Of a stretch of DNA of 52,089 nucleotides, positions 1 to 52,089 are shown piece after piece. The notes below the pieces were generated by a model that saw nothing but the letters and a program-made list of their open reading frames with translations, had not been told where the DNA came from and did not search any database. Both the position numbers and the translations under genes were made by a program. The stretch comes from a virus. The stretch is taken from the IMG/VR virus record IMGVR_UViG_3300000385_000004, positions 1 to 52,089 of that record; one strand, given 5' to 3'. Within the stretch, counting starts at the first letter, position 1; the number at the start of each line of letters is the position of its first letter.

Positions 1-1220
1 GTTGCTCCAATACCATTATTAGCATTATCGTATGTAACAATACCACCAGAAAGAGTAGCAAGATCATCAGTCGTAGCTGCGCCAACACCTTCTTTAACGT
101 TTAGACCTTGAGCTGTAGCATCAACATAAGCTTTAGTCGCTGCATCATCAGCTGCAATAGGTTCTGCCAATCCAATAATTCTTGCGCCATTAACTGCAAC
201 GTTGCCACTACCATTTGGATTAAGAGAGATATCCCCATTTGTGTTTGTTGATGTAATATCATTACCGTTAATATTGATATTATCAACTTGTAGTTCTGCA
301 AGAGTCCCAATAGTAGCTGTAAGTGTTGTATTAGCGAGATCTGTGACCGTGGCACTACCACTTAAGTCGCCACCAAGCGTAATTGTAAAATCACCTGGAT
401 TAATAGTGATTGTATTGTCAGTAACAGCTGTTGAAATCCCTGCACCACCAGCAAAGGTAAGAGTATCATTTAAAAGATTAACAGTATCTGTTCCGGAATC
501 ACCAGCAATTCCTAAACTAGTCGCAATATTAGAAGTTGATATCGCTGTAATGCGACCTTGCTGATCAACAGTAATTGCCGGTACTTGTGTAGAAGATCCA
601 TAAGAACCAGGTGTTACAGCAGTATTATCAAGATTAAAGGTTACTTCATTATTTGCAATAGATGATGTTAGTCCAGTTCCGCCCACAAATGTGAGAGTTT
701 GGCCAGAATCAAAAAGATCGGATCCAGAATCTCCAGCAATAGTAAAACTTGTAACAACATTACCACTTAAAGCAACTGTATCAACATACGCCTTTGTAGC
801 AGCATCTTGATTAGATGTGGGGTCAACAACATTAGTAATTCTACTTGTTGATGCGTTAATAACACCAGTACCATTAGGCGAAATATTAATATCGCCATTA
901 ACATTTGTTGAAGAAATGATATTGCCGTCGATGGTAATATTATCGACATTTAGCACATCAATTTTAGATTGAGCATCTACAATAAGCGCACTATTAGCTG
1001 TGAGTGTACCAGGTGTGTGATCAAGTTTTTGAGTAAAATACTTACCACCAATAACTTCGATGTTAGCAGCTTCACCATTAGTTTCAGTTCCAGTACCAAT
1101 ATAAAGTCTATCACCACCATTAATTTCGCTACCTGCTAAGTAGGAATAAGCAACTTCACCTTGGCCAAGAGCACTTGGAGATCCAGACGTACCAGATCTT
1201 TTAATCTTAATTACTGACAT
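1..1220 (-). CDS. Tail fibre-like structural protein (C-terminus beyond left edge)
   Basis: About 406 codons are visible; the frame stays open to base 1, so the C-terminal part is missing. The start is ATG at 1220, overlapping the preceding stop by one base (TAATG). The N-terminus (MSVIKIKRSGTSGSP, then LGQGEVAYSYLAG) is a form seen in marine myovirus fibres. Two copies of the motif DAATKAYVD are separated by beta-rich, Asn/Gly/Thr-rich sequence (GDISLNPNGSG, TITINPGDF), typical of repetitive trimeric fibre shafts. There are no enzymatic motifs. It lies at the end of a minus-strand virion gene run. The role in receptor binding is inferred from composition and context. Confidence 0.75.
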   Translation of the reverse strand, partial: MSVIKIKRSGTSGSPSALGQGEVAYSYLAGSEINGGDRLYIGTGTETNGEAANIEVIGGKYFTQKLDHTPGTLTANSALIVDAQSKIDVLNVDNITIDGNIISSTNVNGDINISPNGTGVINASTSRITNVVDPTSNQDAATKAYVDTVALSGNVVTSFTIAGDSGSDLFDSGQTLTFVGGTGLTSSIANNEVTFNLDNTAVTPGSYGSSTQVPAITVDQQGRITAISTSNIATSLGIAGDSGTDTVNLLNDTLTFAGGAGISTAVTDNTITINPGDFTITLGGDLSGSATVTDLANTTLTATIGTLAELQVDNININGNDITSTNTNGDISLNPNGSGNVAVNGARIIGLAEPIAADDAATKAYVDATAQGLNVKEGVGAATTDDLATLSGGIVTYDNANNGIGA

Positions 1221-1468
1221 TAGTAATGTCCCCCATTAACTTGAGTATTTTCGTTTTCTATTATTGTTGTTGTTTCAAATGTAGAGGTATTACCATTATA
1301 TATTAGAACACCACCGTCAGCAGCGTTAGATGTGTCGACATCAAGAATATCACCTAGTCTAATATTGTTTGTGTTAACACGATATTCAGTAACCTGCAGT
1401 TGATTCTGCACGTTAACTCTACCTTTAATATTATGGCCTTGAGGAGTTACTTTAGCAGTGATAGACAT
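1220..1468 (-). CDS. Small virion-associated protein, unknown function
   Basis: An 82-residue protein placed between two structural genes, sharing one base with each neighbour, so translation is probably coupled. The first half is basic and beta-like (MSITAKVTPQGHNIKG). The second half, RLGDILDVDTSNAADGG then VLIYNG, resembles the short loops in marine phage fibre proteins that describe exposed beta-strands. There is no signal peptide, membrane segment or catalytic motif. I do not recognise a named family. Co-location with a fibre and the next small protein suggests a fibre-attachment or decoration role, which is inference. Confidence 0.6.
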   Translation of the reverse strand: MSITAKVTPQGHNIKGRVNVQNQLQVTEYRVNTNNIRLGDILDVDTSNAADGGVLIYNGNTSTFETTTIIENENTQVNGGHY

Positions 1469-1800
1469 TATGACCTCGTAATACCAGGCGTTACAGTCAC
1501 AATACCCTCAACTACACGTGTTACTAATCCTCCACTTGATGTTATTTCTACATCATAGAGATATCTTCCAGGGTCAAGTTGGTTAGTTACACTATTAGAC
1601 ATTATTAGTGTAATTTGTCCTAAGCTATCATTATCAGATGTTGTAAAACTATAAGCAGTCTCAGATGCGTAGCTTTTTCGCATCTGAGCTGAAGAAGTGT
1701 AACCAGTCAAATCAAATGCATCACCATTTGCATCAACCACATCGATTGATGCACTAAAATCAGTACCCTGATCTATTACAAGATTTGCTTTAATAGCCAT
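1468..1800 (-). CDS. Small virion protein with BppU-like N-terminal-domain character
   Basis: A 110-residue protein. The core (FDLTGYTSSAQMRKSY, ending VVEGIVTVTPGITRS) follows the pattern of the beta-sandwich connector domains (BppU N-terminal type) that attach fibres or receptor-binding proteins to baseplates: 'Dl.gyt..aqmrk', then 'G.Y.Ydvei', then 'G.v.vt.gitr'. The start ATG has a strong AAGGAG box 7-8 nt upstream, and a TATAAATA late box lies 25 nt further up. It is the first gene of the short late operon running to the partial fibre gene. Family assignment is by pattern only. Confidence 0.6.
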   Translation of the reverse strand: MAIKANLVIDQGTDFSASIDVVDANGDAFDLTGYTSSAQMRKSYASETAYSFTTSDNDSLGQITLIMSNSVTNQLDPGRYLYDVEITSSGGLVTRVVEGIVTVTPGITRS

Positions 1801-1824
1801 ACGATTTCTCCTTTATCTTATGAC

Positions 1825-1832
1825 TATTTATA
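1825..1832 (-). promoter_or_regulatory. T4-type late promoter box (TATAAATA)
   Basis: Exact TATAAATA on the minus strand in a 52-base gap between the TctC-like gene and the 110-residue virion gene, 25 bases upstream of that gene's ATG. In T4 this octamer is the sole late promoter element, read by gp55-RNA polymerase with gp33 and the clamp. Its intergenic position makes a functional role more likely than the copies inside genes. Confidence 0.6.
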
Positions 1833-1852
1833 ATTATTCCAACTAAAGAAAA

Positions 1853-2695
1853 TTAATTAGACTTAAGCTCGCTTAAAAATGCATTTACATCATTCATCAT
1901 ATAATTAAATTGTTCTTTGGAAGACATTTTAGACAAATTATAGTTATAACCTAGAAAAGTTTGATTCCAATTTTCATCCTCATATGTCTTGCTTAAATAT
2001 TTTCTTACTTTTTCTTTGTCAACATTTACACCGAGAATAGACAAATAATTTCCCGGTTTAGAAAAAGAATTGTTAAAATAATCAGACATACTTGGAATAT
2101 TGTTTGAAGAAGGATCACCGGTAATAATTGCCTTGAAATGTGGTTTCGCTCTTCCGGTTAAAACAAAGTCTACTTCACCAATTTCAAGAGCAGCAATTGC
2201 ATCTCCAGAGCTTGCATAAGGAACATACTTAGAATTGCTTTCTAAGCCTTCTAACATTTTATTCATTTGAATTTTTTGCAAAAGACCAGAGGCACTGGAA
2301 GCTCCAATTTTAGCTTCACCATTCATAAATTTGTCTAAGTTATTTTCTGGATTAGATTCTAATGCAAAAACACTATAATATGCACTTGAATATATTGAAA
2401 CAAAATTTTCTTCGTTTATTACGTGACACGTCTTATCACTTGTAACAGCAGATCCTAAAATGTCCCACATAAAAATGGTAGGTTCTTTTGTAGATTCCAT
2501 AATTTTAACTGCTTCTGTACAATTGCTTACCTTTAAAACCTCTGTAAAAACTTCTGGAAATTCGGTGTTTAAATAGCTTGCGGTTTTGTGGGCCATTCCG
2601 CCAACTGAATATGGGTTAATAACTTTAATTCCATCAGCATAAGCTACACTCATAGAAAAAATTAAAGAAAAAAACATACAAAGAACTTTTTTCAT
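1853..2695 (-). CDS. tctC: TctC-like periplasmic solute-binding protein of a tripartite tricarboxylate transporter
   Basis: A 280-residue protein with a clear Sec signal peptide (MKK, hydrophobic LCMFFSLIFSMSV, predicted cleavage after AYA), so it should be exported to the periplasm. The mature start has the TctC-like pattern 'i.vi.Py.vGG..d', here IKVINPYSVGGMAHKTASYL. The middle (GEAKIGASSASG, then YVPYASSGDAIAALEIGEVDF) matches the TctC ligand-loop signature 'vpy.g.g.a..all.G.vd'. It is shorter than bacterial TctC (about 320 residues). It starts 12 bases after the TctA-like gene with a good AAGGAG site, so the two form a unit. The substrate cannot be read from sequence; TctC proteins bind citrate and other carboxylates. 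Confidence 0.75.
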   Translation of the reverse strand: MKKVLCMFFSLIFSMSVAYADGIKVINPYSVGGMAHKTASYLNTEFPEVFTEVLKVSNCTEAVKIMESTKEPTIFMWDILGSAVTSDKTCHVINEENFVSIYSSAYYSVFALESNPENNLDKFMNGEAKIGASSASGLLQKIQMNKMLEGLESNSKYVPYASSGDAIAALEIGEVDFVLTGRAKPHFKAIITGDPSSNNIPSMSDYFNNSFSKPGNYLSILGVNVDKEKVRKYLSKTYEDENWNQTFLGYNYNLSKMSSKEQFNYMMNDVNAFLSELKSN

Positions 2696-2707
2696 TTACT
2701 TACTCCT

Positions 2708-4033
2708 TCATATTAAATATATTAAAGTTAAAAGATTAGATTGTATTTGATCATGCATCAAAAAAGAAAACACCAAAGGAAGAGTGTCAAACTTATTTAT
2801 ACATAGCCCAAATATAAGCATAACAAAAAGACACTGCACATAAAATACAGGTTGATAAAAAGTATATCCAACAAATATAGTAATACCAAATAATAAAAGT
2901 AAAATAAAAATATACACATACTGATAGTTTACTTTTGTGATATGTCTTACCCAATTTACATATTTCCCGGCAAAAAATAATCCTATTATAGCACTAATAA
3001 TGTAAGCTATTCCCAATTGTGTAAACATTGCTTGAAAAAAATCTGTTGTTAATGATAATCCTTGCATAGAAAATATATCATAAATAAAAACTTGACTGGC
3101 TGTTATTGGTAAACCAAGTAAAAGTAGTGGAAGAAGTTGAGAAAAAACTCCTGCATTATTTGCTGTTTCTGCAGAAAGGAGACATGAGATATCTCCTTCT
3201 TTATATGTTTTATTTCTTTTGCCTATAAATTTTTCGAGGTAGTATGCCATTGTTGTTCCGACATAAAAAGTTAATCCAGGAATAAATGAAGAAAAATATC
3301 CTAAAGTTAACCCTCTTGCTACTGTATATCGATATGTAACTAGTTCTTTTATAGTTTCCAAATATCCATTTATAGATAACTTTACAAGCTCTATGTGTTG
3401 CTGTTTTTCAAATACCTTTTTAATAATATAAGGCATTACATAAATTCCAAGAATTACAGTAATGGATGGTATACCAGAATAAAGATCAACAATACCAAAT
3501 GTTAAAAAATGATTATCCTCCCACGAGTTATAACCGACTTCAGCAAGACCATAACCTCCAAATACCATAAGTGTATTAGTCCATATTTTATTTTTTCCTA
3601 CAATCATAAAAATAAACAAGGAAACAACTAAAAGAAAAGTCTTTACGTATGTACTAAAAAAAGGATAGAACATAAATGCAAAGTCAACAGTAACAATAGA
3701 AAAAAGTAAAGAAAAAATAGATCCTATAAAGCTACCTATAGCTGCATACATAATAGCTTTACTGCCATCACCTTGTCTAAATAAAGTGTGAGCTTCGTGT
3801 ATGGTAGGGATTGCAGTAGCTGATCCAGGAATACAAAAAAGAGTAGATGACACAGAACCGAAGTACTGACTAATGCTAACCACGACAACATATATCATGA
3901 TAACATTTATGGGATCAATAACAACAAGAAGAGGATACAACATAATAAGCACTGTAAATGCTGATATCCCTGGTATCATTCCCGCAATGATACCCATAAA
4001 TGTTGCTATAGCAAATGTTAGAATTAATTCCAT
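2708..4033 (-). CDS. tctA: TctA-like large permease subunit of a tripartite tricarboxylate transporter
   Basis: A 441-residue integral membrane protein with about ten to twelve hydrophobic segments. Two TctA hallmarks are visible: the N-terminal GIIAGMIPGISAFTVLIMLYP (family motif G...G..PG.ga) near residues 14-34, and AETANNAGVFSQLLPLLLLG (family 'pE.annA..gg.l.P.l.lG.PG') near residue 285. GDGSKAI near residue 90 is also typical. The length is slightly below the usual 490-510 residues, but the C-terminal region is present. No TctB (small four-helix subunit) is encoded nearby. Transport would need the adjacent TctC-like protein and possibly a host TctB. There is no obvious ribosome-binding site, so coupling to the upstream gene is likely. 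Confidence 0.78.
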   Translation of the reverse strand: MELILTFAIATFMGIIAGMIPGISAFTVLIMLYPLLVVIDPINVIMIYVVVVSISQYFGSVSSTLFCIPGSATAIPTIHEAHTLFRQGDGSKAIMYAAIGSFIGSIFSLLFSIVTVDFAFMFYPFFSTYVKTFLLVVSLFIFMIVGKNKIWTNTLMVFGGYGLAEVGYNSWEDNHFLTFGIVDLYSGIPSITVILGIYVMPYIIKKVFEKQQHIELVKLSINGYLETIKELVTYRYTVARGLTLGYFSSFIPGLTFYVGTTMAYYLEKFIGKRNKTYKEGDISCLLSAETANNAGVFSQLLPLLLLGLPITASQVFIYDIFSMQGLSLTTDFFQAMFTQLGIAYIISAIIGLFFAGKYVNWVRHITKVNYQYVYIFILLLLFGITIFVGYTFYQPVFYVQCLFVMLIFGLCINKFDTLPLVFSFLMHDQIQSNLLTLIYLI

Positions 4034-4040
4034 ATCAATA

Positions 4041-5144
4041 TCAAATTTTTTGTATTAACCAATCAGGTACCTTTTTTATTTTTACAGTTTCACTAGATCT
4101 TAAAATCTGTTGATTTCCCATGCTGGCTTTAATATCATCGATAATTCTTTTTATGCCAGGGTGTTCTAGTTTATAAAATGCTTTTTTTGTTTCATTATGT
4201 AAAGGGCTTCCCGGTTTATATGCTGCAGAATTCATTAATGCATTTACAGCTTTATAACCCATATATTCATTTATTTGTTCATAAAAGGGACTATTGTATG
4301 TTTGCCACCCACCAAGTCTAACTTCGCCTTTATTGTGAACAGCAGCTAAACGTTCAAGTATTTCTATTTTCAGCCATGCTAGCTTTATTTGAATTTCTGG
4401 AACATCATCGGTAATGAAAAAAAATACATCATCATAAGCATCTGTAGCTAACATTTTTGCTGAAACTATTTCATGGGATGGCATATACCATTCCCAATAA
4501 TTATTTCGAATACCAATCATAGGCTTTTCAAAGCCATATACGACTGCAGTCTTTTTTTTACTTGTGTCTATTCTAATATGATTATTTTTTTCTGTGTATA
4601 GCCTATACCAAGAAGATGTCATTGCTATGTCATAAAATTTTTGTGGTTTAAACGTTTTAATGGTTTCTTCAAATTCTTTTGGTGTAGAAGACCATACGTA
4701 ATCGTTTGAATCGACTTTGGGAGACATAACTTTATAATTTAAGTCTTTAAATTGTTGACTGTATTTTTTTAATGAATGAATAACACCTTCATTCATTTTT
4801 TTACGACCATTATAAGAAAGCTGCTCTGCTGACACTGTATCATACAAAATGATGTTTTTTATCTTACAACGTATAAAAGATTCTAAAGCAGTATGACTAT
4901 CTGTCCCACCGCTATACATAAGAATTATTTGATCATATTTTTCATTAAGAATTCTACTATGCAAATCCAAATAATAGTGTATTGGATATACAGGCTCTTT
5001 TTGCCAATTTGCATTTTGTATAAAATCATAGTTTAAATGAAAAACAAGCGGCTCCTTTAATTTACATGCAACAGGAGCCGCTTCTATATCTGAATAGTAT
5101 TTCTTACCTTGTACACTAAAATAAAATTTTAAACCACTAAACAT
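4041..5144 (-). CDS. PP-loop ATP-pyrophosphatase-like protein
   Basis: A 367-residue protein with an intact PP-loop motif SGGTDS at residues 78-83 after the hydrophobic strand DQIILMY, the signature of the adenine-nucleotide alpha-hydrolase fold (Asn synthase, PAPS reductase, NAD and tRNA-modifying enzymes). These enzymes adenylate a substrate. No glutaminase domain, zinc cluster or known substrate motif is visible. The C-terminal half is unassigned. It overlaps the upstream GNAT gene by 8 bases and is followed within 10 bases by the TctA-like gene, so it belongs to the accessory operon. Codon use looks like its AT-rich neighbours. Substrate unknown. Confidence 0.6.
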   Translation of the reverse strand: MFSGLKFYFSVQGKKYYSDIEAAPVACKLKEPLVFHLNYDFIQNANWQKEPVYPIHYYLDLHSRILNEKYDQIILMYSGGTDSHTALESFIRCKIKNIILYDTVSAEQLSYNGRKKMNEGVIHSLKKYSQQFKDLNYKVMSPKVDSNDYVWSSTPKEFEETIKTFKPQKFYDIAMTSSWYRLYTEKNNHIRIDTSKKKTAVVYGFEKPMIGIRNNYWEWYMPSHEIVSAKMLATDAYDDVFFFITDDVPEIQIKLAWLKIEILERLAAVHNKGEVRLGGWQTYNSPFYEQINEYMGYKAVNALMNSAAYKPGSPLHNETKKAFYKLEHPGIKRIIDDIKASMGNQQILRSSETVKIKKVPDWLIQKI

Positions 5145-5715
5145 CTCTTACAATCATTAAATTTTCAGTTATCACTTCGTCAATAATATTTCCAGGATCT
5201 ATTACATCTGTGACAACTAATTTTTCACCAAAATAATTTTGATAGAATGAAAGGGTGCTTTCACTAACTAAAGAAAAAATAAGTATATTTTTAAATCCAT
5301 TTTCTAATGCTACTACTTGTGTCGAATAGTCCATTAGTTCTTTGCATATTTTAAAATTTTGGTAATCTTTATGCACTCTAATATATGTTATACTAAAACA
5401 TTCGTTTTGGTTGATGTTGTTATCTATCATATAATTTTTTATTATATTACTGCTAGAAGATAAATTGATTCCTGGCGATGATGAAGAATCTAAAAAGAAT
5501 GAGCATCCAACTAAAATATCATCGTCATACGCCGTTACTAAATAGCTGTTTTCTCTAGTAAAATAATCATTTAATGTATTCACAGTAATTTCATAATTTA
5601 AATTATCTTCAACTGTTCTATTATAACCATATGAAGAATTTAAAGTAAAATCGATTATTTCATTTATTTCCGTACTTTCAACATCTTTAAGCAATTTATG
5701 TGAATAATTGATCAT
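5137..5715 (-). CDS. GNAT-family N-acetyltransferase-like protein
   Basis: A 192-residue protein. The C-terminal half carries the GNAT acetyl-CoA-binding pattern: a beta-strand SITYIRV, then HKDYQNFKICKELMDYS (equivalent to 'p.yqgkGig..L'), then a strand ILIFSLVSESTLSFYQNYFG (the 'a...FYek.GF' element). The Q/RxxGxG loop is degenerate (QNFKIC), so activity is uncertain. The start is set at ATG 5715, which has GGAG about 7 bases upstream; a TTG 12 bases earlier is less likely. It overlaps the next gene by 8 bases. In this island it could acetylate a sugar or an amine, but the acceptor is unknown. Confidence 0.6.
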   Translation of the reverse strand: MINYSHKLLKDVESTEINEIIDFTLNSSYGYNRTVEDNLNYEITVNTLNDYFTRENSYLVTAYDDDILVGCSFFLDSSSSPGINLSSSSNIIKNYMIDNNINQNECFSITYIRVHKDYQNFKICKELMDYSTQVVALENGFKNILIFSLVSESTLSFYQNYFGEKLVVTDVIDPGNIIDEVITENLMIVRDV

Positions 5716-5717
5716 TT

Positions 5718-6206
5718 TTATCTCCAATTAGTGCTTCTAGATGTGGTTTTAGATGTTGTACGTGAAGTAGTTTTAGATGTTGTACGTGAAGTAGTTTTAG
5801 ATGTTGTACGTGAAGTAGTTTTAGATGTTGTACGTGAAGTAGTAAAAAATGTGGTAAAAAACGTAGTATAAGGTTCACCTTCAACGGGCGTGAAGGTTGT
5901 ACGTGATGTTGTACGTGAAGTAGTAAAAAATGTGGTAAAAAATGTGCTAAATGACGTCGTGTATGATGTGCTAAATGACGTCGTGTATGATGTGCTAAAT
6001 GACGTCGTGTATGATGTACTAAATGATGTCGTCCACGTATTTGTGGCATTATAAAAGTCAGAAAATGAAATTTCCCCGTTAGCAGGAATAGCCCCGCCAA
6101 CTTGTGTAGGAGGGTTATAAAACTCTGAAATACTTGTAGGAACTGTGTCGTTAAACTCTGTGCCAATATCACCTAATGATATAGCTCCGTTACTTTGCAA
6201 CGCCAT
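5718..6206 (-). CDS. Repeat-rich small virion protein (TTSFSTSY / TTSRTTSK repeats)
   Basis: A 162-residue protein. Residues 1-52 hold two related motifs, MALQSNGAISLGDIGTEF and IPANGEISFSDFYNA, a pairing common in short tail or fibre proteins of many phages. The rest is low-complexity: octapeptides TTSFSTSY (three and a half copies), TTFFTTFF blocks, then TTSRTTSK (four copies). It is extremely rich in Thr and Ser with regularly spaced Arg/Lys/Phe/Tyr, suggesting an extended or beta-solenoid rod. The first 17 bases overlap the upstream QueC-like gene. It is the only evident structural gene inside the accessory island. Confidence 0.65.
   Translation of the reverse strand: MALQSNGAISLGDIGTEFNDTVPTSISEFYNPPTQVGGAIPANGEISFSDFYNATNTWTTSFSTSYTTSFSTSYTTSFSTSYTTSFSTFFTTFFTTSRTTSRTTFTPVEGEPYTTFFTTFFTTSRTTSKTTSRTTSKTTSRTTSKTTSRTTSKTTSRSTNWR
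5747..5842 (-). repeat. Four perfect tandem 24-bp repeats within the small virion gene
   Basis: Unit TTTTAGATGTTGTACG plus TGAAGTAG on the plus strand, four identical copies at 5747, 5771, 5795 and 5819. On the coding strand each encodes the eight residues of the TTSRTTSK period. The unit is a whole number of codons, so copy-number change would keep frame. Confidence 0.9.
5943..6014 (-). repeat. Three perfect tandem 24-bp repeats (second array) plus a degenerate copy
   Basis: Unit TGTGCTAAATGACGTC plus GTGTATGA on the plus strand at 5943, 5967 and 5991, with a diverged fourth unit at 6015-6038. It encodes the TTSFSTSY octapeptide in the same protein as the first array. Confidence 0.9.
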
Positions 6207-6942
6207 CTATTTCGTCCTTGTATATGCATTTGCTTATTTTATTCCACCAACCAAAATGTCGATTCTTCATACAAGAATGACAATTTCCACACGCCTCTAT
6301 CCTTTTATTTATATACTTAGGTTCGCGACAAGAAAATATCAACTTTTTGTAATCATCTGGCATTTCATTATACATTTCTGCTAAATTATTAGCTTCAAAC
6401 GCTGTTATGGTATCACATCTATTTCTTGTATAGGCCCTAACAAAATTACCTAAACATACCATATGTTCTTTAATATCTTTTGAAAGAGTAGAGTAATTTT
6501 GATTTCTATCAAATGCGTCTATAAAACAATCACCGGCAACTATATGAGAAATTCCTTCAATATATGCATAGTTTAAAGACAATATTACACCTGTATACCA
6601 ATCTCTTAAAAGAGGCATTTCATAAGTAGAACGGACTTCAGAAGTTATTAACTTAATATGTTTGCCTTGATTTCTTAAGTATTCTATTTGCCTTTCTACA
6701 GAAAATCTTTCCGTATCTGCTCTTTGAGATATACTATCATACATAGAAATATGATGACATACGATATCGTCAGTGTATTGAGCATATTTCCATAACATAT
6801 ATGCGCTGTCTAATCCACCAGACACAAGTATTAATGATTTCTTTCCAATCTTAGCATCCTCTAAAACTTGTTCAAAAGAAGGCCATCCTACATCAGAAGT
6901 TAGATTGTACATACTTATACCTATAGTCTTTTCTTTTTTCAT
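6190..6942 (-). CDS. QueC/ExsB-like PP-loop protein with C-terminal cysteine cluster
   Basis: A 250-residue protein. The PP-loop SGGLDS (residues 41-46) follows strand SLILV. The C-terminus has SCREPK and then CGNCHSCMKNRHFGW, very like the zinc-binding tail of QueC (SCY...CG.C..C..R). Length is close to QueC (about 230). QueC converts 7-carboxy-7-deazaguanine to preQ0, but no other queuosine or deazaguanine gene is in the window, so the real substrate may differ. ATG 6942 is chosen over an upstream TTG; ATG 6912, with a TATAGG box, is an alternative that would shorten the overlap with the upstream gene from 50 to 20 bases. Confidence 0.65.
   Translation of the reverse strand: MKKEKTIGISMYNLTSDVGWPSFEQVLEDAKIGKKSLILVSGGLDSAYMLWKYAQYTDDIVCHHISMYDSISQRADTERFSVERQIEYLRNQGKHIKLITSEVRSTYEMPLLRDWYTGVILSLNYAYIEGISHIVAGDCFIDAFDRNQNYSTLSKDIKEHMVCLGNFVRAYTRNRCDTITAFEANNLAEMYNEMPDDYKKLIFSCREPKYINKRIEACGNCHSCMKNRHFGWWNKISKCIYKDEIDGVAK
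6306..6313 (-). promoter_or_regulatory. Possible internal late promoter box (TATAAATA)
   Basis: Exact TATAAATA on the minus strand inside the 3' part of the QueC-like gene, 100 bases upstream of the repeat-rich virion gene's ATG. It could let that structural gene be expressed late apart from the accessory genes. The octamer will occur by chance in AT-rich DNA, so this is tentative. Confidence 0.3.
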
Positions 6943-7789
6943 GAATATACTCAAGATACTTTGAAATTCTTTCTCTCCAATCGTCTTGATACTTTGGATT
7001 TACTAGACCAGATCTATAATCATTAAACATTTTATTTATAACATATTCTGGATTGCTGGTTTCAAAAAAATGCTTATTTACGTGGGAAAAAGATCCAAAA
7101 AATTTAGACTGAAATGTATCAATAGGATCAATTTTTTTTCCTAAGCATAAAGAATGAAAAGCTGTTTCACTCCAATGAGTTGTATAAACAATGCTTGCAT
7201 CTTTTATATATTCGTACACATCACTTTCTTTATTAGCTACGTTTGCATGCTTATGTATACTTTTTTGAAAAAAATCTGTCATATCCCTATCAACAAGAGG
7301 ATGAGGTTTAAATATTGCAAGTTTTCCATAAGTATTGTATATATGCTTAAGTTTATTAAAGCACATATTATCTAGCTTATTGTTACCTATTAGTACCACT
7401 ACGGCTTCTATGTTTTTAACATGTTTGCCTGCTGTTTTATACTTATTAACATTTTCCTTTTGAAGATTGTTTGCATAGATATTAAAAAAATCGACTGAAA
7501 AATTGTCATCGCCATATATTAGTGCCTCTTCAACCTGAATGTGAGATAAATCAGGTTGAAGAGGATGCATCATAAAAAAGTCACTGTAATTTGTATAGTT
7601 AACCGAGTCAAAATAAGGATGTTGAAATGCACTTAAATCATATGAAGCATTTGTTGGATATTTTTTCATTTCCTCTAAAAAAAATTTTTCAACTTCTCGA
7701 AGGTGTTCATACCTTTTAAAATTTACTTTTTCAATATAATCTCCAAATCTAATGTTGCGCTCTTCATCACTAAACATAGTATTGTTCAT
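6893..7789 (-). CDS. GT-B-like glycosyl- or polyol-phosphate transferase, tentative
   Basis: A 298-residue protein lacking signal peptide or membrane segments. Its second half has KLAIFKPHPLV (a 'KpHP' loop), then DASIVYTTHWSETAFHSLCLGK, which fits the 'd.v.t..St...EAl..Gk' nucleotide-sugar-binding signature of capsule-synthesis, sialyltransferase-like and CDP-glycerol transferase families (GT-B fold). The N-terminal domain is unassigned. It directly follows the giant tail fibre gene and leads the accessory island. A role in decorating host surface glycans or a phage protein is inference; donor and acceptor are unknown. Confidence 0.5.
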   Translation of the reverse strand: MNNTMFSDEERNIRFGDYIEKVNFKRYEHLREVEKFFLEEMKKYPTNASYDLSAFQHPYFDSVNYTNYSDFFMMHPLQPDLSHIQVEEALIYGDDNFSVDFFNIYANNLQKENVNKYKTAGKHVKNIEAVVVLIGNNKLDNMCFNKLKHIYNTYGKLAIFKPHPLVDRDMTDFFQKSIHKHANVANKESDVYEYIKDASIVYTTHWSETAFHSLCLGKKIDPIDTFQSKFFGSFSHVNKHFFETSNPEYVINKMFNDYRSGLVNPKYQDDWRERISKYLEYIHEKRKDYRYKYVQSNF

Positions 7790-7805
7790 AATTTATTATT
7801 TCTCC

Positions 7806-10800
7806 TTAGCCTTTAGATTTTAATTGTTCAATTTCAGATTTTAATTCTTTAATAGCTTCAATAAGAAGAGGTATAAGCTTTTCATACTTAACTGTTAAAT
7901 AATCCTCTTCAACATGCTCTTCATAGCTAATTGGCGCTTTTGTTACAATTTCTGGTAAAATTGCTTGAACCTCTTGTGCACTGACACCTACTTGAAGTTC
8001 ATTTGTATAGCCAAGATTTTGAGCAGTTTCATTTGGAGTGTAGTAATATCCATTAAGTGAATTTACTTTATTTAATGCATTATTTATTGTACCTTTAAAA
8101 TCTTTCAGTCTTGCATCAGAATAGAAAGCTGTGATATCACCAGTTGCACGAATTTCACCACCTGTGGGAGCAGCCGTACCTACACCAAGACCAACTGTTT
8201 GGAATGTACCAGTTGTAACATCATTTGCATCTGCACGTACAAATTGAGTGCTGTTAAGACCATCAAGCAATTCAGAATCAGCAGCTTTCGCCGAAATCCC
8301 AAGGAATCTTGTGTCCAGATCTACTGTTCCAATAGAAGTGATGTGACCAAATCCATCAACAGTAATATCTTCTACTACTACTCCATTTCCAGCCCCGCCG
8401 TAGGATCCGCTTAATGTAGACGTATCAGAGTGCGAAACTGTAACAGTTTCATTAGATGCCTGATTAAGAGTAAATACACCACTTCCGGTTAATCCAGAAC
8501 CAGTTGCAATTGTAATAGATGCATCATTTGGAGTAGGAAGGTTACCTGAGTGGAATAGAGTTCTTTGTACACCACTGTTGTCTTCTACTGACCAATCATT
8601 CGCAGTATCATCCCACATAAGTGTTCTGTATACATTTGAATTATCATCATAGAAATTGATAATGGAATCACCACCACCATTTTGTCCTACTTGAACCAAT
8701 CCATTAACTGTAAGATTTCCGGTAATGGTATCACCAGATGCATTAACATATCTCGAATCAGATTCACTTGTAGTATAGAAATCAAGAGCTCTTGTTGTTG
8801 CAGCTGTTACGTGTCCAAATCCATCATAAGAAAGACTGCTAATAACATTCTTTCCAGATGTTGAAGTATCTGTAATTGACGAAGTGTCAGCATGTGCTAA
8901 AGTAATTGTCTCATTCGATGTTTGGTTGGTTGTAAAATTGCCACCAGTAACAAGACCACTTCCTGCACTAATAGTAATTGTAGCATTGCCGATAGTAGGT
9001 GGATTAGTAATGTCATTATAATTAATGTCGCCAGTTAAGGTCCCGGCGCTTACAGTTCCTGTTGTAGTAAATCCACCTGCAGTAATTGTTCCGTCAGCAT
9101 TTACGTTACCTGTACCGAGAATTTGGAAAACAGAATCACTACTGTTTGGTGTATCGGTTATATCAACGGATGTTCCGGTAGCATTTGCTCTAAATTCAGC
9201 AATAACATCAATTGATTCACCATCACCTGCAACAATTAGTGCAGGAGTATTGGTTCCGTCTTCAATGTTTTTAACAATCTTTGCAGCTGCGCTTCCTGCA
9301 GTGGTTGATTGTAGAATCGTCGTATTAGCAAAAGTTTTAAAACCGCTAATTGTTTGATTAGTTGTTTGTCTTACATAACGAGTATCAAGATTTGTTGAAC
9401 CAAGAGCTGTTATATGACCATATGTGTCAAGAGTAATGTCTTGAATTACATTACCATTTGAATTATTAACACTTGCTTGAGTAGACGTATCGGCATGTGA
9501 AACTGTCGCTGTTGCCCCAACACCTGATCCAGAAACGCTAATTCCTGCTCCCGCCGCAACTGTTTCAACATAATCCCCAGTAGTATCTGTGCCAAGTATA
9601 ATAGATCCACTATTAAGATTTGCATTAATAGTTATATTTTGTGATCCATCAAAGGTTGCAGAGCCAGTTAATGCTCCTCCAAGTGTAATCGATCTAGCAA
9701 ACTGAAGTTTTGAAGCAGTAGAAGCATTACCAGAAAGACTTCCAATAAATGAACTTGCTACAAGGCTTTGAGAACCAAGTGTCCAACGATCCGCCGTTTC
9801 ATCCCAAAGGAAGCTTACATTAGTAGATGTTCCTCGTTCTATTTCAAATCCAGCATTTTGTGAAGGTGTACCTGTTTCATCAGAATTTAAAAGAAGAATA
9901 TTGTCGCCAATATTTACTTCATTAGTGTTAATAGTTGTAGTTGTACCTTCGACGAGAAGATTGCCAGATACAACAACATCTTCACTTACTGTAACACTGT
10001 TGAAAGTAACATCTGATGTGGTTGCAACTGCTTGACCAATAGAAATTGTAGGTGTAGCACCTTCACCACTATTATTCGTAATTGTAACGCCAGTACCTTG
10101 TACTAAACTTTGAACATAGGCACCAGTTGTATCAGTACCGAGAACAACAGAGTTTGGTTGAATTGCTGTTAAAATAGAAATTGAACCATTGGCTAAATCT
10201 GTAAGTGTAGCACTCGAAGAACCAACTACATCACCACTAAGGGCAACACTTATAGTTGGATCAGGTTTATTGGCTACATTGGTCCAATCGAGAGTACCAA
10301 TAAAGTTGCCGGCATACACATTATCCCATTGAGCAGCACTACTACCAAGATCATAGGTAAGAGTTGCTTGTGGTAAAATATTAGAAATAACAGTGGCACC
10401 TGGCACAAGTTCGAACGTATCAGTAACCGAAAATACCTGAACATCAGATTCTGCAAGAGATAGCGTTACATTACTTGAAAAAGATGTATTTCCAAGAACA
10501 GTTAAATCACCTTGTACAACTAAATCAGATTGATTTAGTTGATCACCAACAACAGTTAAAGTGCTGTTAAGAGTTGCGTCTGAGTTTACAATAAGGTCAT
10601 CAGCACTATTTACACCTATTGTAAATGTATCAATATTTGCAGTAAATGTGTTAGCGGTGAATGTAGAATTAGCACCCACAATAAGATCAGTTGTAGCTAC
10701 GTTTGCATAAAGACCAGCAAATTTTGCATTACCATTTACAGTAACTCTTCCGCTATGTGTTGTATTAGCAGAAACGTTAAGTGTATTTGTTGTAATACTT

Positions 10801-12500
10801 GTTCCAGTACCTGTTATATTTGTATTTGTAGAATTGATTACAGTGTTTGTTGATGTAATGCTTACATTACCAATAGCTGTTAATGGTCCTGTAATACTAG
10901 TCGCACCAGTAATATCTGTTGCGGAGTTAATATCAACTGTTGCCCCATTAAATGTTGTATTTGATCCAACAGTCATAGAAGGACCAGTAATAGTCAAGGT
11001 ACTATTAAGATCCACTGTAGATCCGGTAACACTGGTATTAGCATTAACTACAAAGGAAGTACCATCAATTGTAGTACTTGCATTTACATCTAATAGTGAA
11101 CCAGTTACAGATGCAGATCCAATAATATCTGTATTAGATCCGGTGATTGTAGTATTAGCAGCAATTTCGAGTGTAGATCCGGTAACAGTTGTATTAGCTG
11201 CAACATCAAAATCAGTACCGGTAAACGATGCAGAACCAACTACTGTAGTTATGCCATTAATATTTACATTAGATGCATTTACAGTTGTATTAGCATTAAT
11301 TATTGCATTTGTGCCAGATGCTGTAACATCACCATTTAAGCCAATTGTAGAACCAATAATTGATGTATTGGCATTAACAGTAAGTGATGTGCCATCAACA
11401 GTTGTTGCATCTGAATTAATATCTAATAGTGAACCAGTTACAGATGCAGATCCAATAATATCAGTATTTGTTCCAGTAATTGTTGTATTACCAGTAAGAG
11501 CAATTGTAGATCCGTCAATTGTCGTATTTGCGTTAACATCAAGATTTGTGCCGGTAACTACGGTTGTTCCTGTTACAGTAGTGTGACCCACAATGTTAAC
11601 ATTCGAACCAGTAATTGTCGTATTTGCATTAACATCTACTGTTGTGCCGTTAACAGTTGTGTTTGCATTAATGGTAGAAGTTGTGCCACTAACAGTTGTA
11701 TTACCAGCAACATCGATCGCAGTACTATTAACATCAACAAAAGCAACATTTGCAATTGCTGTATTTGATATTAATGTAAGATCAGAAAGAGTGGCAACAA
11801 CAGCATCCGAAGTTACATCAATAGCTGTAGAATTTACAGAAACGGTGTTTGAATTAATAGTAATGTCTTGAGCCGTATGGGTAAATGTTGTACCATTAAA
11901 TGTCGCAGTAGTGTAATCTACATCTATTGCTGTTACGTTAGCTGTAAGTGCAGCTGCAGTGATTGTAGAATTAGCAGTAATATCAAGATCAGTTGTGTGG
12001 ATGTTAAGAATAGCGCCATCAACTGTTGAATTAGAAGATAGATTAAATGTATTTGCTGTAATATCAAATAATGCTGATGTTGTAGTAATATTACCAAATG
12101 TAGCTGCAAAGTTTTTAGTTGCCCCGCCATCCATTGTAACGTTAGAGGAAATTACTACATTATTTGCGTCGACGTTAAGTAAATTAGTATTGGCTTGTAC
12201 ATCAATAAGATTAGACTGCTGAAATACGGTATTTGTTGTGACTACAAGATTTGCCGGTGTGCTTACCGTTCCGCCACGAAGTGCATCAGTTGCAACAAGA
12301 GTATTAGCAGAAGAAAAGCCTTCAACATGAGTATTTCCTGTTACTGCAGCACCATTTGTAGTATTTGGCTGTGCAACAGGCCCAGCTGTAAGAACAACGG
12401 TTCCCATGTCATAAACAAGTTGATTGGTTTTGTTAATCCAACCGCTAAAAGAATCTGTGGTAATTTCTACATTAGCACCAAGATATGTTGTTTTTGCCAT
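7806..12500 (-). CDS. Giant tail fibre with C-terminal S74 intramolecular chaperone domain
   Basis: A 1564-residue protein. Residues about 90-650 are a long array of NTTVxGTxxxxxAN-like units rich in Asn, Thr, Val and Ile, expected to form a trimeric beta-helical shaft. The middle has fibre modules such as TTTINTNEVNIGDNILLLNS and several 'G.GSGL.GG..FT.NQ..NET' blocks. The C-terminus is a Peptidase_S74 chaperone: the self-cleavage site region YSDARLKDF carries the Ser-Asp dyad, followed by GVSAQEVQAILPEIV and a coiled-coil end. In S74 proteins this domain assembles the trimer and then cuts itself off. It starts ATG 12500, 8 bases after the preceding small gene. Confidence 0.85.
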   Translation of the reverse strand: MAKTTYLGANVEITTDSFSGWINKTNQLVYDMGTVVLTAGPVAQPNTTNGAAVTGNTHVEGFSSANTLVATDALRGGTVSTPANLVVTTNTVFQQSNLIDVQANTNLLNVDANNVVISSNVTMDGGATKNFAATFGNITTTSALFDITANTFNLSSNSTVDGAILNIHTTDLDITANSTITAAALTANVTAIDVDYTTATFNGTTFTHTAQDITINSNTVSVNSTAIDVTSDAVVATLSDLTLISNTAIANVAFVDVNSTAIDVAGNTTVSGTTSTINANTTVNGTTVDVNANTTITGSNVNIVGHTTVTGTTVVTGTNLDVNANTTIDGSTIALTGNTTITGTNTDIIGSASVTGSLLDINSDATTVDGTSLTVNANTSIIGSTIGLNGDVTASGTNAIINANTTVNASNVNINGITTVVGSASFTGTDFDVAANTTVTGSTLEIAANTTITGSNTDIIGSASVTGSLLDVNASTTIDGTSFVVNANTSVTGSTVDLNSTLTITGPSMTVGSNTTFNGATVDINSATDITGATSITGPLTAIGNVSITSTNTVINSTNTNITGTGTSITTNTLNVSANTTHSGRVTVNGNAKFAGLYANVATTDLIVGANSTFTANTFTANIDTFTIGVNSADDLIVNSDATLNSTLTVVGDQLNQSDLVVQGDLTVLGNTSFSSNVTLSLAESDVQVFSVTDTFELVPGATVISNILPQATLTYDLGSSAAQWDNVYAGNFIGTLDWTNVANKPDPTISVALSGDVVGSSSATLTDLANGSISILTAIQPNSVVLGTDTTGAYVQSLVQGTGVTITNNSGEGATPTISIGQAVATTSDVTFNSVTVSEDVVVSGNLLVEGTTTTINTNEVNIGDNILLLNSDETGTPSQNAGFEIERGTSTNVSFLWDETADRWTLGSQSLVASSFIGSLSGNASTASKLQFARSITLGGALTGSATFDGSQNITINANLNSGSIILGTDTTGDYVETVAAGAGISVSGSGVGATATVSHADTSTQASVNNSNGNVIQDITLDTYGHITALGSTNLDTRYVRQTTNQTISGFKTFANTTILQSTTAGSAAAKIVKNIEDGTNTPALIVAGDGESIDVIAEFRANATGTSVDITDTPNSSDSVFQILGTGNVNADGTITAGGFTTTGTVSAGTLTGDINYNDITNPPTIGNATITISAGSGLVTGGNFTTNQTSNETITLAHADTSSITDTSTSGKNVISSLSYDGFGHVTAATTRALDFYTTSESDSRYVNASGDTITGNLTVNGLVQVGQNGGGDSIINFYDDNSNVYRTLMWDDTANDWSVEDNSGVQRTLFHSGNLPTPNDASITIATGSGLTGSGVFTLNQASNETVTVSHSDTSTLSGSYGGAGNGVVVEDITVDGFGHITSIGTVDLDTRFLGISAKAADSELLDGLNSTQFVRADANDVTTGTFQTVGLGVGTAAPTGGEIRATGDITAFYSDARLKDFKGTINNALNKVNSLNGYYYTPNETAQNLGYTNELQVGVSAQEVQAILPEIVTKAPISYEEHVEEDYLTVKYEKLIPLLIEAIKELKSEIEQLKSKG
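11088..11462 (-). repeat. Long direct repeat in the giant fibre shaft
   Basis: A 42-bp sequence is identical at 11088-11129 and 11421-11462, 333 bases (111 codons) apart, encoding DIIGSASVTGSLLD. Shorter diverged relatives of the unit fill the interval. This marks recent in-frame duplication in the shaft. Confidence 0.8.
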
Positions 12501-12508
12501 CTTTTCTT

Positions 12509-12712
12509 TTACCTATTCGTAAGTTCTTTTAAAAGAGACTTAATCTCTTGCAAATCTTTTTTAATTTCATCGACTTCATTTTCTACCTTAGACAATCTAT
12601 CTTGCCTATTTTTTTCCATTTTGCGTCTTTGTAAGGCTCCAATATTATTATTTATTAGAGCCTTACTGTTAATATCTCTTGCAAAATTTTTATCTTCAGT
12701 TTGTACTTTCAT
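12509..12712 (-). CDS. Small coiled-coil protein between two large structural genes
   Basis: A 67-residue, highly charged protein. The start region (MKVQTEDKNFARDINSKALI) resembles short proteins next to fibre genes in marine T4-like phages. Residues 35-65 show heptads (LSKVENEVDEIKKDLQEIKS) predicting a coiled coil. It sits one base from the DUF4815-like gene and 8 bases before the giant fibre gene. Likely a virion or assembly factor; the exact role is unknown. Confidence 0.6.
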   Translation of the reverse strand: MKVQTEDKNFARDINSKALINNNIGALQRRKMEKNRQDRLSKVENEVDEIKKDLQEIKSLLKELTNR

Positions 12713-12713
12713 T

Positions 12714-15700
12714 TTATGTTAATGCTATAGATCTTATGTTTTTAATTCGCGGCACATTTTTATGACTTGTTGAAAGCATAACAATCTTAATAGCAAAAGA
12801 CTTGTAATTATCGTATATTGTTCCATCTGGAGAAATGTATCTAATTACATCATTGTTATCACTATTAAGTGCTGCTCCACCTCCTGCTACAAAATCACCA
12901 CTTGGTTGTGAAGGAATATAAAATTCAAATTCCCTATAGTCAAATCTATCTGATTCGGTTGAAAACAAATTAGTTTCATTTTTTAGAAGCAATTCTGTCC
13001 ATTCAATAGTATTGAAGTCACGAGGATCAACTAGATTTTTAAATCTAATGTATACTTTTATGTCAGTGGCCGGCGGTCTATATGCAGTCATATATAGACG
13101 AAGATCATCTGCATCAAACCCATCTCCTAAAATAATACGCTTACTTATATATTTACTTTCTGCAGGACCATTTTCTGTCCCATCTAGCTCAGTTACCGAA
13201 CCATCATCAACAATATTATTGATTTGATATCCATATGCCATAATTGAAGATATAGTATGATCAACAAATGGAGATGCATCTTTTGCAGTAAACGGTGAAG
13301 TGTTTTCAAGGTCAATATTAATGCTTAAAGATTTTCCTGACCCATCAACAATCTCATTAGATCTACTTTTAATAATAGTTGGATATTTTCTCAAGTAGTT
13401 GTTACTATTTGGAGACATATTAAAAGGTAATCCATCAGCATAAAGAGTTTCAGTATTTTCATCAATAAGTCTATCTGCTGAAATATTATAGTTTGTGTAA
13501 TCAAATGAAGTCACATAGAAATTTGTTTGAATATAACTAACTTTAAAATTATCAACGCTAACTATATCTGCAGTTGCTCCACTAGATTCACCCATAAGCA
13601 TGGTGTTAGCTTCAAAATAGTTTGCAGCAGTTATAGTTGTATTGGAAGTATCTAAATAGTTATACGTTCCAGATCTTGCGTTTGAGTTATCGATATATAT
13701 TTGTGATGGTGTATTTCTATCATAATACGTTACAGTACCAGATACTGTTTTAAAGAAAGTAGTATTTGTATTAGCATATTTAGGAGTTTCTTTTACAATA
13801 ATTTCTGTATTAGAAACAACTTGATCAACTGTAAGTACATCAATAATAGTCGAATTAGCGTAATAAGCAAACTTATCATTGTTATTGAATACTGAAAGAC
13901 CAGTACCGGTAATAGTTTTGCTATTAGTGCTAACTGAAACATTTCCATCAACATTTGCATTAACGACAAACATTTCTTCACCAACAATAAAGTCACCAGA
14001 AATATTATCTAACGTAAAGAATTCAGTATTTTTATTACTTAATTTCATTGCACCATTATCAGCAAATTCAGCTTTATAAAGCGTAAATTTAATATTTTCA
14101 TCCTGATAAGGAGTCCAGGCACTATCATTTGTAGATGTAAATAATGTACCGTCATGCGCATCTTGTGTTACAGCTGTTCCACTAATAGTATCACTTTCGC
14201 CGGATCGTGCAATCCAAATTCTATAATCTGGATCATTTGCATCAGGTTTTACGACAAAACAATACTCCACTTCAGCTTTAAGAGTAACTGGAGCTTTAAA
14301 CGTAAATGTAGTTGCAACTGAGCCATCGGCTGATACGTTTACTTCATTGGAATTTAAATGTACTTTCGAAAATGGTACAGTTCTACTAGTAGGGAATCCA
14401 TTTTCTGTCTCACGAATCTCAAATGTGACACCTCGCGTCGGAGATTTTTGATTAAAATAGACATCAGCCTTTGTTAACATTACTACAGTATCATCAGTAT
14501 GATTTAACTTAACAGTAAATGTTTGTGAAATAGGATCATCACCGCCACCGCCGTCGCCAGGTTCGAACCGCGCCTGTTCTTGTATGCCAGATGTCCTAGT
14601 TGGGGCTGCCACATTCGGCACAGGTTGAACCGGTGGTGGTGGTGGAACTGGAACAGATTGTCTTACAGTATTAACAACAGTTCTCGTACTTGTATTTGTT
14701 CTACTAGAACTAGCAATATTAAATTCAGGTGTACGTGTAGTAACATTGATTCCACGTTTATCTACTTCAAAGTTAAATCCACGATATGTTATACTCGTAG
14801 AAGAAGAAAACGCTTCTTCTGATGTAAGATCATCTACATCAATAATTTTTAAAACTCTATCACCAACATAAAATGTTTCTTCTGGAATTCTAAAAATTGC
14901 AAAAATATTACCACTTGCATCAGTTGTGATAGGAGTCCCATATGGACCAGACAATGTCATATCTACGATATTGCTATTCGTGAGTTCTCCTGGAGCAACA
15001 AATTCATTAATGTCTTGTTGGTCAAAGTAGAAATAATGACGAGTATTTGGCTTTAGTCCTGCGGCAAATATTCTTATAGGTCTTGCACGTAAGAAAGGCT
15101 GAAATCTAAAGTCAGTAATAAAATTACCAACTTCTTGACGTGTGCTATTGCCTTCCTCTACTATTAGCTCATCATTACGTATTGTTTGACTTGTTCTAGT
15201 TGTTTGTGAATTAGTCGTAACAATTTGATTGCCAACCCTTTGAGAAGTAGAGCTGGCTCCTATTGTAGATGTTCTTGTACTAACCACACGGCTTTGCACA
15301 AGAGGAACAAACTGTGAAAGTCTATTAGTAAATTCTGTAAATGGTGTTGTAAGATCTACATCTATATTTAATGCCGGCGCCTGATTTGTATCATATGCAC
15401 CATCATACTCAGGAAATATTTGAGCTTCGCCATTAAATTTATAAAAATCTGTAGTACAGCTTCTAAAGCTTGTGCTATAAACTTGATCAATAAATGGATC
15501 TTCAGCAATAATTTCTAAGGTTGCAGCCTCCCCATGATTAGTCACATTAGACCAAGATTCTGTAGAATATGGTACCATATCTAAAGCATGAAGCTTAAAT
15601 TTTGGCGTAATTTCTTTTACAACTGGATCGATGCCTGCGTTAAAATCATCATTTTTAACATCAGCCGTACTAAAGTCTTCAAAATTATCTACAAATATTC

Positions 15701-18461
15701 CATTTTTAAATCTATCATTACCACTTGCATCAGTAATTAATAGATCCTTTGCATTAATTTCTAACGCATTAAGGGCCGTATAGTACTCAATATTTTTAAC
15801 GCGACGATCGATTTTTCCAATATCTTCCATTGTGTATCTTTTGTTCTCTTTCTTAAGAACAGTGACACCTAAATCACTTCTATCAGCTCTATCTGCAATA
15901 ATTTTAGGAAGTGAAGGATAGACCGGAATATTAATTGTTGCCAAAACCATCCCTGTTGTAGGATTAGTCGGCGGCACAGGGTTTTCTGAAGGAGTACCTC
16001 TTAAAGATGAAAAGTTAGGTTCTTCATTAATGATAATAAGGTCTTTTCTAGCAAGATAATATTCATAATCTGTTTCAAATTGCTCATTAGGTGTACTAAT
16101 ATACAACTCATTAGTACCAAAATTTAATGTACTACTTGGATTGATAGTCGCGCTTCCTTCGGTAGATGAATAAGAAGCAGTATTTTGACAATAAGGTCTA
16201 AAGTCAATAGTATTTCTAAGATCAAAAAGCTGACCAGTTTCAGAGGTGTATCTTGGAATTTGCTCAGTAGTAATAGCAGCAGTATTTGCTGTATTAGCAT
16301 CATCAATTGGGTACGAATTAACAGTGAAGAATCCGTCACTAAATGAGCCTGATGTATTTTTTCTAAAGACTTTAGCCTTAACAAGAATCTTATCAGTACC
16401 ACTTAATATTAAAGAAGCTTTCTTTTTAATAGAAGAAAGACCATAGTGTGTATCTTTTTGGCCCGTATTAAAAGTAAAGCTTGTTTTTCTATCTGGATTA
16501 GACGTTGAATATGTCGATCCAACATAGATATTATCAATCTCATACACGTCTGGAAGACCAAGAGAATATTCACCAACTGCTGTATTTGAAACGTTGTTTG
16601 AGCAATCAATTTTTACATAAACTGCTTCAAGATCTTTACCAGCTGGTTGAGAAGCACTTTTCTTAACATTATAATAACCTATAACAGGAACACTTGATAC
16701 TGGAGAAGAAAGGCCAGTAATTGAAAGTGTTGTTGTAGAAGTAACAGTAACCGTAGCACTAGTTAAATCTACTGGCTTACCATCTTCATATGGAGATTGA
16801 TTAGCAGTAGTAATTAAAATAATATCTTTTTTCTGCGTATTATTAAGAGTCCCAGTATAAGGCCATTCGCCCTCAGAAAGGGTAATATTAATATTACCAC
16901 TAGTATCAATGTTAAGTGATTTATTAACAGTTCTAAAAATAAAATCAAGAACTTTACCTGAGGCGGGAACTGATTTAATACCATCTCTTCCTACAGGAAA
17001 TAAAGATCTAGCAAAAGATGGTTCAAAAATTTGATTGCTCACAAGATCTGCAACACCATCATCTCCTGATCCTGTTCCAGGATAGTAAATAGAAAGAACT
17101 TCAGAAAAACTTTTTCCAGTATTCATTTGAATATCAAAAATATAAGCTCTATATTGCGCATCTGCATTTCCTATCGTGCCATCTTCATATAGGAAAGATC
17201 TAATTTTAGCTTCACCTATTTTATTTCCAGTTGGAGTACCAGGAACGGTGCCACCGGTGGCAGCATTTTGAGCAGTATCATAAAGATCAATAGTAGCTGC
17301 AATATTAGGATCAAAATTACCTAAAAATTCATCAACAACAATATACTGACCAATATTTGTTGCAATTGATTGGTCTTCTTCTACTAGAAAATCAGTAGCC
17401 TTATCAATTTGTAAATCATATGTGTTAAGTAGTTCAATTCGTCTACCTTCAACATATGCTGTACCAGCACCTACTAACACATCTAATTTTTCTGTATTTG
17501 CTGTATTTTGAGCAACATTAATTGGAAAATTTTTAACAGTGTAGTTTCCGGACTCTTCACGAGTTCTTTTATTCATTACTTCCATTAGACCGGAATATTC
17601 GGTGCTTTTGTTTCTTCTTACTACAGAACCTTTAACGTATTCTTGGATTGCAAAGAATTTTTCATCTTTTTTAGCTTCAATAGAATTTTTTCTTACCAAA
17701 GTCGCAGTAAGTTTAAGTCTATCAGCCCCCGGCGCATTAAAGTTATTGAAACCATTAGCGTTATCAAGAAGAGATGTATCATTATTACTATTAATAATAC
17801 TTTCGTTTACATCAAAACCTACCACGATGCGATCAGGATAATTTGTATATTTTGAAACAATTTGAATTTGTTCTTCTACTCGAACAAAAAACCCTTTTTG
17901 ATAAATGATACCATCACCAACTCTAACACCATATGCAGCTCCTACTGAATTTGATTCAGTGGATCCTGCTGCCACAACCGTAGCAATAAGTTCATTCGTA
18001 GAAAAATTGCGAATTTCAATGTTTTCAGTATCAGAAAACTCTTTTTCGCCGCTATTTCCGCTAGTAAGATATTTAACAAATATCGTATTTAAGTCAGGTG
18101 ATTGTGTTTGTAGACCAGTTTCTACAATAACAATTTTAGCTTCAATTCCTGTAGTAACACCAACTGCTCGAGCATCTAAATATGTACTCATAGAAACTGG
18201 CTGACCATTAGTCTGTAGGTCAAGGATTTTAATATATCCTAAATCTGGCACCTCGACAAAATTGCACCCTTTAATAATTGTGCCTTCGCGAAGAATATTA
18301 TCCCCAAATCTTTCAATTTGATTTTGAAGAATTGTCTGTAACTGAGTAAGCTCTCGTGCTTGTACTGCCACCGATGGCTTGAAAAGAACTCTGTGAAAGT
18401 TCTTTTCTTCATTAAAGTCATCAAAATATGGGGATACGTTTAGGTCTGTGTCAACTGCCAT
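12714..18461 (-). CDS. Very large virion structural protein (DUF4815-like)
   Basis: A 1915-residue protein, the largest in the window. The N-terminus (SPYFDDFNEEKNFHRVLFKP, then VQARELTQLQTILQNQIERFG) is the recognisable opening of the DUF4815-type virion proteins of marine T4-like phages. A proline/glycine-rich linker (PVPPPPPVQPVPN) around residue 1290 separates it from a beta-rich second half that includes a carbohydrate-binding-like segment (RIWIARSGESDT). There is no lytic motif. It lies directly downstream of the gp8-like gene, where T4 has gp9-gp12, so a peripheral baseplate or fibre-connector role is plausible. Family assignment is by pattern. Confidence 0.75.
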   Translation of the reverse strand: MAVDTDLNVSPYFDDFNEEKNFHRVLFKPSVAVQARELTQLQTILQNQIERFGDNILREGTIIKGCNFVEVPDLGYIKILDLQTNGQPVSMSTYLDARAVGVTTGIEAKIVIVETGLQTQSPDLNTIFVKYLTSGNSGEKEFSDTENIEIRNFSTNELIATVVAAGSTESNSVGAAYGVRVGDGIIYQKGFFVRVEEQIQIVSKYTNYPDRIVVGFDVNESIINSNNDTSLLDNANGFNNFNAPGADRLKLTATLVRKNSIEAKKDEKFFAIQEYVKGSVVRRNKSTEYSGLMEVMNKRTREESGNYTVKNFPINVAQNTANTEKLDVLVGAGTAYVEGRRIELLNTYDLQIDKATDFLVEEDQSIATNIGQYIVVDEFLGNFDPNIAATIDLYDTAQNAATGGTVPGTPTGNKIGEAKIRSFLYEDGTIGNADAQYRAYIFDIQMNTGKSFSEVLSIYYPGTGSGDDGVADLVSNQIFEPSFARSLFPVGRDGIKSVPASGKVLDFIFRTVNKSLNIDTSGNINITLSEGEWPYTGTLNNTQKKDIILITTANQSPYEDGKPVDLTSATVTVTSTTTLSITGLSSPVSSVPVIGYYNVKKSASQPAGKDLEAVYVKIDCSNNVSNTAVGEYSLGLPDVYEIDNIYVGSTYSTSNPDRKTSFTFNTGQKDTHYGLSSIKKKASLILSGTDKILVKAKVFRKNTSGSFSDGFFTVNSYPIDDANTANTAAITTEQIPRYTSETGQLFDLRNTIDFRPYCQNTASYSSTEGSATINPSSTLNFGTNELYISTPNEQFETDYEYYLARKDLIIINEEPNFSSLRGTPSENPVPPTNPTTGMVLATINIPVYPSLPKIIADRADRSDLGVTVLKKENKRYTMEDIGKIDRRVKNIEYYTALNALEINAKDLLITDASGNDRFKNGIFVDNFEDFSTADVKNDDFNAGIDPVVKEITPKFKLHALDMVPYSTESWSNVTNHGEAATLEIIAEDPFIDQVYSTSFRSCTTDFYKFNGEAQIFPEYDGAYDTNQAPALNIDVDLTTPFTEFTNRLSQFVPLVQSRVVSTRTSTIGASSTSQRVGNQIVTTNSQTTRTSQTIRNDELIVEEGNSTRQEVGNFITDFRFQPFLRARPIRIFAAGLKPNTRHYFYFDQQDINEFVAPGELTNSNIVDMTLSGPYGTPITTDASGNIFAIFRIPEETFYVGDRVLKIIDVDDLTSEEAFSSSTSITYRGFNFEVDKRGINVTTRTPEFNIASSSRTNTSTRTVVNTVRQSVPVPPPPPVQPVPNVAAPTRTSGIQEQARFEPGDGGGGDDPISQTFTVKLNHTDDTVVMLTKADVYFNQKSPTRGVTFEIRETENGFPTSRTVPFSKVHLNSNEVNVSADGSVATTFTFKAPVTLKAEVEYCFVVKPDANDPDYRIWIARSGESDTISGTAVTQDAHDGTLFTSTNDSAWTPYQDENIKFTLYKAEFADNGAMKLSNKNTEFFTLDNISGDFIVGEEMFVVNANVDGNVSVSTNSKTITGTGLSVFNNNDKFAYYANSTIIDVLTVDQVVSNTEIIVKETPKYANTNTTFFKTVSGTVTYYDRNTPSQIYIDNSNARSGTYNYLDTSNTTITAANYFEANTMLMGESSGATADIVSVDNFKVSYIQTNFYVTSFDYTNYNISADRLIDENTETLYADGLPFNMSPNSNNYLRKYPTIIKSRSNEIVDGSGKSLSINIDLENTSPFTAKDASPFVDHTISSIMAYGYQINNIVDDGSVTELDGTENGPAESKYISKRIILGDGFDADDLRLYMTAYRPPATDIKVYIRFKNLVDPRDFNTIEWTELLLKNETNLFSTESDRFDYREFEFYIPSQPSGDFVAGGGAALNSDNNDVIRYISPDGTIYDNYKSFAIKIVMLSTSHKNVPRIKNIRSIALT

Positions 18462-18476
18462 TTGTTCTTCTTACCT

Positions 18477-20789
18477 TTAAAATTCTATGATAAGTTTAAT
18501 TCGTTCTGTCTGATCGCTTTGTCGAGATATAGGTTCAAAATGCTCTATGTAAATCACTTCACCAGATTCATCGACAATCTTATTTTTCGTTTCATCTAGT
18601 CCACTAATCTTTGCTACAGCTCCAGACTCTTGTCCTACAAAAGTATTTATAACACCAGACAGATCATCTGATACGGAAAAGTTACCTTTAATGCCGGTCA
18701 ATGAAATAACTGTTGTATTAGCTGCACCACTATTTATTTCGTGTACATAACCAGTTGCAGTAGCTTGCAATGTATTATCGACATCTAGTACTGTAGCTGT
18801 CGTATTTGCACTACTTCCCTGGATAACATTAACAGTTGTATTACCCGTTAAAAATGTTCCAGAAACGTTGAATAGTACAATAGTAGAATCGTATCTATCA
18901 CTTACAGTTCCTTGAGCACCGGTATCAGCCTGTGTAATCACTTCACCACTATTGTAAATAAGTGCGCTGTCATCAATAGTAAGTCTTACAATATCAGAAC
19001 TAAGTTGATTAATTCCAGATTGAATTACAAGCTCGTCTTTAATAAATCCTGTACCACTTGGACCAGTATAAGTTATTTCAACCTGATAAGTTTCTCTTTG
19101 ATCAAATGTTTCAAACTGTCTATCAAGAGCTGATACTTCAGCTGTCGTATTGCTAGTTAAACCGGTAATTACATTAACACTACTGTTTCCAGTTTCAAAA
19201 AAGCCACGAATATTTGTAAGTCTTAAAGTAGAGCCATCTCTATCAGTAACGTCACCAGTTGCATTTGTATCAGACTGAATTACAGATTCACCGGCTTGGA
19301 AGTTTGTTGCAACAGAGTCAGAAAGAGTTATTTCAACGTTAGCGAATAGAGGATCTTTAATAAGAGTAAGCTTGCGATAATCATTTTCCACAGGTATCGT
19401 GTTAGCCTCAGTATTAGCAAATTCAACACTAATACATATTTTATTTGCACATAATTCATTGAAAATATTTGCGCCATGACCACCTTTAGGGCCTATAATT
19501 GTTCTGACGTCAGCCGAACTTGTAGAGATTGCTAAACTTGTATTTGTATCGATAAAGCCGGTATTAGCAACAACGGTGACTTCAGCAGTGGTATAACCAC
19601 TTCCTCCTGTGATCACATTAACAGCACTAATAGTATTTGCGGAAGGATCAACTTCAGCAATTGCTCGAGCACCGGTACCATCACCGGAAATAACAACATT
19701 TGGTCCAATTTCATATACAGAACTACTATCAGGTAAAGGCGATAGTGGTTGATCCAAAAGAACTCTTCTCTCGGTGCCTGTTACAATATATTCTGAAATT
19801 GTTCTAAGTTGCCCAGCCCCAAGACCAGATTTAACGTAAAATGCACTATTTTTATAAAAGTCTGTATTAGCTGAAAGGGCAGTAGTAAGACGAGATGTAG
19901 AAACAATTGTTGCTTCTGTATTACTTGTAACACCAGTTAGTGTTTGGCCACTAACAAAATCAAAAATCGTATTTGTAATTTGAACAGTATTATTAGACTC
20001 ATAGACATTAATGATAACACCAGATGAAATGTTACCATCATTATCAAGAGAGGTAACCTTTTCTTGAACGAATCCAGTTACATCATCTACAGTCACTAGG
20101 AAGTCAGTGAATCTTTCACCAGACAATGCATACAACTGAGTGTTACCAGCAACAGCTGCTTCTTTTACTGTTCCAGTCGCATAGCTATTATAATTTTGTC
20201 CACCATCTTCTACGATAATTGTTTCAATTGCTCCACTTACAGCATTTGCAGTTACATTAGGATCCTCAAAAATAGGAATATATTCTGTAGTAGCAAATTT
20301 ATTGTATTGTGATTGTGTAATAGTGCATAGATATTTCCATTGATAACCATCTACTGTTCTATACAATTCATCTTCTGCAGATGTTTCAGAAAAAAGAGGC
20401 TGATCAATGGAAGGAACTCCACCGTTATTATCTAAACATTTAAAAATGTAATAGTTATTAGATTCTTCTGAAACGACATAGAATATTTTGGATTGTAAAT
20501 CATCATCTAAGTCATCATACTTATCGTATACTGTGCCAGATTGCCATTGATTATTTTTTACCATAAAGGCAACATCTGCAGGTGTAATATGCTTACCAAA
20601 AATTAGTTCATCGTATATCTCATGATTAACATTTTTTTGAGTGTTAACTGGAACAGGAATTTGAATGTCATTAGCAAATGGTACACTGCGATGAGCACCA
20701 GCATAATAGATAGTATTAGCAGATTCATTAAATCCTTCATAAAACTGCTGAGCAATATTTACTTTAAATGCATCTGTGAGAATTTTCAT
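18477..20789 (-). CDS. gp8: Baseplate wedge protein gp8-like, expanded
   Basis: A 770-residue protein, over twice T4 gp8 (334). Both ends match gp8: near residue 145 TVDGYQWKYLCTI aligns with T4 'DGYVWEYLFEI', and the C-terminus GEVIYIEHFEPI..QSDQTERIKLIIEF aligns with T4 'GEMIYMENRPPI..MDQTEEINILFTF'. Between them lies a beta-rich insertion with repeats of 'F..GE.V.Q...ATG.V.D..GS.LRL.N..G.F..G' and 'GGSGYTTAEVTV'. gp8 links wedge components around gp10 and gp7. It follows the gp7-like gene by 8 bases, keeping the T4 order 6-7-8. Confidence 0.8.
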   Translation of the reverse strand: MKILTDAFKVNIAQQFYEGFNESANTIYYAGAHRSVPFANDIQIPVPVNTQKNVNHEIYDELIFGKHITPADVAFMVKNNQWQSGTVYDKYDDLDDDLQSKIFYVVSEESNNYYIFKCLDNNGGVPSIDQPLFSETSAEDELYRTVDGYQWKYLCTITQSQYNKFATTEYIPIFEDPNVTANAVSGAIETIIVEDGGQNYNSYATGTVKEAAVAGNTQLYALSGERFTDFLVTVDDVTGFVQEKVTSLDNDGNISSGVIINVYESNNTVQITNTIFDFVSGQTLTGVTSNTEATIVSTSRLTTALSANTDFYKNSAFYVKSGLGAGQLRTISEYIVTGTERRVLLDQPLSPLPDSSSVYEIGPNVVISGDGTGARAIAEVDPSANTISAVNVITGGSGYTTAEVTVVANTGFIDTNTSLAISTSSADVRTIIGPKGGHGANIFNELCANKICISVEFANTEANTIPVENDYRKLTLIKDPLFANVEITLSDSVATNFQAGESVIQSDTNATGDVTDRDGSTLRLTNIRGFFETGNSSVNVITGLTSNTTAEVSALDRQFETFDQRETYQVEITYTGPSGTGFIKDELVIQSGINQLSSDIVRLTIDDSALIYNSGEVITQADTGAQGTVSDRYDSTIVLFNVSGTFLTGNTTVNVIQGSSANTTATVLDVDNTLQATATGYVHEINSGAANTTVISLTGIKGNFSVSDDLSGVINTFVGQESGAVAKISGLDETKNKIVDESGEVIYIEHFEPISRQSDQTERIKLIIEF

Positions 20790-20797
20790 TTTATTTC

Positions 20798-23700
20798 CTA
20801 AATTATTTCTATGCTACTATTTGCTGCTTGAGCAATTGAAGGTATCACGCTCGAGTTAATAACTGTTCCAAATATTTCATTACCAGCAATATGTACTACA
20901 TCTCTAATGATATCGATATATCTATTTAAAGATAAACCTGTTTGAATATCATATGAGAATTCCTGATAGTATTTATTATCATGGATTTTCTTTTCTGAAT
21001 TAAGATGAGATGATGTGGTTTTCCAATATCCTTCAGAAATACCTTGATTAACAATTTGTGCTTTACCATTAATTATAAAATCCAAACCTTTTCTTTCTAA
21101 AATTACATCGCCATCTTGTATGTATCCATAACCTGAGTCAATAACTTCAACAACAGTAGCAATGCCAGAAGCATTAATTGCTGTTCCTTGGATATTGGCA
21201 TTTTCACCAAGAGCTTCGCTTTCTGGTATACCAATTATAGAGTCAATATCAGCAGTAGACTCTGTAATGCTTCCTACTATTGGAAAACTTTGATCAAAAG
21301 CCACATTAAAAGAAGTTCTTTCAACTTCAATTACACCAGTTCCAGCTCCACTTGATACATAAGATAAAACTTTACCTTTTGCAGTAGTCGTTAAATCAAT
21401 TTCTTGTTCGATAATTTCACCAATTGCAAATGAACCAATAACACCACTAACATTCAATAAAAAGTTTTTTCTATTGTATGAAGCAATATATTTATTTCTA
21501 ACACTAACAAACGGATCTACGTTATAATCTTGACCTGGGTTAATCCTTGTAAGTGACGCAATAGTTCCAATAGTAAAGTTTGCCACAGTGAGAGCATTTC
21601 CAAGTATAGTATTCACATCAGAGTTTGGATCCTTTGCAAATCCATATCCAAAATCCATAACCACTTCCGCATTTGCAATATCACCAGAAGTGGAAGGTAA
21701 ATTGATAGTTGGTGCTTGATAAAACCCTGCGCCAGGATCATCAATCGTTATTGTTTGAATTGTTCCATTTGCATCCGTAGTAATAGATCCTTCAGCTTCA
21801 AGTAAAGGATCTCCGCTAGCGAAACCACCACCGTCAAACGTAACAATAGAACCATTAGAGTATAGTGTTCCTCCATCATTTATTGTAATGCTATCAATAA
21901 ATCCGACACCACTATTAGATCCGTCAAGACCAATATCAACAAATGGCACTCCGGCAATATTTACACCCCCAATAAGATCAGTATTTAATGATACAACTTC
22001 TGTATCTTCAAGGAAACCGATATCAAAATCAGCACCAATACCAGTTTTAATATCAATGATAGATTTTTCTACTTCAATAATATCTCCATTTGCATTACGC
22101 GGTGGAGATAAAAGCTCTTCACGATTTGTTTCAATTGTAAAAGCACTTGATCCTTCAACAAAATAAAATGGTTCTGTATTTCCATAAATCCCAATTGATG
22201 TTGTGTTTTGACCAACCACAATACCTTGACTGTAATTATTCGATACAGTATCAATTACACCATTAGCTGCACTATTACCAGAAAGCCAAAGATCAGTTGC
22301 ACCACTATCAATTACTGTATCGATAGTATCAATCAATCTAGTCTTAACACCACGAATTTTATTGTTAGCTGTGAATTCACCGAAAATATCTCGAACATTT
22401 ACATTTGCTCCATCCACAGAAGCTACTTGGCCTCTTGCACCAGGATCTGTGATATTAATACTATCGACACTCGCCTCAACACTAGTATTTGATTGAAGGA
22501 TAATTTTAAGATCTTCAGAGAACTCGCCCCAAGCTTCGATAAGAGAAAGTGTTGTGGCATTTGCTGTATCAACAGTGCCAAATACATAACTCGTAATTAG
22601 ATTAGCTACAGGATCTCTTTCTTCTTGAAAGATTACATCTCCAGGAGAAAATGTACCAGTAGCATCTGAATAAGTAATATCAAGAGCAGATTCTTCTTCA
22701 ATATATTCTGTAGGAAAAAATGCTACAGCATTTGAAGTTTGGATTAAACGCAAATCGTTAAATGTGCTACCTTCTAATGCCTGTAACGTAATGATAGAAT
22801 TTGCGGATGCAGTTGTTATAATGTTCCCGTTTGCATCTGTATTAGCAACAGAAATAACAACCCCATTAGCTACTTGTGTGCCTGATCCATCGATACCAAG
22901 AATGTAATCACCAGCAACTGCATTATTAATATCTGTGGCAGATAAAGTTGTAATTGTTTCAATTCTTTGCACAACTGTTTCATAATCAATAAAGTCTAAA
23001 TTTGCATTATCGATATCTAACATTGCAGTTGCGACATATATGTCGCTTGCTGTTTGATCAGGAAACTGAGTATTTGTGTATCCGTAACCGCCCTCTACAA
23101 TTTCAAAATCAACTCGACCTGTGGCATCTACAGTATCAGTTACACGAACTTTGCCTTGCTTACCCGAACTACTAACAACATCAAACACATCACCGATTTG
23201 GTTATTTCTACCGCCTTGTATCAAATTAATACTTGTAAGAGAACCTGTAATAGTAGGACAATCTTTAATGTTGCCATCTTCTGTAATTCTTTCATCTCGA
23301 ATAAAATTACCTTGCACATTGCTCAAATAAACAATATCTATAATTCTGCCTTCTACTCTTTTAGACACCACACCTTCGACAAAGGCACGTGCACCTGAGT
23401 TTGATCCTGTAATCTGCTTTCCTACAAAATTAGCAGTACGCGGTGATCTTGTTACTTCCAAATAAAAGGGTCTATACCAAATAGAATCAGAGGCACGTAA
23501 AATATCTTGACCTGGTGTATAAATCTCTGTTACATCTTCACCAAATAAGATGTTCATTAAAAGTTTTACAGATCTCTCAGATCCTTTAGATCTATAAAGA
23601 TCTAGAATATTTTTAACAAGAAATTTCTTATCAGTAAAAGCCACAAACGGAAAATCTTTAAGATACTTTTCTTTAAAGTATACAATAAACTCTTCGAGAG

Positions 23701-23881
23701 TAGTATCAATATCTCTGATTGTAAACATATTTCTGCTTAAATTTACAGAATAATCAGGATTTGATTCTAAAAACTCATAATACGCCTCAAGAAAGACAAT
23801 CAGTTGTTGACCTTCTTCTTTATAGATATTCGGAAATTGACTTTCAATTAATGATGAAATATTTGTTACAATATCTGTCAT
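20798..23881 (-). CDS. gp7: Baseplate wedge protein gp7-like, rearranged
   Basis: A 1027-residue protein. The first 150 residues match a region in the C-terminal third of T4 gp7: FLEAYYEFLES, then KNILDLYRSKGSERSVKLLM, then NILFGEDVTEIYTPGQDIL, compared with T4 'YSTKGIEASYKFLFKVLYNEEVEIEIESG'. The T4 N-terminal domains are absent. Instead some 800 residues of beta-rich repeats follow, with 'GG.GYT' and 'F..GE.I.QE...TAKG.V' units like those in the gp8-like protein. It sits 2 bases after gp6 and 8 bases before gp8. Called gp7-like from this local match and gene order. Confidence 0.75.
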   Translation of the reverse strand: MTDIVTNISSLIESQFPNIYKEEGQQLIVFLEAYYEFLESNPDYSVNLSRNMFTIRDIDTTLEEFIVYFKEKYLKDFPFVAFTDKKFLVKNILDLYRSKGSERSVKLLMNILFGEDVTEIYTPGQDILRASDSIWYRPFYLEVTRSPRTANFVGKQITGSNSGARAFVEGVVSKRVEGRIIDIVYLSNVQGNFIRDERITEDGNIKDCPTITGSLTSINLIQGGRNNQIGDVFDVVSSSGKQGKVRVTDTVDATGRVDFEIVEGGYGYTNTQFPDQTASDIYVATAMLDIDNANLDFIDYETVVQRIETITTLSATDINNAVAGDYILGIDGSGTQVANGVVISVANTDANGNIITTASANSIITLQALEGSTFNDLRLIQTSNAVAFFPTEYIEEESALDITYSDATGTFSPGDVIFQEERDPVANLITSYVFGTVDTANATTLSLIEAWGEFSEDLKIILQSNTSVEASVDSINITDPGARGQVASVDGANVNVRDIFGEFTANNKIRGVKTRLIDTIDTVIDSGATDLWLSGNSAANGVIDTVSNNYSQGIVVGQNTTSIGIYGNTEPFYFVEGSSAFTIETNREELLSPPRNANGDIIEVEKSIIDIKTGIGADFDIGFLEDTEVVSLNTDLIGGVNIAGVPFVDIGLDGSNSGVGFIDSITINDGGTLYSNGSIVTFDGGGFASGDPLLEAEGSITTDANGTIQTITIDDPGAGFYQAPTINLPSTSGDIANAEVVMDFGYGFAKDPNSDVNTILGNALTVANFTIGTIASLTRINPGQDYNVDPFVSVRNKYIASYNRKNFLLNVSGVIGSFAIGEIIEQEIDLTTTAKGKVLSYVSSGAGTGVIEVERTSFNVAFDQSFPIVGSITESTADIDSIIGIPESEALGENANIQGTAINASGIATVVEVIDSGYGYIQDGDVILERKGLDFIINGKAQIVNQGISEGYWKTTSSHLNSEKKIHDNKYYQEFSYDIQTGLSLNRYIDIIRDVVHIAGNEIFGTVINSSVIPSIAQAANSSIEII

Positions 23882-23883
23882 AC

Positions 23884-25659
23884 TTAACTACCAATAACTG
23901 TAATTGTGATGTCTTCATCTCTTATAGTGGCTATTCTATTTTTAATCCCAAAAATATTACCACAGCGTGTTCGTCCTACTAATTTAATGGAAGATCCTCC
24001 AAATGAATCAACAACAATGCTATTAATTACAACTGCACCGGTATTATAGTCAATTGTTCCTGCATCATTTTTAAGATATACAAATCCGCCTTCTTGATTT
24101 GAAATGATTTTTAAAATACCTCGTCCATCATCTTGTAAGAATGCAGTCTTACCTTGATATATGAACTCAGATGATTTTAATGCAGGTTCGTGAAGATTAA
24201 TATCATCACCAATATCCAAAGGAGGATGTCGATACATAACATTATTATAAGTAAATCTTAGAGTAGAAGGAACTCCTAAAGTAGGATTGAACTCTACAAT
24301 AGCTCTCACTGCTATATCATTTGATAATATTGCTGAGCTGCTATTGTCAATAGCACTAGACAGTTTACTAAATCTAACATCTCTGTTAAATTCATTGAGA
24401 TTTAAGTTACTATAATTGAGTATTGCACTTTTTGCTAGCGATTCTATATTAGATGCACTTAAGCTTGTTTTTTCAGTGTCATAATAAACTCTAGATTCGA
24501 CGCTGATGTATAGGAATTCCGCGGCCACAATTCTTGGCTCAATAGCAAGAGGCGCTCTTTCACTTAAGAAGTTAGAATACTCAGTTTTAGCATTTTCACT
24601 AACACCATCAGAATCTTGAATATCAACAGAGATAATTACTCGTCCATACTGAGGAGGATCAAGAGTCTCTCCACCATATGCAGATACGGCTTGGATTTCT
24701 GGAAACTGATTTTTTAGAAGTACTTCATAATCTGATTCTGTTACAGCTCTTTCCTGAATTTGAATAGATTTAGGAGCAAAGAATTTAATTGATTCTATGC
24801 TTTCTCTCTCAGCGCCGCCTTGTGATCTTGACGTCACAGTTTCAGTGCTACTAATCCCGTTAATTTGTGTATCTAAATTAATTGTTTGAATACCATTAGC
24901 ATCATCACCATTTGTAACACGATATTCGATTCGAATTACATTACCATTAATTGGCTGTTTGCCAAATACGTTATTACCAAATACAACTTCATAACGATTA
25001 CCATGATAAGGTTGAAGATAAAAAATTTCTGAATTACTTTGCACACCAAAAATATTTGATTTGTAAAGGTATTCAGTTTCAGTTGCAGAAGAACTATTAG
25101 CCTTTACATAGACTTTAACACTTTCAGTATCAACATTTGCATTATTGATAATAAATTTTTGATCAGCAATTCCAGTAGCTTCATAAAATTCATCAATATA
25201 ACGGCCTTCAAATACAACAACATCATCAATAATATACTGACCATTTATTGCTCGAGCAGTATAAGCCGTATCATTGTAAAAAGAATATGTAGAAGATCCA
25301 CAGCGCGCGGTAAATTTTGTCTTACGAGGAATTGTAATAGTCGCTGGGTTGTTTGTAGGGAAAAATTGAACTCGTAAATTAGCATTTGCGGATCTACGAG
25401 AGCGAGGAAGATAGTTTAATTCCTTTGCGTGCGATACAACGCTGTCCTTGATTTGTGCAGAATCAAGGAACATTTCGCTAATTGCCATGTTTGTATAAAA
25501 GTTATTTTGGAATGTATTATATGCTAATACATCCAGTAACACATTCATGTTGGATCCTTCAAAGTCATAATCTTTAAAGCGATCCTGTGCTTTAAGGTAA
25601 CTTTTCAGACTTGCCTTAACGTTTTCAAAGTCAAGATTTGTAAATGTTTGGTTTGCCAT
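23884..25659 (-). CDS. gp6: Baseplate wedge protein gp6 (J-like)
   Basis: A 591-residue protein (T4 gp6 is 660). The N-terminus shows the gp6 pattern: DFEGSNMNVLLDVLAYNT, then NFYTNMAISEMFLDSAQIKD and VSHAKELNYLPRSRRSA. The central section, IQERAVTESDYEVLLKNQFP, and VSAYGGETLDPPQYGRV match the baseplate J family, with which gp6 shares its core. gp6 dimers form the inner iris ring of the baseplate. It overlaps gp25 by one base and lies 2 bases from gp7-like. It starts ATG 25659, and a TATAAATA box is about 50 bases upstream inside gp25. Confidence 0.88.
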   Translation of the reverse strand: MANQTFTNLDFENVKASLKSYLKAQDRFKDYDFEGSNMNVLLDVLAYNTFQNNFYTNMAISEMFLDSAQIKDSVVSHAKELNYLPRSRRSANANLRVQFFPTNNPATITIPRKTKFTARCGSSTYSFYNDTAYTARAINGQYIIDDVVVFEGRYIDEFYEATGIADQKFIINNANVDTESVKVYVKANSSSATETEYLYKSNIFGVQSNSEIFYLQPYHGNRYEVVFGNNVFGKQPINGNVIRIEYRVTNGDDANGIQTINLDTQINGISSTETVTSRSQGGAERESIESIKFFAPKSIQIQERAVTESDYEVLLKNQFPEIQAVSAYGGETLDPPQYGRVIISVDIQDSDGVSENAKTEYSNFLSERAPLAIEPRIVAAEFLYISVESRVYYDTEKTSLSASNIESLAKSAILNYSNLNLNEFNRDVRFSKLSSAIDNSSSAILSNDIAVRAIVEFNPTLGVPSTLRFTYNNVMYRHPPLDIGDDINLHEPALKSSEFIYQGKTAFLQDDGRGILKIISNQEGGFVYLKNDAGTIDYNTGAVVINSIVVDSFGGSSIKLVGRTRCGNIFGIKNRIATIRDEDITITVIGS

Positions 25660-26066
25660 TATCGGATCCTATTCAGTACTACTTCGAGTGTTGTTGGCTC
25701 TTCATTATTTATAAGAGCAAAAGTAATGATCACTCGAATCTCATTTGAGTCAATTCTTCCGGTTACATCTACGCCAAGAAGATTGCATCGAGGCTCATAT
25801 GTTTGAATAGTTTCAAATACCATGTTGCGCATCGTGTCAACAGTTTCTTGTGTAAAGTTTTCGAATAACATAGCACGGATATCGCAACCAACTTCGGGTT
25901 GAAATAATCTTTCACCTCGATCAGTAAGAATCAAATTCTTAATTGACTCTTTTACTGCTTCTTCATTAATCTTCCGAGAAACATCAGAACTGACAGGATT
26001 CAAAAGCAAATCCTTTCCAAAGTCTGAATAGATTTCTCTTTTCTTTGTAAGAGGTGTGATGGCCAT
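25659..26066 (-). CDS. gp25: Baseplate wedge protein gp25
   Basis: A 135-residue protein, the normal gp25 length. Family features include DFGKDLLLNPVSSDVSRKIN, then AVKESIKNLILTDRGERLFQ and PEVGCDIRAMLFENF, the conserved gp25/W core found in nearly all contractile injection systems (also TssE). gp25 sits at the wedge core with gp6 and gp53 and starts sheath assembly. It overlaps gp6 by one base. A near-match late box (AATAAATA) lies about 20-30 bases upstream of the ATG. Confidence 0.92.
   Translation of the reverse strand: MAITPLTKKREIYSDFGKDLLLNPVSSDVSRKINEEAVKESIKNLILTDRGERLFQPEVGCDIRAMLFENFTQETVDTMRNMVFETIQTYEPRCNLLGVDVTGRIDSNEIRVIITFALINNEEPTTLEVVLNRIR
25706..25713 (-). promoter_or_regulatory. 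Possible late promoter box for gp6 (TATAAATA)
   Basis: Exact TATAAATA on the minus strand inside gp25, 47-54 bases upstream of the gp6 start. The spacing suits an internal late start, but it is within coding sequence and may be chance. Confidence 0.3.
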
Positions 26067-26098
26067 GTTTACTCTCTTCTTTTAGTTATTTATTAAAC

Positions 26099-27865
26099 TT
26101 ACCAAGATCTTAGAGGACCGACATCATAATGATTGAACGTTGAGTAACTTCCAAATCCACCAAATCCAGCAGCACGCATTTGCCTCGTAAATTCATTTAA
26201 TGCAATAGAGTTGATTCCCACTGTTCGAATATCAAGTGCTTCACCTCGTATATGACGTGAATTAACAGCAACTCCACTATTTTCTTGAACAACTCTAAGG
26301 TACCAATTGTAATAAGGACTGCGGTATGCGCTATTAATTGTGAGCTCAGGTAAATCAAATCCTGCAGCTTTAGTAGCATCAATTGCTCTAATCAATCTTA
26401 CCCATACACCAATCTTTACTTTACCCCAGCCAGCATCAACAATACCACCATCAAAACCAAGATCATAATGATAGTTCTCATCTTGTCTAAAGTACTTTTG
26501 ATGCTCTGGATCAGTTTTGTTATTTTTAAACCAACCTTGAGACTTTTGTCCCATAGTCGGCACATTTGATCCTCTAAAGGTAAAATATCCAATGAGACCG
26601 GTTTGTGATATTTGATCAAGAAGATCACGCTCTTTTTGTGTTAAATCATCAGGAAGATACTGCTGACCTGGGTTAGCTCTATTCCAAACGTCAGCACCTG
26701 CGCTTCTACTAATATCACGCTGACGTGGCGGAACTCTAAGAGCACCTGAAGTAGAAAGTGTACTTCTCATATTGCTAGAAAAGCTTGATGCAAAGTTATG
26801 TGTATCAGTATAAGAAGAAACAAGATTTGCTAAATTATTAACAGGCTTATTCATAATCGAATTAATTAGCTCTGATATCTTACAGGCCTTAAGTAGGAAA
26901 AAGTTTAACACATCAGGAACTACATCTTCAAATTGATTAATCGCCTTTTTAAAGAATGCTCTAATATCATCCTTAAGTCTATTCATATTTTCAGCAGAAA
27001 AGAAGTTTTTTACTTGTTTGATTTTCTTGTTAATAAAATTATAAGCGGCTTTTGGTAATTCACCAATCTCATTAAACAATCTTTTTGCGGTGTCAGCAAT
27101 ACCTTTAACCTTTTGTAATAAAGAATCCTTTACTCGATCAACAATACTAATAAGCTGATTTTGAAATGATTCAAGAGTAGACATTAATGAAGATATAATG
27201 CCACTTAGAGAACCATACTTTTGAATATCATTAAGAATATTTGAAATATTTCCGGCTAAACCTTGAATACCGCGAATAAGATCAGTAAATGTTTGTGCAA
27301 CACCAAGAATCTTTTTAAACGGATCAATAAAGCTCGCACACAGATTTTCATTAAACTCATTAGCATTAAAGTAATTATTTTGAATACTTAAAAGCGCATT
27401 AAGATTTTCTGAATTACTAGAGCTAATAATTTCTTGACGATCATAGCCACTATCTACTAACGAATCAATTAACTCGTTTCTTGTTGCATTATCTATTTCA
27501 ATTGGAAAATCGTTAATAAAAGTCGTTTGTACAAAATCAATAGATAGTCCAGATGATATTAAAATATCACCAAAAACTGCTTCAGAAATAGGAGAAATAG
27601 AGCCTTCTGATATTTCTATGGTAGAAACTTGAGAGTCGGAAAGATTTGTTAATGTTTCTGAATTAAACGCACTCTTCCTTACTGCTTGATTAAGCGCAGG
27701 ATAAGGTGTTAAATCTACATTCTGTAAAAGCGTATTATTTAATGTTGATACTGTTCTCAGCTCATTTAAATCAAATCTACTTAAAGGATCGTTAAGTTGT
27801 GTTATGTCAACTGTACTATCAGCAACTAAAGCTGATGTAGGATATATTGGTTTACATACTGCCAT
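26099..27865 (-). CDS. Baseplate-cluster protein with C-terminal M15 peptidase domain
   Basis: A 588-residue protein. Residues 1-180 are mixed, and 190-340 are long amphipathic helices (IRGIQGLAGNISNILNDIQ, KKIKQVKNFFSAENMNRLKD), likely a coiled or hub-lining region. From about residue 480 there is an M15 D-Ala-D-Ala peptidase fold: INSAYRSPYYN, then SRHIRGEALDI (SxHxxGxAxD zinc and catalytic motif) and FNHYDVG with the final zinc His. It would cut peptide cross-links in peptidoglycan during DNA entry. It sits between gp25 and gp5, consistent with a virion-associated enzyme. All metal ligands appear present. Confidence 0.8.
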   Translation of the reverse strand: MAVCKPIYPTSALVADSTVDITQLNDPLSRFDLNELRTVSTLNNTLLQNVDLTPYPALNQAVRKSAFNSETLTNLSDSQVSTIEISEGSISPISEAVFGDILISSGLSIDFVQTTFINDFPIEIDNATRNELIDSLVDSGYDRQEIISSSNSENLNALLSIQNNYFNANEFNENLCASFIDPFKKILGVAQTFTDLIRGIQGLAGNISNILNDIQKYGSLSGIISSLMSTLESFQNQLISIVDRVKDSLLQKVKGIADTAKRLFNEIGELPKAAYNFINKKIKQVKNFFSAENMNRLKDDIRAFFKKAINQFEDVVPDVLNFFLLKACKISELINSIMNKPVNNLANLVSSYTDTHNFASSFSSNMRSTLSTSGALRVPPRQRDISRSAGADVWNRANPGQQYLPDDLTQKERDLLDQISQTGLIGYFTFRGSNVPTMGQKSQGWFKNNKTDPEHQKYFRQDENYHYDLGFDGGIVDAGWGKVKIGVWVRLIRAIDATKAAGFDLPELTINSAYRSPYYNWYLRVVQENSGVAVNSRHIRGEALDIRTVGINSIALNEFTRQMRAAGFGGFGSYSTFNHYDVGPLRSW

Positions 27866-27867
27866 TC

Positions 27868-29199
27868 TTATACCTCCACAGATTCATCAGAATCGAATGC
27901 ACCAATTTGACTTGTAGTCGACTCTACTTCAGAGCTAATATTTGTAACTTCTCTTTCAACAGGAGTATCGATTTCAGGTGCCTTTGTTGATTCAGGTGTT
28001 TTACTTCCGGCTGTTGCAGTAGTAGAAAGACCACTGTTAAGATATACTTCAGAACCATCTCCTGCAATGATACCACCTGATGTTAAATAGAGATTACCGC
28101 CAGCAGAGTTGTATGTACGAGATCCAGAGTTTTTATGAAGCTCAGATTGTGTGTTTAAGAACATATTGCCAGTGGAATATCCACTTAATATACCATCAGA
28201 TGTTAGAAACATATCAGAACCAGACTTTAAGCTGAGATTATTGCCAGCATCAATCTTGATCTTTTGAGCTGATTTCAAATTAAAGTGTTCTGATGTTGCA
28301 GCAAGAGACATACGCTGTGCACCCATTTCAAAGCTTTCGCCAGCAGTTATACTCATCTTACCCCCAACATTGAGATTGTAATCACCTTTGACTGTATGAT
28401 TCATATCACCGTTTACTTGAAGAGTAACGTTCTTACATTCGAGTGCATATGCACCTTCAATATGAACTGTTCTAGAACCAGCAGTTGCTTCCATCATATG
28501 ACCTTCACTGTAGTAGTGAGAATCGCCAAACGATTTAATCTTAATGTTACCACTAGAATCGATTTGCATATGAGAACCAGATTCATGAGATATTACAATG
28601 AACTCTTCATCTTCTGCAATTTGGATATATGAGTTACTGTTACGGCTTTTCCATACCATATTTTTATGTGGCTCGGTTGCTGCCGGAACTCCAGGTTCTT
28701 CAATAGAAGGAGCAGAAGGAGTATTATCATCTTGCCCAGCGATTTGCTTTGCCGTTTGTGCAGAACCAAAAATCATCTTAGCTGCATTTTGTAAAACAAG
28801 CTGAGTTGTTTCAAGATCTTCACCAGCCATAATTTTACCAAGTGGAGGAATACCATACTGACGTAAAGCTTCAATAGAAAGATAGTCATCGGAGCTTCCT
28901 GTCCCACCTGGTAGCTCTAAGTTTTGACCAGGAATAATACCAAGAACGATAGGATGTTGAGCATCTCTTCCATCAATAAAGCAACCAAATACCCAATCTC
29001 CTGGCGCAGGTGTATTCACACCATAACCAAGATTCAGCACAGGAGCCCAAGGTAAATCTTCTGTAGGAACAAGATTTCTATCAGGTGAATGAATACCATA
29101 AGCTCGAACACGTACACGCCCTTGCTTGATAGCATCGTCATTTTTATCTACTGCTCCGACGTACCAAAGTACGTTATCAAATCCGTTAGATGAAATCAT
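27868..29199 (-). CDS. gp5: Baseplate central spike protein gp5-like, lacking a lysozyme domain
   Basis: A 443-residue protein. Residues 1-100 are the gp5 OB-fold: NVLWYVGAVDKNDD, then GRVRVRAYGIHSPD and PAPGDWVFGCFIDGRDAQHP. T4 gp5 next has a lysozyme domain; here there is only a linker of about 100 residues. From residue 190 the repeats typical of the triple beta-helix spike follow (MQIDSSGNIKIKSFGD, TLQVNGDMNHTVKGDYNLNV, KIKIDAGNNLSLKSGS). The trimer would puncture the outer membrane. Lytic activity appears to be moved to the adjacent gp27-like gene. It overlaps that gene by one base. Confidence 0.88.
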   Translation of the reverse strand: MISSNGFDNVLWYVGAVDKNDDAIKQGRVRVRAYGIHSPDRNLVPTEDLPWAPVLNLGYGVNTPAPGDWVFGCFIDGRDAQHPIVLGIIPGQNLELPGGTGSSDDYLSIEALRQYGIPPLGKIMAGEDLETTQLVLQNAAKMIFGSAQTAKQIAGQDDNTPSAPSIEEPGVPAATEPHKNMVWKSRNSNSYIQIAEDEEFIVISHESGSHMQIDSSGNIKIKSFGDSHYYSEGHMMEATAGSRTVHIEGAYALECKNVTLQVNGDMNHTVKGDYNLNVGGKMSITAGESFEMGAQRMSLAATSEHFNLKSAQKIKIDAGNNLSLKSGSDMFLTSDGILSGYSTGNMFLNTQSELHKNSGSRTYNSAGGNLYLTSGGIIAGDGSEVYLNSGLSTTATAGSKTPESTKAPEIDTPVEREVTNISSEVESTTSQIGAFDSDESVEV

Positions 29200-31139
29200 T
29201 AACTATTCCTTCTCAATGTATCATTATATGTTGCAATTGAATCCGCTCTTAGGTTTGAATACTGCCATGCTTCCCATGTTGGTCCAAGATGTGATAGCAC
29301 TCGATTGTCTAGGCCATTTGCAGCAATATAAGAATCATATGTTGAGAACCCATCAAGTGCTCCATAAGACTGATATCTTTGCCTAATCAGCTTAAGTGCT
29401 GCTCTATCTTGATTCTCTGGTGTCATTGGAACGTTAACACCGTTATTCATATCCAACCATGTTCCGTAAGTAAACTGATATCTACCTGCAGCCGTACTTG
29501 TACCACCTGGTCCAATAGTATTTGGATGGGGTTTAGTAGTATCAAACGAAGATCCGCCATTAAGAACAGCATAGTCACCGTTTGACTCCCGAGCTGCAAT
29601 TGCATTCAGTGTAGCCTTTTCTTCCGCAGTTAATCCTGCTGCTGCGGGATCAGTAGTAATTTGAGGTGTGCCAGTAGATAAAGTGCCTTCACCAGGTCCT
29701 CTAACATTTCCGGCGCCAGGTGCAGAAGTCCCACCACTCTCGGTATAAACACTTTCAGTTTGTGGACCATTTTCATAAGAATCTGCGCGTTCTGGTTGGC
29801 CATAAATACCGCTACGAGAAATCATAAGCTCTTGTATAAACTGATCACCACGAAAAATGTTTTCAATTGATTCAATTACATAACGGCCTGATCTTTCAAT
29901 ATCTATTTCACGATCTTCTTGATAGTTAATATCATACAATTTAAGTTCTATAAGATCACCAACTGTAATCTCATTTCTACCGTAAATGGTTACTTTAACC
30001 ATTTCATTTTGATGATGATATAGATTGACATTCTTTTGATTATAAGCTTTTGGATAAAATGTATCAGGTCTTAAATAATCCGGATCAGAGAATGTTTGTT
30101 CAGGATTCTTGTAATCTTTGAATACAAGAGTCTCAAGAGGATCATTCATATGTTCATCAACAAAATCTTTAGTATGTTTTGAACGAGTAGTATTATCACC
30201 GTCTGGATAACGATACTTTTGATATTCATCAAGATGGCGGTATTCAGTATATAGTGGAGTACGATTTAAAAAGTCAAGTTCAGTGGTAAGCTTATAATAA
30301 GCGCCATTACTCATATCTTGAATAGTATTAACATAGTTTGGATACTCGATATCAATGAGTGTCGACATCATTCGCAATTGACCATCTGGACTTTGATCAG
30401 CAAATTCTGATCTTACAAAAATTGGAACTCCACCTTCTCGATCTAGCTCTCCGCTAAACAATTCATAATCGTCTATAACCCAGCCAATAGTGCCAAAGTA
30501 AAATCCATCTTTAGATTCAAAGAAACGATATGTTTGAGATGCATATAGTTCATTTCCAGATATGGCTTTGCGAGTAAAGAAATGCATAGTTTCTTCTGCA
30601 GTGTAGTTTGGCACTACAAGCTTTTGATCACCATCTGTTTCTTGTACAAAAAACTCTTTATCTGATTCAAAGTAATCATTAAATACCGTATTAGCAAATT
30701 GGCTAATTGGCGCGCCGCTAAATGATCGGCGAATAGATACCCTATCCCCATAGAACTTTTCTTTTGAAACGAAAAAAATGTCATATTCATATACATTGTC
30801 TTTGTTTCCACTTGCAATCTTTACATTTGATATTGCATACAAGAAAAACTTAAGTGTAATACTATTTTGAAAGAAGTCAGTAATCTTAATTTCGATCTCT
30901 TCTTCACCTTTTAACCATCCATTTTTTTCGCCAATAAATTCATCAAGAACACGATCAGAATCAAATACCTTAGCAGTACCTTGGATATATCCAGTACTCA
31001 TTGACTCGGAAAAACTCCAAGTGTGAATAAGTCTCCATATATCTTTACTGTTTTCAGGGGTAGGAGTTTCTCCAAGCTTATAGATCTTGAAAGAATTTAA
31101 AACATATTCCCCAGCTTTACGTTTAAACGATTCCGTCAT
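29199..31139 (-). CDS. gp27: Baseplate hub gp27-like protein fused to a C-terminal lysozyme-like domain
   Basis: A 646-residue protein. Residues 1-430 fit a hub protein of the gp27 type: WRLIHTWSFSESMSTGYIQG, IEIKITDFFQNSITLKFFLY, then GDLIELKLYDI and SGRYVIESIEN. After a Gly/Pro linker, residues about 500-646 look like a phage lysozyme or lytic transglycosylase domain: TLNAIAARESNGDY with the likely catalytic Glu, KPHPNTI, and STAAGRYQFTYGTW, the lambda-endolysin (GH104-like) pattern. In T4 the lysozyme is inserted in gp5 instead. It is downstream of gp53 (17-base overlap) and upstream of gp5. Confidence 0.8.
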   Translation of the reverse strand: MTESFKRKAGEYVLNSFKIYKLGETPTPENSKDIWRLIHTWSFSESMSTGYIQGTAKVFDSDRVLDEFIGEKNGWLKGEEEIEIKITDFFQNSITLKFFLYAISNVKIASGNKDNVYEYDIFFVSKEKFYGDRVSIRRSFSGAPISQFANTVFNDYFESDKEFFVQETDGDQKLVVPNYTAEETMHFFTRKAISGNELYASQTYRFFESKDGFYFGTIGWVIDDYELFSGELDREGGVPIFVRSEFADQSPDGQLRMMSTLIDIEYPNYVNTIQDMSNGAYYKLTTELDFLNRTPLYTEYRHLDEYQKYRYPDGDNTTRSKHTKDFVDEHMNDPLETLVFKDYKNPEQTFSDPDYLRPDTFYPKAYNQKNVNLYHHQNEMVKVTIYGRNEITVGDLIELKLYDINYQEDREIDIERSGRYVIESIENIFRGDQFIQELMISRSGIYGQPERADSYENGPQTESVYTESGGTSAPGAGNVRGPGEGTLSTGTPQITTDPAAAGLTAEEKATLNAIAARESNGDYAVLNGGSSFDTTKPHPNTIGPGGTSTAAGRYQFTYGTWLDMNNGVNVPMTPENQDRAALKLIRQRYQSYGALDGFSTYDSYIAANGLDNRVLSHLGPTWEAWQYSNLRADSIATYNDTLRRNS

Positions 31140-31689
31140 TCAATAAATCTTTCAATTGCTCTTCTGCTCTTTTAGCATACTTCTTATCAACCAATTCTAT
31201 AGTTCTTCGGTCATCATTTAAACGAGATTCATAATCATAATATCTTACTGCAGACCAATCACCTTCAACAAGATTTGGATCAAGTGTGTAAGTGTCTGGT
31301 GAAATAATATCACCTTCAGCATTTGTGTAATGAATGATATTTTCGGTGATATTTGTATTTTGTGTCCAAGCAATAACTGCATCACCAGTTGTATTTGCTT
31401 GTGTTTGATACTTATCAATGATATATTTATCAAACTGTCTTGTGTTGAGTGGCCATTGGAAATATGGATCAATCATTCCAACTGACAAATAAACAAGCCA
31501 AGTATATCTTACACTATCATAGTAATAGTAAGCTATGTCTTCTGGTCTTTCTTCACTTTGAATGGTATATGGAAGAAATACGTATGGGTCATTTAAAATA
31601 GATTTACTAAAATCTACTCTTCTCGTAATATCTTTTACAAGCTCACCGGTGTGAGTGACATTAGGAAAGTTTTGAAAATATACAGCCAT
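31123..31689 (-). CDS. gp53: Baseplate wedge protein gp53
   Basis: A 188-residue protein (T4 gp53 is 196). The LysM-like wedge pattern is visible: VKDITRRVDFSKSIL, then YTIQSEERPEDIAYYYYDSV, RYTWLVYLSVGMIDPYFQWP and the loop that ends KYAKRAEEQLKDLLNDG. T4 gp53 has the equivalent 'GSPRPEELANAIYGNPQLYWVLLMCN..YDPYYGW'. It clamps wedges together through gp6, gp7 and gp25. It overlaps the gp48 stop by one base and the hub gene by 17, indicating tight coupling. Confidence 0.88.
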   Translation of the reverse strand: MAVYFQNFPNVTHTGELVKDITRRVDFSKSILNDPYVFLPYTIQSEERPEDIAYYYYDSVRYTWLVYLSVGMIDPYFQWPLNTRQFDKYIIDKYQTQANTTGDAVIAWTQNTNITENIIHYTNAEGDIISPDTYTLDPNLVEGDWSAVRYYDYESRLNDDRRTIELVDKKYAKRAEEQLKDLLNDGIV

Positions 31690-32618
31690 TAACGTGGTCC
31701 CTCACCTGATGTATTTGGATCATAGTAACCATTATAAGGCGTGCTTCTATTGGCAGAGCTTGAACCTGATGTTCTGATTTGAGCTTCTTGGAATGTAAAT
31801 GAAAGATTCACAATAGCTGGCTTACCACCCTCTACAAGAACATTTCCTTGTGGTGTATAATCAACAGTAAAGTTACTAATCATTCCAGGTCTTAGTTGTG
31901 GAAAGTATTCTTTTGCTACACCATTGAGACGAATCTTTGCGATGTCTGGATATTTTAAAATAGCTCTTTCGAGGCCAGGCGCATCTCCAAATCCTACAGT
32001 TTTTGGTAGAATATGCGATTTAATTTTCGCAATTATGTTTTTTAATAAATCAGATTCTTCAGCATTACGAGGTGCAAGTTGCCAACTAAATGTAAATTCC
32101 TTAAGACCAACACCATCAAAGTTAAGAGTTGTATGAGGGTTGATAGCTGTGCCTGTAGCTACATCAGCAGCAAGACTTAATTCGGGCGATAATGATAATA
32201 GATTTCGTGCAGCAAAACCAAGATAATCAGAATATACACTAAAATTACCAGAAGCAATGTTATCAGCAACACTTGCACCAGCTTGTTGTGCACCTTTAAG
32301 TGCATTTGATATTTTTTGATCTAAGCCACCGTCTGTAGCAGAACTAAATGCTCCAACGGCGAAAGCTCCGCCAGAACCAAGTTGTCCTGCTCCGATATCA
32401 ATACTATCAACGTCTACGAGTTGTTGAGGAAGAGGTAAAATAATTGCAGTTGTTGATCGACCAGATTGGTTTACACGCGAAAATGTTGCATTATAAGAAT
32501 AACGCATAAAGTCTAATACTAAAGCGTTTGGACCTAAGTCTCTTGGAAAACGATACAAGCCGAAATTCGTATCTTCTCGTTTTGTTCTCATTTCGACTGC
32601 GACTGGGTTGGACGCCAT
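31689..32618 (-). CDS. gp48: Baseplate tail-tube cap protein gp48-like
   Basis: A 309-residue protein (T4 gp48 is 364). It has a Gly/Ala-rich centre and the tube-initiator-like segment GLKEFTFSWQLAPRNAEESD followed by KNIIAKIKSHILP, then PGMISNFTVDYTPQGN and KPAIVNLSFTFQEAQI, matching the tube-protein fold in which 'l.F.l.P.n..Es..l..ii' is conserved. gp48 sits on top of the hub and, with gp54, begins tube polymerisation. It is the first gene of the large minus-strand late block, 38 bases downstream of a late promoter box. Confidence 0.82.
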   Translation of the reverse strand: MASNPVAVEMRTKREDTNFGLYRFPRDLGPNALVLDFMRYSYNATFSRVNQSGRSTTAIILPLPQQLVDVDSIDIGAGQLGSGGAFAVGAFSSATDGGLDQKISNALKGAQQAGASVADNIASGNFSVYSDYLGFAARNLLSLSPELSLAADVATGTAINPHTTLNFDGVGLKEFTFSWQLAPRNAEESDLLKNIIAKIKSHILPKTVGFGDAPGLERAILKYPDIAKIRLNGVAKEYFPQLRPGMISNFTVDYTPQGNVLVEGGKPAIVNLSFTFQEAQIRTSGSSSANRSTPYNGYYDPNTSGEGPR

Positions 32619-32630
32619 ATTAATGACCTC

Positions 32631-32638
32631 TATAAATA
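32631..32638 (+). promoter_or_regulatory. Late promoter box for the gp4-tape measure operon (TATAAATA)
   Basis: Exact TATAAATA on the plus strand in the 58-base divergent gap, 39 bases before the gp4 ATG. It is the only late box in the gap reading rightward and would serve the whole plus block up to the tape measure. Confidence 0.7.
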
Positions 32639-32655
32639 ATTGTTGAACTTATTTC

Positions 32656-32663
32656 TATTTATA
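32656..32663 (-). promoter_or_regulatory. Late promoter box for the baseplate operon (TATAAATA)
   Basis: Exact TATAAATA on the minus strand in the same divergent gap, 38 bases before the gp48 ATG. The two boxes face away past one another, so the transcripts' first 20-30 bases overlap in antisense. Confidence 0.7.
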
Positions 32664-32676
32664 TTGAAAAGAAGAA

Positions 32677-33117
32677 ATGGCATATAAAGGCAGATTTAAA
32701 CCAAAAAATCCCAAAAAGTATATGGGTGATCCGACCAATATTATTTATCGGTCGAGATGGGAGCTATTGCTTATGTCGTACTGTGACCGTCATCCTCATG
32801 TTGTCCAATGGGCATCTGAAGAAGTCGTGATTCCATATCGTAGTCCTATAGATGGTCGCATCCACAGATACTTTCCTGATTTTCTAGTAAAGCGTATAAA
32901 TAAAAAAGGAATAAAGGAAACAATTCTAATAGAGGTAAAGCCCGAGTACCAAACAGTACCGCCTCAAGTACAAAGTAGTAAGACTCAAAGATACTTGAAC
33001 GAAGTAAAAACATGGGGTGTTAATGAAGCAAAGTGGAAAGCAGCTCGTGAGTATTGTAAAGATCGTGGTTGGAAATTCGAAATATTTACCGAAAAACATT
33101 TAGGACTTAAGAAGTAA
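32677..33117 (+). CDS. gp4: Head completion protein gp4 (endonuclease-like)
   Basis: A 146-residue protein, closely matching T4 gp4 (150) through: MAYKGRFKPKNPKKYMGDPT, IIYRSRWELLLMSYCD, VVIPYRSPIDGRIHRYFPDF, then IEVKPEYQTVPPQ and NEAKWKAAREYCKDRGWKFE. T4 gp4 is needed to finish filled heads before tail joining. The pattern E (RSRWE), D (PDF), E-x-K (IEVKPE) is the PD-(D/E)XK/TnsA-like nuclease core, so a nuclease fold is likely. The start follows GAAGAA and a late promoter. The last base overlaps the next ATG region. Confidence 0.9.
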   Translation: MAYKGRFKPKNPKKYMGDPTNIIYRSRWELLLMSYCDRHPHVVQWASEEVVIPYRSPIDGRIHRYFPDFLVKRINKKGIKETILIEVKPEYQTVPPQVQSSKTQRYLNEVKTWGVNEAKWKAAREYCKDRGWKFEIFTEKHLGLKK

Positions 33118-33704
33118 TGGCAATTCTTTTCGACGAAATTCTTACTAAAGGTGTTCGAGCAGGACAAATACCTGCACGCGAACAAAAAGCACGTGAGTGG
33201 TATCGTGACGTCGCAAAAGATTTTCGAAAAGTAAATGAATCCGAATTAATGCGCGGTGATAAGTCAAGACTTACTGCACAGCCACAGGTTGGTTCGATGT
33301 ACATGTTTTATTATGATGCTAAACACAAAGATACATTGCCATATTGGGATAGATTCCCATTAATTTTTCCATTTAAGAAAGTACAGGGCGGGTTTCTTGG
33401 AATCAATCTCCATTATCTTCCACATCCTCTCCGTGCTAAACTTATGGATTCACTATATGATCTTACAACAAATGAAAGATACGACGAAAGAACAAAATTG
33501 AAACTCAGCTATGATGTATTGAACAGTGCAAGTCGTTTTAGATACTTTAAGCCATGTGTCAAACATTATCTTACAGGCCAACTCAAAAGTCGTTTTCTTT
33601 ATGTATATCCATCTGAGTGGGATATTGCTATGTTCCTTCCCCTCGAAAGATTTGAAGGCGCGGGAAAACGCAAGGTTTGGTCAGATTCAAGGAAAGCAAT
33701 CTAA
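33117..33704 (+). CDS. Conserved T4-like structural or assembly protein, unknown
   Basis: A 195-residue protein overlapping gp4 by one base and the next gene by one base. A distinctive section GSMYMFYYDAKHKDTLPYWD, FPLIFPFKKVQGGFLGINLH, then YLPHPLRAKLMDSLYDL resembles a small beta-barrel domain widely seen in myovirus genomes beside baseplate genes. It has a long basic helix at the N-terminus (AREQKAREWYRDVAKDF). No catalytic motif is visible. Context (between gp4 and gp54-like) points to tail or head completion. I cannot assign it to a T4 gene. Confidence 0.6.
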   Translation: MAILFDEILTKGVRAGQIPAREQKAREWYRDVAKDFRKVNESELMRGDKSRLTAQPQVGSMYMFYYDAKHKDTLPYWDRFPLIFPFKKVQGGFLGINLHYLPHPLRAKLMDSLYDLTTNERYDERTKLKLSYDVLNSASRFRYFKPCVKHYLTGQLKSRFLYVYPSEWDIAMFLPLERFEGAGKRKVWSDSRKAI

Positions 33705-34480
33705 TGTCGTTCAATATCTCAGAGTTTAGTTCTAAGCTAAATAAGTATGGACTTTCAAGAGACAACTTATTTCTTGTCACTATCACACCACCTGATCTTG
33801 GTGTTGATATGCCTGCACAAGACTTAAGATTCTTTTGCAATAGCGTTAACCTTCCGGCTCTTTCAATATCTGTTGCAGAAGTACAGACACAGGGATATGG
33901 TCTAGCTGAAAAGCGACCAACCGGCTTACCACTTGACAATCTCAACACAGTATTTATGGTTGATTCTACTTATCGCGTAAAAGAATTCTTCCATCGTTGG
34001 GCTCAGAGCATCGTAAACTATGACAATAATCGTGGATATAACTATGAATATAATCGTATGCTTCCTTATGAAACAGCATACAAAGATAGTTATGTTGGAA
34101 CGATTGAAATCATTGTTTATTCTTATAATGAACGTGATATCAAATACGTATACAAATTTGGTAATGCGTACCCTGTCGCTCTTGGAGAGATTACCACATC
34201 ATGGGAAAATAATGACAGTGTTATGGTGATGCCAGTACAGTTTGCATACGATAAGTATCAAGTAGACGGGCTAGGTCAATCAGTAAAATCCAATCGTATC
34301 AATTCCAGCCGAGGCTTCGGCGGCGGTGGTGTAGGTGGTTTTGTTACATCACTTGGAAACTTTGGTCAAGCACTTGATGCAATTGGTATTGATACACCAA
34401 TTCAAGATATCGTAAATCAGTATTCATCAGTAGCAAGCCGTATTAATAGCGGACTTGAAGCTGTAAGAGGAATTTTCTAA
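33704..34480 (+). CDS. gp54: Baseplate tail-tube initiator gp54-like
   Basis: A 258-residue protein from ATG 33704, which overlaps the upstream stop (TAATG); an upstream in-frame start is less likely. The N-terminus MSFNISEFSSKLNKYGLSRD and NLFLVTITPP is the opening of T4-like tube-fold proteins (gp19/gp54: '..f...l...g..r.n.F.v.i..P'). It continues with FFCNSVNLPALSISVAEVQT, then TVFMVDSTYRVKEFFHRWAQ and a final beta set ('yP..lg.i..sw...d.v...pv.faY..y'). Length and position next to the gp26-like and tape-measure genes favour gp54 over the main tube protein gp19 (about 163). Confidence 0.72.
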   Translation: MSFNISEFSSKLNKYGLSRDNLFLVTITPPDLGVDMPAQDLRFFCNSVNLPALSISVAEVQTQGYGLAEKRPTGLPLDNLNTVFMVDSTYRVKEFFHRWAQSIVNYDNNRGYNYEYNRMLPYETAYKDSYVGTIEIIVYSYNERDIKYVYKFGNAYPVALGEITTSWENNDSVMVMPVQFAYDKYQVDGLGQSVKSNRINSSRGFGGGGVGGFVTSLGNFGQALDAIGIDTPIQDIVNQYSSVASRINSGLEAVRGIF

Positions 34481-34498
34481 ACAATATGGAGTTACACA

Positions 34499-35203
34499 AT
34501 GGGTTTACCTAAAATTCAACAACCGCTTTTTGAACTGACAGTACCATCAACAGAGAAAAAAGTAAAGTACAGACCCTTTACGGTTAAAGAGGAGAAGATC
34601 CTTTTAATTGCTCAAGAGTCTAAGGACATTGATCAAGTGATTCTTGCTATCAAACAGATTATAGGTAATTGCGTTGAAGATGTTGATGTAGATACACTTG
34701 CAATGTTTGATCTTGAATATATGTTGATCAACATCCGTGCCAAATCTGTAAGCAACGAAATTGAGTTTGCGATTAAAGATCCTGACACTGATGAACGTAT
34801 TGAAATGGCTTTAAATATTGAAGATATTCAAATTAAGCGAGATCCGAAACATAATAAACTCGTAAAGATCAATGATGATATTACTCTTGAAATGGCCTAT
34901 CCAAGAATTGATCAACTTAAGAGTATTGCAGAAGTAAATGAGAAAGATCGTGAAGTTGTATTGTTTGATATGATGATGGGTTGCATTAATTCAGTTGTAC
35001 AAGGTGATCAAATTTACAAGCTTAAAGACTTTAGTGAACAAGAGGTTGAAGAGTTTATCGGAAGTCTTTCATCGTCTAACATATCAGATATTAAAACATT
35101 CTTTGACACTATGCCGGTTCTTCGTTATGAAAAGAAATATAAGCTTAAAGACGGAACAGAAAAGACATTTGTCGCGGAGGGTACAGAGACTTTTTTTATC
35201 TAG
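34499..35203 (+). CDS. gp26: Tape-measure chaperone / baseplate hub protein gp26-like
   Basis: A 234-residue protein ending at TAG 35201. Its features fit T4 gp26-like chaperones: KVKYRPFTVKEEKILLIAQE near residue 22 and VDVDTLAMFDLEYMLINIRA, similar to the 'F.lEyl...irakSvG' pattern of hub assembly proteins, followed by a split beta region. The gene lies immediately before the tape-measure gene, the classic location of G/GT-type tail chaperones, and its 3' end contains a frameshift signal giving a longer form. It starts ATG 34499. Confidence 0.75.
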   Translation: MGLPKIQQPLFELTVPSTEKKVKYRPFTVKEEKILLIAQESKDIDQVILAIKQIIGNCVEDVDVDTLAMFDLEYMLINIRAKSVSNEIEFAIKDPDTDERIEMALNIEDIQIKRDPKHNKLVKINDDITLEMAYPRIDQLKSIAEVNEKDREVVLFDMMMGCINSVVQGDQIYKLKDFSEQEVEEFIGSLSSSNISDIKTFFDTMPVLRYEKKYKLKDGTEKTFVAEGTETFFI

Positions 35204-35370
35204 CGCTGAGCCATACGAGCCTTCATGTTTATTATAAGAACGTTTTTGCTTTGGCTCAGCATCATAAATATCAAATAAGTGAGATAGAAAATCTGTTACC
35301 ATTTGAACGAGACATTTATGTGGATATGCTTCTGGCATATATTGAAGAACAAAAAGAAAAGAATAAGTAG
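34499..35370 (+). CDS. Frameshift-extended form of the gp26-like chaperone (G-T type fusion)
   Basis: If ribosomes slip -1 on T TTT TTT at 35191-35197, translation continues for 57 codons to TAG 35368, giving a 290-residue product. The extension reads YLALSHTSLHVYYKNVFALA and continues to ENLLPFERDIYVDMLLAYIE; 'PFERD.Y...L' is the look of the T-domain of tail chaperone fusions. The extension has no ATG until codon 44 and no ribosome-binding site, so it is unlikely to be an independent gene. Such double products bind tape measures in lambda-type tails; a T4-like equivalent is inferred. Confidence 0.75.
35191..35260 (+). promoter_or_regulatory. Programmed -1 ribosomal frameshift signal
   Basis: A slippery heptamer T TTT TTT (35191-35197) in the gp26 reading frame is followed by a 7-nt spacer and a perfect 9-bp stem: GCTGAGCCA at 35205-35213 pairing with TGGCTCAGC at 35252-35260 (38-nt loop). 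The gp26 stop TAG lies in the spacer. Heptamer, spacer length and stem are all as expected for a -1 shift. Confidence 0.82.
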
Positions 35371-35381
35371 AGAGAAGTCAT

Positions 35382-36917
35382 ATGGCTCTAGAGCAAACAA
35401 TAGAAAAATTCTCGGGTGTACTTAAATCCATCGAAATGAATGTGCTTAAGCAAGCGAGTTTTGCTGAGTCGCTTTATAATGAGAAACCACTTGAAAATCT
35501 AGAGCAACAAAAACAAACATCTTTACTTCAACGTCTTGTCGGTATTCAATCCGAAGAATTAAAGGTTTTGAAAGAAGGCCGTAAAAGAGCTCGAGGTGAA
35601 GAGCGTCTTACTGATATACCAAATAAAACACGACCTACTGATGAATCTGGTAAACCTGTAACATTCGGTGGTGCTGTTGGCGCCGACGTAATAGGTGATG
35701 CGATTGTTGGTGTACTTGGTGCTATATCTTTAGGAGGTATCCTTAAAACTGCTGCACTAGCAATTGCTGCACCATTTGCTTATAAATTTGTTGAGGGCTT
35801 TTTCGGAGAATTTGGTCTAAACGGCATTGAAGCTGCTGGTGTTACCCTTGGTGGATTAATTGCTTTAAAGACTACAAAAAGTCTAATAAAGGATGTTCTT
35901 GCAAAAGACACCACAAAAAAATTCATGCGGGGTTTTCTTGGTAAAGCTGGAATTGCTACAGGAATAGGTATTATTGGATCTCTTATAGGCAATGCAGTAG
36001 GAGATGCATTTGAAAATCCAGAATTAGGTGACGATATATCACAAGTTGCTAATATAGCTGCATTAGGATCGTTCTTTGGTATTAAAGGTCTTATTATTGG
36101 GGCAGTTGCTGGGCTAGCATTAACATTAGGCCAAAAGCTTTTAGACTGGTTTAATAACCAAGACAAAAAATATCGAGACAAATTAGATGAAAAGCTAGCA
36201 GCAAATATGGCGGAAGCTGATAAAGCATTTGAAGAAGGTGATTATGAAACTGCGTCTAAGTTATCGGCAGAAAATTTAGCTAGAACAGATCAAGAATTAA
36301 AAAATAATGAGCAAAGGCTAGGTGTTGAAGCCCGAGAAAGTGTTAAACGAGCTAAAGAAGAGGCATTAACAAAATTAGAAGATCTTGCTAAAGAAGGAAA
36401 AGCAAGACCAGCTGATATTCAATTAGCAGCTACTAAGAGACTAGAAGCAAGTGATAAGACTGTAGAAGATTATGAAAACTATATAAAGCTTATGTCACAG
36501 GCATTTAAACAGCGTGAGCCTGAAGTGAATATGTATGATATTGTCAAAACAGTTCGAGTTCCTGTAGGCTTAGGCGCCAAACCTCAAAATATTGAAAAAG
36601 CAAGACAAAATGTTTTAACAGAAATTTCTACAAAACAAGAAATGACTTATGGTACTCCATTACAAATTCCTTCTACTGGAATGTTTTGGTGGAAAAAACA
36701 AAATATGGAAGAGCTAATGCCACCTTTAGCCCAAAAGACTGAAGCTCTATCACAAGGCTCTACTGCGATGGCTGCAGCTGGTTCGCCTGTTGTTATTAAA
36801 GGCGGTGATCGTGTTACTGGCGGATCAACCTATAATGATAATAAGACTATTACACAGGTAACTAATATCATTGATCCAACTCAGGCATTGAACTTTAACG
36901 CAGCTCAAGCAAGATAA
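35382..36917 (+). CDS. gp29: Tail tape-measure protein, gp29-like
   Basis: A 511-residue protein (T4 gp29 is 590). N-terminal 100 residues are helical. Residues about 100-250 are alternating Gly/Ala-rich hydrophobic helices (GAISLGGILKTAALAIAAPF, IGIIGSLIGNAVGDAF, IAALGSFFGIKGLIIGAVAG), as in the membrane-active parts of tape measures. Residues 260-380 are a charged coiled coil (ADKAFEEGDYETASKLSAEN). It directly follows the chaperone frameshift gene, the universal tape-measure position, and its length is suited to a T4-like tail. Called from position and architecture rather than residue match. It starts ATG 35382 with AGAGAAG upstream. Confidence 0.75.
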   Translation: MALEQTIEKFSGVLKSIEMNVLKQASFAESLYNEKPLENLEQQKQTSLLQRLVGIQSEELKVLKEGRKRARGEERLTDIPNKTRPTDESGKPVTFGGAVGADVIGDAIVGVLGAISLGGILKTAALAIAAPFAYKFVEGFFGEFGLNGIEAAGVTLGGLIALKTTKSLIKDVLAKDTTKKFMRGFLGKAGIATGIGIIGSLIGNAVGDAFENPELGDDISQVANIAALGSFFGIKGLIIGAVAGLALTLGQKLLDWFNNQDKKYRDKLDEKLAANMAEADKAFEEGDYETASKLSAENLARTDQELKNNEQRLGVEARESVKRAKEEALTKLEDLAKEGKARPADIQLAATKRLEASDKTVEDYENYIKLMSQAFKQREPEVNMYDIVKTVRVPVGLGAKPQNIEKARQNVLTEISTKQEMTYGTPLQIPSTGMFWWKKQNMEELMPPLAQKTEALSQGSTAMAAAGSPVVIKGGDRVTGGSTYNDNKTITQVTNIIDPTQALNFNAAQAR

Positions 36918-36939
36918 AAAAGGGGCTCCTTAGAGCCCC
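36916..36939 (-). terminator. Intrinsic terminator between convergent operons
   Basis: Stem GGGGCTC (36922-36928), 4-nt loop, GAGCCCC (36933-36939). On the minus strand it is followed by six U (36921-36916), so it ends the leftward transcript; the plus-strand side lacks a U-run. It includes the stop codon of the 119-residue minus gene, and the plus tape-measure gene ends one base before it on the other side. Confidence 0.78.
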
Positions 36940-37289
36940 GAAATAAATCCTTCAAGAAATGCGAACCAAAGTGGTGATGTTAGAATTAAGATAATCCAAA
37001 AGACCCAATTATTGTTTGCTGAGTTTTCTGACCGAACTTTACCATAACAATTACCACAGAGCCATACTTTACGTTTACGATAGTAAGTACGCTGATTGTT
37101 ATTAAAGACCGTATCGACTACTGATCGAGCACTCTTTTTATTTCCAAATACCAACCATCCAGTAACAGTTGATCCAGAAACACCTTTCTTCGATCTTCCA
37201 GACTCTGCGTAGATTTCTTTCTGACGCATATTTGGTTGAATGTCACGAAGTCCACAGTTTACACAAGTTCTTTTAGTATATTGTGCCAT
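36930..37289 (-). CDS. Small zinc-ribbon membrane protein, unknown
   Basis: A 119-residue protein. It has two CxxC knuckles (CVNCG at 9-13 and CGNC near residue 78) that could bind one zinc, a basic middle (RTYYRKRKVWL), and one C-terminal membrane helix (WVFWIILILTSPLWFAFLEG). The stop codon sits inside the terminator stem. Located directly downstream of gp32, separated by a hairpin. Function not recognised; the layout resembles small membrane-anchored zinc ribbons. Confidence 0.6.
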   Translation of the reverse strand: MAQYTKRTCVNCGLRDIQPNMRQKEIYAESGRSKKGVSGSTVTGWLVFGNKKSARSVVDTVFNNNQRTYYRKRKVWLCGNCYGKVRSENSANNNWVFWIILILTSPLWFAFLEGFISGL

Positions 37290-37307
37290 GATATAATCCT
37301 TTGAAAG

Positions 37308-37329
37308 GGGAGGAGCCGAAGCCCCTCCC
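37308..37329 (-). terminator. Hairpin downstream of gp32 (probable terminator or 3' stabiliser)
   Basis: A 9-bp G/C-rich stem (one G-U pair) with a TTCG loop (CGAA at 37317-37320 on the plus strand), starting 7 bases after the gp32 stop. The following tract is only CTTTC, so termination may be partial. T4 gene 32 also ends at a terminator. Confidence 0.55.
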
Positions 37330-37336
37330 GATAGGT

Positions 37337-38272
37337 TTAGTCGTCAGTGAGACCTTTGAAGAACGACAGATCGTCATCGTCGTCATCACTTGTCGAACCA
37401 AAATCCGGAGAAGGAGCTTCATCCATTGTTTTCGGTGCGCTTTCCTTGAACTTCGGAGTGAAGTCCATCTCCGGCTCGTCATCCTCGGCGGTATGTGTGG
37501 GTGCGTGGGAACCACCGTCAAGCGCAAGAACTTTGTAAAGCTTCGCTTTGAGTTCATCATACGACTTGAAGTTTTTAGGATCGACGATTTCCTGCAGAGA
37601 ATGCTGGGAATTCCAAATGGACTCCATTTCCTCGTCTGTCATCGCAGAGCCATCAGGCTTAGTGATTGGACCAGGAGCAGAAAACTCTGACTTATCATAG
37701 TTACGATAACCTTCAACATTACGAGCTTTCAGTTTGAAATCTGCACCTTCCCAGAAGTCAAACGGATTAACAGCTTCTTCATCCTCGAATTGAGGGTTCA
37801 TCATGTCATTCAGCTTATCGAAAATTTTCTTACCAAACTTGTACTTGAAAACCTTGCCTTCGTTTTGAGGATTTGCAGGATCCTTGACAACATAGACATT
37901 GGCATGGAAACCAAGACGGCGCTTCTGTTTGCGGGCGATGTCTTTATCTGATTCGACACCAGAATTCCAAAGTTTACTATTGTATTCAGAAACGGGGTCA
38001 TCTTGACCAATAGTGGTAAGAGAGTTTTCAATGTACCAACCACCAGGACCTTGGAAACCATGGTCCCACATACGAACAAATGGCATGTCTTCACCCTGAG
38101 GCGCAGGAAGAAAACGAAGCACAGCATAACCATTGCCGGCTTTGTCGACTTCGAGCTTCCAGTAGTCATCATCGCCAGATGGGCCGGAAGAGTTCATAGA
38201 TTGTAGTTGGGAATTGAGCTTATCAAACTCTTTAGAACGAGCTTGTTTTAGTGCGGAAAAAGAACTTGGCAT
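37337..38272 (-). CDS. gp32: Single-stranded DNA-binding protein gp32
   Basis: A 311-residue protein (T4 gp32 is 301). Recognised by the basic N-terminus for cooperative binding (MPSSFSALKQARSKEFDKLN), an OB-fold core (GNGYAVLRFLPAPQGEDMPF, VRMWDHGFQGPGGWYIENSL) and an acidic tail ending SDDDDDDLSFFKGLTDD. It coats DNA at replication forks and recruits partners through the tail. Unlike T4 gp32, which binds zinc with one His and three Cys, this sequence has no cysteine at all, so the zinc site is lost. It starts ATG 38272 with AAGGAG and an AU-rich leader. Downstream of gp59 as in T4. Confidence 0.93.
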   Translation of the reverse strand: MPSSFSALKQARSKEFDKLNSQLQSMNSSGPSGDDDYWKLEVDKAGNGYAVLRFLPAPQGEDMPFVRMWDHGFQGPGGWYIENSLTTIGQDDPVSEYNSKLWNSGVESDKDIARKQKRRLGFHANVYVVKDPANPQNEGKVFKYKFGKKIFDKLNDMMNPQFEDEEAVNPFDFWEGADFKLKARNVEGYRNYDKSEFSAPGPITKPDGSAMTDEEMESIWNSQHSLQEIVDPKNFKSYDELKAKLYKVLALDGGSHAPTHTAEDDEPEMDFTPKFKESAPKTMDEAPSPDFGSTSDDDDDDLSFFKGLTDD

Positions 38273-38292
38273 ATGTGTATCTCCTTATATAT

Positions 38293-38322
38293 GCGGTGTA
38301 TAAAAATTGTTTGCGGTATATA
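38293..38322 (-). promoter_or_regulatory. AU-rich gp32 leader with direct repeat
   Basis: Upstream of the gp32 start are two related 10-mers, GCGGTGTATA (38293-38302) and GCGGTATATA (38313-38322) on the plus strand, separated by AU-rich DNA. T4 gp32 represses its own translation by binding an AU-rich leader; a similar role here is inference. Confidence 0.3.
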
Positions 38323-38330
38323 GCGTTATA

Positions 38331-38930
38331 TTAACTTGTATACTTAAATTTGTCAACCACTATTTTCCTCATCTTATCTTTGTCATACTCTAGAAATGGC
38401 TTGTAATTCAGCACGAAACTATTTATATGTGGGAACATGATTTTTTCATGAATTTTTTTGTCCCAGTAAATAAAACATTTTGTCAAATCATCGAGTATCA
38501 CAAGGGTTTCTGGACTAATTTTTTCTTGCATATACAATGTAAGCAAGCGTGGATGTTGTCCGTTATCAACCACAATGTTTGAGTCGAAATTATCATTCAA
38601 CTCGTTTAACTCACGCTTAAAATTATACGTGAGAGCCTGTATTCGTTTAGCCCATGCGACATAGTTTTGATGCGCTTTCTCTTCAAGCATATCACCAATC
38701 CATATCGAGGGATCAACGATCATATTAGCAAGAATAAGCTCTTTTGCTTCTGATCTTTTTGAAAGCTTATAGAAAAAGAACTTATCTTTTCGATTCTCAA
38801 AGCTTTGGACATTAGCTTTGATTTTGCCATTATACTTGAAGAAATCATAATTAGAAGTAAAATGACGTTTCATTGCAAGATAGTATACATAGATGTCATA
38901 AGCATCTCGAGTACTATAAAGTTTTGTCAT
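38331..38930 (-). CDS. gp59: Replicative helicase loader gp59
   Basis: A 199-residue protein (T4 gp59 is 217). The match to T4 follows: AYDIYVYYLAMKRHFTSNYD (T4 'gksVYKLYLMIKQHMNGKYD'), FFKYNGKI, ENRKDKFFFYKLSKRSEAKE (T4 'YQKRRDKYFFQKLSEKYKLK'), NMIVDPSIWIGDM. It loads gp41 helicase on gp32-coated forks. Adjacent to gp32 as in T4; overlaps gp33 by 4 bases (ATGA). Confidence 0.9.
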   Translation of the reverse strand: MTKLYSTRDAYDIYVYYLAMKRHFTSNYDFFKYNGKIKANVQSFENRKDKFFFYKLSKRSEAKELILANMIVDPSIWIGDMLEEKAHQNYVAWAKRIQALTYNFKRELNELNDNFDSNIVVDNGQHPRLLTLYMQEKISPETLVILDDLTKCFIYWDKKIHEKIMFPHINSFVLNYKPFLEYDKDKMRKIVVDKFKYTS

Positions 38931-39157
38931 ACTGGCAACCTTGCGGTTTTCTCCATTAGTCGAAGTCGTTCAGCATCTTCACGAACTTTTGCTTTTAAAA
39001 TAGGTGAACGCTTTACAATATCACCAATGAGTTCAATTTCAATTTCATTTTTTTGAGCATAATGCACAAGAGCATCCATGAGTGTTACATCTTCATTTAC
39101 CCATGGACTTACTTCTTTTAATATTTGCTCTGCTTTGAGGTCTTCAATTTTATCCAT
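38927..39157 (-). CDS. gp33: Late transcription co-activator gp33-like
   Basis: A 76-residue helical protein from ATG 39157; a longer 98-residue reading starting at 39223 is possible but overlaps the upstream gene more. DKIEDLKAEQILKEVSPWVN, LMDALVHYAQKNEIEIELIG and VKRSPILKAKVREDAERLRL fit the gp33 form seen in marine T4-like phages. gp33 bridges RNA polymerase and the sliding clamp at late promoters, which here are the TATAAATA boxes. Gene order 33-59-32 equals T4, which is the main support; sequence match is modest. Confidence 0.68.
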   Translation of the reverse strand: MDKIEDLKAEQILKEVSPWVNEDVTLMDALVHYAQKNEIEIELIGDIVKRSPILKAKVREDAERLRLMEKTARLPV

Positions 39158-39350
39158 TGAGATTTTTGATTCCTGCTGCCCAATTTTGTGCTGCACTTTC
39201 GACCCAATGTACAGATTTTCCATGATGAGTTTCTGACTTCATAAAATTACCGTTCATATCATAGTACTCGATCATATAGCCATCAGGTGTATCATGTACC
39301 TCTGCACGTGCACCAGATGTATCTTCTTTGAAATAAGTTGAAATAAGCAT
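39150..39350 (-). CDS. Small conserved hypothetical protein
   Basis: A 66-residue protein starting at ATG 39350, chosen because GAGG lies 6 bases upstream; a GTG 12 bases earlier is also open. It contains DTPDGYMIEYYDMNGNFMKS, a beta-hairpin-like stretch, followed by AQNWAAGIKNLNG. It overlaps gp33 by 8 bases and is 8 bases past its upstream neighbour. Function unknown. Confidence 0.55.
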   Translation of the reverse strand: MLISTYFKEDTSGARAEVHDTPDGYMIEYYDMNGNFMKSETHHGKSVHWVESAAQNWAAGIKNLNG

Positions 39351-39358
39351 TTGCGTCC

Positions 39359-39979
39359 TCACTTTACCATAAATCCAATTCTTGCGGGTTTGATGAAACC
39401 ATCAGCATCATCAAAACTCTCTATATAACTATAACCCATACTTTCGTAAATGTCAATCAAATTGACTGGATCATCCTCGAATATAGGAACGAGCTCATCA
39501 TATTCCGGATCAGGAGTATCTCTTAGATGTACTTCGATCACTTTATCACCTATGAATTCTATATTGATTAAAGGTAAGTCTGATAACTCATTAAGTTTAC
39601 GTGGAACTGCAGGAGCATAATTAGTTCTTTTCCACCACATGAATCGAAGCTCTAGTTTACTCGCTAACCAACAACTCTTAAGTTGCCATCCAACCAAATG
39701 TTTCCAAGTAAATGTAGCCGAGTAATGATCGCCTTCAAACCATTCGCACCAAAAATATCCAGGTGGGACTTGTGTTACATCTCCGGCTTTGATAAACTTT
39801 TTATGAGCACCTGCACTCATCCCAGAGAGGTTGTAAATCGGTCTGATGATATAATAACCATCACGATCTGGAGCTACACCACAGGGGCCACAGTAGTGTC
39901 CTAGAAGGTTAGACACATAAAGCTTATTGAACCATTTACGATATTCAGGATATTCTTTCCAAGCTTCATGATCTTCCAT
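39359..39979 (-). CDS. Conserved T4-like phage protein, possibly ATP-grasp-like
   Basis: A 206-residue, tryptophan-rich protein (EAWKEYPEYRKWFNKLYVSN). The stretch DGYYIIRPIYNLSGMSAGAH, then GDVTQVPPGYFWCEWFEGDH, is a recognisable module of marine T4-like phages; 'RP...lsGmg.Ga' followed by 'vppGyfw.E' recalls the nucleotide-binding part of ATP-grasp proteins, but this is not certain. The start has CGGAG 6-7 bases upstream. It is the first gene downstream of the tmRNA coding piece. Function unknown. Confidence 0.6.
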   Translation of the reverse strand: MEDHEAWKEYPEYRKWFNKLYVSNLLGHYCGPCGVAPDRDGYYIIRPIYNLSGMSAGAHKKFIKAGDVTQVPPGYFWCEWFEGDHYSATFTWKHLVGWQLKSCWLASKLELRFMWWKRTNYAPAVPRKLNELSDLPLINIEFIGDKVIEVHLRDTPDPEYDELVPIFEDDPVNLIDIYESMGYSYIESFDDADGFIKPARIGFMVK

Positions 39980-39997
39980 AATATACTCCGTTGTTAA

Positions 39998-40162
39998 GTG
40001 AGCCCGTTCTGTTGCCCGGTGGAGCTCATACCGCGTAGACTCAAGCTGCGAGTGCTACAGGTTCTGCGTTAATGTTTGCAGTTATTAAGATGCGACTATT
40101 ACGCGTTCGCCTCCGATAGTCTCCACGTTCCCTTCCGCATACGTCGATCCCAATTCACCCCC
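39998..40162 (-). ncRNA. ssrA: tmRNA coding piece with tag reading frame
   Basis: Begins GGGGGTGAATTGGGATCGAC (tRNA-like 5' half and D-loop). A GACTAT/ATAGTC helix (40121-40116 with 40099-40094) precedes the tag. The tag frame runs 40079-40041: resume GCA, then ANINAEPVALAA and TGA. It is followed by a hairpin GAGCTC/GGGCTC ending near 40000. The ending ALAA is the usual ClpXP/ClpAP degradation signal. Confidence 0.86.
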
Positions 40163-40303
40163 ATCAAAGATACACTTTAAGCTTCAGAGTGTCGGACTCG
40201 AACCGACATACCCTTCTCTGATATTCAGAAACACAGAACGTTACAATGTTCCCTTAGTTGGCCAACTAGCTTATAAAGGTTGCGGCGCCTTTAAGTGTAT
40301 CCG
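40163..40303 (-). other. tmRNA spacer with closing stem and T-arm-like minihelix
   Basis: A 141-base spacer removed to form two pieces. A 9-bp stem (40169-40177 with 40293-40301) extends the acceptor stem and brings both pieces together. Inside is a tRNA-like T-arm, GTCGG TTCGAGT CCGAC (40207-40191), flanked by TCAGAG/CTCTGA pairing, plus a 14-base palindrome (40255-40268). No complete tRNA cloverleaf can be folded. Confidence 0.7.
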
Positions 40304-40363
40304 TGGTGGAGGTGCGGGGTTTCGAACCCCGGTCCGTCCTACGTCCAGTCAGTTTCACCGACT
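40304..40363 (-). ncRNA. ssrA: tmRNA acceptor piece
   Basis: Contains hairpin AGTCGGT-GAA-ACTGACT, the segment GGACGTAGGACGGAC similar to the region before the T-arm in bacterial tmRNA, a T-arm CGGGG TTCGAAA CCCCG (40331-40315), the acceptor strand CACCTCC and an encoded ACCA ending at 40304. The 5' end is estimated from the promoter. Confidence 0.85.
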
Positions 40364-40583
40364 ACAATATATTTATACCATAAAAACTCTTTAATGTCAA
40401 CAAGATAAACACGCAACCAAGTATACCCATAAAAATATGTTTTGCATTTTCAATATCTATACCAAACGATGTAAGAACAGCAACAGAAAAAACAGTTAGA
40501 ATATAACTTGTAAGAATTGATAATGGGATATTAACCGTGATCATAGCGACGTAGTTTCTCTTCGCGCCCTTCTCTTTGACCAT
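40362..40583 (-). CDS. Small two-helix membrane protein (holin candidate)
   Basis: A 73-residue protein starting ATG 40583, preceded by GAGGAG at 8 bases; a TTG 6 bases earlier is poorer. It has a basic N-terminus (MVKEKGAKR) and two hydrophobic segments (ITVNIPLSILTSYILTVFSV, HIFMGILGCVFILLTLKSFY). Size, two helices and closeness to the SleB-type endolysin make it a holin candidate, but no family match is seen. The 5' part overlaps the DUF1289 gene by 53 bases. Confidence 0.5.
   Translation of the reverse strand: MVKEKGAKRNYVAMITVNIPLSILTSYILTVFSVAVLTSFGIDIENAKHIFMGILGCVFILLTLKSFYGINIL
40370..40377 (-). promoter_or_regulatory. Late promoter box for tmRNA (TATAAATA)
   Basis: Exact TATAAATA on the minus strand ending 6-7 bases before the estimated 5' end of the acceptor piece, the distance used in T4 late promoters. 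It overlaps the last codons of the small membrane protein gene. Confidence 0.6.
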
Positions 40584-40725
40584 AGCCAAGTCTCCTCATT
40601 ACATCCATTCTTTCAAGGTCCGTATATCGAGACCACATTCGAATTTCTTCTACAGTACGATTACAACCCTTACAAATTTGGGTTTCATTGTCGATCTTAC
40701 ATATACCAACACAAGGAGTAATCAT
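40531..40725 (-). CDS. DUF1289 family small cysteine protein
   Basis: A 64-residue protein matching DUF1289: PCVGICKIDNETQICKGCNR, then TVEEIRMWSRYTDLERMDVM. Four cysteines (C5, C10, C18, C21) are conserved and probably bind zinc or an iron-sulfur cluster. The family is common in proteobacteria; its function is unknown. It overlaps its upstream neighbour by 4 bases (ATGA) and the membrane protein gene downstream by 53 bases. Likely of host origin. Confidence 0.75.
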   Translation of the reverse strand: MITPCVGICKIDNETQICKGCNRTVEEIRMWSRYTDLERMDVMRRLGYGQREGREEKLRRYDHG

Positions 40726-41012
40726 TTAGACATTACCTGATAGATGTGAACCATCCTATTACCGCACATTGTAGAACCAACGTGTGTACTATTATCAGGA
40801 ATATATTCATTATCATAGCAAAGTTCTAGAACTACTTTGCGACGATGGATTGGGTTTTCAAGAGTTTCATACCAAACCGTAGGTAAACCATAACACGAAA
40901 AAACACGAATTACTTTGAAAACATCAACAGCAGTATCAAATTCTAGAGTTCTTTGAAGTGCATATGCACCATCTTCTTTGAAGCTTCTTCGATGAATTAC
41001 CCGATCGCACAT
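40722..41012 (-). CDS. Hypothetical protein
   Basis: A 96-residue protein starting ATG 41012 with AAGGAGAAACTAT upstream. It has mixed alpha/beta composition (TAVDVFKVIRVFSCYGLPTV, HRRKVVLELCYDNEYI) and four cysteines, no signal peptide and no membrane segment. It is followed by DUF1289 with a 4-base overlap and lies 11 bases after the endolysin gene. I do not recognise it. Confidence 0.5.
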   Translation of the reverse strand: MCDRVIHRRSFKEDGAYALQRTLEFDTAVDVFKVIRVFSCYGLPTVWYETLENPIHRRKVVLELCYDNEYIPDNSTHVGSTMCGNRMVHIYQVMSK

Positions 41013-41023
41013 ATAGTTTCTCC

Positions 41024-41518
41024 TTATTGATAGAAAATATGAGTGTCGACTTGCACAACCTGATCATATGCACTGGACCAATATGGTTCAACGTAGTCTG
41101 CATGATACATAGTTGCATCTTCAACAGGACTATTTATTCCACGAGCCCAGTCAAGCAGGACAACATCAGTAACAATACCAGCATCTTCCCATGCACGCTG
41201 TTCAAGCACATTATCAGAAGGTGTATCCGACTTACCGTCATGTGTCCAGCTAAACTGCTTATGCTGCCAGACCACTTCGCAAATCGTATTAGGATAACGA
41301 GCACTTTCAACACGATTCAGTGTAACCCATGCAACTGCTGCTTGTCCAAGTGTAGACTGGTTACGAGCTTCGAAGAAAATGTTTTGCTGAAGACAATAAC
41401 GATCTTCTTCGGAGATACCTTTCACAAACTGCTCAGCTTGAGCATCTTGAATTTGATATGCGCCAACACCGACGATACTTGCAAGAGTGAGTGCGTTCAG
41501 GAAACCTGCGATTTTCAT
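41024..41518 (-). CDS. SleB/CwlJ-like cell wall hydrolase (endolysin) with signal peptide
   Basis: A 164-residue protein. An N-terminal signal peptide or signal-anchor (MKIAGFLNALTLASIVGVGA, possible cut after AQA) is followed by a full Hydrolase_2 domain: YCLQQNIFFEARNQSTLGQA, AVAWVTLNRVESARYPNTIC and QFSWTHDGKSD. The catalytic Glu of 'fyEAr' is present. These enzymes cleave peptidoglycan glycan strands. The Sec signal suggests release independent of a classical holin, or a signal-arrest-release type. There is good AAGGAG at the start. The third wall-active protein in the window. Confidence 0.85.
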   Translation of the reverse strand: MKIAGFLNALTLASIVGVGAYQIQDAQAEQFVKGISEEDRYCLQQNIFFEARNQSTLGQAAVAWVTLNRVESARYPNTICEVVWQHKQFSWTHDGKSDTPSDNVLEQRAWEDAGIVTDVVLLDWARGINSPVEDATMYHADYVEPYWSSAYDQVVQVDTHIFYQ

Positions 41519-41530
41519 GTCTATTTCTCC

Positions 41531-41938
41531 TTACACACCAAAGAATTCTTTGATGTCTTTCCATGTGCCGCTTACGAGAGGTCCATCAAAGTTGTTGTCG
41601 ATGCCCCAAACTTCGGCTTTACCGTTATGACCACTGCGAGGAACAACGGTGTAGATCACATCGCCAGTTTCCATGTCACAAATGCGAAAGTCATCATAAA
41701 GAGAACCGCGCGATGGGCAGTTGTTTTTAAAGAACACATACATAGTTTCACCATCAACCTTTTTCGAAGGAAGAAGCTGAATAACCTTTTTGCCGAGTGT
41801 TCGAGTTTTGTTACGAAGAGACTCAGTCTTACAGAACCAGTCATACCAGCCGGCTTTACACTGAGTTTCAAACGAAGCGTCTTCAAACTGGCCATCGAGA
41901 AATTTACCGACAAAAGTGTTGATGTTCATGTTGTTCAT
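41531..41938 (-). CDS. Hypothetical protein, early-promoter driven
   Basis: A 135-residue protein with four Cys in the first 90 residues (CKAGWYDWFC, NNCPSR, ICDMETGD). It shows no membrane segment. YDDFRICDMETGDVIYTVVP looks like a beta-sheet region. Its own sigma70-type promoter lies 28 bases upstream. It starts ATG 41938 with GGAG about 7 bases upstream. Alternate starts ATG 41929 and others nearby are possible. Function unknown. Confidence 0.6.
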   Translation of the reverse strand: MNNMNINTFVGKFLDGQFEDASFETQCKAGWYDWFCKTESLRNKTRTLGKKVIQLLPSKKVDGETMYVFFKNNCPSRGSLYDDFRICDMETGDVIYTVVPRSGHNGKAEVWGIDNNFDGPLVSGTWKDIKEFFGV

Positions 41939-41965
41939 AGTGTTTTCTCCATTGCTTATATTATT

Positions 41966-41994
41966 AATATAAGCCTTTTAAGAAGGAATGTCAA
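41966..41994 (-). promoter_or_regulatory. Sigma70-type promoter (TTGACA-17-TATATT)
   Basis: -35 TTGACA (41994-41989), 17-bp spacer TTCCTTCTTAAAAGGCT, -10 TATATT (41971-41966). It ends 28 bases before the 135-residue gene. The spacer start TTCCTTCTTAAA recurs at other promoters in the window. Confidence 0.82.
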
Positions 41995-41998
41995 CAGT

Positions 41999-42367
41999 TT
42001 ATTCATCATTTTTTGCATTTATTTCAAGATAGCCAATATTAATTAGCCATGCAAGAACTAAAGAACTAATAGCGATAGCAACCCAAGGTGCACACCAAAA
42101 AGCCACATAAGCAAAGGGAGTCAACTTATACAACGCAACCAATGCAACAAGATTTCCACCGGTGCTCAACGTAGCATCTTTCAAAACATCTCTTTCGGCC
42201 ACAAGCTGCGACTCATCAAGTGTCACCATAATACGCCCGACCTGGTAGTAATAGAAAAGAGAGTACATAACCATCATTGATGCAAGAGCAATCTGAGCCC
42301 ACCAATAAGGTGTAAGCATAACAAATGCAATAAGAGTATATGTGGCCCAACGAAAAGGATTAAGCAT
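41999..42367 (-). CDS. Small membrane protein, three to four helices
   Basis: A 122-residue protein with hydrophobic segments at about 8-24 (ATYTLIAFVMLTPYWWA), 25-43 (QIALASMMVMYSLFYYYQVG), 72-95 and 96-116 (WVAIAISSLVLAWLINIGYL). The loop between carries charged residues (DESQLVAERDVLKD). It ends with KNDE. There is a ribosome-binding AGATACT upstream. No family recognised. It lies in a cluster of short host-takeover type genes. Its stop is 5 bases upstream of the -35 of the next promoter. Confidence 0.6.
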   Translation of the reverse strand: MLNPFRWATYTLIAFVMLTPYWWAQIALASMMVMYSLFYYYQVGRIMVTLDESQLVAERDVLKDATLSTGGNLVALVALYKLTPFAYVAFWCAPWVAIAISSLVLAWLINIGYLEINAKNDE

Positions 42368-42388
42368 TTAGTATCTCCAGAAAGTGGA

Positions 42389-42406
42389 GGAGGGCCGAAG
42401 CCCTCC
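42389..42406 (-). terminator. Hairpin after the DUF932 gene
   Basis: GGAGGGC-TTCG-GCCCTCC on the minus strand, starting 4 bases after the stop codon at 42411. Followed by TCCACTTTCT, a weak U-tract, so a 3' stabiliser or partial terminator. Same UUCG design as the hairpin after gp32. Confidence 0.55.
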
Positions 42407-42410
42407 ATTA

Positions 42411-43361
42411 TTAAGCAGCGTCTGCCATTTCAAGGGCAAGCTCAAGAGCATCAGTCTTCAGCTTGCGGTTGGCGCCATACCATGCCGACTGAAGGCGAGT
42501 ATCAGCAGTACGACCAAGTTCGTGGTCAGTCATGTAGGTGATTGCATTGAAGGCAGTCCAGAAGGTACCTTCCGCAAACTCTGCACCGGGCTGTTCCTGA
42601 AGAACTTCCATTGCACGCTGACCTTTACGGCTCAGCTCACCTTCGTTCTTGTTCGACATGCCAAGCAGATGACCGAAGTACTGCTTTACAGTTTCTTCGG
42701 TAGTACGCTTCGAGCCAAGGAACTCAGCCATCTCTTTGTACTGACCCATCTTAAAGTGCGCGATACCCATCATTTCCTTGACAGCATCAGCATCGAACTG
42801 CGAACGGTGGTTAACACGAACAGCTGCTTGACCTTGTTGCTGAAGAGAAAGAGTCAAAGTGTTGTTGCAGACCACGCGGATCGGAGTGAAACGGATGTCG
42901 ATGGTTTTACCATACTGATGAGGGTTCGAGAAAAGCATGTAGCTTTCAACCTTATCACCATTGAACAACTCGAAGTCATCATTGACTTTTGCAAGAGCCC
43001 AGATGATTTCGCCATTCTTCAGCGAACCAGCAGTATGCATTTCCATTTGTCCACGCTCGACAAACTCAGCGAAGAAATCGAAAGCTTCTTCATTTTGTAC
43101 AGGGTGCCAGTTCTTACCGACCTGGGTCAGGACTCGACCATCGGTCTCGCGAACAAGAGCCTTTTGGCCAGTGGGGATTTGTTTACCGTTGAAGTTCACA
43201 AAGGACTCAACTTCCTGAACACGCCAGTCGACACCAGCTGCTTTCATCATTTCCTCGGGCGAGATGTCAGGATCAACCTGAACTCCAAGCCCATGCCAAG
43301 GAAGTTCACCAACATATGCATGCTGTGCTTGACCGTTGATCATTTCAAGTTCGTGTGCCAT
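42411..43361 (-). CDS. DUF932 family phage/plasmid-like protein
   Basis: A 316-residue protein. DUF932 pattern: AYVGELPWHGLGVQVDPDIS near residue 15, then a core with TDGRVLTQVGKNWHPVQNEE, RFTPIRVVCNNTLTLSLQQQ and YMTDHELGRTADTRLQSAWY near the C-terminus. The family is widespread on phages and plasmids and its role is unknown; it usually appears in early or accessory regions. It has its own promoter (43398-43426) and a 3' hairpin, so it is an independent transcription unit. Confidence 0.82.
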   Translation of the reverse strand: MAHELEMINGQAQHAYVGELPWHGLGVQVDPDISPEEMMKAAGVDWRVQEVESFVNFNGKQIPTGQKALVRETDGRVLTQVGKNWHPVQNEEAFDFFAEFVERGQMEMHTAGSLKNGEIIWALAKVNDDFELFNGDKVESYMLFSNPHQYGKTIDIRFTPIRVVCNNTLTLSLQQQGQAAVRVNHRSQFDADAVKEMMGIAHFKMGQYKEMAEFLGSKRTTEETVKQYFGHLLGMSNKNEGELSRKGQRAMEVLQEQPGAEFAEGTFWTAFNAITYMTDHELGRTADTRLQSAWYGANRKLKTDALELALEMADAA

Positions 43362-43397
43362 GATATATACTCCATAGTTTGTGCTGTTGATAGATAT

Positions 43398-43426
43398 AAT
43401 CTACACTATTTAAGAAGGAATGTCAA
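43398..43426 (-). promoter_or_regulatory. Sigma70-type promoter (TTGACA-17-TAGATT)
   Basis: TTGACA (43426-43421), 17-bp spacer TTCCTTCTTAAATAGTG, TAGATT (43403-43398), 37 bases before the DUF932 gene. An A-rich tract precedes the -35. Confidence 0.8.
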
Positions 43427-43433
43427 CTCTTTT

Positions 43434-43802
43434 TTAAAAAGAATTCAACATTTCAACTTCATCATTGAAGAGAAGAAGAGAAGCAAAGCCAAAGTTGTCG
43501 ACCATATAGAACCGATCACCTTTTTGGAAGATGTCACCAACAGAAGTTGAGCTTTGCATATCACCAATACGAGTAACACGCTCTGGATTGCTCCAAAGAT
43601 TGGTTAGCAAAAACGCTTCTTCGAGGTCATCAGTATCAACCTGCATAGTCTCGGTATAGTACTGAAGATCGGAAGTACGGAAGTTTGAAGCTCCAAACAT
43701 GACATTCAACTTAGCACGTTGAGCAGGAACAGCTTCGTGACCGCGCTCGTTGATGATGTCAATTTGCTCGTCGGTGAGTTGGATTTGGTAGATGGTGATC
43801 AT
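43434..43802 (-). CDS. Hypothetical protein, early-promoter driven
   Basis: A 122-residue protein, acidic and Asn/Thr-rich (YQIQLTDEQIDIINERGHEA then VPAQRAKLNVMFGASN). The C-terminal half has QKGDRFYMVDNFGFASLLLF, possibly a short beta-sheet. No signal peptide, membrane segment or catalytic motif. Its own promoter (43835-43863) is 33 bases upstream, with AAAAAGGAG before the ATG. Function unknown. Confidence 0.6.
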   Translation of the reverse strand: MITIYQIQLTDEQIDIINERGHEAVPAQRAKLNVMFGASNFRTSDLQYYTETMQVDTDDLEEAFLLTNLWSNPERVTRIGDMQSSTSVGDIFQKGDRFYMVDNFGFASLLLFNDEVEMLNSF

Positions 43803-43834
43803 GTTGGAAACTCCTTTTTCCTTCTTACAATACT

Positions 43835-43863
43835 AATCTACATTATTCTTAAAACAATGTCAA
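43835..43863 (-). promoter_or_regulatory. Sigma70-type promoter (TTGACA-17-TAGATT)
   Basis: TTGACA (43863-43858), 17-bp spacer TTGTTTTAAGAATAATG, TAGATT (43840-43835). Its -35 overlaps the last codons of the upstream gene. Confidence 0.8.
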
Positions 43864-44213
43864 CATATTTTTTCAAAATTAGGAAAAATAATTTGAGCTT
43901 CTACAACTTCAGTTTCTCCATTACGAACCCGAGCTTTCCAAATATCAGGAAACTCTTCACCAACACCATTTACTTCGAACGTAAGATGCGGATATTTTTT
44001 ACTCAAAGCCTCGAGGTCTTTTTGCCAATTATACCACTTCCACTGCCCCAACCGAAACGAAACACTATGACTTTCGACATACATGCTTGTAGAACTTTTG
44101 ATGTCATTGAGAAGACCATCATCTTTGTGGAATTCTTTAAACTCAAAAAACTCTGCTTCGTCTCGATTCTTAAACCCACTAATCTGTACTTCGTAATCAG
44201 TGTAATAGCCCAT
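43860..44213 (-). CDS. Hypothetical protein (MGYYTDYEVQ type)
   Basis: A 117-residue protein from ATG 44213, which has AAGGAGAATAAA immediately upstream; a longer reading to 44264 crosses the neighbouring gene's end and is rejected. The opening MGYYTDYEVQISGFKNRDEA is recognisable in many phage proteins of this size. KWYNWQKDLEALSKKYPHLT, then FEVNGVGEEFPDIWKARVRN complete it: alternating beta and helix, no catalytic motif. Function unknown. Confidence 0.6.
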   Translation of the reverse strand: MGYYTDYEVQISGFKNRDEAEFFEFKEFHKDDGLLNDIKSSTSMYVESHSVSFRLGQWKWYNWQKDLEALSKKYPHLTFEVNGVGEEFPDIWKARVRNGETEVVEAQIIFPNFEKIC

Positions 44214-44223
44214 TTTATTCTCC

Positions 44224-44373
44224 TTAGTCACACATTCCCATAAAGGCTGCAGGTGCAGCTCCATTGCCTAGCAGTAAAGTTTTAGCACCACACTTTTGAA
44301 AGGTAAATGCAAGCATACCTACAGAAACTATAAACCAAATTACTGCAACGACGTAAACCCATCCAGGTACCAT
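44224..44373 (-). CDS. 49-residue small membrane protein
   Basis: Reads MVPGWVYVVAVIWFIVSVGM then LAFTFQKCGAKTLLLGNGAA and ends FMGMCD. It has one membrane helix (residues 4-24) and two cysteines. The start ATG 44373 has AGGAGAATAAA directly upstream, the same leader as the next gene. It sits between the 31-residue gene and the 117-residue gene. Its strong site and codon pattern support translation. Confidence 0.6.
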   Translation of the reverse strand: MVPGWVYVVAVIWFIVSVGMLAFTFQKCGAKTLLLGNGAAPAAFMGMCD

Positions 44374-44382
44374 TTTATTCTC

Positions 44383-44478
44383 CTATGAAACCGCGATAAA
44401 AAAGAGAAGAAACATGAGAGCCCAATAACCCACATAGAGGATAATAGCAATCTTTATAAGCTCCCAAATAAATCCCAT
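44383..44478 (-). CDS. 31-residue single-helix membrane peptide
   Basis: Starts MGFIWELIKIAIILYVGYWA and ends LMFLLFFIAVS; nearly all hydrophobic, one membrane helix. Start ATG 44478 lies one base after the stop of the 69-residue gene, with GGAGTGGTAAA upstream. Such tiny peptides can affect holins or host membrane proteins, but no function is known. Confidence 0.5.
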   Translation of the reverse strand: MGFIWELIKIAIILYVGYWALMFLLFFIAVS

Positions 44479-44479
44479 T

Positions 44480-44689
44480 TTACCACTCCTTGTGCCAACC
44501 CATTTTTTCGTTGTCGTCATAACCAGCCCAGTATGCGGCAAGTTCTTCCTGAGTCATATTTTCCATTTCGACTCGTTCACTCATGCCGGTACCACCGACA
44601 TAGTAGTGAGGGCGAGGTGTACGACCATAGTAACTATCAGCAGAACCACGATCATACGGACCACCGTGCCGTTCATCATACTTTGTCAT
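44480..44689 (-). CDS. Conserved small protein with RMF-like C-terminal region
   Basis: A 69-residue protein: MTKYDERHGGPYDRGSADSY, YGRTPRPHYYVGGTGMSERV, then a final segment with EELAAYWAGYDDNEKMG. The 'GSaDayYgr...pH' plus 'AY..GYddNe..g..K.W' layout resembles small ribosome-modulation-factor-like proteins of alphaproteobacteria and their phages. RMF proteins bind ribosomes; here that is a suggestion only. It overlaps its upstream neighbour by 4 bases (ATGA). Confidence 0.6.
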   Translation of the reverse strand: MTKYDERHGGPYDRGSADSYYGRTPRPHYYVGGTGMSERVEMENMTQEELAAYWAGYDDNEKMGWHKEW

Positions 44690-44970
44690 TCTTTATCTCC
44701 TTTCCAATCTGCTTCAGGATCATATTCAAAACCTTCGAATCGCTCTTCAAGGCTCCGAATAAGTTGTTGCTTATGCTCATTCATAAACCGCCGAAAGAGC
44801 TCACGATCAAATTGCATGTCAGTGGCATCTGAACTATGTTTAGGGTTTCTCACTTTCATATATGCGGGACCAGGCTTGTCTTCTTTATACCATTCAAGCG
44901 CTTCGTCAATGTCCTGGATAGCTTCAAGTGTAGTTTGAATAGAATTCAGTCGCGCGAGATTCATTTTCAT
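44686..44970 (-). CDS. Hypothetical charged helical protein
   Basis: A 94-residue protein starting at ATG 44970 with AAAGGAT at 7 bases; a longer reading to 45033 would overlap the 49-residue gene and is rejected. Helical: RLNSIQTTLEAIQDIDEALE, FDRELFRRFMNEHKQQLIRS. Ends DPEADWKGDKE. Four bases overlap with the 69-residue gene. Function unknown. Confidence 0.55.
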   Translation of the reverse strand: MKMNLARLNSIQTTLEAIQDIDEALEWYKEDKPGPAYMKVRNPKHSSDATDMQFDRELFRRFMNEHKQQLIRSLEERFEGFEYDPEADWKGDKE

Positions 44971-44971
44971 T

Positions 44972-45121
44972 TTAATATCCTTTCGAAACTGCGACGATTT
45001 CACCACCGCGGTAGATTGCAACTTCAAATCCAACTTCGCGTGCTTTTGCTTTTGCAGTCACAAGATCATCAGTTACAAAGTCGAGGAAGTATCCGAAGTT
45101 GATCATAAAGAGTTCGTACAT
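44972..45121 (-). CDS. 49-residue hypothetical protein
   Basis: Reads MYELFMINFGYFLDFVTDDL, VTAKAKAREVGFEVAIYRGG and ends EIVAVSKGY. It has an alpha-beta look ('a.aKAreVGFeVaiyrgGeivA') common to small phage proteins. The start ATG 45121 has AGGAGAAACACA upstream. It ends one base before the next ATG. Function unknown. Confidence 0.6.
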   Translation of the reverse strand: MYELFMINFGYFLDFVTDDLVTAKAKAREVGFEVAIYRGGEIVAVSKGY

Positions 45122-45141
45122 TGTGTTTCTCCTGTTTTCAC

Positions 45142-45402
45142 TTAGTAAGGAAATCGAATACTGTTTACCAAATTTGCAATCTTTTGTTTGACTTTTTCAA
45201 ATTCTTCCTTTGCAAATTTCATATCGCTTTCGGCTTCCCAGATTTGATTCTTGAGATCATCATCAAGCGGGTCGTCATTCATTGCGCGAATCAATGCTTT
45301 GTCCTGAAGAACTTTCAGCTTCTTTTGTGCTTCAGAGAAAAAGCGAATATTATCTTCGAGGTCCAACATAAGAGACTCGATATGATCAAAAGCTCCGTGC
45401 AT
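45142..45402 (-). CDS. Small coiled-coil protein, early-promoter driven
   Basis: An 86-residue protein, helical throughout: MHGAFDHIESLMLDLEDNIR, FFSEAQKKLKVLQDKALIRA, then AESDMKFAKEEFEKVKQKIA. Heptads predict a coiled coil or helical hairpin. Its own promoter (45433-45461) is 31 bases upstream and GGAAA precedes the ATG. Function unknown. Confidence 0.55.
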   Translation of the reverse strand: MHGAFDHIESLMLDLEDNIRFFSEAQKKLKVLQDKALIRAMNDDPLDDDLKNQIWEAESDMKFAKEEFEKVKQKIANLVNSIRFPY

Positions 45403-45432
45403 GGTGTTTTCCTTTTCATTTTGTATATTACT

Positions 45433-45461
45433 AATCTACAATACTCTTAAAAGGATGTCAA
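45433..45461 (-). promoter_or_regulatory. Sigma70-type promoter (TTGACA-17-TAGATT)
   Basis: TTGACA (45461-45456), 17-bp spacer TCCTTTTAAGAGTATTG, TAGATT (45438-45433). Upstream A-tracts (AAAAAAGT) resemble an UP element. Confidence 0.8.
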
Positions 45462-45489
45462 CTACTTTTTTTACTTTTTTGAAAAAAGT

Positions 45490-45990
45490 TTAGGCTGCCA
45501 CTTTTGCAGCAGCCTTTTCTTTGATCATAGGATTAACGAGGTCCCGGCGAAGGTAGCTATAGATTTGCTTGAAGCATTCACCGTGTGGCTTATCATAGTT
45601 TTGACGGAACCGCTTTACTCTCCAGCAATAGCGATACTGCACGTGATGAGATACTTCATGAGCAACAAGAACCCACATCACATCTTCCCAATCATTACAA
45701 CGAATCGATCCAATCGTAGGATGATCTTTGAATGCTTTATACTCTTGAAAGGTGAGATACGGATAAGCGATATTGATCTTAATTACACGAGCACCGGCCC
45801 GTGAGCGATATCCCATTGTCTTTCGAACTTCGAGAACACGTGCTGCGATATCAGGGCAGTTGGTCGGAAGCTCGAGCTCATATTCCTTTTTACGAAGAAG
45901 ACGCATGCACTTTTTAACCATCTGTTCGATTTTACGATATTCAGCGGTGGTGACATTCGAGTTCTTTTTCAAAGGTACACTCCTTTTCAT
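45490..45990 (-). CDS. SprT-like zinc metalloprotease
   Basis: A 166-residue protein with a zincin motif: VMWVLVAHEVSHHVQYRYCW (HEVSHH, HExxH with E catalytic), followed by PHGECFKQIY, the third-ligand region of SprT/WLM-like proteases. The N-terminus is basic (MKRSVPLKKNSN, KKCMRLLRKKEYE). No C-terminal zinc ribbon is present, unlike Spartan or SprT, so it is a minimal domain. It may degrade DNA-bound proteins or host regulators, which is inferred. A promoter lies 14 bases upstream. Confidence 0.7.
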   Translation of the reverse strand: MKRSVPLKKNSNVTTAEYRKIEQMVKKCMRLLRKKEYELELPTNCPDIAARVLEVRKTMGYRSRAGARVIKINIAYPYLTFQEYKAFKDHPTIGSIRCNDWEDVMWVLVAHEVSHHVQYRYCWRVKRFRQNYDKPHGECFKQIYSYLRRDLVNPMIKEKAAAKVAA

Positions 45991-46003
45991 TTGGTATAGT
46001 TAT

Positions 46004-46032
46004 ATACTACACCATTTAAGAAGGAATGTACA
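46004..46032 (-). promoter_or_regulatory. Sigma70-type promoter (TGTACA-17-TAGTAT)
   Basis: TGTACA (46032-46027), 17-bp spacer TTCCTTCTTAAATGGTG, TAGTAT (46009-46004). The spacer is nearly identical to that of the DUF932 promoter. It serves the SprT-like gene. Confidence 0.72.
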
Positions 46033-46060
46033 CAAAAACGTTTGCTTTAAAAACAACTAC

Positions 46061-46651
46061 TTATGCAGCATTTTCATAAGGACGTTCACCATCATAGTCT
46101 TGGAAACCCTGCCACCAGTCAGGAGCAGAGCGACCACGATCCCATTTAGCAAACGGTTTTGCGGCATGGTAATAGTTACGATAAGAGGTAACCGCATCAC
46201 CTTCGACAATACAATCCGGATATGCTTTCATCGCGAGAGCAAATGGTGTAAGACCAATATCAGGAATATTGTCAGGTGCTTTACGAAGAAGTTCACCAAG
46301 CTTTAGGATTGTAGCATGATCTTTATTGAAGCGATACAGGAACTCGACACCAAGAGCACGGAAGTGTTCGTAATGCCATTCGTAGTTAGCCTTCGACTCA
46401 GCAGTCCATGTGGTGCAAGGATGATACTTATGTACCGCAAGGTAATACTGATCATCACGTTCATCGCCAAAGCTGTAATAAGTCTGCATGGTTTTACCGG
46501 ACTTAGATGGCCGTTTGGTGGGAGTACCATCAAGCATACGATGTACGGTCGACATCATTTGAGCAGACTCTACGATCATTTTGGGAATATGCTTATCGCA
46601 CATCATTTGAGCAGAAATAATAGGTGATTCGTCAAGTACGAAGATATTCAT
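46061..46651 (-). CDS. Conserved phage protein, possibly pyrimidine-dimer glycosylase-like
   Basis: A 196-residue protein. MNIFVLDESPIISAQMMCDK, HIPKMIVESAQMMSTVHRML and YHPCTTWTAESKANYEWHYE form a pattern widespread in T4-like phages ('.CDkH..Km..E..Qm', 'HPc..W...s..nY.w'). This loosely recalls the T4 endonuclease V family (PF03013), but the length and details differ, so the repair role is only a suggestion. Its own promoter (46679-46707) is 28 bases upstream. It ends PYENAA. Confidence 0.5.
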   Translation of the reverse strand: MNIFVLDESPIISAQMMCDKHIPKMIVESAQMMSTVHRMLDGTPTKRPSKSGKTMQTYYSFGDERDDQYYLAVHKYHPCTTWTAESKANYEWHYEHFRALGVEFLYRFNKDHATILKLGELLRKAPDNIPDIGLTPFALAMKAYPDCIVEGDAVTSYRNYYHAAKPFAKWDRGRSAPDWWQGFQDYDGERPYENAA

Positions 46652-46678
46652 GTTGTAACTCCATTGTTAGATAGATAC

Positions 46679-46707
46679 ATTCTATCACATAAAAAAGTAT
46701 ATGTACA
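46679..46707 (-). promoter_or_regulatory. Sigma70-type promoter (TGTACA-17-TAGAAT)
   Basis: TGTACA (46707-46702), 17-bp spacer TATACTTTTTTATGTGA, TAGAAT (46684-46679), upstream of the 196-residue gene. Its -35 end is 13 bases from the -35 of the divergent plus-strand promoter. Confidence 0.62.
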
Positions 46708-46720
46708 ATGAAAAAAAGTG

Positions 46721-46749
46721 TTGACATTCAATAACTTAGTGTGTATAAT
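46721..46749 (+). promoter_or_regulatory. Perfect-consensus sigma70 promoter facing right (TTGACA-17-TATAAT)
   Basis: TTGACA (46721-46726), 17-bp spacer, TATAAT (46744-46749) on the plus strand. No plausible plus-strand gene lies downstream; it would make RNA antisense to the 78-residue gene and the nuclease gene. Sequence quality is very high. Confidence 0.7.
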
Positions 46750-46775
46750 GCTATTAAGCTACTGAAAATAATCTG

Positions 46776-47012
46776 TTATCTTTTATACTTGGTTACGTAA
46801 AATCCTTCAGGATAATTCATTGCTTCAAGCATATCTTTAAACATTTTAGGTGTAAGCAATATCATATCAGGTACATCATCGAAGGTAGAATCATTGAACT
46901 GTTTAATGTAAACCATATCGTCTTCGATTATGAGTTGTACATCTTCGAGATTACCTTCTTCATCTAGAACGGTAGTTACAGTACCTTCAAATTCAAATTC
47001 GTTAGTAAAAAT
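46776..47012 (-). CDS. 78-residue acidic protein, apparent ATT start
   Basis: An open frame of 78 codons with coding character but no ATG, GTG or TTG at its 5' end. It reads IFTNEFEFEGTVTTVLDEEG, NLEDVQLIIEDDMVYIKQFN, then DDVPDMILLTPKMFKDMLEA, ending YVTKYKR. The likely start is ATT 47012, 7 bases after AGGA and 1 base after the nuclease stop. An internal ATG at codon 33 has no comparable site. Strongly acidic, ending basic. It may be translated by coupling. Function unknown. Confidence 0.55.
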   Translation of the reverse strand: MFTNEFEFEGTVTTVLDEEGNLEDVQLIIEDDMVYIKQFNDSTFDDVPDMILLTPKMFKDMLEAMNYPEGFYVTKYKR

Positions 47013-47013
47013 C

Positions 47014-47682
47014 TTAGAATCCTTTCAGTTTCTTGAAGTCAACTCTGAGTTCCATAAAGTCTCGAATGTGATTGTCTCGATGTTCAACAAACACTTGTGG
47101 ATCATCTCCATCTACAGTAATTATAGTAACTAACTGGGTGATTGGTTTCTTTGTACGCTCTTCAAATGCGACAGCGTAGAATGATTCTTGCATAAAATAG
47201 CTTTTGATCCAATCTTTTTGTTTCTTTCTACGAGATGTTTTGAAATCAATAATTGAAAGCTTACCATCAAACTCAGCAATGCAGTCAACTTGTCCAGCAG
47301 TTTGAAGATAATCACTATAGAGAAAAGCTTCTTGAAACCAAATATTGTCTACATGCTTATCGAGAATGCCTTTGATTTGCTGAAACGAAAAAATATTTGA
47401 AGGCATATGATTCTCTTTCCAATCTTCTCGATTGTCAAGATAGTCTTCGGCAAGTTTATGTACAGCCGTTCCACGTACTGCAGCTTGAGTTGAGATTTTT
47501 TGAGCCTCTTCTTCACCAACTCTTTTTTTCCAAGCTTCAAGACCAGACTTGTCCTGAATACCAAGAACAGTAGTCACCGAAGGATATGTATTACCCTCCG
47601 GTGTAAAGTACTTTCTTCCTTGTGGTGTTGTTTCACGTGTGCATTCAGGCAGCACAATTCCATGATCTACATGAGTAAACAT
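47014..47682 (-). CDS. PD-(D/E)XK (RecB/Cas4-like) exonuclease
   Basis: A 222-residue protein. Core catalytic pattern: TAVHKLAEDYL (an 'rGt.vH...E' helix), TAGQVDCIAEFDG (metal Asp of 'G..D'), LSIIDFKTSRRKKQKDWIKS (D-x-K, IIDFKT), then YFMQESFYAVAFEERTKKPI (Q...Y). This is the Cas4/RecB nuclease fold frequently found in T4-like marine phages, used in recombination or degradation of host DNA. No Cys cluster is seen, so it lacks the Cas4 iron-sulfur ligand set. Its stop is one base from the ATT start of the small acidic gene. Confidence 0.78.
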   Translation of the reverse strand: MFTHVDHGIVLPECTRETTPQGRKYFTPEGNTYPSVTTVLGIQDKSGLEAWKKRVGEEEAQKISTQAAVRGTAVHKLAEDYLDNREDWKENHMPSNIFSFQQIKGILDKHVDNIWFQEAFLYSDYLQTAGQVDCIAEFDGKLSIIDFKTSRRKKQKDWIKSYFMQESFYAVAFEERTKKPITQLVTIITVDGDDPQVFVEHRDNHIRDFMELRVDFKKLKGF

Positions 47683-47991
47683 TTACCCTCCGATAAACAC
47701 GTTGTCAGAACCAGTAATAATTTGACCGCCGTCAGCTGAGTCACCGATACGAGCAGCTGGTATATTTTCAAAGAAAACTGTAGAGCTTCCTTCATTCACG
47801 TATGCGGTATGAGGTACACAAACTAGTCCTTGCAAAATCGTGTGAGGAGCAATAATATCACCCTTTACTGATGCAAGGATTCCATTAATATAGACACTGT
47901 TTTGTTCTGTGCCACGTATTTGAGCAGTGCCATCGCACGCATGGCCAGTTGTGATTGTGTCTTCGTCTTGCGCTCTTGCTGCCTTTGGCAT
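47683..47991 (-). CDS. PAAR-domain spike tip protein (gp5.4-like)
   Basis: A 102-residue protein: three similar beta segments with DEDTITTGHACDGTAQIRGT, ILASVKGDIIAPHTIL and IPAARIGDSADGGQIITGSD, typical of PAAR proteins that form a zinc-stabilised cone at the tip of the gp5 spike. His and Cys candidates for zinc are H18, C20, H49, C58 and H61. In T4 the tip protein is gp5.4, next to gp5; here the gene is about 18 kb from gp5, between a nuclease and PhoH genes. It is one base from the upstream PhoH gene. Confidence 0.82.
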   Translation of the reverse strand: MPKAARAQDEDTITTGHACDGTAQIRGTEQNSVYINGILASVKGDIIAPHTILQGLVCVPHTAYVNEGSSTVFFENIPAARIGDSADGGQIITGSDNVFIGG

Positions 47992-47992
47992 C

Positions 47993-48736
47993 TTAGTATC
48001 CTAGCTCTTCCTTTTTCAGTATGTACGACTTAACTAATCCACTACGTACAATATCTTCTGGATAGAATCTTATTATATCAAATTCTTCCATTTTGTCAAC
48101 AATGTTTAGTATATCACCAAACCCAGACTTCTCAGATTTACGCTGAGTAGCAAGATCGTCTTGCTTAGTATCACCACAAAAGATAAATTTGGTATTCTCA
48201 CCGGCTCTTGTAATCACTGTATCAATTTCATGGAAGTTCATGTTTTGTATTTCATCTACAACTATATATGCATTATCAAATGTTGCTGATCTCAAAAACG
48301 ATGTTGATGTAAACTCAATCATATTTTTTTGTTTTAAGATCGTATAAGCATCTCCACGACCAAATACTTGATTACAGATTGGTGGATATGGTGTTTCATA
48401 TACTGCTTCTTTTTCGTTTTTGTTGCCTGGCTGAAATCCTTGATCTCGAGTAGAAACAGTAGAGCGTATAATGAAAACCTTATTACGAGGACTGTTCTTA
48501 TCTACAATATCACTTAAGGCAAAATACAAACCTAAAAAGCTTTTACCTGTACCAGGAGAACCATGAAGTACGAGATTGTAATCTTCTTCCCACGCTTCCC
48601 AAGCAGCCTTTTGACCTGGTGTTAATGGTTCAATTTCAGAATTTACTCGAAATACACTTTCTCTAAAATTACCTTCTTGATCAATTATACCTTGTTGTCT
48701 CAGTGTTCTTTTTTGTTTTTTTGTTAAACGAGACAT
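47993..48736 (-). CDS. phoH: PhoH-like ATPase
   Basis: A 247-residue protein. Walker A VLHGSPGTGKSFLGLYFALS near residue 55; the Q-motif-like PLTPGQKAAWEAWEEDYN precedes it. Walker B AYIVVDEIQNMNFHEIDTVI and sensor FIFCGDTKQDDL follow, then EKSGFGDILNI and DIVRSGLVK. PhoH is a P-loop ATPase common in marine phages; proposed roles include RNA or phosphate metabolism, but function is unsettled. The N-terminus is basic (SRLTKKQKRTLRQQG). Start ATG 48736. Confidence 0.9.
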   Translation of the reverse strand: MSRLTKKQKRTLRQQGIIDQEGNFRESVFRVNSEIEPLTPGQKAAWEAWEEDYNLVLHGSPGTGKSFLGLYFALSDIVDKNSPRNKVFIIRSTVSTRDQGFQPGNKNEKEAVYETPYPPICNQVFGRGDAYTILKQKNMIEFTSTSFLRSATFDNAYIVVDEIQNMNFHEIDTVITRAGENTKFIFCGDTKQDDLATQRKSEKSGFGDILNIVDKMEEFDIIRFYPEDIVRSGLVKSYILKKEELGY

Positions 48737-48744
48737 ATGATTCC

Positions 48745-48978
48745 TTATCTTGTATTAATGGTGGAATGCTTATGAGAAGACTTTGCTTTTTTCAGTACGT
48801 CATTGAAGTTATCATCCGGTCTTCGAAAACCGAGACGAACTGAATCACCAAAAGCTGGAGGCGCGATCTTCTGTGTCATGTGGGGATTGTCTTGTTTGTA
48901 TTGCTCATACTCAGCAATAGACATAGTAAGTGTAGTTTCTTCTTTTGTATCATTATTCACAAACGTGTAATTTGGCAT
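48745..48978 (-). CDS. FmdB-like small phage protein lacking the zinc knuckle
   Basis: A 77-residue protein from ATG 48978, which has GGAGG at 6 bases; an adjacent ATG at 48981 is slightly too close. MPNYTFVNNDTKEETTLTMS, IAEYEQYKQDNPHMTQKIAP then PDDNFNDVLKKAKSSHKHST match the short 'Y.f.n..tgee' protein of marine T4-like phages often named FmdB-like. The cysteine pairs of FmdB are missing. Terminator 48992-49019 lies just upstream. Function unknown. Confidence 0.6.
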   Translation of the reverse strand: MPNYTFVNNDTKEETTLTMSIAEYEQYKQDNPHMTQKIAPPAFGDSVRLGFRRPDDNFNDVLKKAKSSHKHSTINTR

Positions 48979-48991
48979 CATTTACCTCCAT

Positions 48992-49019
48992 AAAAAAAGA
49001 GCAGCCAATAAGCTGCTCT
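48992..49019 (-). terminator. Strong intrinsic terminator
   Basis: 8-bp stem AGAGCAGC (48998-49005)/GCTGCTCT (49012-49019) with a 6-nt loop, followed on the minus strand by a run of U (A-run 48992-48998 on plus). It ends the transcript of the HAD gene. Confidence 0.85.
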
Positions 49020-49039
49020 GTTCAACCTACTGACAATAG

Positions 49040-49047
49040 TATTTATA
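49040..49047 (-). promoter_or_regulatory. Possible late box overlapping the HAD gene stop (TATAAATA)
   Basis: Exact TATAAATA on the minus strand, but a strong terminator starts 21 bases downstream, so useful transcription would need read-through. Probably a chance match or a leader-attenuated start. Confidence 0.25.
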
Positions 49048-49630
49048 CTAGACTGTCATAGATTTCACGCCAGTTTGAAACACGACGAATACTATACTTC
49101 GACATATTAAAGTGCGTGTTATGCGGATGATTAATAAGAATAGGATCAAGACCCATTATTTGGCCAGTGATCGCATTTTCGGGTTTATCTTCTACCCAAA
49201 GACAACCAGTATCACGATAAGGTTCAAGTGCTTCATCTTTGTCAGCACCACAATCAAGACACTCAATCTTTTCAAATGCAGTTTTACCAAAGAGCGCTTC
49301 GAGATTTTTCTTACGAAGCTTACCTGCATAAATGTCTTCACTCAACGAAGTAATACAGTGGAACACAAAGCCATGATCTTCATGAAGACGCCGAACATAT
49401 TTTACCGAGTCGCGAAGCTGAGGCAACCAACCAATTGCGGCTGACTCGTTAAACTGTCGGACATATGATTTGGCTTCTGGTTTCGGCATATTAAAGATCT
49501 TACCAATATCATATTCAGTATGATTGATTGGCTCAAATCCACGATCTCGCATCCAACGATAGAAACCATATTGCCAATCAAGCAATACACCGTCGCAGTC
49601 TACAAGAATTAGTTTATCACTCAGTTTCAT
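49043..49630 (-). CDS. HAD-superfamily phosphatase (5'-nucleotidase-like)
   Basis: A 195-residue protein with HAD motifs: I LILVDCDGVLLDW (DCD, nucleophile and acid Asp), II FHCITSLSE, and IV CLWVEDKPENA (ED). A four-helix cap is inserted after motif I, as in the mitochondrial-type deoxyribonucleotidase (NT5C) group. A role in dNMP or polynucleotide 3'-end turnover is plausible. Its end runs into a terminator. Start ATG 49630 has GGAAATATATT upstream. Confidence 0.75.
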   Translation of the reverse strand: MKLSDKLILVDCDGVLLDWQYGFYRWMRDRGFEPINHTEYDIGKIFNMPKPEAKSYVRQFNESAAIGWLPQLRDSVKYVRRLHEDHGFVFHCITSLSEDIYAGKLRKKNLEALFGKTAFEKIECLDCGADKDEALEPYRDTGCLWVEDKPENAITGQIMGLDPILINHPHNTHFNMSKYSIRRVSNWREIYDSLV

Positions 49631-49641
49631 AATATATTTCC

Positions 49642-49839
49642 TTATCCGACAACGTTGAAGTGGAAGTGAACGCCGTTTTGAACAGCTTCTTGACCAACAA
49701 ACACCGGGAAAAAGCGACCTTCCTCATTGGTCATCATAAAATGCCGAAAACCTTCGCAACCTGCTTTCTCAACCGCACGGCGAGCATTAGCAATAGTCTT
49801 GTAGGTTTTCGGCGCTGTGAAAGTGAATTCGCGGTTCAT
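49642..49839 (-). CDS. Hypothetical protein, early-promoter driven
   Basis: A 65-residue protein: MNREFTFTAPKTYKTIANAR, RAVEKAGCEGFRHFMMTNEE, then GRFFPVFVGQEAVQNGVHFH. Beta-alpha-beta-beta layout ('t..tA..av.k', 'rf.p.f.g..a'), like small conserved phage proteins. Its own promoter (49870-49898) lies 31 bases upstream. Function unknown. Confidence 0.6.
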   Translation of the reverse strand: MNREFTFTAPKTYKTIANARRAVEKAGCEGFRHFMMTNEEGRFFPVFVGQEAVQNGVHFHFNVVG

Positions 49840-49869
49840 GTTGATTTCCTTTTCATTCTGTATAGTTAT

Positions 49870-49898
49870 ACTATAAGCTTTCTAAAAAGGAATGTCAA
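49870..49898 (-). promoter_or_regulatory. Sigma70-type promoter (TTGACA-17-TATAGT)
   Basis: TTGACA (49898-49893), 17-bp spacer TTCCTTTTTAGAAAGCT, TATAGT (49875-49870). A mirrored A/T tract (AAAAAAGT) precedes the -35, as at 45433-45461. Confidence 0.8.
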
Positions 49899-49916
49899 CT
49901 ACTTTTTTGAAAAAAG

Positions 49917-50075
49917 TTACTCTAAATGCGAAAATTTATTCTTGTTCTTATTTCGCCGAGCGTTTTGGATCTTTGCTTTCTTTTTGTCGTACCTTTTACC
50001 ATCACGCTTTTTAAACTTGACTTCAGAGTCTTGTTCTTCGTACATCCATTCACGGAAGTTTTTATTCTTAGCCAT
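49917..50075 (-). CDS. 52-residue highly basic protein
   Basis: Starts MAKNKNFREWMYEEQDSEVK, then FKKRDGKRYDKKKAKIQNAR, ends SHLE. About 30% Lys plus Arg; probably nucleic-acid binding. ATG 50075 overlaps the DUF6433 stop by 8 bases. It ends 19 bases before the -35 of the next promoter. Function unknown. Confidence 0.58.
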   Translation of the reverse strand: MAKNKNFREWMYEEQDSEVKFKKRDGKRYDKKKAKIQNARRNKNKNKFSHLE

Positions 50076-50493
50076 CGCTAATGATCTCACCAAACGCTTC
50101 GTTGATTGTTGCTTTAGTCAAACCCTTGATCGGTTTCTTTTGAATCATTTGAATCAATAGCTCAGCATCTTTCTTATCTACAGACTCAAGCATCTCGATA
50201 AACATTGTTTCACGCTTGATACGATGCACACCTTCAGGCGCAAATCCTTCAACAAAGTATTTAAGTTTACGCGCTTGACGCTGAAGAGCACCTTGATTAT
50301 CAGGATACTCAGAAGGTGTATAAGGTGGTGCTGTATCAGGAATGTTAAACTTCTTTGACTTATCATACATAAGTACAAGAATATTTCGAAGAGGTAGACT
50401 ATTGTGCTGTCGAAGGTAGTCTACCTTTTCTTGTTTTGATTTCATTTTTGCTGCTTCTTCAAGAATTTCTGCAATAGACAATCTATAACCCAT
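50068..50493 (-). CDS. DUF6433 family conserved T4-like protein
   Basis: A 141-residue protein from ATG 50493 (GGAG 6 bases upstream; an upstream TTG is rejected). The family pattern is visible: AEILEEAAKMKSKQEKVDYL, RQHNSLPLRNILVLMYD, then PPYTPSEYPDNQGALQRQAR, MFIEMLESVDKKDAELLIQM and KGLTKATINEAFGEI. It is an all-helical protein, always found near T4-like RNase H. Function unknown. Confidence 0.75.
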   Translation of the reverse strand: MGYRLSIAEILEEAAKMKSKQEKVDYLRQHNSLPLRNILVLMYDKSKKFNIPDTAPPYTPSEYPDNQGALQRQARKLKYFVEGFAPEGVHRIKRETMFIEMLESVDKKDAELLIQMIQKKPIKGLTKATINEAFGEIISDG

Positions 50494-50504
50494 TTTTACT
50501 CCGT

Positions 50505-51359
50505 TCAAAAGTCCTGGATGGACTCCATAAGAAATTTCAATTTGTTCTTGATAAAGTAATTGAAGAGCTGTGAACGATCCTTATCATTCTCTTCACCATA
50601 CACATCAAGAATTTGCTCTTTAATAGACTCAGGAACTTCAGAAAGGTCGATGAGCTTTTTGTTCCGAGCCCAATTACGTTTAAGTGTCTCATCAAGATTA
50701 TTTATATCCTCAAACATCTCGATACGCTTCTTAGTAACTGGCTTTTGACGCTGACCAACCACGAGACAATTATCAGGTGAGAGTACATTCGGAATTCCGT
50801 CACCTACATCGCCTTTAATGATATGCTCAGCAAGATACTTTTCAGCATCTGAGTGTTTGATCCAACGCTTACGTGTAGGGTCCCATTGATCGACATTAGC
50901 ATACTTATGAAGCTGAATGTAGTCCTTATCACCAGAAAGAATAAGGATAGGCTCACCAGTATTAAGAGGTGTACCCTCACTATGAACAACAGTGCCAATA
51001 ATATCATCGGCTTCAGCAGTTGGAATTTGAATTACTTTATATGGAAAGAACGTCTTGAGTTCTTCACGTACATTATTCAATGCAGTAAAGATTGCATTCC
51101 AATCAAGCTCAGACTCTTGACGAGCTTTCTTACGAGATGCTTTGTAGTACGGAAAATAAGACCTACGCCAATAGTTTGTGTCATCACAGCAGATGACAAA
51201 TTCTCCATACTTTTCATGAAACTTTTTACGATTGAAACGCAAGCTGTTAAGTACCATGTGACGGATCATTGACTCATCAACCTGCGCGTTTTTATGATTA
51301 CCAATTTGAACCATCATATTCGAAATCATTACTTGGTTAAGATCAACCAAAATAGGCAT
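50505..51359 (-). CDS. rnh: T4-type RNase H (5'-3' exonuclease, FEN-1 family)
   Basis: A 284-residue protein (T4 RNase H is 305). Catalytic acids of the flap nuclease family are visible: ILVDLNQVMI (Asp), VICCDDTNYWRRSYFPYYKA, PTAEADDIIGTVV and ILSGDKDYIQLHK; then GDVGDGIPNVL of the H3TH DNA-binding region. It removes RNA primers in lagging-strand synthesis with gp32 and gp59, both in this window. It has a perfect-consensus promoter 28 bases upstream. Confidence 0.9.
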   Translation of the reverse strand: MPILVDLNQVMISNMMVQIGNHKNAQVDESMIRHMVLNSLRFNRKKFHEKYGEFVICCDDTNYWRRSYFPYYKASRKKARQESELDWNAIFTALNNVREELKTFFPYKVIQIPTAEADDIIGTVVHSEGTPLNTGEPILILSGDKDYIQLHKYANVDQWDPTRKRWIKHSDAEKYLAEHIIKGDVGDGIPNVLSPDNCLVVGQRQKPVTKKRIEMFEDINNLDETLKRNWARNKKLIDLSEVPESIKEQILDVYGEENDKDRSQLFNYFIKNKLKFLMESIQDF

Positions 51360-51386
51360 TGTATTCTCCTTATCTGTTACCTATTA

Positions 51387-51415
51387 ATTATATTCTAGGC
51401 ACAGACAAATGTCAA
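51387..51415 (-). promoter_or_regulatory. Perfect-consensus sigma70 promoter (TTGACA-17-TATAAT)
   Basis: TTGACA (51415-51410), 17-bp spacer TTTGTCTGTGCCTAGAA, TATAAT (51392-51387), 28 bases before RNase H. The -35 overlaps the stop of the upstream gene by 4 bases. Confidence 0.85.
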
Positions 51416-51762
51416 CTTAAATTGTCTTCCATATCAGCAAGAAAGTCTTCGAGCAAAGAAGCTTCATCATCAATAAATCCATAAAGCGTATTGTTTACTT
51501 CATGGATTGGACTATTTAGACCCTTTGCTCGATATCCAAGAGCTCGAATCGCTTCAATCAAGCCAAGAATATCTTTGATACATTCAGGATTCTCTTGAAT
51601 TGGATATTCAAAGTGTAGCATAGCATCTACAATTTCCATAGTTGCTAACGCGGCAATGTTAGCTACCTCCTCTTCGTCGCTTTCGAACTCCTCTGTAATA
51701 GTATCAAGCTTTTCTTGCTCGCGCTTTTGTTTTATTTTAGCGAAGTCGATTACTTCTGTCAT
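51412..51762 (-). CDS. Conserved helical phage protein
   Basis: A 116-residue acidic protein: MTEVIDFAKIKQKREQEKLD, EEEVANIAALATMEIVDAML, GLIEAIRALGYRAKGLNSPI and GFIDDEASLLEDFLADM. All helical; a common small protein of marine T4-like phages. It overlaps its upstream neighbour by 4 bases (ATGA). No catalytic motif. Function unknown. Confidence 0.6.
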   Translation of the reverse strand: MTEVIDFAKIKQKREQEKLDTITEEFESDEEEVANIAALATMEIVDAMLHFEYPIQENPECIKDILGLIEAIRALGYRAKGLNSPIHEVNNTLYGFIDDEASLLEDFLADMEDNLS

Positions 51763-52089
51763 GCATAAACCTTTACGATAATTGTTTGATCATTCACTCG
51801 GCCGTTGCAGGATGCTTCTTTTGTTTTCAAATCTTTGAGAAGCTTACGAGCCTTTGCCTTGGTTGTCTTAGTGAATTCACTGAAGAATTCTTCAGGCTTA
51901 CGAAGAGTCTTCTTATAAGAAGCTTCTACATCAATACCCTGAATAGTGGTACCTTTCACCTCAAAGCCTTTAGGAGATTGAGTAACAAGGTATGTCATAG
52001 TACGATACTTGGTATTAAACAGGTACACCTCAGAGGCACCCACAATGTTTGTAGGATCAACACTCACAAGCTTAAATTCAGCACTATTG
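51759..52089 (-). CDS. Conserved phage protein, N-terminus beyond right edge
   Basis: The frame stays open past the GTG at 52067 to the right edge (NSAEFKLVSVDPTNIVG), so this is the 3' part of a longer gene. The visible 109 residues include GASEVYLFNTKYRTMTYLVT, SPKGFEVKGTTIQGID and a basic C-terminal region (TKTTKAKARKLLKDLKTKEA) ending VNDQTIIVKVYA. I recognise the module from T4-like phages but not its function. It overlaps the next gene by 4 bases. Confidence 0.6.
   Translation of the reverse strand, partial: NSAEFKLVSVDPTNIVGASEVYLFNTKYRTMTYLVTQSPKGFEVKGTTIQGIDVEASYKKTLRKPEEFFSEFTKTTKAKARKLLKDLKTKEASCNGRVNDQTIIVKVYA

Follow-up and report, generated by a model that had tools for sequence, protein, structure and literature searches.

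A permuted tmRNA gene in a T4-like phage, with a putative composite promoter and an intervening segment that is an exchangeable slot among its relatives

Whether the segment between the two pieces of a permuted phage tmRNA gene is more than spacer is a question raised by a locus in an IMG/VR virus record of 62,538 bases (IMGVR_UViG_3300000385_000004). The window analysed here comprises 52,089 nucleotides, positions 1 to 52,089 of that record. An initial annotation, made from the sequence alone, took the locus for a circularly permuted tmRNA gene of alphaproteobacterial type and proposed gene capture. The explanation favoured here, to which a probability of roughly 0.8 is assigned, is that the phage maintains a working permuted ssrA gene with a composite promoter, in which the intervening segment (ITS) is a slot for exchangeable cassettes.

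Anatomy of the tmRNA gene

The identity of the gene is borne out: ARAGORN and two Rfam models agree on a circularly permuted tmRNA gene at 40400-39997 on the minus strand. ARAGORN reports a permuted tmRNA at 39950-40400 (-) with the tag ANINAEPVALAA. The model RF04321 (tmRNA_permuted) matches at 93.6 bits against a cut-off of 47 (E 6.6e-17), and RF01849 (alpha_tmRNA), the check that had been proposed, lies above and not below its threshold, at 79.3 bits against 50 (E 6e-20); both matches are full length. The stretch also folds better than its shuffles (z -3.8).

The acceptor piece (40304..40364, -), delimited by the RF04321 alignment and the sequence, consists of the T-arm, the 3' strand of the acceptor stem (CACCTCC, 40314-40308), A73 (40307) and an encoded CCA (40306-40304). 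It precedes the coding piece (39997..40162, -; RF01849 alignment), which opens with the 5' acceptor strand GGGGGTG (40162-40156) and contains the mRNA-like domain, with the conserved CAACAGAA near its 3' end. The pairing across a 141-base spacer and the encoded CCA can be read from the sequence as first described, with 7 of 7 pairs formed, G3.U70 included; this pair is present in all 133 of the viral tmRNAs parsed. The order of the pieces, the 7-bp stem with G3.U70 and the CCA are those of a permuted tmRNA. The coordinates first given for the locus are right. The tag frame (40041..40079, -) was also correctly read, since both ARAGORN and the sequence give ANINAEPVALAA and a TGA stop, in the codons GCA-AAC-ATT-AAC-GCA-GAA-CCT-GTA-GCA-CTC-GCA-GCT-TGA (40079-40041, -). 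An alanine resume codon and a hydrophobic tag end in Ala-Ala are characteristic of tmRNA.

Genome setting and origin

The source phage is T4-like, and the neighbouring genes encode baseplate wedges and hub, a gp59 helicase loader and gp32. The gp59-like helicase loader, a conserved neighbour, lies at 38331..38930 (-; phrog_269, E 6e-50), and the gene for the gp32-like single-strand DNA-binding protein (37337..38272, -; phrog_224, E 5e-119) served as the anchor for gathering relatives. A permuted tmRNA is present in 46 of 80 gp32-anchored related loci, a number that includes a second, longer contig, of 99 kb, in which both gp32 and the tmRNA are those of the window; the other loci may simply be incomplete, and such sequence counts are not counts of independent events. 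A search of the record for smpB found none, and the tmRNA would thus depend on the host.

Phage genes of this kind have been published, which weakens the novelty first attached to the locus. Buchholz et al. 2022 (PMC9004378) describe a two-piece tmRNA in the phage Melnitz; their set of 133 unique phage tmRNAs includes 53 of the two-piece form, and 50 of these 53 come from marine or aquatic samples. The gene order in Melnitz is PhoH - ssrA - gp33 - gp59 - gp32, and the window has the synteny with gp59 and gp32, in a T4-like genome, of this ssrA lineage. The window gene is a further case of the two-piece tmRNA of aquatic T4-like phages; what it adds is a tag that has diverged and a spacer that bears tRNA material. 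The alphaproteobacterial host class read from the permuted form is only suggested by it, because Melnitz, with its tmRNA in the same gene slot, infects an OM43-clade methylotroph and not an alphaproteobacterium (PMC9004378).

If the gene had been captured recently from a host, as a transduced ssrA copy without phage-specific evolution, its permuted form and the PVALAA end of its tag would be explained, as both resemble ssrA of Rhodobacterales and Hyphomicrobiales (ANDNxAPVALAA). The comparisons do not bear this out. Identity of the coding piece to other phage tmRNAs reaches 69%, and to sampled Rhodobacterales/Hyphomicrobiales ssrA it does not exceed 60%; the host sample was chosen by tag, with SAR11 and SAR116 outside the comparison. 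Syntenic permuted tmRNAs span a broad clade of T4-like phages, the phage-type composite promoter described below is not found in the hosts, and a codon-limited genome scan gave no host with the tag ANINAEPVALAA. Recent capture, already disfavoured on these grounds, is highly improbable; judged by sequence comparison, the window tmRNA appears to belong to a phage lineage.

Promoter

Immediately upstream of the acceptor piece, at 40400-40370 (-), is a promoter that is absent from the initial annotation. By sequence and cross-locus comparison, it consists of a -35 box, TTGACA (40395..40400, -), 17 nucleotides and then TATAAATA (40370..40377, -), a T4-type late-promoter octamer that doubles as the -10 box. 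A lone late box is weak evidence in the window, in which TATAAATA occurs 13 times against 6.8 expected; the real evidence is its position across loci. Among 102 unique phage loci, the octamer is exact in 63 and has at most one mismatch in 92, where shuffles lead one to expect 1.95 and 28.8, and the exact copies occupy a nearly fixed position, -81 to -72 from the CCA end. A T4 late promoter is expected to lie, as here, at a constant distance upstream of where transcription begins, and the octamer was found in 0 of 27 host ssrA genes. A sigma70-like arrangement (TTGACA-N16-18-(-10)) is present in 80 of the 102 loci, with a spacer of 17 in 70. In 13 of these 80, the -10 box stands apart from the TATAAATA-like box, an arrangement that speaks for early as well as late promoters and disfavours a purely early or purely late one.

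These data suggest a composite promoter in which host sigma70 -35/-10 boxes overlap a candidate T4 late box, so that the tmRNA may be expressed both early and late. It is among the new results of this analysis; early expression of phage tmRNA was proposed by Buchholz et al., and the passages of that paper (PMC9004378) found by term search mention neither a late box before ssrA nor the content of the ITS. A small hydrophobic ORF (MITVNIPLSILTSYILT..., 40362-40541, -) also reaches this region: its stop overlaps the start of the tmRNA and its 3' end includes the tmRNA promoter.

The intervening segment as an exchangeable slot

The ITS of the window (40163..40303, -) is predicted from sequence and fold to be excised in maturation. 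Its length of 141 nt stands as first given, but its treatment as a mere spacer does not, as the segment is folded (z -3.0) and contains a closing helix of 10-12 bp and a T-arm-like hairpin. The 5' arm of the helix, GATACACTTAA (40291..40301, -), and its 3' arm, TTAAAGTGTATC (40169..40180, -), which is followed by a conserved TTTGAT, were defined by the fold and an arm-swap test. The hairpin, GTCGG-TTCGAGT-CCGAC (40191..40207, -), resembles a tRNA T-arm and is a sub-threshold Rfam tRNA match. A full tRNA gene can be rejected, with 15.8 bits against a cut-off of 29 and zero tRNAs from ARAGORN. Of 77 non-coding ITSs, 3 have a T-arm, where shuffles lead one to expect 0.02; tRNA debris thus seems to have found its way into the slot on more than one occasion. 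There is no convincing ORF in the window ITS, the longest being 16 aa from a GTG without a Shine-Dalgarno (SD) sequence, and no Rfam family scored above threshold in the ITSs of the window, L103 or L125. An exact 26-mer scan found relatives of the window ITS in its own phage only, and for that reason exchange at this locus is inferred from its relatives.

Across 133 viral tmRNAs, the ITS spans 25 to 192 nt. The ending TTTGAT is shared by 94 of 103 unique phage ITSs, a proportion to be read with the bias of the TTTGAT-based scan pattern towards ITSs with that ending. In 130 unique ITSs, pairing between the ends averages -13.3 kcal/mol for an ITS's own arms and -6.8 kcal/mol for swapped arms, with the own arms better in 127; the closing helix coevolves.

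The segments and the RNAs around them differ in history, as can be seen from 11 pairs in which the mature tmRNAs are at least 93% alike but the ITSs unrelated, and from 31 pairs in which the mature tmRNAs are less than 78% alike but the ITSs at least 90% identical. Two loci, L044 and L164, have a 94-nt ITS that is 100% identical within mature tmRNAs that are 67% identical, and the identity stops 12 and 9 nt beyond the ITS. Conversely, L051, L052 and L057 share 99-100% of the tmRNA and have unrelated ITSs. The breakpoints of exchange fall 4-12 nt from the ITS ends, at the acceptor stem. The core of the 94-nt ITS is found in 15 contigs: in 11 its surroundings are those of a permuted tmRNA, the tags being of several kinds, and in 4 (L325, L329, L332 and L334) it lies in the loop of another hairpin, beside tRNA genes, which indicates that the element has passed between RNA-like settings that are not related to each other. 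The ITS is a modular slot, and cassettes have been swapped between phage tmRNAs. Neither group I introns nor homing endonucleases turned up among the ITSs examined. In L325 (2800-3310, -), as in L329, L332 and L334, the ~85-nt element is part of a promoter-led, apparently non-coding region; no Rfam family was found for the element.

The variety of these segments might alternatively be that of unconstrained filler, shaped by neutral drift and random indels, as their range of lengths and the dissimilarity of most ITSs between tmRNAs would allow. Identical cassettes in divergent tmRNAs, the coevolving helix and, as described below, cargo with an SD under protein-level purifying selection are all at odds with filler, which is unlikely overall and largely refuted for the ITS family; it is a possible description of the interior of the window ITS.

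Micro-ORFs within the intervening segments of relatives

Many relatives' ITSs encode a 38-44 aa peptide, SICAD ('WSICAD') ORF2, of the type MKNPLVREVSKWMFKAYILWSICADITLLAGIIYLVFF, which on the basis of its sequence is likely to have one membrane span. The first 15 sequences gave a pN/pS of 0.30-0.37, with pN lower than pS in 105 of 105 pairs; in 44 unique core sequences, pN/pS is 0.19 over 20 core codons, pN is below pS in 945 of 946 pairs, and core changes by codon position number 3376/1369/7476. ORF2 is under purifying selection. Its stop precedes the predicted RNase P site by one base. An SD is present within the first 12 nt in 52 of 52 SICAD ITSs, against 5 of 78 other ITSs, and sits inside the 5' arm of the closing helix. 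An acidic ORF1 in the +1 frame overlaps the start of ORF2 in 49 of 49 well-bounded SICAD ITSs, a count that leaves out L255, L257 and L271, the SICAD ITSs of which, at 236-260 nt, may be mis-bounded. The two overlapping micro-ORFs with their SD are found at, for example, L150:2044-2202 and L109:3058-3234, and in ~280 IMG/VR contigs: a profile scan gave 282, and among the best 80 of these, 80 are nested in ssrA (57 by ARAGORN, 23 by an exact GATGGG junction). SICAD loci are flanked by T4-like genes; no isolates with SICAD or with three queried cassettes were found.

A different ORF (MFKWLSKTRLVVITRDYFRERNRKADAKIPKYLSGT..., with the SD GGAG) is present, unannotated, in the ITS of 4 of 4 Melnitz isolates; in MZ577097, the unannotated ORF in the ssrA ITS (MFKWLSKTRLVV...) lies at 46096-46257 (within L341). 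It has no stop upstream of the predicted RNase P site, and the excised ITS would therefore be a non-stop mRNA. Melnitz-type ORFs occur in 18 contigs, all directly 3' of CCACCA, with one in-frame 24-base insertion, and have a pS of 0.34, a pN of 0.09 and a pN/pS of about 0.27. In a third ITS ORF (L099, L132 and L148), the differences are all synonymous (5, 1 and 4).

The pattern of sequence selection indicates that the ITSs of relatives hide conserved micro-ORFs, in the sense of coding capacity only. Searches of PHROGs and Pfam gave no convincing families for the ITS peptides; DUF2542, at 16.3 bits, was under its cut-off. No report of ITS ORFs or of ITS exchange was found in the open-access literature, and earlier work on ssrA variation, published behind subscriptions, may contain some of these results; the ITS as a swappable slot with conserved tiny protein genes, in hundreds of related virus sequences, looks new. 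Other, unrelated ITS micro-ORFs are present in L018, L019, L045, L093, L198 and L199. Several encode hydrophobic peptides, and the one in L198 has a CxxC zinc-ribbon-like end.

Proposed maturation and function

A course of events can be proposed for the ssrA maintained by this phage, a T4-like aquatic myovirus. The tmRNA would be transcribed from the composite promoter, probably both early and late in infection, and the precursor would fold with the acceptor stem paired across the ITS. Host RNase P is predicted to cut before G40162 and 3'-end nucleases after the CCA at 40304, which would remove the ITS and leave a tmRNA in two pieces. Together with SmpB and AlaRS of the host, this RNA would carry out ribosome rescue and add ANINAEPVALAA. 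The slot would tolerate inserts with pairing ends, and cassettes would pass from one phage tmRNA to another, the breaks falling at the acceptor stem. Their cargo would range from a bare hairpin, through the structured or tRNA-derived RNA of the window, to the micro-genes of relatives, which have ribosome-binding sites of their own.

It may be that the mobile-cassette slot is also a hidden mini-gene, a proposal on which our confidence is evenly divided. Maturation would then free a mini-mRNA, one transcript would yield both a rescue RNA and a peptide, and the Melnitz-type pieces, being non-stop, would need their own tmRNA. The layout would suit such a message: the SD closely follows the CCA and, in the most frequent family, the stop falls 1 nt upstream of the predicted RNase P site.

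The phage RNA might instead act as a decoy or inhibitor that titrates SmpB or stays uncharged, thereby blocking host trans-translation. There is precedent in a TLD-only phage tmRNA that inhibits host tmRNA, and the tag-less DS6A RNA has been proposed to block host trans-translation (PMC11915505, PMC4131195). The window tmRNA, however, has an intact full tag frame, a resume codon, G3.U70 and CCA, and a decoy is very unlikely here. The tmRNA could also be expressed and yet be irrelevant to growth.

If the slot is as proposed, permuted tmRNA genes are to be reread, as the discarded spacer is selected, mobile among phages and able to hold protein genes, which annotation has missed because they are located inside an RNA gene. 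The cultured Melnitz has an ITS ORF, so that expression and function are directly testable.

Comparison with known systems

The alphaproteobacterial two-piece tmRNA (RF01849, Caulobacter type) resembles that of the window in gene order, in acceptor pairing across the ITS and in the conserved ends of the coding piece. The window gene differs in being on a phage, in its late-box promoter and in its folded ITS of 141 nt, compared to 22-28 nt in most sampled hosts. One nominal archaeal MAG has a permuted tmRNA whose intervening sequence contains an intact tRNA-Ala gene (PMC11915505), and both that tmRNA and the one in the window have tRNA material in the ITS, although that of the window is a T-arm-bearing remnant under tRNA thresholds. 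Group I introns are known in the tmRNA T-loop (PMC11915505), and like the ITS they interrupt a tmRNA gene, can be mobile and can include ORFs; unlike them, the ITS is predicted to be removed by tRNA-type processing, without ligation.

The closest parallel is Melnitz, a Methylophilales phage. Both it and the source of the window are T4-like aquatic phages with an alpha-type permuted tmRNA, with ssrA between the PhoH and gp59/gp32 genes and with TTGACA and TATAAATA upstream. They differ in the content of the ITS, an unannotated ORF in Melnitz and a tRNA-like remnant in the window, and in the tag, which is ANDNYVPVDYALAA in Melnitz and ANINAEPVALAA in the window. Unusually long permuted-tmRNA tags are found in L198 (ANANFKPELFFDFEVLEAA), L128 (AKKAHNDNINYSAMKIAA) and L112 (ANIKVSNDNTPFEAMKVAA).
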